Shown here one piece after another: positions 1 to 35,463 of a stretch of 35,463 nucleotides of DNA. Positions within the stretch are counted from its first letter, which is position 1; every line of letters starts with the position of its first letter. Under the pieces are notes generated by a model. It saw nothing but the letters and a program-made list of their open reading frames with translations, was not told the DNA's origin and did no database searches. The DNA comes from Hyphomicrobium sp. (GTDB lineage Bacteria; Pseudomonadota; Alphaproteobacteria; Rhizobiales; Hyphomicrobiaceae): the NCBI GenBank assembly GCA_013141015.1, contig JABFRT010000048.1, positions 1 to 35,463 on the forward strand, written 5' to 3'. The translations under genes and the position numbers were made by a program.

Positions 1-171
1 AAGTTCAAACACACGCTCAGAAACTTTACGCGGCACTCGGGCCTAAGGCTCTGGCAGAGGCACACAGCAAGGCCGTGTCGATTGCGCCGACAAGCAAAAA
101 CGCAATCGCGATGGTGTGTGTGGAAGCTTCTAGCAAGCCGAACTAAACGCCGCGGGCGGCGACGGCAGCGG
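1..171. repeat. Decayed partial copy of the 2.4-2.8 kb gene block
   Basis: Positions 1-72 match 2426-2497 with about 8 mismatches, the first 37 bases being identical. Positions 75-171 match 2707-2806 at roughly 75-80% identity by eye. The 209 bases between those two blocks in the other copy are missing here. This is therefore a direct-repeat remnant covering the start of the 60-aa gene at 2413 and the middle of the minus-strand membrane-protein gene at 2658-2891. Neither frame is intact, so it is non-coding debris. It continues beyond the left edge of the window. Confidence 0.85.
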
Positions 172-540
172 AAACGAGTGCACGAGTTACTGTAATCGAA
201 ATTCAGCGACCCCATAAATCGGATCAATGTCGGGCCCTGGAATTGACCTCGTTTGCGCCGCTGCGGCGATCCAGCAGCGTTTGCCGTTTTAATTGACTTT
301 TTGATGAACCGGCACTTCAATCGGCTAGACGACTGAATGCCTCGGAGTCACTTTTGCCCGCTAAACTGTGAGAAATTGTCAGAACACTTTTCAAGTGCGA
401 CTTAAATCGCTTCGCCGCGATCAATTCTCATATTGATGTGAATGTCAGGTTTTAGAATTGGGCAGTCCGCCAATTGGCAAGTCTAAGCAATGACCGCGTA
501 ACAGGGCGGCGCCACGTGACCGCTTGTTCTGTTCAGTGTC
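172..540. other. Non-coding stretch upstream of the sulfatase-like gene
   Basis: No plausible gene, structured RNA or strong repeat was recognised in these 369 bases. The stretch is visibly richer in A and T than the core genes to the right. It presumably contains the promoter of the gene at 541, but no convincing -35/-10 pair stands out. No clear Shine-Dalgarno sequence precedes the GTG at 541. Confidence 0.4.
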
Positions 541-2301
541 GTGCTTGACAAGTCTGCGCGTGATTTGTATCCACATGGCCGCGTCTTCGATAATCTATTA
601 TATATGTCGTTAGGACCCACACGGATTGATCGGCCAATGGTGGTTGGACGTTTCCTGGAGCTGGGCTGGAGTGGACGCGCTGTCCTCGTCGCAAAATTGT
701 TTGGCCTTGCTGGTATATTTGTCCTGGCGCCGTGGGGCTGGGTTACCGCCAGTATTGAGCGAGCGCAGCTCTTAGGTGCAGCAGGGTCATTCGGCGTGTT
801 AGCGCTTTACGTGGCCGTCCTTATTGTTTCCTATATTGCGGTTGTTGTGTCACCGTTCCTGCGCCACACGCAGTCTCGCGTCGTATTTGCCTTTCTCGGG
901 CTCGTTGGTTTTGCAGTTGATCTTGTCGTGCGTGACGTGACAGGCTCCAGCCTGAAAATTGATATGATGCAGACGCTCTGGCAAGAGCGAGCGCAGGCTG
1001 CTGGTGCGTTCGACGCTTACGCACACACGATCACTGCCGTGCTACCGGCGGTAGCGTGCTTGTTCGCGGCGTCGGCAATCGCGCCACCCCGCACATTCAG
1101 TCTCGATCTTCGCTACGCTGTGTTCCCAATCTTGGCGTTAGGGCTTGCGGTCGAGCTAATGTACGTGACGCGCGAAGACGTTATCTCTGAGATACCTTCT
1201 CCGGTCAGCGCGCCTGCACAATTTGTCATGGCGGCTTCCTCTGGTGTCAGATATCGCGGTGCGCGTGATGCCGTCAGCTACCCAAAAGCTGTGGAGCCTC
1301 GCTTCAAGAATATCGTCTATATTGTCGATGAAAGCATACGCGCTGACTACCTTGGCGTGAATAACCCGCGCATCAACAACACGCCATTTCTGAACTCGGT
1401 GAGTGGTAAAATCGCTAATTTTGGCGTTGCGATTTCATCGACAAATTGTTCGCGCGGCGCGCGCTATATACTGCGTACCGGACTAAGGGAAGATCAATTG
1501 CCCGATGCGAACGAGGTCGGGCTGCACCAGCCGTCCATTTGGCAATATGCAAAGTATGCCGGCTTCCGCACGCTCCACTTAGATGCGTTTTCAAGCTTTG
1601 ACCCGATGCATAGCTTTATGAATGAGGCAGAAAGTAAGTCCATTGATTCCGTCATCGAACCAAAACCGGAGCCATTCTGGGAACTCGATCGCCGTGTTGC
1701 CGATGCGTTGGTCAAGGCTTTAGAAGCGTCGGATCAGCCGAAATTCATTTTCGTCGAGAAATTCGGATTGCATCCTCCTTGGAAGCGATCGCTGCCGGAG
1801 TCGTTTCAATTCGATGTGTCGGGTGTTGAATCGCTGCCAGCAAAGTTATCCAATGCACAGAAGCGTAAGGTTGGAACCTACTTGAAAGGCGTTCGCTGGA
1901 GCGTGGATCTCTTTTTCGAGTTGACATACAAAGCATTGTCACGCACGGATACGCTCGTGATCTATACGTCCGACCATGGTCAAGCCATGTACGAAGGCGG
2001 GTACGAGGCCTCGCATTGCACGAAGAATAATCCACATCTCGGCGAGGCGATGGTACCGCTGATTGTGTTCACGGGCGAACCGGTGTTTCAGGCAAAACTA
2101 GCTGCTGCTGCGTCCCGCGCGTACAATCACGCCAACCACTTCGACATCTATCCCCAAGTGCTGGCAGCTATGGGCTACGATGAGGCTTGGGTTCGGGAAA
2201 ACTTCGGAACCGGCTTGATGTCGATACCAGAAGGCAGGAAGCGGCGTTTTACCTCGACTCAACCGCTCAAATCCAAAGCAATTTGGATCAACGTCGACTG
2301 A
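541..2301 (+). CDS. Membrane sulfatase-fold protein, phosphoethanolamine-transferase-like
   Basis: This is a predicted inner-membrane enzyme with a C-terminal periplasmic catalytic domain. About five hydrophobic segments lie within residues 45-215 (for example VLVAKLFGLAGIFVLAPWGW). The alkaline-phosphatase/sulfatase fold starts near residue 258 with NIVYIVDESIRADYL, whose acidic residues should bind metal. SSTNCSRG follows, where the nucleophilic Thr/Ser is expected, and TSDHGQ near residue 480 supplies the Asp-His metal ligands. This layout fits the EptA/CptA/OpgE group that moves phosphoethanolamine or phosphoglycerol onto surface glycolipids or glycans; the acceptor cannot be read from sequence. 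The GTG start at 541 lacks a clear SD, and ATG 604 is an alternative. The gene is less GC-rich than the core genes and sits between two copies of one small-gene block, which suggests recent insertion. The fold is firm; the substrate is unknown. Confidence 0.75.
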   Translation: MLDKSARDLYPHGRVFDNLLYMSLGPTRIDRPMVVGRFLELGWSGRAVLVAKLFGLAGIFVLAPWGWVTASIERAQLLGAAGSFGVLALYVAVLIVSYIAVVVSPFLRHTQSRVVFAFLGLVGFAVDLVVRDVTGSSLKIDMMQTLWQERAQAAGAFDAYAHTITAVLPAVACLFAASAIAPPRTFSLDLRYAVFPILALGLAVELMYVTREDVISEIPSPVSAPAQFVMAASSGVRYRGARDAVSYPKAVEPRFKNIVYIVDESIRADYLGVNNPRINNTPFLNSVSGKIANFGVAISSTNCSRGARYILRTGLREDQLPDANEVGLHQPSIWQYAKYAGFRTLHLDAFSSFDPMHSFMNEAESKSIDSVIEPKPEPFWELDRRVADALVKALEASDQPKFIFVEKFGLHPPWKRSLPESFQFDVSGVESLPAKLSNAQKRKVGTYLKGVRWSVDLFFELTYKALSRTDTLVIYTSDHGQAMYEGGYEASHCTKNNPHLGEAMVPLIVFTGEPVFQAKLAAAASRAYNHANHFDIYPQVLAAMGYDEAWVRENFGTGLMSIPEGRKRRFTSTQPLKSKAIWINVD

Positions 2302-2412
2302 CGAAATCCACCTTTCTGTCCGCACTGAGCCTTGGCGCCGGGTAAATCGTGCCTACCTAGTCATCAGGCGCAGGGGCGCTGACCGGCGTTTTGGAAAACG
2401 GAGGCAAGCACC

Positions 2413-2595
2413 ATGAACGCGATGGAAGTTCAAACACACGCTCAGAAACTTTACGCGGCACTTGGGTCCAAGGCTGTGGCCGAAGCCCACACCAAGGTGG
2501 TCGAGTTCGAAAAATCGGGCGCGGTTGGTGAAGCGCAGGACTGGAAACAGATTGAGGCGGCGCTGCGCACGCTCAGCCCGCCACGCGCCAGCTAA
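2413..2595 (+). CDS. Small conserved-looking protein, 60 aa, unknown function
   Basis: This is a short soluble protein, probably helical (QTHAQKLYAALGSKAVAEAHTK), with no signal peptide or membrane segment. The ATG at 2413 follows a good Shine-Dalgarno sequence (GGAGG, 8 bases upstream); a second ATG at 2422 is possible. That it is a real gene is supported by the SD and by the 5' end of the same gene being present, decayed, at 1-72. It converges with the minus-strand membrane-protein gene that ends at 2658. No function is recognised. Confidence 0.6.
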   Translation: MNAMEVQTHAQKLYAALGSKAVAEAHTKVVEFEKSGAVGEAQDWKQIEAALRTLSPPRAS

Positions 2596-2657
2596 GGCGA
2601 ACCTGCGATGCGGCCCAGGTATTTCCGGGGCCGCATTCATGGCGCCTGTTTATCGCA

Positions 2658-2891
2658 TCACGATTCGATGCGCGAAAAAATCCGCTCCCACACGAACAGC
2701 AGGATCGTATCAACCGCGCCGACCAGCAGGAATGCGAAAGCGATTGTCTCGGTGGAGGCTTCCGGCAAGCCGAACTCGACGCCGCGGGAGGCGACGGCAA
2801 GAGCGGCTGAGATACTGAGAAGAGCTAAAACGGCGAAGATGACTTGGACAGACTTCAACGAGCGGCGGCGCTCGCGGGCGATTTGGTCCAT
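2658..2891 (-). CDS. Small two-helix membrane protein, 77 aa
   Basis: A basic N-terminus (MDQIARERRRSLKS) is followed by two hydrophobic helices, about residues 15-35 (VIFAVLALLSISAALAVASR) and 50-68 (IAFAFLLVGAVDTILLFVW). It is a predicted inner-membrane hairpin of unknown function. The ATG at 2891 is preferred to a TTG seven codons upstream because GAGG lies about 10 bases ahead of it. A degenerate copy of its middle part is present at 75-171 left of the sulfatase-like gene, so this gene and its neighbour at 2413 form a duplicated pair. Confidence 0.6.
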   Translation of the reverse strand: MDQIARERRRSLKSVQVIFAVLALLSISAALAVASRGVEFGLPEASTETIAFAFLLVGAVDTILLFVWERIFSRIES

Positions 2892-2985
2892 AGGGGAATT
2901 ACCTCGACGCAATACAAGCTGAACCCCAGCTGCGCTCAGCCTAGCGCGGGTTAAAACAACTTTGAAGATATATTTTCAGAAGTTG

Positions 2986-4257
2986 TTAACTTTGTTCAGC
3001 GAGTGCCGCCAGGCGGGCACGTTGGGCCTCGCGGTCGCCGGGAAATTCTTCCGCGATCCACCAAGCTTCAAAGGCTTTCAACGTCCGGCCGATGCGCGGG
3101 CCGGGGGGCAAGCCCAGGGCTAACAAATCGGCGCCGGAAAACGGCATCGCCGGCGGGCTCCAGCTTGCCGCTAAGCGGGCGCGCGCGGTCCAGGCGGGAT
3201 CAGTGGCGGGCGCGCCGGAACGGGCCCAGGCGACGCGCACAGCGCGGCTGAAGGCGTCGCCACCTGACCGGTAGATTTGGGCCTTGGCGGCGCTCTCCGG
3301 CGTCGCGGGATTGCAGCCAGGGTTAACGCTCGCGGCTAACCTTAAGGCAGCGCTTCCGGCAGACGACAACCGCAGCCGCTGCGCAAGCATTGAAGCCTGG
3401 CCGGGATCTTCCAGGAACAGGCTGGCAAGCCGCGAGATCGCGTCGGGCGGTTCCTCAAGTGCGCGCTCAATGTCTTCGAGGTGGCGCAAGTGACCGGCGC
3501 GCGCGGGCAGCGGCAGCAGCGCCATGAGAATTCCGGCATCGTCCATGATGGCCGTGATGTCGCCCGCGCGCGGCGTCACCAGAATTTTCAGCATCTCGGC
3601 GCCGATGCGTTCGGCAGAGAGTTGCGCGAGGCCGTCTTTCAATTGCGCGCATGCGGCTAACCCTTCGGCGTCGGGTGCGCCGTATGTGTAGGCCGATGTG
3701 AAACGGAAGAACCGCAAGATGCGCAGGTAGTCTTCGCGGATGCGGTCTTCCGCGTTGCCGATGAAGCGGACGCGGCGCGCATCGAGATCGGCAAGCCCGC
3801 CCACCGTGTCGTAGATGTTGCCGTCCACATCCGCCGACAGCGCGTTGATTGTGAAATCGCGGCGCATCGCGTCTTCGTGCCAGTCGGTGGTGAACGCGAC
3901 GACCGCGCGACGGCCATCCGTTTCGACGTCGCGGCGCAGCGTGGTCACCTCGAACGAAACGCCGTCCGCAACGACAGTGACGGTGCCGTGTTCGATACCT
4001 GTGGGATAGACAGCGAGACCCGCACGCGTCACGCGGTCGATCACGGTCTCAGGCGTCAAAACGGTCGCGAGATCGAGATCGGCGACGGGCCGGCCTAGCA
4101 ACGCATTGCGCACCGCGCCGCCGATAATGCGGGTTTCGCCGCCCCCCTTGGCCAACGCTTTGAGAACGCGGCGCAGCGGTTCAGCGGTCTTCTGAGACGT
4201 GAACCACGGGGCGCTCGCAAGCCTGCGTTTTGGCGATCCATTGGGCGTCGGGGTCAT
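2986..4257 (-). CDS. cca: CCA tRNA nucleotidyltransferase (class II)
   Basis: This enzyme adds or repairs the 3'-CCA end of tRNAs in the cytoplasm, using CTP and ATP. The class II head domain is clear: RIIGGAVRNALLGRPVADLD near residues 43-62 carries the GG-AVR nucleotide-binding motif and the DxD metal-binding carboxylates. A second conserved block follows (RRDFTINAL, then a VRFIGNAEDRIREDYLRILR segment) that selects the incoming base. The helical body and tail occupy the C-terminal half. The protein is about 423 aa, a usual length. The ATG at 4257 was chosen because the family homology starts just after it; the frame runs further upstream without similarity. It is the last gene of a tight operon, 7 bases after the DUF6111 gene and behind the Nudix gene. 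Confidence 0.95.
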   Translation of the reverse strand: MTPTPNGSPKRRLASAPWFTSQKTAEPLRRVLKALAKGGGETRIIGGAVRNALLGRPVADLDLATVLTPETVIDRVTRAGLAVYPTGIEHGTVTVVADGVSFEVTTLRRDVETDGRRAVVAFTTDWHEDAMRRDFTINALSADVDGNIYDTVGGLADLDARRVRFIGNAEDRIREDYLRILRFFRFTSAYTYGAPDAEGLAACAQLKDGLAQLSAERIGAEMLKILVTPRAGDITAIMDDAGILMALLPLPARAGHLRHLEDIERALEEPPDAISRLASLFLEDPGQASMLAQRLRLSSAGSAALRLAASVNPGCNPATPESAAKAQIYRSGGDAFSRAVRVAWARSGAPATDPAWTARARLAASWSPPAMPFSGADLLALGLPPGPRIGRTLKAFEAWWIAEEFPGDREAQRARLAALAEQS

Positions 4258-4264
4258 TGCGCCA

Positions 4265-4543
4265 TCATTTGGAAACAGGCACGGCGTGGCCCGGCTGCAA
4301 TTTGCCATCCTGTATGGCGGGCGGCACATAAGCGTCTCCCGGCGCGTTGCGGGTGCGCGATGAGACAGCAACCATCGAGCCGAACATCAAGGCCGCGCCA
4401 AGCACAAATAGATTGAGCAGGGGCGCTGCCCGCAGCACGGGGTACAGCCCTGGCCAGTCGTTGCGCATGAACGCGATCCAGGCGACGTATACGAGGGTTG
4501 GCACGAGAAAGACGAAGATGTTTTCGATAACAATGCGGATCAT
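4265..4543 (-). CDS. DUF6111-type small membrane protein, 92 aa
   Basis: This short integral membrane protein has two hydrophobic helices: FVFLVPTLVYVAWIAFM near residues 10-26 and LLNLFVLGAALMFGSMVAV near residues 41-60. A soluble tail with GDAYVPPAIQDGKLQPGHAV follows. I recognise the pattern as the DUF6111 family that commonly lies between a CoA-pyrophosphatase-like Nudix gene and cca in rhizobial genomes. Its role is unknown. The ATG at 4543 overlaps the TGA of the Nudix gene by 4 bases (ATGA), which indicates translational coupling, and its stop lies 7 bases before cca. The family name is from memory; the membrane topology is visible in the sequence. Confidence 0.8.
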   Translation of the reverse strand: MIRIVIENIFVFLVPTLVYVAWIAFMRNDWPGLYPVLRAAPLLNLFVLGAALMFGSMVAVSSRTRNAPGDAYVPPAIQDGKLQPGHAVPVSK

Positions 4544-5208
4544 GCGGTGAAGAGTCTCCGGTACAGCGTGCGAATAATACCCGCCGTCGCGCCCCATATA
4601 TAGTGCTGTTCGTAGGGCATCGCATAAAAGCGCCGGTCTGCGCCGCGCCAAAAGAGGGTATCGATGCGGTGGTTGGCGTCATCCATCAGAAATGGCAGCG
4701 GCACTTCAAACACGCGTGCCACCTCCGACGGGTCGGGCTTGAGCGTAAAGGCCGGGTCGACAAGCGCGACCAGCGGCGTGATCAGAAATCCCGTGCCGGT
4801 GCGATAGGGCTCCAGATAGCCAAGCGGCGTGACGTGTGCGGGGGCGAGACCGGTTTCTTCTTGCGCTTCCCGTAAAGCGGCGGCGGCGGCGCCGGCGTCC
4901 TGCGGCTCGATCTTGCCGCCCGGGAACGCGATCTGGCCAGCGTGGGCTGAGAGGTGTGCAGTCCGCTCGGTCAGCAGCATGGTCAGAGCGCCGCGCGCGA
5001 TTATTGGAACCAACACTGCCGCCGGAGTGAGCGCTGTTGCATCGGCAGCAGGCGCCGCGTCTGGGTTTAGGTCGAAATCGCTCGGGCCCGCTTCAGCCGC
5101 GGCTGCAGTGAGCGGTGCTGCCAGCAGGCGGGCGGTGGCCCATTGCCGGAAGGTTCCGGCGCCGGAAAGTGCAGGGTGCGGTGCGGTGAGTGATGACTGG
5201 TCGATCAT
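4540..5208 (-). CDS. Nudix hydrolase, CoA pyrophosphatase (NudL-like)
   Basis: It is predicted to hydrolyse coenzyme A or its acyl derivatives to 4'-phosphopantetheine and 3',5'-ADP. The Nudix signature is present as GGKIEPQDA...ALREAQEETGL, with the REAxEE metal-binding helix. It is preceded by LLTERTAHLSAHAGQIAFPGG, the extra motif that separates CoA-specific Nudix enzymes from the rest of the family. The N-terminal 60 or so residues are Ala/Pro-rich and less conserved. ATG 5208 is preferred because AAGGCGG lies just upstream; ATG 5223, five codons earlier, is possible. It heads the nudix-DUF6111-cca operon. The gene at 5381 is transcribed divergently, so 5209-5380 should hold both promoters. 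Confidence 0.9.
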   Translation of the reverse strand: MIDQSSLTAPHPALSGAGTFRQWATARLLAAPLTAAAAEAGPSDFDLNPDAAPAADATALTPAAVLVPIIARGALTMLLTERTAHLSAHAGQIAFPGGKIEPQDAGAAAAALREAQEETGLAPAHVTPLGYLEPYRTGTGFLITPLVALVDPAFTLKPDPSEVARVFEVPLPFLMDDANHRIDTLFWRGADRRFYAMPYEQHYIWGATAGIIRTLYRRLFTA

Positions 5209-5380
5209 ACCGCCTTCTAGCATTTACGGGCGTTCTCGTCGCGGCAATCTCCCGGCTTCGCTGCCCCAATTGCGGCGGCGCACAGCGTTAACACCCTTTG
5301 AATCATTATACGGTCAAAGTCTTTAGCCAGGGAGATAGCGTGGCGGCGATCATGGCGCTGCCAATACGGGGAACGGACGT

Positions 5381-6613
5381 GTGGTGAGGACGAAGGCAAA
5401 ATCGATCGTGACGGCCTTGGCCACAACCCTGGCTTTGGGGCTGGCGCTTGCCTTGAGCCTGCCGCCAACTGCCGCCTATGCCATCTCAACAATTGAATTT
5501 CTGTCGTCGCTGTCCGATACTGAAGTTGAAAACTTCCAAGCTTGGCGCGCCGCCCGTAACGCTTACGAACAACAGCTTGACCGCTATTGGGATGAGGTTG
5601 ATGCGCGCCGCAATGAGCGCAAGAAAAAGCGCTCAGCCAAAATCCCGTTCGACGCCAGCGATTATGTGATGTCGTTTCCACCCAGCTATGCTGGTCCGAA
5701 ACTGTCACCGGAGCTTGCCAAGAAATACGCCAAGTTCACGGATGATCAAGAGAAGGCCCAGCCCACACCGCCCAAGGACATGGCGACGGTTGCCGACTAT
5801 CTCGATGCCGCAAAACGCGTCTACAACTTCACGCCCGAGCGTTTGACGGAGAAGGAATTCAAGCGCCGCTATGCCGAAGAGGCAGTCGCGCTTGGTCTTG
5901 CCAAGGATCAGGTGGTCCGCGTCTATGCGCTCGAAACCGGAGGCATCGGCACCTACGACATGCAAGCTGGCATTCATCCGATTAAGAAAACCGGCCGCGC
6001 CATTTCAAGCGCACTTGGCTACGCGCAGCTGCTGGATGCCAACTCGGTCAACGAGCTTTCGCAACATGGCCAGTTGTTTCTCGACCGCTTGGCATCCAAG
6101 GCCAAAAATCCGAACTTGTCGGCCGAACGTCGCGCCGCGCTGAAAACAAAAATCGCGGGCTTGCGCAAAATGTACATCAACGCCAAGCGCCAGCCGTTCG
6201 AGTGGGAGCATCACCAGGCCTACGCAAAGACACCCGAGGGCATGGGCATGCACGCGCTCAACATCGATGGCGACGTTGGGCCTATGATGCAGGCGATGAA
6301 GCTCAAGGGCCTCAAGGACACCGCCTTGAAATTCGACCGGCCGGATTTGAGCGGCGCCGAAATGGAGCTGATGAATTTGTCGGGGCCAGTCACAGGTCTT
6401 GAAATGATGATGCCCTATGGCCGCAAGGCGCCGGTCACCAATTCGTTCACGCGGCGCGCCTACTACGTCAACAAAATGGTGGTTGGTCTGACGGGCGAGC
6501 AGCTGCTGGCGGAACTCGACCGGCGCATGGACGACAGCATGAAGACGCCGGGCTCGCAGGAATTCGCAAGCGCGTTTGACAGCGTTGTCAAAGGCCGCAC
6601 GGCCGGGCGCTAG
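5381..6613 (+). CDS. Exported protein with possible lysozyme-like (lytic transglycosylase) core
   Basis: This is a 410-aa protein with a clear N-terminal export signal (basic start, then TALATTLALGLALALSLPPTAAYA, likely cleaved near residue 34). A charged, Lys/Arg-rich helical segment follows at residues 50-90. Residues 178-220 carry RVYALETGGIGTYD and later ALGYAQLL. A Glu at about 185 followed by a GYAQLL-type motif recalls the catalytic Glu and G-x-MQ motif of soluble lytic transglycosylases, so peptidoglycan cleavage is a reasonable guess but not proven. The start is GTG 5381 (GTG 5384 is possible) behind GGGGAA. It diverges from the Nudix operon. It could equally be a catalytically dead member or an unrelated periplasmic protein. 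Confidence 0.6.
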   Translation: MVRTKAKSIVTALATTLALGLALALSLPPTAAYAISTIEFLSSLSDTEVENFQAWRAARNAYEQQLDRYWDEVDARRNERKKKRSAKIPFDASDYVMSFPPSYAGPKLSPELAKKYAKFTDDQEKAQPTPPKDMATVADYLDAAKRVYNFTPERLTEKEFKRRYAEEAVALGLAKDQVVRVYALETGGIGTYDMQAGIHPIKKTGRAISSALGYAQLLDANSVNELSQHGQLFLDRLASKAKNPNLSAERRAALKTKIAGLRKMYINAKRQPFEWEHHQAYAKTPEGMGMHALNIDGDVGPMMQAMKLKGLKDTALKFDRPDLSGAEMELMNLSGPVTGLEMMMPYGRKAPVTNSFTRRAYYVNKMVVGLTGEQLLAELDRRMDDSMKTPGSQEFASAFDSVVKGRTAGR

Positions 6614-6669
6614 GTCTATCGGCGCTGCCGGATTGGGCGTACGATCACGCTGACCGGGAGGTGCCGCTC

Positions 6670-6876
6670 ATGTCGAACATTCAAGAAAAGCACGCCACAC
6701 GCTTAGCGCTTGCCAAGGGCTACGTTTTGGAAAAGGTCGGCAAGGGCCCGCATCACGGCCGCTTCGCGATCATCAACAAGGCGCAAGGCGCGCGCGTCCG
6801 CTCGGGCGTGCCAGATGCGGAGTTTTCCTTCTCGCTGCAAGAAGCCGAAGACTGGCTGGAAAAAGCAGGCACTTAA
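6670..6876 (+). CDS. Small protein of unknown function, 68 aa
   Basis: This is a basic, soluble small protein starting MSNIQEKHATRLALAKGY and ending in an acidic helix (LQEAEDWLEKAGT). The ATG at 6670 follows GGGAGG with good spacing, so it is preferred to the GTG at 6661. It lies 56 bases after the exported protein in the same direction and may be co-transcribed. It converges with the Old Yellow Enzyme gene, leaving only 32 bases between stops. No family is recognised with certainty. Confidence 0.7.
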   Translation: MSNIQEKHATRLALAKGYVLEKVGKGPHHGRFAIINKAQGARVRSGVPDAEFSFSLQEAEDWLEKAGT

Positions 6877-6908
6877 CTCCAGCCAATCATCAATTGCTCC
6901 CGTGACGG

Positions 6909-7973
6909 TTACGCGTCTTCGCGCGCAAGCGCTGGGTAGTCGGTGTAGCCTTTGGGGCCGGCGGCATAGAACGTCGCCGGGTCCGGCTTGTTGAGGGCAG
7001 CACCGGCCGCAAACCGCGCCGGCAAATCCGGGTTGGCGATGAACAGCACGCCGAACGCCACCGCGTCGGCGCGGCCAGCGGTGATCGCCGCTTCGGCGGT
7101 TTCCTTTTTGAACTTTTCATTGGCGATGAATACGCCGCCGAACGCCGCCTTCAACGCCGGGCCAATAGAGGTCTCGCCTTCGGATTCACGCGCGCAGATA
7201 AACGCAATTTTGCGTTTTCCCATTTCGCGGGCCACGTAGCTGAACGTCTCGAGCGGATTGCTGTCGCCCATGGTATGCGCGTCACCGCGCGGTGCGAGAT
7301 GCAAGCCGACGCGATCCGCACCCCAAACGCCGATGCAGGCGTCGACCACTTCCAGCATTAGCCGGGCGCGGTTTTCAAGCGAGCCGCCGTAGATATCGGT
7401 GCGCGTGTTGCTGCTGTCCTGCAGGAATTGATCGAGCAGGTAGCCGTTGGCGCCATGCACTTCAACACCGTCGAAGCCGGCGCGCTTGGCATTCACCGCG
7501 CCGGTGCGATAGGCTTCGATGACGCCCGGAATTTCATCGAGCTCAAGCGCACGCGGCATAGGGTAATCGGCCATCGGGCGGACCAAACTGACATGGCCTT
7601 TGGCGGCAATCGCGCTTGGCGCCACCGGCAGCGCGCCGTCGAGATATGATGGGTGTGACACGCGCCCGACATGCCACAGCTGCAATAAAATGGTGCCGCC
7701 CGCCTTGTGAACAGCGTCAGTGATCAGCTTCCAGCCGGCAACCTGCTCGTCAGACCAGATGCCGGGCGTGTCGGGATAACCAACGCCCATCGGCGTGACC
7801 GAGGTTGCTTCGGTCAGCATCAGACCGGCGGACGCGCGCTGTACATAATAGTCGCGCATCAATTCGTTCGGCACGCGGCCTGCACTCGCCCGGCAGCGGG
7901 TCAGCGGCGCCAATACAACGCGGTTTTTGAGCGTGAAGGCACCAGCCTTAAGCGGCGTCGAAAGCGAGGTCAT
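6909..7973 (-). CDS. Old Yellow Enzyme family alkene reductase (NemA-like)
   Basis: This FMN-dependent cytoplasmic oxidoreductase reduces activated C=C bonds (enones, maleimides, some nitro compounds) with NAD(P)H. It is 354 aa, the normal family length. The barrel starts with LKNRVVLAPLTRCRA; QLWHVGRVSH follows. The substrate-binding His/Asn pair and the proton-donating Tyr are in VEVHGANGYLLDQFLQ, followed by YGGSLENR. The C-terminal part has DAVAFGVLFIANPDLPARF, where phosphate binding is expected. It lies downstream of the kinase gene on the same strand with about 97 bases between. The natural substrate is unknown, and a detoxification or stress role is only typical of the family. No regulatory site was seen. 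Confidence 0.92.
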   Translation of the reverse strand: MTSLSTPLKAGAFTLKNRVVLAPLTRCRASAGRVPNELMRDYYVQRASAGLMLTEATSVTPMGVGYPDTPGIWSDEQVAGWKLITDAVHKAGGTILLQLWHVGRVSHPSYLDGALPVAPSAIAAKGHVSLVRPMADYPMPRALELDEIPGVIEAYRTGAVNAKRAGFDGVEVHGANGYLLDQFLQDSSNTRTDIYGGSLENRARLMLEVVDACIGVWGADRVGLHLAPRGDAHTMGDSNPLETFSYVAREMGKRKIAFICARESEGETSIGPALKAAFGGVFIANEKFKKETAEAAITAGRADAVAFGVLFIANPDLPARFAAGAALNKPDPATFYAAGPKGYTDYPALAREDA

Positions 7974-8070
7974 GCGGTGATCCCTTGAAGGAGTGTGTTA
8001 AACCCGTCGCGGAGAGATGGGGACTGAACACTGCCGCCGCAACTGCGGCGAGAGGTAACACGGGCGTGCT

Positions 8071-9480
8071 CTATGTGAAGAGACGTTGGGTGGTTCTATT
8101 ATCGGCAGCCGGTTCGGAAAGCAAATTGCTGACCGGCAATGGCAACTCCAACTCACAGATGAGGCCGGCAGGATCGAATTTCAGCGTTGCATTGCCGGAT
8201 AGAGCGTGTGTCAGCCCGCGGGCGATCAAGCTCGTGCCGAAGCCTTGCGTTTGCCGTTGCGTTACGGGTGGGCCACCGGTTTCGATCCACGTGAGATTGA
8301 GAACGCGGTCTGGTCCCGTGCCGCATGTGGTCCAAGTAATGCTGAGCTTGCCGGCCGGGACTTTGAGTGCACCATACTTGCGAGCATTGGTTCCCAATTC
8401 GTGCAAGACCAATCCGAGATGTACCGTCGAACGCGCGTCCAACTTGAGATTTGGTCCGCTGAGGCATATTCGCTCATCGTCATCTGATGTGATCAGCAAC
8501 TGGCCACGCAACAGGCTTTTGAGATCTGCGCCGGCCCAATTTTGTTCGACGAGCAAATTATGAGCGCTTGATAGGGCTTGCAGGCGGCCGCGGAAACTCA
8601 GCACAAAGTGGGCCGGATCGGCCGCTCGCAACATAGAATGTTCAGCCATGGCTTGAACGGTTACAAGCGTATTTTTTACACGATGATTGATCTCATCAAG
8701 CAGCAGGCGTTGAGTTTCTTCGGCCCTTTTGCGTTCCGTGATATCACGCAACACCCCAACGAACATGCGCTGACCGCCCTGCAACACTTCGGTAATGCCG
8801 AGATCGAGCGCCACGGAGGAACCATCCTTCCTGCGCCCTGGAACCTCGCGGCCTATGCCGATAATTCTGGCTTCGCCCGATTCTAAGTAATGACGCAAAT
8901 ACCCATCGTGTTGTTTGGAGTGTTGCTCGGGCATCAGCATCCGCACATTCTGGCCGATAACTTCATCGGTTTCGTATCCGAAAATGCGGACTGCCGCCGG
9001 GTTCATCGACTGAACGGTGCCGCCGGAGTCGATGGTGATGATACCGTCGATAGCATTGTCGATGATTGATCTGAGGCGCGCTTCGCTTTCGCGCAGAGCA
9101 ACTTCGGCATGCTTACGAGCGGTTATGTCTGTGTTGATGCCCGCAAGTCCGGTGATTGTTCCAGCGGCATCTCTCACGACTCGTCCGACACCTTCAAGCC
9201 AGCGCTCGCCGCGTTCGGGATGAATAATCCGGAACTCTTCGCGCCATTCGTTGTCGGATCGCAAGACGAGATTGTAGAGCCGGTCGCGGTCGGCTGGGTG
9301 GACGCGGTCTTGCCAGGCCTGCGTATCGATGTTGCCCGATTGGCTGAAGCCGTAGAGCCGGCGGTAGGAACTATCTCCTGTGATTTTTCCGCTGTCAGCG
9401 TCCCAGGCCCAGACGCCAGCACCCGTCACATCAAGCGCGAGCCTTGCCCAGGCATCCGAGTCTTCTGGAGTATCGGACAT
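8071..9480 (-). CDS. Two-PAS HWE-family sensor histidine kinase with FixL-like haem-PAS residues
   Basis: This 469-aa kinase has no membrane segments, so it is a cytoplasmic sensor. PAS-1 spans about residues 10-125 and PAS-2 about 131-250. The HWE-type dimerisation and phosphoacceptor region follows, with His266 in LLLDEINHRVKN, then the ATPase domain: N-box HELGTNARKYGAL (Asn365), the WxE motif WIE (398-400), and a G-box with GFGTSLIARGL. PAS-2 closely resembles FixL: LMPEQHSKQHDGYLRHYL then RIIGIGREVPGRRKDG. His191 and Arg211 are 20 residues apart, the spacing of the haem-ligand His200 and ligand-sensing Arg220 in Bradyrhizobium FixL, so O2/NO/CO sensing is plausible. It follows a single-domain response regulator by 48 bases. 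Haem binding is inferred. Confidence 0.9.
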   Translation of the reverse strand: MSDTPEDSDAWARLALDVTGAGVWAWDADSGKITGDSSYRRLYGFSQSGNIDTQAWQDRVHPADRDRLYNLVLRSDNEWREEFRIIHPERGERWLEGVGRVVRDAAGTITGLAGINTDITARKHAEVALRESEARLRSIIDNAIDGIITIDSGGTVQSMNPAAVRIFGYETDEVIGQNVRMLMPEQHSKQHDGYLRHYLESGEARIIGIGREVPGRRKDGSSVALDLGITEVLQGGQRMFVGVLRDITERKRAEETQRLLLDEINHRVKNTLVTVQAMAEHSMLRAADPAHFVLSFRGRLQALSSAHNLLVEQNWAGADLKSLLRGQLLITSDDDERICLSGPNLKLDARSTVHLGLVLHELGTNARKYGALKVPAGKLSITWTTCGTGPDRVLNLTWIETGGPPVTQRQTQGFGTSLIARGLTHALSGNATLKFDPAGLICELELPLPVSNLLSEPAADNRTTQRLFT

Positions 9481-9528
9481 GGTCGATCACCTTGAACTCC
9501 ATCTCGCAGCGCCGGGCATTAAAGCCGC

Positions 9529-10032
9529 TCAATCGTCCTCGTTGCCAGCGGTGAGTGCAGCTTCGATAGCCTGCGACAAGGCCTCAGGCGTGAACGGCTT
9601 TTCGATGAATCCGGAAGGCCGCGCGGCCATTGCCCGCAGCCGGGTATCGGGATCACCGTGCGCGCTAACAAAGATGCTCCCAATGTCGAAACGATTGCGG
9701 ATCTCGACGGCGGCGGCTACGCCATCGCCACTGTATGCCAGCCGGATGTCCATCAATATCAAATCTGGTTGGTGTTCACCGGCCAGCAGTATTGCCTTTT
9801 CCGCGGTCGGCGCGGGGCCGATGACTTCGTGGCCAAGTTCCTGCACCACCCATTCCATATCGAGTGCTGCCCAAAGTTCGTCGTCAACGACCAGAATTTT
9901 TTTAGGAGCAACCGCGCGCGACAAATGCCACGGGCTGGGTGCGTTGAATGGCTGGCTGCCACGCTCGGTGGCTGGCTGTACCATTGTGATTGTGAACGCG
10001 GGCACGCCAGCCGCCTGCCGGTTATCGAGCAT
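9529..10032 (-). CDS. Single-domain response regulator (receiver protein)
   Basis: This is a stand-alone receiver, 167 aa, with a non-conserved N-terminal extension of about 40 residues. The receiver runs KKILVVDDELWAALDMEWVV (acidic pocket), then LILMDIRL with the phosphorylated Asp95, a conserved Ser in IFVSAHG and Lys144 in GFIEKPF. There is no output domain, so it probably passes phosphate on or acts by protein contact. This is common in HWE-kinase circuits. ATG 10032 is supported by GGAGA upstream; ATG 9984 is a possible internal start. It comes first in the two-gene unit with the PAS kinase (48-base gap), its likely partner. Confidence 0.9.
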   Translation of the reverse strand: MLDNRQAAGVPAFTITMVQPATERGSQPFNAPSPWHLSRAVAPKKILVVDDELWAALDMEWVVQELGHEVIGPAPTAEKAILLAGEHQPDLILMDIRLAYSGDGVAAAVEIRNRFDIGSIFVSAHGDPDTRLRAMAARPSGFIEKPFTPEALSQAIEAALTAGNEDD

Positions 10033-10165
10033 GGAACTATCTCCGTTGCTGCGCGCGCACCATCACCAACTCTTGGGGTATGTGGGCGCGAGCGGCTAAA
10101 GTAACCACGTAATTTTACCCGCCTTGCGCAAACAGCTCAAGCTTGAAATGGGCGGAAACACCACC

Positions 10166-11089
10166 TTACGGCCACTTTACAACAGGCGGCATGGACGAAA
10201 GAATGCTGTCGACATTGCCGCCGGTTTTAAGGCCGAACGTGGTGCCGCGATCATACAGCAAATTGTATTCAACATAGCGGCCGCGGCGGATCAGCTGCTC
10301 GTCGCGCTGCGCCTCAGTGTAGGGTATAGCATAGTTGCCGCGCACCAGCATCGGATAGACGGAGGCGAACGCGCGACCGACATCCTTAGTGAAAGCGAGT
10401 GCTGCGTCGTATCCGCCATCCGCTTCAGGCGGCGTCAGGTAGTCATAGAAAATGCCGCCGATGCCGCGCATTTCCTTGCGGTGCGGCAGATAGAAGTATT
10501 CATCGCACCACTCTTTGTAGCGCTTGTAGTCGGCAATGGCGTGCGGCGTGCATGCGCCATACATCGCGGCATGAAACGCGAGCGTGTCGGTGTCTTCCTG
10601 GACGCGGCGCTTATCGAGCACGGGTGTCAAATCTGCGCCGCCGCCGAACCACCATTTGTTGGTCACGACCATGCGGGTGTTCATATGGACAGCCGGCACG
10701 TTCGGATTTTTTGGATGTGCGATCAGCGAAATGCCGGACGCCCAGAAGTTGGGGTTTTCTTCCCCGCCTGGAATCTGTTTGCGGAATTCAGGCGCGAATT
10801 CGCCGAATACGGTCGACGTGTGCACGCCGACTTTTTCAAACACCCGGCCGCTCATCATGCTCATGGTGCCGCCACCGCCTTTGGCGCCGGTATGGTCGGT
10901 ACGCTCCCAGGGTGTGCGCACGAAGTGCGCTGCCGGCTCATCACCATGCGGGCCCGCCGCCGGCAAATCCGCTTCAAGCTTTTCAAATCGCGTGCAGATG
11001 TCATCGCGCAGGCTTTCAAACCAAGCGCGCGACGTGGCTTTATGCTGATCCAGGGTGGTGTGGTCCAAGGTGGCGTTGGAAGCGTTCAT
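10166..11089 (-). CDS. hemF: Oxygen-dependent coproporphyrinogen III oxidase
   Basis: It converts coproporphyrinogen III to protoporphyrinogen IX by two oxidative decarboxylations using O2, a late step of haem synthesis in the cytoplasm. At 307 aa it is full length. Family blocks are clear: [61 protein letters not shown], and the C-terminal [18 protein letters not shown] then [10 protein letters not shown]. It is divergent from the ABC exporter gene, with about 170 bases between starts. It lies 133 bases downstream of the regulator/kinase unit's upstream end on the same strand. The position beside a putative haem-PAS kinase is suggestive, but no binding site was identified. Confidence 0.97.
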
Positions 11090-11262
11090 GATCGCGCGGG
11101 TCCTGGTTGCTCGTCTTGTTTTCGGCCAGAAAGACCCTTACCTGTCTAGCAGCCCTGATTTCAATATCAATCCGCTGCCGCGTCTGCATGAAACGCGGCT
11201 GCACCGCGCATGGCGCGAGAATAACGTTGATCAGCATGACTGACGGCCGGAAAGAGAGACTG

Positions 11263-13140
11263 ATGCTGCGCCGCTTTTATGCCTGGTTTGAAAATCGCAT
11301 TGATCCGTTCGCCAGGCCGGAAATTGTGCGCCCGCCGTCAACGCTGGCGGCATTCTATTGGCACTACGTTAAATCCGTGTGGCCAGCGTTCGCGGTTCTG
11401 CTGGTGGTCGGTTTTCTCGGCTCGATCACCGAAGTCATGCTGTTTGCCTTCATCGGCCAGCTTGTAGATTTGTTGCGCGCCGCGTCGTCGCCTGAGCAGT
11501 TCTTCGCCGGAAATCAGCGTGTGCTGTTGGCGATGGCCCTGCTGGCGCTGGTCGCCCGGCCCATTATTTTTCTGTTCCACGATCTTCTGAAAAGCCAGGT
11601 GGTGGCGACCACCTTCACCAACCGTGTGCGCTGGCAGACGCATTCCTATGTGTTGCGCCAGTCGATGGGCTTTTTCCAGAACGACTTTGCCGGCCGCATC
11701 GCCAATAAGATCGTGCAGACTGCGCCCGCCTTGCGCGAAAGCGTGGTGCAGGCGATTGACGCGATCTGGTATGCGGCGGTGCAATTTTTCGGCGCGGTCG
11801 TGCTGTTCGCCGTTGCCGATCTGCGGCTGATTATTCCACTGGCCTTGTGGTTCGCGATCTATGTGGCCGCCATCACCTACTTCGTGCCACGCATCAAGAC
11901 GCTCTCCACCGACACGTCGGAAGCCCGCTCGATGCTGGTTGGGCGGATCGTCGATAGCTACACAAATATTCTGACAGTCAAGCTATTTGCCCACGCCGCG
12001 CGTGAGGACAGCTATGCGCGCGTCGCGTTCACCGAGCAGATGGAGAAATGGCAGGCGTCGCTAAGGCTCATCACAACGATGGAGCTGGTGCTGTCCATCC
12101 TCAACGGCACGATGATCGTCGCGACAAGCGCCATGGCGCTTTGGTTATGGAGCGAGAGCGCGATAACTGCGGGCGCGATTGCCACCATCATCGCGCTGGT
12201 CGTGCGCATCGACACCATGTCGGGCTGGGTGATGTGGACGATCTCAGGCATCTTTGAGAACATCGGCGTCGTGCATGAAGGCATGGAAACAATTTCCAGA
12301 CCGCAAACGGTGTTGGATCAGCCGGACGCCAAGCCGCTGACCGTGCCGGAAGGCGAAATCCAATTCGACAAGATCCGCTTTCACTACGGCATCGCCAAGG
12401 GCTTACCCGGCGGCGAAGAAAACCGCGTGATCGATGATCTGTCGCTCGTCATCAAGCCGGGCGAAAAGGTCGGCCTTGTTGGCCGCTCGGGCGCGGGCAA
12501 GTCAACGCTCGTCAATCTGCTGCTGCGATTCTACGATCTGGAAGGCGGCCGCATATTGATCGATGGGCAGGATATTTCAGCCGTGCAGCAGGAAACCTTG
12601 CGCGCCCACATCGGCATGGTCACGCAGGATACCTCGCTGCTGCATCGCAGTGTACGCGACAACATTCTCTATGGCCGCCCCGATGCGCCCGAGGAAGACG
12701 TGATCGCGGCGGCAAAACAGGCGCAGGCCTACGAGTTCATTCCGGGCCTGGAGGATATGAAAGGCCGCAAGGGCTTTGATGCCCATGTCGGCGAGCGCGG
12801 CGTCAAGCTGTCAGGCGGGCAACGCCAGCGCATCGCTATTGCGCGAGTGCTGTTGAAAAACGCGCCGATCCTTATTCTGGATGAAGCAACCAGCGCGCTC
12901 GACAGCGAGGTGGAGGCCGCAATTCAAGAGAGCCTCAACACGCTGATGCAAGGCAAGACGGTGATTGCGATAGCCCATCGCCTGTCAACGATTGCCGCGA
13001 TGGACCGGCTGATCATCATGGACGAAGGGCGGATCGTGGAGCACGGCAGTCACGATCAGCTTTTGAAAAAGGGCGGCATTTACGCCGGGCTCTGGCACCG
13101 TCAGTCGGGCGGGTTCTTGGCGCGCGAAGCCGCGGAGTAG
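11263..13140 (+). CDS. ABC exporter, fused permease and ATPase (half-transporter)
   Basis: This is a type IV (exporter-fold) half-transporter of about 625 aa that should work as a homodimer in the inner membrane. The N-terminal domain has six hydrophobic segments, the first near WPAFAVLLVVGFLGSITEVMLF and the last around residues 280-300. The ATPase domain follows from about residue 365: Walker A GRSGAGKST, Q-loop MVTQDTSLLH, signature LSGGQRQRIAIARVLL, Walker B ILILDEATSALD and the switch His in AIAHRLST. The substrate cannot be told; lipid, peptide or drug exporters share this architecture. ATG 11263 (MLRRFYAWFE) is chosen because GGAAAGAGA precedes it; ATG 11236 is possible. It is divergent from hemF and stands alone. 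Confidence 0.92.
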   Translation: MLRRFYAWFENRIDPFARPEIVRPPSTLAAFYWHYVKSVWPAFAVLLVVGFLGSITEVMLFAFIGQLVDLLRAASSPEQFFAGNQRVLLAMALLALVARPIIFLFHDLLKSQVVATTFTNRVRWQTHSYVLRQSMGFFQNDFAGRIANKIVQTAPALRESVVQAIDAIWYAAVQFFGAVVLFAVADLRLIIPLALWFAIYVAAITYFVPRIKTLSTDTSEARSMLVGRIVDSYTNILTVKLFAHAAREDSYARVAFTEQMEKWQASLRLITTMELVLSILNGTMIVATSAMALWLWSESAITAGAIATIIALVVRIDTMSGWVMWTISGIFENIGVVHEGMETISRPQTVLDQPDAKPLTVPEGEIQFDKIRFHYGIAKGLPGGEENRVIDDLSLVIKPGEKVGLVGRSGAGKSTLVNLLLRFYDLEGGRILIDGQDISAVQQETLRAHIGMVTQDTSLLHRSVRDNILYGRPDAPEEDVIAAAKQAQAYEFIPGLEDMKGRKGFDAHVGERGVKLSGGQRQRIAIARVLLKNAPILILDEATSALDSEVEAAIQESLNTLMQGKTVIAIAHRLSTIAAMDRLIIMDEGRIVEHGSHDQLLKKGGIYAGLWHRQSGGFLAREAAE

Positions 13141-13320
13141 GTGCGGGAACCGGGCACTTCAGGTCCGCTTCTTAGAACGGTTCTTGGAGCCATTCAAAGC
13201 ACTTGCGCCACAGTATGCGAACTCATCAGCGTGTGGCACCGCCGGAAACTTGACCCCGGAACCAGGAAATGACAACTCTGTCATCTAGCTGTTGGAATGG
13301 TTCCGGCGGCTGTCTGATGG

Positions 13321-13350
13321 CGGGGCCTTGAACCCCGCAAATTGGGGGAA
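13321..13350 (+). promoter_or_regulatory. Small hairpin just ahead of an RBS
   Basis: CGGGG (13321-13325) and CCCCG (13333-13337) can pair, and the Shine-Dalgarno sequence GGGGGAAAG (from about 13344) lies immediately downstream. The second arm or the SD G-run could compete for the same C-run, so translation of the outer-membrane protein at 13355 might be modulated. This is inferred from the sequence alone. Confidence 0.3.
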
Positions 13351-13354
13351 AGCT

Positions 13355-14275
13355 ATGAACTGTCATTCTATTCAGCGCGCGCCTGCGCGATCCCACCGTC
13401 CTCGTCAAAATTGGCGTGCGCCTGTGGTGTGTGCCTCAGCCATCCTGGCGATCATCGCTGCTGGATCCAATGCGCAGGCCGGAAACGGCGCCAACTTTGT
13501 CACCTATGACCACCACACGGGCAAGGCTGGCAAAACCGAAATCAAGCTCTACAGCGACGTCTCGCGCACGGCCGGTGACGGTGAGCGCTACACCGCTCAA
13601 TTGCTCGAGTATGAACGGTCATTGACCGATCAATGGGTGATTGCAGCCTATCTGGAATCGCACGATCTAAACGGCGATTCCTGGACCGCCGATGGCTTCC
13701 GCCTGGAAACGCGCTACCGCTTGTTTGACTACGGCACGCCATTCAATCCGGTGGTCTATCTTGAATACATCAACAAGAAAGAAGCTGCGCTCTTCTTGCG
13801 CGAAGCAACCGGCCGCACAGATGAACATGATGGTGGCGAGGCGGAAGAGCATGAAGACCCTGACGAACGCGAACACGAACTCGAAGCCAAGCTGATCCTC
13901 GGCCACGATTTCTCAGACAGGCTGCGCTTTGGATTTAATATGATCGGCGAAGTCAATTTGAAGAGCGGCAATTGGGAATTCGGCTACGCGGCGGGCTTCA
14001 CTTACACGCTGTTTGAACGTGAGCGCGCTGAGCGCTCACAGCAAGGCGGGTGGAACATCAAAGAGGTCAAGCTCGGCGCCGAACTGTTTGGTGGCGCAGG
14101 CGATAGCGTGAAGGGGTTGACCCTCGACAGCGGCAAGACCGAACAATACGCGGGCGTTGCTTTAAAGACGGAGTTCGACAACGGCGCGATGCTGATGATC
14201 GGCGGCACCTTCGGGCTGACGGACGCCAGTGAGGACGCCTTGTTCCGCGCCGCCGTCGGCTGGGAATTTGACTGA
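13355..14275 (+). CDS. Predicted outer-membrane beta-barrel protein with acidic, His-containing loop
   Basis: The protein is about 306 aa. The Sec signal is MNCHSIQRAP...VVCASAILAIIAAGSNAQA, cut near residue 43. The remainder alternates polar and hydrophobic residues as in beta strands (TEIKLYSDVSR, YTAQLLEYERSL, GFRLETRYRLFDYG) and ends with aromatic AAVGWEFD, typical of barrel proteins. Around residues 150-180 sits a strongly acidic loop with several His (DEHDGGEAEEHEDPDEREHE), which could bind metal. ATG 13355 follows GGGGGAAAG. It stands alone between the ABC exporter and trmL, which converges with it. The class is fairly sure from the signal, strand pattern and terminal aromatic residue; the function is not known. 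Confidence 0.65.
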   Translation: MNCHSIQRAPARSHRPRQNWRAPVVCASAILAIIAAGSNAQAGNGANFVTYDHHTGKAGKTEIKLYSDVSRTAGDGERYTAQLLEYERSLTDQWVIAAYLESHDLNGDSWTADGFRLETRYRLFDYGTPFNPVVYLEYINKKEAALFLREATGRTDEHDGGEAEEHEDPDEREHELEAKLILGHDFSDRLRFGFNMIGEVNLKSGNWEFGYAAGFTYTLFERERAERSQQGGWNIKEVKLGAELFGGAGDSVKGLTLDSGKTEQYAGVALKTEFDNGAMLMIGGTFGLTDASEDALFRAAVGWEFD

Positions 14276-14292
14276 CGTAATATGAGGCGGCG

Positions 14293-14787
14293 TCACGGGC
14301 CGCTTCGATCCACCGGAAATCCATCCGTCTGCCGCAGCGCCTCGCCCAACACGAGTGCTGCGGCAACGGCGATATTCAGCGACCGCAGTCCGGGCATCAT
14401 AGGAATGCGGACGCGCGCATCGGCGGCGTTATGCACGCTGACGGGCGCGCCGGCACTCTCGCGGCCGAGCATCAATATATCTGACTGCTCAAATCGGAAT
14501 TGATGATAAGCGGTGCCGGCGTGTGAGCTGAGCAGGATCAGGCGCGGATCAGCGGTATGCGCCACGCTGGCGTTTGCCCGCCGCACCTCATCGAATAGTT
14601 CGAAAGTCTCATGCCGGACAATCGCGACGTGGTCGAGGTAGTCGAGGCCTGCCCGCCGCAACGCGCGGTCTGTCATATCGAAGCCGGTTGGTCCGATCAC
14701 GTCGACGGCGACGCCAAGGCACGCGGCAAGCCGCAGAATTGTACCGGTGTTTTGCGGAATATCCGGTTGATAGAGTGCAAGGCGCAT
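14293..14787 (-). CDS. trmL: tRNA (cytidine/uridine-34-2'-O)-methyltransferase, SPOUT family
   Basis: This SAM-dependent enzyme methylates the 2'-O of the wobble nucleotide of some leucine tRNAs. The protein is about 164 aa, the family norm. It starts MRLALYQPDIPQNTGTILRL, the N-terminal block of TrmL including the conserved Asn. It ends with the trefoil-knot SAM site: LMLGRESAGAP, RIPMMPGLRSLNIAVAAALVLGEALRQ. ATG 14787 is chosen because homology begins exactly there, although the frame runs open to 14913. It is divergent from the petABC operon, so their promoters share the interval after 14787. It converges with the outer-membrane protein gene, leaving 17 bases between stops. Confidence 0.95.
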   Translation of the reverse strand: MRLALYQPDIPQNTGTILRLAACLGVAVDVIGPTGFDMTDRALRRAGLDYLDHVAIVRHETFELFDEVRRANASVAHTADPRLILLSSHAGTAYHQFRFEQSDILMLGRESAGAPVSVHNAADARVRIPMMPGLRSLNIAVAAALVLGEALRQTDGFPVDRSGP

Positions 14788-14879
14788 AGCGTATCCGTTC
14801 CGTCGATGCCAGACCGCGAGGGCGGTCCATTGTGCGATAAATATGTCAGCGCGGATCGCTGCGCCAAATTGCCCCTCAA

Positions 14880-15446
14880 TTGCGACCTGTGGCGACCTTG
14901 AGGGCTGCGTCAAACGCTGTCAGAAGTGTGGCCGCAGTCAAGCGCCGGAAAAGGTCTTCCAAGAGACGCGCCTCATGGCGGCTGCCAGTCGCGCCTCTTG
15001 CCCGCCCCGACGCCGCCGCACGTTATCAGCCGCCCGTTACCGCCGCCAATCCGGCAGCATCAATCGTATTCCAATCGGGCCAGGCCATCACCGCCATGTG
15101 GCGCGGTAAACCGGTCTTCATTCGTAACCGTACGAAAGACGAGATCGAGGCGGCCCGTAAGGTCGATGTCGCGACACTGCCGGGCGGGGCCAACTCGGCT
15201 GACGACAAGCGGGTCAAGAAGGATCACGAGAACTTCCTCGTGCTCGTCGGCATCTGCACCCACTTGGGCTGCATCCCGAAGGGCCAGAGCATGAATGACG
15301 CCAAGGGCGACTTCGGCGGCTGGTTCTGCCCATGCCACGGTTCGCACTACGACACTTCGGGCCGCATCCGCAAAGGGCCGGCACCGCGCGACCTCGAGGT
15401 TCCTCCTTACGAGTTCGTTTCCGCCACCAAGATCAAGATCGGTTGA
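14880..15446 (+). CDS. petA: Rieske iron-sulfur subunit of cytochrome bc1, atypical N-terminus
   Basis: It carries electrons from ubiquinol to cytochrome c1 through a [2Fe-2S] cluster. The C-terminal soluble domain is normal: [24 protein letters not shown], cluster motifs CTHLGC and CPCHGSHYD, and the tail [14 protein letters not shown]. The first 65 or so residues are not. Family members begin with a Tat RR-F-L motif and a transmembrane anchor, but here there is an Arg/Ala/Pro-rich stretch. I saw no 20-residue hydrophobic segment in any of the three forward frames from 14787 to 15090. Either indels or a deletion have altered the 5' end, or the sequence is wrong there. The start at 14880 is therefore provisional. 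It is followed by petB after 11 bases. Confidence 0.75.
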
Positions 15447-15457
15447 GGAATTTCGAA

Positions 15458-16747
15458 ATGAGTGGTCATACTTCGAGCTATGAGCCGACCTCGCGCTGGG
15501 GCAAGTGGTGGGACGAACGTCTGCCTGTTGCCCGCATGATGCATGCGCAGTTTGTGGCGTTTCCGACGCCGCGCAATCTCAACTATCTTTGGACGTTTGG
15601 TGGCATTCTGTTTCTGTGCCTTGCGGCGCAGCTCGTCACCGGCATCATTCTGGCCATGCACTATCAGGTCGGCGATGCGACGGCCTTCAACTCGCTGGAG
15701 CACATCCGCCGCGACGTCAATTTCGGCTGGTTGATCCGCAACATCCACGCGGTCGGCTCGTCGATGTTCTTCATCGCCGTCTATATCCATATTTTCCGCG
15801 GTCTCTATTACGGGTCTTACAAGGCGCCGCGTGAAGTGCTGTGGATCCTTGGCGTCATCATTCTTCTCGTCATGATGGCCACCGCGTTCCTTGGCTACAC
15901 GCTGCCGTGGGGCCAGATGAGCTTCTGGGCCGTCACCGTCATCACCAACCTGTTCTCGGCGCTGGACACCATCTGGGCCGGTCTAGGAACGGGCATCGTC
16001 GAATGGCTGTGGGGCGGATATTCGGTCTCGGGCGTGACGCTCAACCGCTTCTTCTCACTCCACTACCTGTTGCCGTTCGTGCTGGTTGGCATCGTCATCC
16101 TGCACATCTGGGCGCTGCATGTTGTCGGCCAGAACAACCCGACGGGGATCGAGATCAAGGAACCGTCGGAAGCCGTGCCGATGCACCCTTACGCGACGTC
16201 CAAGGATCTGTTTGGCATGTTTGCCTTCATCCTGCTGTTCGCTTGGTTCGTGTTCTTCCTGCCCGATTACCTCGGCCATCCGGACAACTATATTGAAGCC
16301 AACCCACTGGTGACGCCGCCGCACATCGTGCCTGAATGGTACTTCCTGCCGTTCTACGCCATTCTGCGCGCCTTCACCGGTTCGTTCCTCGGCATACCGC
16401 TCGGCTCGCTGGCCAAGCTGCTCGGCGTGGTCGCAATGTTTGGCTCGATCGCGGTGCTTGCATTCGCGCCCTGGCTCGATACCAGCCGCGTCCGCTCGGC
16501 CAAGTACCGGCCGATGTTCAAGTGGGCCTTCTGGACTTTCGCATTCACGTGCCTTGCTCTCGGCTACCTCGGCGCCAAGCCGGCCGAAGGCGTGTACGTG
16601 CTGTGGGCCCAGATTTTCACTGTGCTCTATTTCGCCTACTTCCTGGTTGCGATGCCGGTTCTCGGACTGATCGAGACACCGTCAAAGCTTCCTCGCTCCA
16701 TCAATGAAGCGGTGCTCGGTCCCGACGCCGCCGCTCAAAAGCATTGA
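15458..16747 (+). CDS. petB: Cytochrome b subunit of the bc1 complex
   Basis: This is the integral membrane subunit of ubiquinol:cytochrome c reductase, carrying both b haems and the Qo and Qi sites. It is 429 aa with eight or more hydrophobic helices. The first haem-ligand helices include [42 protein letters not shown] follows, then the second ligand helix with [24 protein letters not shown]. The Qo-site PEWY motif is in [19 protein letters not shown] 15458 follows GAGGA; an upstream open frame overlaps petA and has no similarity. It ends 10 bases before petC. Cytochrome b and c1 are separate genes, unlike the fused fbcH of Bradyrhizobium and relatives. Confidence 0.97.
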
Positions 16748-16757
16748 GGCCGCAGCC

Positions 16758-17660
16758 ATGACAACCATGAAACGCCGTCTCACAGCGCTTGCTCTCGCAG
16801 CTTCTCTGGCCGCATCTGCCAGCGCGGCACTTCTCTCTGGTCCAGCCTATGCCGCGGGTGACGCTGCCGCGGCTGGCGGCCACGGTGCCGAAATCGCACG
16901 CCAGCAATGGCCGTTCAGCGGTTTCAAAGGCACCTTCGACAAGGCTCAGCTGCAGCGTGGCTTCCAGGTTTATTCGGAAGTCTGCGCCGCGTGCCACGGC
17001 TTGAACCGCGTCAACTTCCGCAACCTGGTGCAGCCGGGTGGTCCGGAATTCCCGGAAGAGGCGGTGAAGGCGCTGGCCGCCAAGTGGCCGAACCAGATCA
17101 CCGACGGCCCGAATGACGAAGGCAAGATGTTCGACCGTCCGGCGCTTCTGTCGGACCCGATGCGCGGCCCCTACAAGAACGAGAAGGAAGCCCGCGCCGC
17201 GCAGAATGGCGCCTATCCGCCAGATCTGTCGTTGATTGCCAAGGCCCGCGGTGTCACCCGTGACCCGGCATGGTGGAAGCATCCGTTCCTGATGCTTGGC
17301 GATATCATCAACACCTATCAGGAAGGTGGCGCTGACTATCTCTATGCGTTGCTGACCGGGTACGTCGATGCACCCGCCGGCGTGAAGGTCAACGACGGCA
17401 TGTATTACAACAGCCACTTCGCCGGCAACCAGATCGGCATGCCGCCGCCGCTGGCCGAAGGTTCTGTCACCTATCAGGACGGCACCAAGGGCACTGTTGA
17501 TAACTACGCTCGTGATATTTCTGCATTCCTGACCTGGACCGCAGATCCGACCCAAGATCAGCGCAAGCGGATCGGCTGGCAGGTCATGCTGTACCTTCTG
17601 GTGACGACCGTGTTGCTGTACCTCGGCAAGAAGCGCGTCTGGTCGAAGATCAAGCACTGA
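16758..17660 (+). CDS. petC: Cytochrome c1 subunit of the bc1 complex
   Basis: This membrane-anchored c-type cytochrome of about 300 aa passes electrons from the Rieske centre to soluble or membrane cytochrome c. It has an N-terminal Sec signal (KRRLTALALAASLAASASAALLSGPAYA). The haem-binding CAACH is at residues 76-80 of the chosen frame. The axial Met lies in HFAGNQIGMPPPL. A C-terminal anchor WQVMLYLLVTTVLLYLGKKRVW holds the domain on the periplasmic face. ATG 16758 is picked because GAGG precedes it and the signal peptide starts there; ATG 16767 would also work. It is the last gene of petABC and is followed by hairpins and a strong terminator. Confidence 0.97.
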   Translation: MTTMKRRLTALALAASLAASASAALLSGPAYAAGDAAAAGGHGAEIARQQWPFSGFKGTFDKAQLQRGFQVYSEVCAACHGLNRVNFRNLVQPGGPEFPEEAVKALAAKWPNQITDGPNDEGKMFDRPALLSDPMRGPYKNEKEARAAQNGAYPPDLSLIAKARGVTRDPAWWKHPFLMLGDIINTYQEGGADYLYALLTGYVDAPAGVKVNDGMYYNSHFAGNQIGMPPPLAEGSVTYQDGTKGTVDNYARDISAFLTWTADPTQDQRKRIGWQVMLYLLVTTVLLYLGKKRVWSKIKH

Positions 17661-17667
17661 TTGTTTG

Positions 17668-17748
17668 CGCCTTCCGACTCCCCTCCGGGGAGCCGGCCGG
17701 AAGGCGCGGAGCATCTAGCAAGATCAGCCGGCCGGAAGGCGCGGAGCA
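17668..17748 (+). repeat. Inverted repeat and 35-base tandem duplication after petC
   Basis: GCGCCTTCCG (17668-17677) and CGGAAGGCGC (17699-17708) are perfect inverted repeats enclosing a nested CCCCTCCGGGGAG hairpin. The 23-base block AGCCGGCCGGAAGGCGCGGA+GCA at 17691-17713 is repeated exactly at 17726-17748, a period of 35. The second copy therefore gives the 5' arm a second possible partner. The block lies directly between the petC stop and the poly-U terminator. Confidence 0.8.
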
Positions 17749-17761
17749 CTGAGCAAGTTTT

Positions 17762-17791
17762 AAAAAAGGCCCCGTTTCCGGGGCCTTTTTT
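17762..17791 (+). terminator. Rho-independent terminator of petABC, bidirectional
   Basis: A perfect 13-base stem, A6-GGCCCCG (17762-17774) and CGGGGCC-T6 (17779-17791), encloses the loop TTTC. The T-run favours the plus strand, and the A-run on the other side also allows action on the minus strand. The core hairpin is identical to the one at 20078-20101. Confidence 0.92.
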
Positions 17792-17955
17792 ATTTGGGGG
17801 CTATTCTTGTGCCGCACGCTCAGCGTGCCGCAGCAACGGGCGGAGCCGGGGGAGCGTGCGGACCCAGAACTGACGCACCTGCGGCTGAAGCACAGCACAC
17901 ACCGTTCGTCATTGGACCCATGTTCCGGCCCGGGCAACGGCTGAGAAGATGCAGC

Positions 17956-18216
17956 TCAATGCTTCAAGGTCTCGACGATGCGCCCCCAGGTGTCACCGCT
18001 GACCGCGTCCCGGGTCAACACACTTGCCATGTGCACGGGCTTTTCCGCCGCGGCGCGTTGAATGCCGAGTTCGAGATGTTCAAGATCCAGATATTCGGCG
18101 TCAAGTTTCAAATTGGAAGCGGTTTCAGCGGTGCTTACCCGGGCGTTTTCCTCGTCACTCAGAAGGGCAAGAATTGCCTCGCGGCTCGTCTGTTCAATGC
18201 GATCAGCAATTGTCAT
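17956..18216 (-). CDS. Small soluble protein of unknown function, 86 aa
   Basis: This is an acidic, helical small protein beginning MTIADRIEQTSREAILALLS and containing the segment LDAEYLDLEHLELGIQRAA. It has no signal or membrane segment. GGAG about 9-10 bases before ATG 18216 supports the start. It is one of three short genes around a Crp/Fnr-type regulator, all of a type I associate with rhizobial genomes, but I recognise no family. The next gene upstream on the strand (18289-18537) is 72 bases away, so co-transcription is possible. Confidence 0.65.
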   Translation of the reverse strand: MTIADRIEQTSREAILALLSDEENARVSTAETASNLKLDAEYLDLEHLELGIQRAAAEKPVHMASVLTRDAVSGDTWGRIVETLKH

Positions 18217-18288
18217 GTCTATGGTACTCCGGACTTGGGAGGGCGCGTGGTCTGCCGCCCGCCGTGATTAAGGGTTGAGACGGCAGCG

Positions 18289-18537
18289 CTAAGGCCGCCG
18301 CACGGAATTGCCACCCGAAATTATGCGTTCGAGAATTGCGACGACCTCAACATTCAGAGCCTTGTCTTTTGCTGTTGCTCCGATGTCTCGATGTGCATTT
18401 GCAGCGTCGTGGATAATGCCGATCGCATCTGCTTCGCCCATGATTTTCAGATCACCCATTGCGAGAAGAAGCGACTCGCAGATGGACAGCGCTGCCATGC
18501 CCGCTGCGGTTCCATTAATGTCGGTTTGATCGGCCAT
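18289..18537 (-). CDS. Small soluble protein of unknown function, 82 aa
   Basis: This helical protein starts MADQTDINGTAAGMAALSIC, followed by ESLLLAMGDLKIMGEADAIG, and ends with VEVVAILERIISGGNSVRRP. It contains one cysteine and no membrane helix. ATG 18537 is chosen over a start eleven codons upstream because the sequence before it looks random. It is divergent from the Crp/Fnr regulator at 18748 (about 210 bases between starts), so it could be a target of that regulator, though I see no clear palindromic site. Function unknown. Confidence 0.6.
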   Translation of the reverse strand: MADQTDINGTAAGMAALSICESLLLAMGDLKIMGEADAIGIIHDAANAHRDIGATAKDKALNVEVVAILERIISGGNSVRRP

Positions 18538-18747
18538 TCGGTACTCGCCGTTGCCGGAGCGTTCGCACATATTGCGGTTCCGGAGTATTATTTAGCCCAG
18601 TGTTGGCGTCTCAACCCTAATCTGGATTAGTACGGGCTCGTCCGGCATTGTGATCTTATCTAAGGAAGGGCCGCTGGCGGACACTGCAAACTGAGCGATT
18701 GCCGGCTGTGATCGCCGCCCGCCGCTGAACATCGAGATGCGAGTTGC

Positions 18748-19473
18748 ATGAAGACAGAATCGAGCGTGCTTGCCACAAAGCTCAATACATTCGTCCGGTT
18801 GTCTGAAGGTGAGCGCCGGTGTTTGGAGCAAATGCAATCGGCCCCCATACCGGTCGAACGCGGTGTGGAATTCATCCATCAAGGCGAGATGGGCAACGTC
18901 GCATATATTCTAGAATCTGGCTGGGCCTGCAGTTTCAAGTTGCTTCCCGACGGCGGCCGGCAAGTCATCACGTTCCCAATCCCTGGTGATTGCGTCGGGC
19001 TTCGCAGTATCCTGCTGCGGACTGCCGATCATTCGGTCACGGCCGTGACAGATGCCGTCGTCAGCCGCGTTCAAGTCGCCCGTATGCTGGAAGTGTTTAG
19101 CGAGTTTCCCCATTTGGCAGCTGCAATCTTATGGGCGACGTCTCGCGACGAAGCGATGGTCGTCGAACATCTCGCAAGCGTAGGGCGCAGGTCTGCGCTG
19201 GAACGAACGGCGCATTTCTTTTTAGAACTTCATGACCGCTTGAACCTTGTTGATCTGGCGCTTGACGGAGAATTTACCTGCCCTCTGAACCAGTACGCTT
19301 TGGGTGATGCGCTTGGGTTAAGTGCAATTCACGTCAATCGCGTCTTGCGTGTGTTACGCGAACGCAATTTGATGACGCTCAAAGGTCAGGTCGTCAAGCT
19401 GCACAACGTGCCAGAACTAAAGCAACTCGCTGGATATGAAACACCAGAGGAAGTTGCGGTCTTGAAGCGCTAG
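18748..19473 (+). CDS. Crp/Fnr-family transcription regulator
   Basis: This 241-aa regulator has an N-terminal cyclic-nucleotide-binding-type beta roll (about residues 30-140, IHQGEMGNVAYILESGWACSFK, then PIPGDCVGL) and a C-terminal winged helix of HTH_Crp type (LNQYALGDALGLSAIHVNRV then LRERNL). It has no N-terminal Cys cluster, so it is not an oxygen-sensing FNR of the iron-sulfur kind. The cAMP-contacting Arg-Ser pair is also not evident in the expected FGE...RSA position. Many such proteins in rhizobia have unknown ligands. ATG 18748 has only a weak SD. It converges with the gene at 19539. The targets are unknown. Confidence 0.88.
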   Translation: MKTESSVLATKLNTFVRLSEGERRCLEQMQSAPIPVERGVEFIHQGEMGNVAYILESGWACSFKLLPDGGRQVITFPIPGDCVGLRSILLRTADHSVTAVTDAVVSRVQVARMLEVFSEFPHLAAAILWATSRDEAMVVEHLASVGRRSALERTAHFFLELHDRLNLVDLALDGEFTCPLNQYALGDALGLSAIHVNRVLRVLRERNLMTLKGQVVKLHNVPELKQLAGYETPEEVAVLKR

Positions 19474-19494
19474 TCAACGGACCAGCGCAGCATG

Positions 19495-19518
19495 TCCGGC
19501 AGCTTATTCAACGCCGGA
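19495..19518. terminator. Weak hairpin between converging genes
   Basis: TCCGGC (19495-19500) can pair with GCCGGA (19513-19518) around a 12-base loop. It lies between the stop of the Crp/Fnr gene and the stop of the minus-strand gene ending at 19539. There is no T-run on either side, so its role in termination is doubtful. Confidence 0.3.
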
Positions 19519-19538
19519 TGTGATCTGCGCGATCTGGG

Positions 19539-19832
19539 CTATGCTGCCACAAAGTCCGCCTGTGACAACACTTGCGGCTGCTGCTTCCTTGTCCACACAT
19601 CGAGTTGGCGAAGTTGGGCAACGCGTTGCAACGCGTCGCGTGACATTTGATGTTCTTTGATGTCATCATCGCTGCCGCCGCCTTGGCCTGCCGCAAGTTC
19701 AAATATCAAGCGCGCTAGATCATTGCGCGAAATGCCGGATGTGCCGGAAAGTTGGCGCCATACGTTGTCGAAAACAGCTTGAAGCGCCGATAATTGCTCA
19801 GGCCCATAAGTCTTGGCTTTTGTGGCTGACAT
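19539..19832 (-). CDS. Small soluble protein of unknown function, 97 aa
   Basis: The protein begins MSATKAKTYGPEQLSALQAVFDNVWRQL and continues with a predicted helical region (ISRNDLARLIFELAAGQ), a Gly-rich turn and a C-terminal basic segment. GGAG 8-9 bases before ATG 19832 fixes the start. No signal or membrane helix is seen. It converges with the Crp/Fnr gene. It is probably a conserved protein of rhizobia, but I cannot name the family or a role. Confidence 0.65.
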   Translation of the reverse strand: MSATKAKTYGPEQLSALQAVFDNVWRQLSGTSGISRNDLARLIFELAAGQGGGSDDDIKEHQMSRDALQRVAQLRQLDVWTRKQQPQVLSQADFVAA

Positions 19833-19859
19833 GTTGGAAACTCCACCTCGCACGCGAAA

Positions 19860-20077
19860 CCCTCGGTGCGTTTCAACTGGGGCAACGCTAGACCATTTTT
19901 TTGCATTCGATGCTGATCTGCATTAGCCGCGCTTTTGACGGAGTTCAGCGATTGCAGCCGCAGGGTTTGGACCTAATCCCACCCAATGCGCCGCGCACCA
20001 CCGCACTTTACGCCGGGGCGAGCGGGCAGGGCCGGGGGCTGTGTGGATAGGCATCGCATTCACAACGGCGCAACAAA
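19860..20077. other. Interval without a recognised gene
   Basis: Open frames here have no start signal or family features. The interval lies between the start of the 97-aa gene at 19832 and the terminator of the DUF937 gene. Confidence 0.4.
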
Positions 20078-20101
20078 AAAGGCCCCGTTTCCGGGGCCTT
20101 T
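20078..20101 (-). terminator. Rho-independent terminator of the DUF937 gene
   Basis: The stem AAAGGCCCCG (20078-20087) and CGGGGCCTTT (20092-20101) encloses the loop TTTC. Read on the minus strand it ends in TTTTTTG, right after the stop of the gene ending at 20127. The hairpin core is the same as that at 17762-17791, 2.3 kb away. Confidence 0.88.
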
Positions 20102-20126
20102 CTGATGTTTGGGACGGGTAGTCCAA

Positions 20127-21242
20127 TTACTTCGCCAATGCGCCGAGGTTTTCGACCATCGGGCCGAGCACCGGCGAGATCAGCGCGCCGACGCCTGGAA
20201 TGCCAACGGCCTTTTCAACCGACTGCGTGATGCCCGGAAGTGCCGCCGCGATCAGCGACGACACCGGCTTCTTCGCATCGCCCGACAGCAGAGCCGCCGC
20301 GGTCTTCACGCCTGCGATCTGCTTGGCAACGTCGGTCAGGCCGGGAAGGGCAGCCTTGGCGGTCGCTTCGTCCTTGATCGAGCCAAGTGACGCGGTCAGT
20401 GCGCCAAGCGCCTTGGCCGTCACCGAACCGAGGTCCGGCATGGCTGCAGCAGCAGGGGCAGCGGGCGCCGGTGCGGCTTCCGGTGCTTTCGCGGCTTCCG
20501 GTGCTTTAGCCGGCGCGGTCACTGCGGCAGGTGCCGGAGCGGCAGCCTTTTCAACCGGACGCTGACAGCCGTAGCTGTTGACCAGGTAGGCGCCGACAAC
20601 CGCAATCGCCAGCGGCACAATCCACTTGCCAAAGCCCGAGCCGCTTGCTTCCGGCGCAGCGTGGGCAACGGGTGCGGCTGCAGCCTTCAAGTTGCCAGCA
20701 ACGGAATCGAGCAAGCCCGATCCCGAAAGCAGGTTGGCGAACCCGCCTGGCATTGCGGCCGCGATATTGTCCTTCTGGCTGTTGAGCAAGCCGGCGAGAC
20801 CATTGGCATCAAGGCCCGACGCTTTCTGCGTCTGCGCCAGCTGGCCAAGCACGACCGGTGCCAGCATCCCAAGCAGGCCGCTGGACTGGTTGGCGTCGAT
20901 GCCCGCGAAATTGCCGACAGCGCCTGCAAGAGCGTTGGTTGATGAGCCGCCAAGCAGCGACGACAGCGCACCCATGCCGCTTTCAGCCATAGCTTTTTGA
21001 CCCGAACCGCCGATCATGCTGGCGAAGTTGCCGAGCAGACCTGGGTCTTGCTTGGCCAGCAATCCGGAGAGAGCACCTGCGCCGCCGCTTTTAGCAGCCG
21101 AGCCGGTGAGGCCCGCGAGAATGGCGGGAATGGCAGCCGCAATGGCTTTTCCGGCGAGACCCTGGTTCATGCCGAGGCTGCCGGCAATCTTGTTGATGAT
21201 GGCCGGCGCAAGGAATTGCAGGATGGTCGAGACGAGGTTCAT
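20127..21242 (-). CDS. DUF937-domain membrane protein
   Basis: This is a 371-aa Ala/Gly-rich protein. Residues 1-190 are the DUF937 region with repeated small-residue helices (GLLAKQDPGLLGNFASMIGG, GALSSLLGG, GLLGMLAPVVLGQLAQ). One transmembrane helix lies at about residues 205-225 (WIVPLAIAVVGAYLVNSYG). A 50-residue Ala/Pro/Lys-rich linker follows (APAPAAVTAPAKAPEAAKAP), which would cross or line the cell wall space. The C-terminal domain (about 270-371) is helical and unassigned. The function of DUF937 proteins is not established. ATG 21242 is preceded by AGGAC. The gene stands alone, diverges from mtnP, and is closed by its own terminator. Confidence 0.8.
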   Translation of the reverse strand: MNLVSTILQFLAPAIINKIAGSLGMNQGLAGKAIAAAIPAILAGLTGSAAKSGGAGALSGLLAKQDPGLLGNFASMIGGSGQKAMAESGMGALSSLLGGSSTNALAGAVGNFAGIDANQSSGLLGMLAPVVLGQLAQTQKASGLDANGLAGLLNSQKDNIAAAMPGGFANLLSGSGLLDSVAGNLKAAAAPVAHAAPEASGSGFGKWIVPLAIAVVGAYLVNSYGCQRPVEKAAAPAPAAVTAPAKAPEAAKAPEAAPAPAAPAAAAMPDLGSVTAKALGALTASLGSIKDEATAKAALPGLTDVAKQIAGVKTAAALLSGDAKKPVSSLIAAALPGITQSVEKAVGIPGVGALISPVLGPMVENLGALAK

Positions 21243-21586
21243 AGGGGTGTCCTTTCAGGAACGGGGAGATGATCGCGCCATAGACGGCAATGGCCGTCTA
21301 TCGTCAATCCGTAAACTGCTTATCTTGAGCAGGGCCGAGTGTTACGCGGGCAAGACATAAGCCTTTCACAGCGCAAGCGTAGAAGCGTTTGAAAGAAGAC
21401 AGTTTCTTGGCCGTGCGCGAAGTTGATCGTGGTCAAGCCGCAATCCGCGGCTGCGTGGGGTTGGTTGCTGCTTGCCGTAGGCCGATTATCCCGTATGTTC
21501 AGCCGCTTATTGAGCGGTGGCGGGCGGCGTGCCATTGGCCAAGACAGGCCGCGCCGGCTTAGGGCACAGAAGTTCAGGAGACGGAA
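21243..21586. other. Divergent intergenic region DUF937 / mtnP
   Basis: These 344 bases separate two divergent genes and must hold both promoters. GACGGCAATGGCCGTC (21282-21297) is a palindrome 40 bases upstream of the DUF937 start and could be an operator. Nothing else, including a SAM-type riboswitch fold, was recognised ahead of mtnP. Confidence 0.4.
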
Positions 21587-22471
21587 ATGACCAAAACGGT
21601 GCTGGGCATTATCGGCGGCAGCGGGTTCTATACCCTGCCTGGCCTCGAACACGCCCACCGCGAGCGCATCGCAACGCCGTGGGGCGAGACGTCTGACGAG
21701 ATGCTGATTGCTGATCTCAACGGCTTGCCGATCCGCTTCATGCCGCGCCACGGGCGGGGCCATAATATTCCGCCGAGTGAAATCAACTATCGCGCCAACG
21801 TCGATGCCATGAAGCGCGCCGGCGTCACCGATCTCATTTCCATTTCAGCCGTCGGCTCGTTGAAGAAGAAGTATGTGCCGGGCGAATTCGTGCTGCCCGA
21901 TCAGTTCATCGACCGCACGTTCGCGCGGGCTAAGTCGTTCTTCGGCACGGGCTGCGTGGCGCACGTCGGCATGGCCGATCCGGTTTCGCCACTGCTGCTG
22001 AAACAAGTTGCCAAGGCCGCCAAGCACGAAGACATCTCATGCCACAGCGGCGGCACGTACCTTGTGATGGAAGGCCCACAGTTTTCAACCCGCGCTGAAA
22101 GCAATCTCTACCGCTCCTGGGATTGCGATGTGATTGGTATGACCAACATGCCGGAAGCCAAACTCGCGCGCGAAGCCGAGATTTGCTACGCGACGGTGGC
22201 AATGGTAACGGACTACGACTGCTGGCATGAAGATCACGATCAGGTCGATGTGGCGTCGATCATTCAGATCATGAAGGGCAACACTGAGAAGGCACAACGC
22301 CTGGTGCAGCGCCTCACCAAAGATATACCGCGCGAGCATCAGGCTTGCCCAATTGGCTCAGACCGGGCGCTGGATGTAGCGATCATCACCCCACCCGAGG
22401 GCCGCGACCCAGCAATGGTCGCCAAACTCGACGCTGTTGCCGGGCGCGTGCTTGGCAATGGGAAGGTGTAA
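21587..22471 (+). CDS. mtnP: S-methyl-5'-thioadenosine phosphorylase
   Basis: It cleaves 5'-methylthioadenosine with phosphate to adenine and 5-methylthioribose 1-phosphate in the cytoplasm; many members also take 5'-deoxyadenosine. It is 294 aa and full length. Phosphate-site motifs are at the N-terminus (IIGGSGFYTLPG) and in RFMPRHGRGHNIPPSEINYRAN. The substrate site is MEGPQFSTRAES with TNMPEAKLAREAEICYATVAMVTDYDCW, the family's C-terminal half. ATG 21587 follows AGGAGACGG. Together with apt, mtnA and the class II aldolase downstream it forms a methylthioadenosine salvage set, although two minus-strand genes lie between mtnP and apt. The closely related purine nucleoside phosphorylases are less likely given the neighbours. 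Confidence 0.95.
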   Translation: MTKTVLGIIGGSGFYTLPGLEHAHRERIATPWGETSDEMLIADLNGLPIRFMPRHGRGHNIPPSEINYRANVDAMKRAGVTDLISISAVGSLKKKYVPGEFVLPDQFIDRTFARAKSFFGTGCVAHVGMADPVSPLLLKQVAKAAKHEDISCHSGGTYLVMEGPQFSTRAESNLYRSWDCDVIGMTNMPEAKLAREAEICYATVAMVTDYDCWHEDHDQVDVASIIQIMKGNTEKAQRLVQRLTKDIPREHQACPIGSDRALDVAIITPPEGRDPAMVAKLDAVAGRVLGNGKV

Positions 22472-22501
22472 CTGGAGCCCCTCTCCCTGTCGCATACCTA
22501 C

Positions 22502-22591
22502 CCGTCATCCCGTGCGCGGTGCAGTGCTTCTTCAGCAGTGCACCGCAGACACGGGATCGTAGTTGCAGGCTTGGTAAGATCCCGTGTCTGC
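22502..22591. repeat. Two overlapping hairpins, REP-like intergenic element
   Basis: GCGGTGCA (22516-22523) pairs with TGCACCGC (22539-22546). GCAGACACGGGATC (22545-22558) pairs perfectly with GATCCCGTGTCTGC (22578-22591) across a 19-base loop. The two stems share two bases, so they compete at the junction. The leading block CCGTCATCCCGTGCGCGGTGC is nearly repeated at 31059-31079. It sits between converging genes and may serve both as terminator. Confidence 0.75.
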
Positions 22592-22638
22592 ATCACATGA
22601 TGATCGGCGCTGCGTTGCGCACGGAATGCCGGGCGTGA

Positions 22639-23022
22639 TTACTTACATGGCCGGGCTTCGACGCGGGCTTCCCACGTGTCGCCGCTTTTGGTGTAACTGA
22701 TGCGCTTGCTGCCGCCTTTAGACCAACTTGCCCAGTCACTCCCGTACTCGTCGGTCGTCGTTGTGACGTAGACTTTGATAGCTCCGATCAGAGCCACGCT
22801 TTGCGTGCCAGCTGTGCCGCTGCCGCCATGCATGTGGTTCAGCACGCACAGCTTACCGCCTTCGCGGCGGGTCGCATGCGTGGTGGCAGCAAATCCAGTG
22901 TCGTTGGCGTCCGCTACCGATGAGTTTGCAGTGAGTGCCAGAAAGACTGTCGCGAAAAGCCCGGTGTGCGTTGCCGCCGCGCTGTGCTGCGCCTTTGCCG
23001 TGTTGCCGGCCGTATTGCCCAT
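22639..23022 (-). CDS. Small possibly exported protein with two cysteines, unknown function
   Basis: The protein is about 127 aa. A moderately hydrophobic stretch (THTGLFATVFLALTANSSVADA) near residues 21-42 may be a signal peptide, although it lacks a basic start. The mature part has LCVLNHMHGGSGT and ends EARVEARPCK, where two cysteines might form a disulfide. A His/Cys-containing block followed by a VEARPCK-like tail recalls small rhizobial periplasmic proteins with repeated members, but this is memory, not proof. ATG 23022 follows GAGGAG. It is convergent with mtnP and lies apart from the salvage genes in direction, so it seems to be an interloper between mtnP and apt. Confidence 0.55.
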   Translation of the reverse strand: MGNTAGNTAKAQHSAAATHTGLFATVFLALTANSSVADANDTGFAATTHATRREGGKLCVLNHMHGGSGTAGTQSVALIGAIKVYVTTTTDEYGSDWASWSKGGSKRISYTKSGDTWEARVEARPCK

Positions 23023-23114
23023 CGTCTGAGCTCCTCTGCTGCGTGCCAGCAGCAAAGGCTAGAGGGCGCCCGTCACCCCAACAAGAGACCAACGGCTAAA
23101 GTCTGCCGGTGCGG

Positions 23115-23627
23115 TTAATTGGGGAAGCTGATCAGGATCTTCATTTTAACGAGATCGGGATACAGCGCCTGCAGGCCCGCACCCGCGACCCACAGAATGA
23201 CCGCCAGCAGGAACAGCGCCGGAATGGCCGCGATTACCGCCTTCAGGAAGAAGCTGACAAGGTGCAGGAACGGCACATCGAAGCGGCGCACGGCGGCGGG
23301 GTAGGGCATGTCGGCGATTGCCGGGGCATAGTCTGGGTCAGCCTGAACGCGCGGCTGGGGGGCGAGGGAGGCTGGGCCAGAACCAGAATTCGGGCCAGAA
23401 ATTGGGCCAGAAATTGGGCCAGAACCAGACGGTCCTGCAGCCGGTCCATATCCGTCTGGAATGGTTGACAGCGAAGGCGCGGCGGCCCGTTCCTGGGCGG
23501 CACGCTCGCGGGCTTCCCGGGCGCGGGCTTCCTTTTCGCGCCGGAAGGTGCGCGGCAAATCATCGGATGATTCATCCCCGAGCGGCGAAAAGTTCGGTTC
23601 CGCCATTGCCATTGGGCCTTGCGCCAT
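23115..23627 (-). CDS. Pro/Gly/Ser-rich protein with one C-terminal membrane helix
   Basis: The protein is about 170 aa. The N-terminal half is charged (TFRREKEARAREARERAAQE, probably a coiled coil). A low-complexity linker with SGPISGP-type repeats follows. The C-terminus is hydrophobic (LHLVSFFLKAVIAAIPALFLLAVILWVAGAGLQAL), giving one long or two short membrane helices. The DNA for the linker holds repeats of 12-18 bases beginning GGGCCAGAA at 23374-23430, all multiples of three. ATG 23627 is preferred because AAGGA lies 9 bases ahead; ATG 23633 is too close to it. It is divergent from apt. Function is unknown. Confidence 0.65.
   Translation of the reverse strand: MAQGPMAMAEPNFSPLGDESSDDLPRTFRREKEARAREARERAAQERAAAPSLSTIPDGYGPAAGPSGSGPISGPISGPNSGSGPASLAPQPRVQADPDYAPAIADMPYPAAVRRFDVPFLHLVSFFLKAVIAAIPALFLLAVILWVAGAGLQALYPDLVKMKILISFPN
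23374..23430. repeat. In-frame short tandem repeats inside a coding region
   Basis: Four units each begin GGGCCAGAA, at 23374, 23392, 23404 and 23416, with lengths of 18, 12, 12 and about 15 bases. All keep the reading frame of the minus-strand gene and encode the Ser-Gly-Pro linker. Such repeats can change number by slippage and so change linker length. Confidence 0.85.
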
Positions 23628-23754
23628 GATCATTCGTCCTTCGAAAGCCGTCGCGGGGGCCCGAATCAATAAACAACGGACCCCATCGTTCCTTGTACCT
23701 TGGACTGGATAATATTGCTATTTTGCGCCTTGATTTTGACCGGAGGGAGATGAC

Positions 23755-24285
23755 GTGAAGTCTATCGAAAAGCTGATCCGCACGATTCCGGACTACCCCA
23801 AGCCCGGCATCATGTTCCGCGACATCACCACGCTATTGTCGGACGCCAAGGGGTTCAAGAAGGCGATCAAGGCGATGGCCGAGCGGTTTGAGGACCAGAA
23901 AATCAGCGCGGTTGCAGGTATTGAGGCGCGCGGCTTCATTCTGGGCGGGGCTATTGCCGACCGTTTGGAGTGCGGGTTCATCCCGATCCGCAAGAAGGGC
24001 AAACTGCCCTGGAAGACGATTGGCCAGGAATATGCGCTCGAATACGGCGTTGACGTGATCGAGATGCACGAAGATGCGGTAGCCAAGGACCAGCGGATTT
24101 TGATCGTCGACGATCTGATCGCGACGGGGGGCACGGCCGAAGCCGCGGTCAAGCTGATCCGGCGGTCGGGCGGCAAGGTGGCAGGGGCGACATTTATCAT
24201 CGATCTGCCGGAGCTGGGCGGCGCCAAGAAGCTCTCTGACCTCGGTGTCGATAGCCACGCGCTGGTCGCGTTTGAGGGCCATTGA
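23755..24285 (+). CDS. apt: Adenine phosphoribosyltransferase
   Basis: It makes AMP from adenine and PRPP in the cytoplasm, here the natural outlet for adenine released by MtnP. It is 176 aa and full length. The N-terminal DYPKPGIMFRDITTLL block and the flexible loop IRKKGKLPW are family marks. The PRPP-binding site is ILIVDDLIATGGTAEAAVKL. The start is GTG 23755 behind the strong SD GGAGGGAG; the nearby ATG at 23750 is out of frame and stops at once. The next gene begins 1 base after its stop, so it is co-transcribed with the zinc-ribbon gene and probably with mtnA and the aldolase. Confidence 0.97.
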   Translation: MKSIEKLIRTIPDYPKPGIMFRDITTLLSDAKGFKKAIKAMAERFEDQKISAVAGIEARGFILGGAIADRLECGFIPIRKKGKLPWKTIGQEYALEYGVDVIEMHEDAVAKDQRILIVDDLIATGGTAEAAVKLIRRSGGKVAGATFIIDLPELGGAKKLSDLGVDSHALVAFEGH

Positions 24286-24286
24286 A

Positions 24287-24508
24287 ATGGGCAGCCCCTT
24301 GCCAGCCGAGCGGATGGGAGCGGCGCTCGCCAGTATTACCGCTTGGCGGCTTGATCCCGATGCGCCTGTTGCATGTCCGGTCTGCGGGGCGAAGGGCCTC
24401 GCGATTGCCGATCAATCGGCACGGCCATACGCGGAGTGGTATGCTTTGAGCTGTACGTCCTGCGGTCTCGAATACACCGTCCACATTCCGCTGGCGCCGC
24501 CTACATAA
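24287..24508 (+). CDS. Small zinc-ribbon protein, 73 aa
   Basis: This short cytoplasmic protein has two CxxC knuckles, CPVCGAKG at about residues 30-37 and CTSCGLEYT near 56-64, which should bind one zinc in a rubredoxin-like ribbon. The N-terminal helix is [25 protein letters not shown] 24287 begins 1 base after the apt stop, a tightly coupled arrangement. An open frame starting inside apt is not needed. The function is unknown. It could be a structural or nucleic-acid-binding ribbon, or an accessory to one of the salvage enzymes. Finding it in other apt-mtnA operons would support the latter. Confidence 0.75.
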
Positions 24509-24563
24509 GAATTCCCTGTCCCCCTCCTTAGGGGGAGAGGGAGAGACAATTCTTTTTTCGAAA
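24509..24563 (+). terminator. Hairpin with T-run between zinc-ribbon gene and mtnA
   Basis: AAGAATT near 24508-24514 pairs with AATTCTT near 24548-24554, with CCCCCT/AGGGGG pairing inside, followed by TTTTTT. The shape is that of a terminator or attenuator placed 10 bases ahead of mtnA, so mtnA and the aldolase may be expressed at a lower level than apt, or conditionally. The internal CCCCCTCCTTAGGGGG is a common kind of alphaproteobacterial intergenic stem. Confidence 0.5.
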
Positions 24564-24572
24564 TGGAAATTT

Positions 24573-25682
24573 ATGAACATCAACGGCAAAGCGATGCGCA
24601 CGATCTGGGTCAAGCCGGATGGCTTTCCGGTCGAGATCATCGATCAGACGGCGCTGCCGCACGCGCTCAAAACGGTTGCGCTGAAAACCTGCGATGACGC
24701 GGCCTATGCAATTCAAGCTATGCTGGTGCGCGGTGCGCCGCTGATCGGTGTGACGGCGGCCTACGGCGTGGCGCTTGCCATGCGCGAAGACGCTAGCGAC
24801 AGCAGCCTAGATGAAGCCATCACCTTGCTCGCGGCCCAACGGCCGACAGCCGTCAACTTGCGCTGGGCGCTCGACCAGATGCGCGGCGCGCTGGCGGGCA
24901 TACCAAACGAGGAGCGTCCGCGCGCGGCGTTCAAGTTTGCAGCCAAACTCGCAACCGATGACGTCGAGATGTGCCGCAAAATCGGCGCGCACGGTCTTGA
25001 GATCATCAAAAAAATCGCAGCCTCAAAGCCGGGCCAGCCGGTCAACATCTTGACCCACTGCAACGCCGGATGGCTGGCGTGCATCGATTGGGGCACCGCG
25101 ACCGCGCCGATTTATCAGGCGCACAACGCCGGTATTCCCGTGCACGTGTTCGTCGATGAAACGCGGCCGCGCAATCAAGGCGCATCGTTGACGGCGTTCG
25201 AACTCGCGCAAGCGGGCGTGCCGCATACGCTGATCTGCGATAACGCGGGGGGGCACTATATGCAAAGCGGCGTGGTTGATCTGGTGATCACCGGCACCGA
25301 CCGCGTCGCGGCGAACGGCGATGTGGCCAACAAAATCGGCACGTATCTCAAGGCCCTCGCAGCCTTCGACAACGATGTGCCGTTCTATGTGGCGCTGCCG
25401 TCGTCAACCATTGATTGGACGATGCCGTCTGGCAAAGACATTCCAATTGAAGAGCGCTCGGCTGATGAAGTGCTCCACGTCGCCGGGCGCCTCGCCAATG
25501 GCCAGGTTGCCAGCGTGGCCATTGCGCCGCCCGGCACCAAGGCCGGAAACCCGGCGTTCGACATGACGCCCGCGCGTCTCGTGACGGGTTTGATCACCGA
25601 GCGCGGCATCTGCAATGCCACGCCTGACGGTTTGCTGACGCTCTATCCAGAACACCGCAGCGGAGGCAGCGCAGTCGCATGA
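24573..25682 (+). CDS. mtnA: S-methyl-5-thioribose-1-phosphate isomerase
   Basis: It isomerises 5-methylthioribose 1-phosphate to 5-methylthioribulose 1-phosphate (and 5-deoxyribose 1-phosphate in the parallel route). It is 369 aa, the usual length. Family blocks are present: [20 protein letters not shown], the catalytic Cys in [37 protein letters not shown], and the catalytic Asp in [24 protein letters not shown]. These distinguish it from eIF2B-alpha relatives and ribose-1,5-bisphosphate isomerase. The start ATG 24573 has a weak SD; ATG 24594 is an alternative. Its stop overlaps the aldolase start by 4 bases (ATGA), which strongly suggests coupled translation and a shared pathway. Confidence 0.97.
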
Positions 25683-26329
25683 GTGACGAAAAGCAGCTGC
25701 GCAAGGAGATCATCAAAACCGCGGTGACGATGAGCCAACGCGGCTTGTCACCTGGGCGCTCGGGCAACGTCTCGGCGCGGTATGACACCGGCATGCTGAT
25801 CACGCCAACCGGCATGGCCTACGATCAACTGAAGCCTAGTGACATCGTGTTCGTCGATAGCGACGGTGGCGTGATGGGCGGCCAGAAGAAGCCGTCGAGC
25901 GAATGGCATTTCCACCTCGCCGCATACGCTGCGCGCCCTGACCGCAACGCGCTGGTTCATACCCACTCGATGCACGCAACCGTGCTGGCGTGCGCGCACG
26001 AACCAATTCCAGCGTTTCATTACATGGTGGCCGTAGCGGGCGGCAGCGACATTCCATGCGTGCCATACGCGACCTTTGGCACGGCGGAGCTGGCGGCTCA
26101 TGTCGCGAACGGCTTGAAAGATCGCGATGCGTGCCTGATGGCCAACCACGGCCAGATTGCACTTGGCGAAAATCTTGCGCAGGCGCTAGAGCTGGCGTTC
26201 GAGGTCGAGACCTTGGCCGGGCAATACTTCAAAGTGCTGCTGCTTGGCGCCGCCCACATTCTACCCGACGCCGAGATGGAATTGATGATCGAGAAGTTCA
26301 AGGCTTACGGCCAAAGAGCGAACCTATAG
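25679..26329 (+). CDS. ald2: Class II (FucA-type) aldolase, likely 5-methylthioribulose-1-phosphate aldolase of the DHAP shunt
   Basis: This zinc-dependent aldolase is 216 aa, of the fuculose-1-phosphate aldolase fold. The phosphate-site GRSGNVSAR and the catalytic Glu in [11 protein letters not shown] are clear. Zinc-binding His residues are in VHTHSMHAT and [10 protein letters not shown]. Overlap with mtnA predicts that it splits 5-methylthioribulose 1-phosphate into DHAP and 2-methylthioacetaldehyde, and 5-deoxyribulose 1-phosphate into DHAP and acetaldehyde, as known for Ald2 in the DHAP shunt. The universal methionine salvage enzyme MtnB also has this fold, but no mtnC, mtnE or mtnD is nearby. 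Reaction assignment rests on context; biochemical family is sure. Confidence 0.85.
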
Positions 26330-26393
26330 CGCTTGTGCTCTCAGCTGCTCCTGTTATGCATATTCTCAGTATGCGTATCTGGGGGACTAAAAA

Positions 26394-27695
26394 ATGAACT
26401 TGCATGAGTTCTTTGCGAAGTTAAACGAATTTCCTGGGGACGTACTCTGGGGTGCCGTAGCAACCGCTGCAAGTTTGATTGGTGCAACGTTCTTAGGTGG
26501 CTGGGGCCTCAAGTCTGCAATTTCTGGCACGGCCCATCGCGACGCGAAAGCCGAAGCTGACCTAGCGAGATTGCGTGCCAATACAGCAGAGACCGATCTT
26601 GAAAAGTTGAAACTCTCACAGGCGCGGGCCGTTGAGCGCGTGCAGGATCTCGCGATCGAGAACAGCAAACTTCTGTCGTTGGTCAACACGCGGCAGGCTG
26701 GTGGCGCAGTAGAGGCGCAGGAAGCCGCAATTGTTGCGGATCTTAGGACAAGAGTTTCCAAGTTTGACGCTTTGAAAGATGCCTTGTTTGGTGCGGAAGA
26801 TGATTTATGGAGGATGAAAGCGCCTGCTCCGCCTGAAAAATTCGAATCCAGAATGCGCGAGAGCCGCACGCGGATTGTGACTATCGCAAATTTGAAAGGC
26901 GGCGTTGGAAAAACAACGACAGCTGCCAACTTGGCGGCTCATTTCTCAATCGCTCGCGGCAAGCGCGTCCTGTTGATCGATTTCGACTATCAGGGTTCGT
27001 TGACGCGGATGATGACCTTGGGAGTAAAGATACCGCTTGGCAGCAGTATTCTTGCTGATGCGTTGCTCGGGGGTGAGGTTGACGGGAAATGGACTGCCCA
27101 GGTCTCGCGAGAGCTTGGCGCGAGTTTGCCTGGAATGCGCCTGATCACGTGCGGACCAACTTTCGATTCGTTTGAAAACCGCATTCTGATGCGCTGGTTG
27201 CTCGGTGAGACAAGCGATGACGTACGGTATCGGTTGGCAAAGCTGTTACTCAGCCAGTCTGTACAGGATGAGTTTGACCTCGTCATTATCGACGCGCCAC
27301 CAAGATTAAGTGTGGGCACAGTCAATGCCCTTTGCGCGTCACATGCTATTCTGGTCCCGACTGTTCCAGACCGGCTATCGGTCGATGCCGTCGGACGCTT
27401 TTTGCAGCGCGCAAATGCCTTTCGGGAGTTAAACTCTTCGTTGCTTAAGGTCGGCATCGTCGCATGCTTGACTGAAACGACGATCCTAAAGCCTCACGAA
27501 GCCGAGGCGATGGACTTGGCGAGGACCAGCCTCGACCTCTGGCACGGCCAAGGGAAGGTGATGGAGACGAGCGTTCGCCACTTCACATCATTGGGTAGGG
27601 CAGCCGGGCGAGAAATTGGGTATTTGCAGGATAGGACGGTTCGGGAATTGTTTGATAAACTAGGCGCAGAGGTGGCTCAGCAATGGCAAATGTAA
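26394..27695 (+). CDS. Membrane-anchored coiled-coil ParA-type ATPase
   Basis: This 433-aa protein has three parts. Residues 17-37 form one transmembrane helix (VLWGAVATAASLIGATFLGGWG). Residues 50-135 are a long charged heptad-like helix (DAKAEADLARLRANTAETDL and onward), probably a coiled coil. From about residue 160 comes a complete ParA/MinD-type domain: deviant Walker A NLKGGVGKTTTAAN, switch I LIDFDYQGSLTR, and Walker B DLVIIDAPP. The usual D-x-D-x-Q signature reads DFDYQGS. No ParB partner or parS-like palindrome is visible. The N-terminal anchor and coiled coil are unusual for chromosome-segregation ParA. It starts a three-gene unit with two small proteins, and the block is less GC-rich than its surroundings. 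Function unknown. Confidence 0.8.
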   Translation: MNLHEFFAKLNEFPGDVLWGAVATAASLIGATFLGGWGLKSAISGTAHRDAKAEADLARLRANTAETDLEKLKLSQARAVERVQDLAIENSKLLSLVNTRQAGGAVEAQEAAIVADLRTRVSKFDALKDALFGAEDDLWRMKAPAPPEKFESRMRESRTRIVTIANLKGGVGKTTTAANLAAHFSIARGKRVLLIDFDYQGSLTRMMTLGVKIPLGSSILADALLGGEVDGKWTAQVSRELGASLPGMRLITCGPTFDSFENRILMRWLLGETSDDVRYRLAKLLLSQSVQDEFDLVIIDAPPRLSVGTVNALCASHAILVPTVPDRLSVDAVGRFLQRANAFRELNSSLLKVGIVACLTETTILKPHEAEAMDLARTSLDLWHGQGKVMETSVRHFTSLGRAAGREIGYLQDRTVRELFDKLGAEVAQQWQM

Positions 27696-27898
27696 AAGTC
27701 GCGGCTATTCGCAAAACCTTAGATGCGTTCGCCGAACTCTATGATCACGCAGGTGCGTGCAACAACGCTGTCGCATTGCGCAAATTGAGTGTTGCTCTCT
27801 GCAAGGCAGACAAACGAACAGTGGACGAACTTGTCAACATCCTGTCCACAGGTGGTCAACCGCCGTCCGTACCTCCTATTGTTTCAACTGGACATTGA
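27683..27898 (+). CDS. Small helical partner protein of the ParA-type ATPase, 71 aa
   Basis: Its start lies inside the 3' end of the ATPase gene (13-base overlap), so translation is coupled. The sequence IRKTLDAFAELYDHAGACNN then ALRKLSVALCKADKRTVDELV predicts two or three helices. The same pattern recurs in the N-terminal half of the next gene's product (LRELLHDIQSSISAAGAVVQ, ALGQLAEAFKHSDEKSVDDI), so the two are paralogues or share a domain. It has two cysteines and a Pro-rich tail. It could be a regulator or effector of the ATPase. No known family was recognised. Confidence 0.7.
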   Translation: MANVKVAAIRKTLDAFAELYDHAGACNNAVALRKLSVALCKADKRTVDELVNILSTGGQPPSVPPIVSTGH

Positions 27899-27944
27899 TT
27901 CGCCTGGAATTTGGCATCGATGTTAGGGGCAAGGAGGACAGGCC

Positions 27945-28382
27945 ATGCGTGGACATAGTTTGCGCGAACTACTGCATGACATCCAGTCATCGATCTCCGC
28001 CGCTGGTGCTGTCGTTCAGGCAAAAGCGCTTGGCCAACTGGCCGAAGCGTTCAAGCACAGCGACGAAAAGAGTGTTGATGATATATCAGCAGACATTGCA
28101 TCGGCAATTGCAGACGCTAATGCCCCGGCCTGGGAAAAGCATGCAAAGGCACTAAAAGCCTCTGCATTGGATGAGCGGCTTTTTCTTCAAGCAATTGCGG
28201 CTATCCAAAATGACAAAGGTCTAAAGAAGCCGCAGATTGTGGCCATCGCTAAGGATTATGGCGTTCGCGTCGAGGCGAAGGCGTCGGTCGATAGATTGGT
28301 CGAACAGATCAAAAGCATCTTCTACGAACAGCTTTACCAGCGTGATGCCGACGCGATGGCCCAAAGAGCCACACCCTGGTGA
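27945..28382 (+). CDS. Two-part helical protein of the ParA-type operon, 145 aa
   Basis: It follows the 71-aa gene by 46 bases; ATG 27945 has GGAGG about 9 bases upstream (AAGGAGGACAGGCC). The N-terminal half (residues 1-55) resembles the 71-aa protein. The C-terminal half reads LQAIAAIQNDKGLKKPQIVA and continues IAKDYGVRVEAKASVDRLVEQI, a helix-loop-helix pattern that recalls SAP or Rho-N-like nucleic-acid-binding modules; this is only a guess by eye. There is no signal or membrane helix. It ends the unit: the next genes are on the opposite strand and decayed. Its role is unknown, but the three genes look like one system. Confidence 0.7.
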   Translation: MRGHSLRELLHDIQSSISAAGAVVQAKALGQLAEAFKHSDEKSVDDISADIASAIADANAPAWEKHAKALKASALDERLFLQAIAAIQNDKGLKKPQIVAIAKDYGVRVEAKASVDRLVEQIKSIFYEQLYQRDADAMAQRATPW

Positions 28383-28386
28383 AGGG

Positions 28387-28735
28387 TTACCACATATCCT
28401 CGGGGCGTTCGTTGGCTTTGACGTGCAGTCTCCACGCCTGATCGCGGACGCCGGCGACGTGGGGGCAACGTTTGAGATGAGCCACCGCCACGGGCGAAGG
28501 CTGATAAAAATAGCGCATATTCTCGTCGTCCGGCACGTCCGCGAGCAGACCACGCGAGATCAGACGCTGCAGCATTTCGTTGCCGAGCGTTTGCTGCAAT
28601 CCGTCGTTCAGTTGGGTAAGGGACCCTTTGTAGCGGCGCGCTGCGATGTCACAAATTACAAGCGCGCGGCATTCATCCGCTGAGACACGTTCGTGGCCGT
28701 CGCTGTGGTGCAGGGGGCGTGCGGCGGGCTTGTCT
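28387..28735 (-). pseudogene. Open frame without a proper start, downstream of the LuxR-like remnant
   Basis: One frame is open from about 28735 (just after a TAA) to the stop at 28387. It reads like a real protein: SADECRALVICDIAARRYKG, LGNEMLQRLISRGLLADVPD, then PVAVAHLKRCPHVAGVRDQA and ANERPEDMW. It has no ATG or GTG; a TTG at 28599 would miss the first third. It overlaps the C-terminal part of the LuxR-like frame. It may be a gene that lost its start, or a C-terminal part joined to the upstream remnant by a frameshift. Family unknown. Confidence 0.45.
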
Positions 28736-29280
28736 TAAGCCGGAGCGTTGCCTCGCCCGGCAGCATAATGTTCTGCGTGATGGCAACGCTATCGAGTTCC
28801 AGAAACCGCAGCCACATGGCGTACGTTTTGACCGACAAAATCGATGTGCGCGCTGGGTCGACGGAGCGCTTTTCGCGAAACGTGATGTCGAACACGTCGC
28901 AATGGCCGTTGGGTCCATAAAACGGCATGGCATAGCCGCCGGTGCAGCCAATCTCGCGGCAGATGCCGAGTGTATCGCGCTCTGCTTTCGACACGCACTG
29001 CCGTTCCATCTCGTTCCAGGTGAATGCCGCCGCCCGATTGCCGACCGGGCGAACCATCGGGTCATGTTCGGCGAGGTTCTGCTCAAAGTAGGTCTCAAGT
29101 GCGCCTTCGGGCACGGACAGGTAAGCGTACTTCGACAATGGTCTTGTAGGATTGCCGGATGAAGACAACGTTCTGAAAACCTTCGCGCTCAACGTCGTCT
29201 CGATAGATACTAAACAGCTGTTCGCTGCTGGTGCAGGCGCTGATTTCTGCCAGATATTCGTCTACCGAACGCGGGTGCAT
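28656..29280 (-). pseudogene. Frameshifted LuxR-type autoinducer-binding domain gene lacking the HTH
   Basis: The N-terminal part (29280 to about 29130) reads MHPRSVDEYLAEISACTSSE then DDVEREGFQNVVFIRQSYKT. After a one-base shift near 29125-29140 the next frame continues YAYLSVPEGALETYFEQNLA, EHDPMVRPVGNRAAAFTW, GGYAMPFYGPNGHCDVFDIT and LSVKTYAMWLRFLELDS. This joins into the autoinducer-binding fold of LuxR-type quorum regulators. No LuxR helix-turn-helix (L-T-x-R-E...) follows in any frame. The gene therefore seems broken both by a frameshift and by loss of its DNA-binding end. It lies in the same accessory stretch as the ParA-type operon, on the other strand. A sequencing error could explain the frameshift but not the missing HTH. 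Confidence 0.6.
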
Positions 29281-29541
29281 ACCGTCCTCATGGCTTCACG
29301 CACGATGAACAATGAGAACAGCTGTTGTTCCGTCAAGAACAAAATGATCAAAATCGCGCGAAGTGACCAATTGAACGAGAGGGTGTTGGGTTTTCCACCT
29401 TGCGCCTTTGGCCAGCCCGCCGAAAGCTGTACGGCATCATGTCAATGCTGTCATGTTGCGGCCGCGTGAAGGAGCTGCGCGTTAACCAAACGCGCGCGTC
29501 CCGAAAGTCATGCTGCTGGCGGGGCGACTCGTCACATCGCC

Positions 29542-30642
29542 CTAGTTGGCGAACCGGAAGTGCAACACGTCGCCGTCCTGGACCACGTATTCTTTGCCTT
29601 CCAGGCGAAACTTCCCGGCTTCCTTGGCGCCCGCTTCGCCCTTCAGCGTCGCGTAGTCGTTGTAGGCAATGGTTTCGGCGCGAATGAAGCCTTTTTCAAA
29701 GTCGGTGTGGATCACACCGGCCGCGGCTGGCGCCTTGGTGCCGCGCGTGATGGTCCAGGCGCGCGCTTCCTTCGGGCCGACGGTAAAGTAGGTGACGAGG
29801 TCGAGCAGCTGGTAACCGGCGAAGATCAAGCGGTTGAGGCCCGGCTCTTTCAAGCCCATTTCAGCCAGGAACGCGTCGCGGTCTTCCGCGCCAAGTCCGG
29901 CGAATTCGCTTTCGATCTTGGCAGAGATGATGACCGAAACCGCGCCTTCGGCTTTGGCGGCTTCCTCGACTTTTTTCGAGAATGCATTGCCGGTGGCAGC
30001 CGAAGCTTCATCGACGTTGCATACATAAACCACGGGCTTTGACGTCAACAGCTGCAACGCGCGGAACGCTACCATTTCATCGGGCGCAATGTCGGCCATT
30101 CGGGCGGGCCGGCCTTCGCGCAGCTTGATCAGCGCCTTTTCCATAATCGCCGCGAGCGCCTTGGCGTCTTTGTCGCCCGTGGTCTTGGCTTTCTTCTCGG
30201 TCTGCGTGAAGCGCTTTTCCAAGCTCTCAAGATCCGACAGCATCAATTCGGTTTCAACGGTTTCAGCGTCCGCCATTGGGTCGATGCGATTTTCGACGTG
30301 TGTGATGTCGCCGTCTTCAAAGCAGCGCAGCACATAGGCAACCGCATCGACTTCGCGGATGTGCGATAAGAATTTGTTGCCAAGCCCTTCGCCTTTCGAC
30401 GCACCGCGCACAAGGCCCGCGATATCGACGAACGTCAAACGGGTCGGCAATATTTCCTTGCTGCCGGCAATGGCCGCCAGGGTATCGAGGCGCGGGTCCG
30501 GCACGCCGACTTCGCCGACGTTTGGCTCAATGGTGCAGAACGGATAGTTGGCGGCTTCCGCGGCCGCGGTTTGCGTCAGCGCATTAAACAGGGTCGATTT
30601 GCCGACGTTCGGCAGCCCGACAATACCGAGCTTGAAGCCCAT
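29542..30642 (-). CDS. ychF: Redox-regulated ATPase YchF (OLA1 family)
   Basis: This Obg-related P-loop NTPase prefers ATP and associates with ribosomes; it is nearly universal and linked to stress responses. It is 366 aa, the normal length. The P-loop is GLPNVGKSTLFNALT at residues 9-23, followed by NYPFCTIEPNVG and the G3-type VDIAGLVRGASKGEGLGNKFL. The TGS domain at the C-terminus has TFFTVGPKEARAWTI-like sequence (YFTVGPKEARAW) and GKEYVVQDGDVLHFRFAN. The ATG at 30642 matches the family start MGFKLGIVGL. In many alphaproteobacteria pth lies immediately upstream; here there is instead a long gene-poor stretch. Confidence 0.98.
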   Translation of the reverse strand: MGFKLGIVGLPNVGKSTLFNALTQTAAAEAANYPFCTIEPNVGEVGVPDPRLDTLAAIAGSKEILPTRLTFVDIAGLVRGASKGEGLGNKFLSHIREVDAVAYVLRCFEDGDITHVENRIDPMADAETVETELMLSDLESLEKRFTQTEKKAKTTGDKDAKALAAIMEKALIKLREGRPARMADIAPDEMVAFRALQLLTSKPVVYVCNVDEASAATGNAFSKKVEEAAKAEGAVSVIISAKIESEFAGLGAEDRDAFLAEMGLKEPGLNRLIFAGYQLLDLVTYFTVGPKEARAWTITRGTKAPAAAGVIHTDFEKGFIRAETIAYNDYATLKGEAGAKEAGKFRLEGKEYVVQDGDVLHFRFAN

Positions 30643-31377
30643 GAGTGTTATGTCCTTAGAACGGTCTGGCGCGGGTTAAACCGAGAGTATTTCAGCGGCT
30701 TTTTATGTCCACGCGCGGAAGAGGAATTTCTGAGCCTGAGCTACACCGGGAGACGGGGAAGATCAACGGACAGGGAGACGCGGGCGCGGTGCTGGCTGGC
30801 GGTTGCCGGGGGAGCCGAGGGGGGCCACGTCAGGTGCGGGCGGTTTGTCATTAATCTGAGAACGCGCCGGAGGCCCGATTGTGTGCGGTGGCCGGCATTT
30901 TAACGCTGGGTGCCCGTCCGGGATCGCGTCGCGCTCACCCGTGCGAGGACTAAGGGGTGCGGTGGGCATGTTTTGGGTTACGGTTCGGCCCCGCGACCTC
31001 AGGGTGTAAAGCTGGGCAGCGTGCAGTGACCGGACCTAGCCCCGCTTAAGCTTCCTCCCGTCACCCCGTGCGCGGTGCGGCGCACGTAGCGATGCACCAG
31101 TGACATGCCATCTTCGCGGCGGGTGGACGAATGAGACGCTGTTCTCGACGCTTCATGATGCTCGTGCGGTTCTGGCGCGCTGGCGCCGCGGCTAAAACGA
31201 GGTGCGACCGCATTCGGCTCTCGCCAACCGGACGCCGGAAGAGTTCCCCGCAAACCAGTTGGGCCCAGCCGTGACGAAGGAACTGGGCCAGAAAGTCAGG
31301 CCAGGACCCTCCCTCTGAGGGGAAGAGACGAGGGGCTCAGATCAAAATGGCGAAAAAGTTTTCAACACTGACGCCAC
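30643..31377. other. Gene-poor stretch upstream of ychF
   Basis: About 735 bases without a gene I can support. Open frames lack start signals and family features. Visible structure: a block CCGTCACCCCGTGCGCGGTGC at 31059-31079 that nearly repeats 22502-22522; GGCCCAG (31262-31268) and CTGGGCC (31283-31289), a 7-base hairpin; and a small CCTC/GAGG stem around 31310. The stretch may hold the ychF promoter near 30650-30700. Nothing else was recognised. Confidence 0.45.
31059..31079. repeat. Second copy of a dispersed intergenic block
   Basis: CCGTCACCCCGTGCGCGGTGC here matches CCGTCATCCCGTGCGCGGTGC at 22502-22522 with one difference. The flanking hairpin arms are not conserved. It is probably a degraded member of a genome-wide short repeat family. 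Confidence 0.6.
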
Positions 31378-31387
31378 AAAATCAAAA

Positions 31388-31413
31388 GGGCCGCTTCGTG
31401 TGTGAAGCGGCCC
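31388..31413 (-). terminator. Rho-independent terminator of a minus-strand transcript
   Basis: GGGCCGCTTC (31388-31397) pairs perfectly with GAAGCGGCCC (31404-31413) around a 6-base loop. On the minus strand it is followed by TTTTGATTTT. It lies 61 bases past the stop of the 22-codon ORF at 31475-31543, and no other gene on that strand is close enough to own it. Confidence 0.85.
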
Positions 31414-31474
31414 CCGTGAGATAGTCGCGAATGCTGCGATGAGATTTCTCAATCGCGGGTTCGAGCTCAGCGCT

Positions 31475-31543
31475 TCAAAGGATGATCTCCGAGGAAAGCG
31501 TGTGCGACCCAAACATCGCAGCCTTCATAATCCCACTCGACAT
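31475..31543 (-). CDS. Tiny ORF, 22 aa, with extreme Shine-Dalgarno sequence
   Basis: The ORF starts MSSGIMKAAM and ends LSSEIIL, followed by TGA. It is too short for ordinary gene calling. Reality is supported by the upstream CGAAAGGAGGTGATCC (31560 down to 31545), which matches nearly the whole complement of the 16S rRNA 3' end, with the GGAGG core 7 bases from ATG. A well-formed minus-strand terminator follows at 31388-31413. Together these outline a short monocistronic transcript of perhaps 200 bases. The peptide has no signal, no clear membrane helix and no recognised family. It could be a small functional peptide, a precursor, or a decoy RNA whose SD is the active part. Confidence 0.55.
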   Translation of the reverse strand: MSSGIMKAAMFGSHTLSSEIIL

Positions 31544-31544
31544 C

Positions 31545-31560
31545 GGATCACCTCCTTTCG
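31545..31560 (-). promoter_or_regulatory. Near-complete anti-SD complement (super Shine-Dalgarno)
   Basis: Read on the minus strand this is CGAAAGGAGGTGATCC. It matches the complement of an alphaproteobacterial 16S 3' end (GGATCACCTCCTTTCT) over about 14 consecutive bases; ordinary genes here use 4-6. It is not a piece of a 16S gene, since the adjoining bases do not match 16S rRNA. Confidence 0.8.
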
Positions 31561-31753
31561 TTTGTTGACGATTGGCGGAGCGTGACACGGTTTTGCGGCG
31601 AGGGAAAGTTACGTGTTTGCCATGTTTTTCAAAGGCGAGCTTGGTTGCCCGGATGACACAGACTCTTGTGCTGCTACGGGTCTAAGACGACGTGTGCGGA
31701 CTGCTGGCCGCGTTCAAGGCTCATGCTGAGCCCATCGGGTGTTTGGAGTTGCG

Positions 31754-33139
31754 ATGCACCGCCGGAAAAATGCGCGCCGATATCTGGTTCAGACCGCGCT
31801 TATGGCGGGCGTTGCTACTGTTTGTTTGCCGGTGTCACCGGCGCGCGCCGCCGACCTCGGCGGCAATTGCTGCGCCGATCTCGAAGAGCGGATTGCGGAG
31901 CTTGAGGCGACGACGGGGGGCAAGGGCAATCAAAAGGTTTCTTTGACGATTGAAGGCCGGCGTGGGGGGCATGTTCGGCCTGGAAATTTGGGGCCAGGTA
32001 GCGTGATTGGTCATTGGAGAGCCGATTCGGTGGTGACCTTCAGCAAGGGCAGCTACGATGTCATCGTGCCGGCTGGCTTGCACGGCCAAGTGAACGTGGT
32101 CACTCCGGGCACTCCCTATCTCAAGGCTGGCCGCGGGCGCGTCCTCGTTCTCGACACGTCGTCATTTACCCACGAGGATCATGCGCGCCGTAGTGTGTTC
32201 AATAGTGTGGATCAGACACTTGGTGGGGCTCTCGGCGGCTCGATTGCGTGTGCAGCGCCTGCTGATGAGGCAGCGCCGCTTATGCCTCAACAATGCGCGC
32301 GGCGTGGCGTTTGGGCTTCGGCGATTGGCGGATACACCGATATTGATGCAACCCGGACGGCATTCGCCGCCGGGCAAACGTTGGTTGGCGGATTGGCTGG
32401 CGCGCACTTCGATGCCGCGCCCGGCATCACGGCTGGACTATTCGGCGGCTTTGCAGAGACAGACTTATCGACGGAGTATGACGCCGAGCACGTCGAAACA
32501 TCGTTCGCCATTGCCGGTGCGTTTGCGCGGTTACGCAAGGACCAAGGTTTCGCTGACCTCAGTGTGACGGGGCTTTGGAGTGACAGCGACCGCCGCCGCG
32601 ACATCGCCAGCAACATCGGCGGCGCAGGCCATTTCGAAACGGTAACAGCCAATGCCAATGGCTGGATGATTTCGCCGGCGCTGACACTCGGCCTGCGATT
32701 GCCTGTTGCTGCCGAAACGACGCTCGTGCCAGCCATCAAGCTGCGCGGAACGATAGGTCAATCCGGAGGCTATTCGGAAACAGGGGCGTTTTCCGCGATA
32801 TCTATCGGCGCCCGTGACATTGCCGACTTGGACAGCCGCATCGAAGTGAGTGTTCACAAGAGTTTTGCTGTATCCGAAAGCCTTTCAGGCGTGGTTCGCG
32901 CAACAGCTGGCGTGTCGTACTTCGGCATATTTGGAGATCGCACGTTCCATGGCCCCGTGCGCGGTATTGAAGGGAGCACTTCAACCGTCAACGAAATAAG
33001 CGAATTCGGCGGCTATGCCGGCCTCGGCCTGGACGTGCCTTTATCCGATACAGCCTCACTTTTCGCCGACACCGAAATGCACCTGACAGACCGCGCCCAA
33101 TCAATCTCCGGGTTCGGCGGCGTGAAGGTGAGGTTTTGA
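31754..33139 (+). CDS. Outer-membrane protein: porin-like N-terminus joined to an autotransporter-type barrel
   Basis: The protein is about 461 aa. Signal peptide: MHRRKNARRYLVQTALMAGV and on to SPARA, cut near residue 32. The mature start ADLGGNCCADLEERIAELEATT resembles the N-terminal coiled segment of alphaproteobacterial Omp2b-type porins, and the next KGNQKVSLTIEGR resembles their first strand. The porin barrel does not follow. Instead comes a short beta-rich passenger-like part (residues 70-140) and from about residue 175 a barrel of autotransporter type (GVWASAIGGYTDID, AGLFGGFAETDL, SFAIAGAFARLR), ending GFGGVKVRF with terminal Phe. ATG 31754 follows GGAG; the frame opens five codons earlier. 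It stands alone. The mixed origin is an observation by eye and needs a domain search. Confidence 0.7.
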   Translation: MHRRKNARRYLVQTALMAGVATVCLPVSPARAADLGGNCCADLEERIAELEATTGGKGNQKVSLTIEGRRGGHVRPGNLGPGSVIGHWRADSVVTFSKGSYDVIVPAGLHGQVNVVTPGTPYLKAGRGRVLVLDTSSFTHEDHARRSVFNSVDQTLGGALGGSIACAAPADEAAPLMPQQCARRGVWASAIGGYTDIDATRTAFAAGQTLVGGLAGAHFDAAPGITAGLFGGFAETDLSTEYDAEHVETSFAIAGAFARLRKDQGFADLSVTGLWSDSDRRRDIASNIGGAGHFETVTANANGWMISPALTLGLRLPVAAETTLVPAIKLRGTIGQSGGYSETGAFSAISIGARDIADLDSRIEVSVHKSFAVSESLSGVVRATAGVSYFGIFGDRTFHGPVRGIEGSTSTVNEISEFGGYAGLGLDVPLSDTASLFADTEMHLTDRAQSISGFGGVKVRF

Positions 33140-33187
33140 TGGCGGCGGCGGCTGCGGCCACGTCCGCAAGTGCTTTTGGGTGCACGA

Positions 33188-33490
33188 ATGCCAACAGAAA
33201 TTGATGACGAATTCTATGAGCGTGCTGACGAACACATACATCTGGCGAACGCACAAATGGCAAACGCAAGACGGGGCGTCGTTAGCGCTTCGTTTATGTA
33301 TGCTGCGGCGCGCTTCAACGCCTACGTTAGCGCTTGCAACGCGCAGTCACGCGAGCATCTAATCGCCGAGCGGCAGGCGACGATCGACTATTTCACCGAG
33401 CAGTATCGCTTGGCACTGACCGAAAATCTTGATGACTATATTTCGTGCTTCGATGATGCAATGGCGCCGCCGTCAGACCAATCTTCGTAA
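33188..33490 (+). CDS. DUF3144-family protein, 100 aa
   Basis: This small soluble protein matches the DUF3144 pattern as I know it: DEFYERADEHIHLANAQMAN, VSASFMYAAARFNAYVSAC, then YFTEQYRLALTENLDDYISC. ATG 33188 starts MPTEIDDEFYE directly at the homology. The SD is weak, and a start six codons upstream is possible. It is 48 bases after the outer-membrane protein gene on the same strand, and converges with the small membrane protein gene at 33528. The biological role of the family is not established. Confidence 0.85.
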   Translation: MPTEIDDEFYERADEHIHLANAQMANARRGVVSASFMYAAARFNAYVSACNAQSREHLIAERQATIDYFTEQYRLALTENLDDYISCFDDAMAPPSDQSS

Positions 33491-33527
33491 AAATGTTCTC
33501 GATGACGAATTACTTTTTGCGAACGAC

Positions 33528-33743
33528 CTAACGGTGCGGGCCGATGTGCGCGCCCCGGCCTGTGAGCTGTCCGTCAATGTAGCTCATCGGACGCCACAGA
33601 TAGTAAAGCGCATGGCCAACGTCACCCTCGGGGAAGATCACGTAGCTGGCTTTGTCTTTCTCCCAAACTTCCGAGAACGACTGGCGGAAGCCGATATATC
33701 CGCCGACGTAGATCAAGAAAAGCAAGACGAGAAATTTTTTCAT
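33528..33743 (-). CDS. Small single-helix membrane or exported protein, 71 aa
   Basis: MKKFLVLLFLIYVGGYIGFR is a hydrophobic N-terminal helix, either an anchor or an uncleaved signal. The remainder (VWEKDKASYVIFPEGDVGHA, ALYYLWRPMSYIDGQL) is probably periplasmic and rich in aromatic residues. AGGAG 8 bases before ATG 33743 supports the gene. Function is unknown. It stands between a DUF3144 gene (convergent) and a REP-like hairpin region. Confidence 0.7.
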   Translation of the reverse strand: MKKFLVLLFLIYVGGYIGFRQSFSEVWEKDKASYVIFPEGDVGHALYYLWRPMSYIDGQLTGRGAHIGPHR

Positions 33744-33817
33744 CGCATGATCTCCTGATGCAAACCCACAGGTGTAATCCCGGCCGGAAAAATTCGTGCG
33801 TGCACGATTTTGAAGTA

Positions 33818-33882
33818 CCGGGACCCATCACTTCTGCTCAATTCAAAATGGGTCCCGGGTCTCGCAAGTGGGCTCGCCCGGG
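33818..33882. repeat. Paired hairpins, REP-like intergenic element
   Basis: CCGGGACCCAT (33818-33828) pairs with ATGGGTCCCGG (33848-33858). CCCGGG (33854-33859) can also pair with CCCGGG at 33877-33882 around TCTCGCAAGTGGGCTCG. Elements of the GGGTCCCGGGTCTCGC...GCTCGCCCGGGATGACA type are frequent between genes in alphaproteobacteria. It lies just past the end of the toxin-antitoxin-like operon and may terminate it. Confidence 0.75.
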
Positions 33883-33907
33883 ATGACATTGTGTGGTGCC
33901 GTTTTCA

Positions 33908-34093
33908 CTACTTTTTCGAGGGCGGCTGTATGGATGCTTTTCGACTGGGTTTCGGCATGAACACGCCACTCGTCGAATCTCGCGCGATGATCCGGCCTGC
34001 GCGTTCGTCACGGCTGCCGGTCTTGGCAGCAGCTGCGGCCCGTTTCAAAGCCTCGTTGACTTTGCCGATATCGAGTGTGCGTGCCTTGGTCAT
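33908..34093 (-). CDS. Small basic protein, putative antitoxin partner, 61 aa
   Basis: This strongly basic, Ala/Lys-rich small protein starts MTKARTLDIGKVNEALKRAA and ends KPSRKASIQPPSKK. ATG 34093 overlaps the TGA of the zeta-toxin-like gene by 4 bases, so the two are translated together. Size, charge and coupling fit an antitoxin, but the order is toxin first, and it does not look like the three-helix epsilon antitoxin. It could instead be a DNA-binding regulator of the pair. No named family was recognised. Confidence 0.6.
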   Translation of the reverse strand: MTKARTLDIGKVNEALKRAAAAAKTGSRDERAGRIIARDSTSGVFMPKPSRKASIQPPSKK

Positions 34094-34629
34094 TCGTCGT
34101 CCCAAGCCTCTGCAGGTAAGAAGTCGCCCTCTACGCTATCCCAAATATACCACTCATCCACGATTGGTTGGTAGTGCCGTTTGAAATACTCAAAGCTCTT
34201 CGAAAACCGCTGGCGCACGATATTATCTGGAATGCCATGTCCGCCAGCTTTGACCCGCTTTTGGACACGTTCAAGAGCACTTTCAACGTTTGGCAATCGC
34301 AAATAGACAAGTTCTACGGTGTACCCTTTTGCCTGCCAAACGGGAATCTTTTGAGCATACGACAACGATGCCAAAGTTGTTTCGAACATGAAGTCAGAGT
34401 TGGCGTTCACGAGGACGTCAATGTGGTGAAGCATGAGACGGCCAGCCCGCATGTTGACGACGCTGGCCATAAGTTCTGGCTCGGTCAGCAGGTCGCCGGA
34501 TGTCAAGAGGCGTGCGATCTCATCGGCGTTAACAAATGTGAATCGTTCTCGATCATCGGCGAGATACTGATTTGCAAATGTCGTTTTGCCCGCACCGTTT
34601 GGTCCGGCGACGATGATGATTTCCGGCAT
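34090..34629 (-). CDS. Zeta-toxin-like P-loop kinase
   Basis: This is a 179-aa P-loop protein starting MPEIIIVAGPNGAGKTTFAN with Walker A GPNGAGKTT at residues 9-17. It continues with RERFTFVNADEIARLL, where the Asp-Glu is at the expected substrate-binding site, and FMFETTLASLSYAQ, typical of zeta-toxin-like kinases. A conserved Arg is in VQKRVKAGGHGIPDNIVRQRF. True zeta toxins phosphorylate UDP-N-acetylglucosamine; many chromosomal relatives have unknown substrates. ATG 34629 fits the domain start although the frame opens to 34728. It overlaps the small basic gene downstream by 4 bases, and is 22 bases past the thiC end on the same strand. Confidence 0.85.
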   Translation of the reverse strand: MPEIIIVAGPNGAGKTTFANQYLADDRERFTFVNADEIARLLTSGDLLTEPELMASVVNMRAGRLMLHHIDVLVNANSDFMFETTLASLSYAQKIPVWQAKGYTVELVYLRLPNVESALERVQKRVKAGGHGIPDNIVRQRFSKSFEYFKRHYQPIVDEWYIWDSVEGDFLPAEAWDDE

Positions 34630-34651
34630 GCCTCTCGCCTGTTTGGTGTCC

Positions 34652-35463
<812 letters not shown>

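What the first reader, a model, noticed from the sequence alone, without database searches (positions are those of the whole stretch)
26394..28382. Candidate new system: TM-anchored coiled-coil ParA ATPase with two related small helical proteins
A complete ParA/MinD-like ATPase is fused to one membrane helix and a long coiled coil, without ParB or parS. It is coupled by a 13-base overlap to a 71-aa protein, then a 145-aa protein whose first half is similar to it and whose second half recalls SAP/Rho-N-like modules. The block is less GC-rich and sits between core genes next to decayed genes, as mobile defence or partition modules often do. I know no named system with this layout.
Basis: partly seen in the sequence, partly recalled or inferred. 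Interest (0 to 1): 0.8.

Follow-up and report, generated by a model that had tools for sequence, protein, structure and literature searches.

The report
Membrane-anchored ParA ATPase with adaptor partners
A bacterial chromosome carries a three-gene unit, a ParA-type ATPase fixed in the membrane plus two related small helical proteins, and the ATPase and its partner recur together in many related bacteria, which suggests an undescribed kind of membrane-based molecular switch whose job is still unknown.

Summary
Window 26394-28382 encodes a 433-aa ParA/MinD-type ATPase with one N-terminal membrane helix and a helical stalk, then a 71-aa and a 145-aa protein with related N-terminal domains. It is a recurrent module: 34 of 102 genomes of the family carry the ATPase. 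Of 28 ATPase loci read, 27 have a partner of this protein family directly behind; the 28th is cut by a contig end. Eight were found by the ATPase alone; all eight have it. Elsewhere the two small proteins occur fused as one partner, so they probably act together. Partners beside an ATPase end in a sub-lineage-specific tail; six partners of one genus without an adjacent ATPase have lost it. Best reading: a permanently membrane-anchored A/D ATPase switch with a dedicated adaptor that docks through its C-terminal tail and carries a fast-evolving N-terminal domain. Cargo and role are unknown. SAP/Rho-N homology is not supported. Defence is neither shown nor excluded: neighbours are mostly housekeeping genes, and plasmid, phage and viral searches found no copy. 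No library or paper searched names the layout.

The parts
26394..27695 (+). membrane-anchored ParA/MinD-type ATPase, 433 aa
   Evidence: alignment of 26 family members A5
26442..26498 (+). N-terminal transmembrane helix (residues about 17-35), ATPase predicted cytosolic
   Evidence: Kyte-Doolittle 1.67; of 33 family members with a hydrophobic helix (29 strong, 4 weak; window included) 32 have more K/R after it than before
26526..26816 (+). long helical, coiled-coil-like stalk (residues about 45-141)
   Evidence: sequence, and low-confidence AF2 helices 15-101 and 109-141 (pLDDT 40); length varies widely in relatives, very short in some
26895..26918 (+). deviant Walker A motif KGGVGKTT (residues 168-175)
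27683..27898 (+). 71-aa small helical protein, equivalent of the first N-repeat of fused partners
27945..28382 (+). 145-aa partner (adaptor) protein
27957..28118 (+). three-helix N-domain of the partner, the least conserved part in three of four clades
   Evidence: AF2 helices 6-19, 22-37, 44-58, pLDDT about 61-73; identities
28122..28367 (+). helical C-domain of the partner
   Evidence: AF2 helices 62-72, 77-89, 95-104, 115-141, pLDDT about 81-90 (single sequence)
28350..28379 (+). C-terminal tail (..QRATPW), proposed ATPase-docking peptide
   Evidence: tail kept in ATPase-linked partners, absent in six partners without adjacent ATPase

Best explanation
The block is one member of an undescribed two-component family: a ParA/MinD-type (A/D) ATPase fixed in the inner membrane by an N-terminal helix, with the ATPase domain held in the cytoplasm on a helical stalk, plus a dedicated partner. 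Proposed cycle (inferred): ATP makes the anchored ATPase dimerise; the dimer exposes a site that captures the partner's C-terminal tail; docking promotes hydrolysis and release; the partner's fast-evolving N-terminal helical repeats hold a cargo or ligand, so the module is an ATP-timed membrane tether or positioning switch. In the window lineage the partner is split into two proteins (71 aa + 145 aa) that likely work as one. Shown here: the architecture, the gene linkage, the split/fused equivalence, the tail and its loss in six partners without adjacent ATPase. Inferred: topology, dimerisation, tail docking, cargo, and any biological role.
For: Linkage in both directions: 19 of 29 loci fetched with the partner profile alone carry the ATPase; 27 of 28 loci fetched with the ATPase profile carry the partner, including 8 of 8 not found by the partner search. 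Ordinary ParA controls have no such partner: 0 of 5 cellular and plasmid loci, no hit at E 0.05 among the ORFs of 80 viral ParA loci. Walker A lysines, Walker A' (DxDxQG) and Walker B (DxPPR) are invariant in 26 of 26. Positive-inside for a cytosolic ATPase in 32 of 33. Small protein vs first N-repeat of 8 fused partners: Prob 97.3, E 2.1e-11; trio L085 nests with fused duos L065/L198/L199 at 100/100. Small and partner genes look under purifying selection in L048/L049 (pN 0.18 and 0.16, pS 0.69 and 0.76). In the two-repeat clade (15 pairs) median identity is ATPase 47, last ten columns 50, C-domain 41, N part 19%. Six partners of one genus without adjacent ATPase end without the tail. PMC10241942 (passages): A/D ATPases bind nucleoid or membrane and meet partners through a basic disordered terminus.
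Against: No complex was modelled and the ATPase model failed (pLDDT 40). Known partners use the N-terminus (PMC10241942, passages); here a C-terminus is proposed. The tail differs between sub-lineages, is not basic in most trio partners (net -2 to +1 in 9 of 10), and in two of four clades its median identity (30%) is below that of the C-domain. One partner without ATPase (L030) keeps the tail, and the six tail-less ones look orthologous, so probably one event; one of their six genomes (G820) has a partial ATPase elsewhere. Patchy occurrence is unusual for a positioning system. A permanently anchored ATPase cannot cycle on and off a matrix as MinD does.
Confidence: 0.55

Rival explanations
1. 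Anti-phage or other conflict module: the anchored ATPase with its variable N-terminal recognition domain senses an invader and acts at the membrane.
For: Patchy: 34 of 102 genomes of the family at E 1e-40; 2 of 190 in a class sample and 1 of 200 in a phylum sample at 1e-55, both counts including the own genome. Partner N part is the least conserved in three of four clades. Relatives in one genus at different sites (L063/L064); the recR region holds different lineages, and two modules side by side in L073. Single neighbours match PADLOC models PD-T7-1 (5.5e-145), PD-T7-5 (5.9e-44), BilC, PDC-M53A and Csa3; which ORFs these are was not resolved. PMC13092281 (passages): only 17% of known E. coli defence genes lie in defence islands.
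Against: No effector domain in the window proteins. Neighbours mostly housekeeping, PADLOC models each in one member of 89. No copy in the plasmid, phage or viral searches made.
Confidence: 0.25
2. Relic of a plasmid partition locus (ParA plus an unusual centromere-binding protein) stranded in the chromosome.
For: ATPase family closest in PDB sequence searches to ParA/Soj-type proteins; many plasmid ParAs match the ATPase domain at up to about 33% identity in the rows listed.
Against: No ParB or HTH family in 27 partners, whereas ParB_N is found behind the plasmid ParAs L015 and, just below cut-off, L016. No parS, no direct repeats in the block. The 34 family rows fall apart from four ordinary ParAs, but with support 82/91, below the tool's bar, and long outgroup branches. 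No plasmid copy found.
Confidence: 0.1
3. Membrane-nucleoid tether: the partner C-domain binds DNA non-specifically and the ATPase holds chromosomal DNA at the membrane.
For: C-domain net charge is zero or positive in 24 of 27 partners; its helix-loop-helix resembles SAP/Rho_N by eye, and 1 of 27 partners hits Pfam Fan1_SAP weakly (0.03).
Against: Profile comparison with Rho_N not significant (Prob 2.8); SAP could not be tested because the search found no SAP protein even in the 14 control genomes; no fold match.
Confidence: 0.1

Closest known systems
ParABS partition systems (ParA/Soj with ParB)
   Same: KGGVGKT deviant Walker A ATPase (Soj 1wcv, 6iub; ParA 8ray) with a cognate partner encoded directly downstream
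   Different: membrane helix and stalk; partner has no recognised ParB or HTH domain and no parS was found; DxDYQGS and DxPPR signatures
MinD-MinE and FlhG (membrane A/D ATPases)
   Same: A/D ATPase acting at the inner membrane
   Different: they use a membrane-targeting sequence, amphipathic in MinD (PMC10241942, PMC9178275, passages); here an N-terminal membrane helix and a partner that matches no library family
McdA-McdB and other protein-cargo A/D systems
   Same: ATPase plus dedicated partner, partners very diverse between systems (PMC10241942, passages)
   Different: McdA and ParC bind the nucleoid, partners contact through the N-terminus (PMC10241942, passages); McdA has SGGQGKT (PMC9178275 table, passage)
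Bacterial tyrosine kinases (Wzc/CpsD type)
   Same: membrane-associated P-loop ATPase fold (recalled)
   Different: no C-terminal tyrosine cluster: 0 or 1 Tyr in the last 20 residues in 26 of 26

Membership tests
ParA/MinD (A/D) ATPase superfamily | deviant Walker A with signature lysine, Walker A' and Walker B | tested here: met
   Pfam AAA_31 1.7e-28; motifs conserved in A5
ParABS partition system | ParB or other recognised centromere-binding partner | tested here: not met
   27 partners scanned against Pfam at E 0.1, no ParB or HTH-type centromere-binding family among the 25 families shown
ParABS partition system | parS or centromere repeats | tested here: not met
   0 parS-like sites in the window with up to 3 mismatches (consensus recalled); no direct repeats in the block
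ParABS partition system | ATPase binds DNA non-specifically | not testable with these tools
   needs biochemistry
MinD-type membrane ATPase | C-terminal amphipathic membrane-targeting helix and a MinE partner | tested here: inconclusive
   an N-terminal helix is present; C-terminal amphipathicity not computed; partner matches no library family
SAP/Rho_N domain proteins | significant profile match of the C-domain | tested here: not met
   hhalign to Rho_N domains taken from 30 loci Prob 2.8, p 0.016; narrower segment Prob 8.9, p 0.0037; Pfam best for P0003 Ku_C 0.016, below cut-off; SAP profile not testable
Bacterial tyrosine kinase | C-terminal tyrosine cluster | tested here: not met
   0-1 Tyr in last 20 residues, 26 of 26
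Known anti-phage defence systems in PADLOC 2.0.0 | match of all components to a named system | tested here: not met
   small proteins no match; ATPase matches PDC-M28B only around the P-loop (7.8e-8, residues 149-198); 21 of 26 family members hit the same model, best 2.1e-11

The most novel reading that the evidence does not exclude
A third mode of A/D ATPase: neither nucleoid-bound nor reversibly membrane-bound, but permanently membrane-spanning, with a modular adaptor whose C-terminal tail plugs into the ATPase while its N-terminal repeats diversify rapidly, as in a recognition system. It would be an ATP-timed membrane capture device, possibly against invading elements, that changes insertion sites in alphaproteobacterial-type chromosomes (class name recalled, genomes unnamed).
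Probability: 0.3. Interest if true: 0.8.

Novelty: new variant of a known kind. Interest (0 to 1): 0.6.

Why it matters
A/D ATPases with no identified partner are called orphans in the field (PMC10241942, passages). Here a whole family comes with its partner, a built-in split/fused comparison and natural partners without an ATPase beside them, so the docking site can be tested directly. A permanently anchored ATPase would also challenge the usual view that these machines work by cycling on and off a matrix.

Tried and rejected
SAP/Rho-N homology: not supported by profile comparison. Fold search of the partner model: 0 of 69 PDB matches at E 0.001 or better. AF2 of the ATPase gave pLDDT 40, single sequence. 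The best PDB profile hits of the partner family (8.2e-6 to 4.2e-5) are or look like designed helical proteins and were judged compositional. Partition relic, tyrosine kinase and named defence system: see membership test. Viral contigs: 420 relatives, the best 80 kept and read: no partner hit among their ORFs; a membrane helix was looked for only in the first 59 hits, and none of the five with a long N-terminus had one. The narrow three-row partner profile found only the own genome in 385 of the class. Rows dropped: A3 (27 partners) and A5 (26 ATPases) are selections from the loci fetched; the tree (38 rows) left out the broken or partial ATPases of G200, G850 and G785. The 28 ATPase loci are those newly fetched out of 39 places listed (two more, L054 and L068, were held and also have a partner). 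Of 181 neighbour ORFs (90-700 aa, within 5 kb, picked as longest non-overlapping) I scanned 178. Partner hits without an ATPase nearby and probably chance: L005, L007, L009, L010 and L087-L092.

Full report
The observation. The three ORFs are present as described, on one strand and tightly packed: ATPase 26394-27695, a 71-aa ORF overlapping it by 13 bases (27683-27898), and a 145-aa ORF (27945-28382). The ATPase has AAA_31 at 1.7e-28, one N-terminal hydrophobic helix with slightly more K/R on the ATPase side, and a long helical stalk. The small proteins match nothing above cut-off in Pfam, PADLOC or NCBIfam. GC drops to about 54% from about 57-62% on the two sides. The window genome holds one match to the partner and one to the ATPase profile.

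Is it more than chance? The strongest evidence is recurrence with linkage. A search of 397 genomes of the order with the 145-aa protein gave 11 genomes at E 0.01 or better, the own one included. Of the 11 places other than the window, 7 carry an ATPase of this family beside the partner and 4 look like chance. A three-row profile found 35 of 103 family genomes at E 0.1. Of the 29 loci fetched from that search, 19 carry the ATPase. Of the ten without, two are cut by contig ends (L028, L037), one keeps only an ATPase fragment (L021) and seven have none beside them (L030 and six similar ones in the window's genus). In reverse, an ATPase profile found 34 of 102 family genomes at 1e-40; 27 of 28 loci fetched have the partner and the last is cut. 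Eight of these (L190, L195-L201) had not been found by the partner search; all eight have a partner. Outside the family, the wider partner profile hit 9 of 398 genomes of a phylum sample (own included); of the other eight, G025 and G1029 carry the ATPase. In a class sample the one other ATPase genome, G512, also has a weak partner match (E 2.4e-6) overlapping the ATPase end. Controls without partner: five ordinary ParA loci and 80 viral ParA loci.

Anatomy. Ten loci show the trio (window, L047-L049, L051-L055, L085), most with a 4-base overlap between ATPase and small ORF. Others show a duo with one partner of 106-232 aa. Eight partners of about 210-232 aa contain two N-repeats and a C-domain: their first repeat matches the small proteins (Prob 97.3, E 2.1e-11), and the small proteins match the N-domain of the 145-aa family (Prob 97.2, E 3.4e-11). 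In the tree, trio and duo intermix; trio L085 groups with fused duos at 100/100. So the two small proteins of the window correspond to one fused partner elsewhere. In the pair L048/L049 both the small and the partner gene show pN well below pS (0.18 and 0.16 against 0.69 and 0.76).

The tail. Partners beside an ATPase end in tails characteristic of their sub-lineage (for example TPW, GRxAA or GRxAG, RPW, KIAV, GIF). The six genus mates lack it; L030, whose site is shared with the ATPase-bearing L061, keeps it. Median identities (ATPase, N part, C-domain, last ten columns): two-repeat clade 47, 19, 41, 50%; trio clade 48, 25.5, 29, 40; RPW clade 46.5, 37, 34.5, 30; KIAV clade 50, 25, 34.5, 30. 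I read this as moderate support for tail docking, not proof.

Place in the genome. The trio lies in the mtnB-ychF interval here, beside mtnB in G847 and G850 and beside ychF in G785, four genera in all. In 7 of the 29 other ychF loci read, mtnB and ychF are convergent neighbours less than 1 kb apart and no module was detected. Related ATPases within one genus (L063, L064) share no flanking gene at 45% identity or more. The region 3' of recR carries modules in three genomes of two other families of the order (L072, L073, L085), of different tree lineages. Neighbours are mostly housekeeping genes, though single ones match PADLOC models strongly, PD-T7-1 at 5.5e-145 best, and I could not resolve which; 4 of 22 flanking stretches hold a tRNA gene. 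The module is therefore accessory and changes place over time, with some long-held sites. It looks concentrated in this family: 34 of 102 there, against 2 of 190 in a class sample and 1 of 200 in a phylum sample at a stricter cut-off, own genome included.

Mechanism. From what is described for A/D ATPases (PMC10241942, PMC9178275, PMC12462528: passages read), an ATP-bound dimer offers a site for a partner peptide that stimulates hydrolysis. The conserved motifs here make the same switch likely. The membrane helix would replace reversible matrix binding. The rest (docking by the C-terminal tail, cargo on the N-repeats) is inference at the confidence given.

What it is not, as far as tested. No ParB family and no parS, no named defence system, no Tyr cluster, no significant Rho_N relation. 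Literature searches (listings) and passages in six papers showed no description of this layout; subscription papers are mostly not held, so this is not proof of absence in print.

Noticed in passing
window 28656-29280, minus strand: LuxR-type gene in pieces: autoinducer-binding domain in one frame (Pfam 7.8e-11), its apparent start in another frame, no DNA-binding domain matched; looks decayed.
   Followed up: partly
window 24245-24505, plus strand: 87-aa ORF with two CxxC pairs, zinc-ribbon-like but below Pfam cut-offs.
   Followed up: no
L072 9765-11524: Between recR and the anchored-ATPase module lies a second ParA-type ATPase without N-terminal extension, with a 159-aa protein of unknown family, perhaps an analogous pair.
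   Followed up: partly
L073 2305-5541: Two different anchored-ATPase modules face each other behind recR; the second ATPase is cut by the contig end.
   Followed up: partly
L035, L038, L039, L041, L043, L046: Partners without adjacent ATPase in six genomes of the window's genus; in the two whose flanks I read (G813 in L083, G815 in L046) similar membrane-protein genes lie beside them.
   Followed up: partly
L048 6983-8247: ATPase of G200 is interrupted by an in-frame stop although both small genes are open.
   Followed up: no
neighbours of the modules (sets A6, A7): Single neighbouring ORFs match PADLOC PD-T7-1, PD-T7-5, BilC, PDC-M53A and Csa3 models; not traced to loci.
   Followed up: no
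L017 1-5950: Methylocystis plasmid ParA followed by two unknown proteins, near E2/ThiF/multiubiquitin genes.
   Followed up: no
L052 7023-7106: Array of 14-base repeats between mtnB and the ATPase gene, not seen in the window.
   Followed up: no
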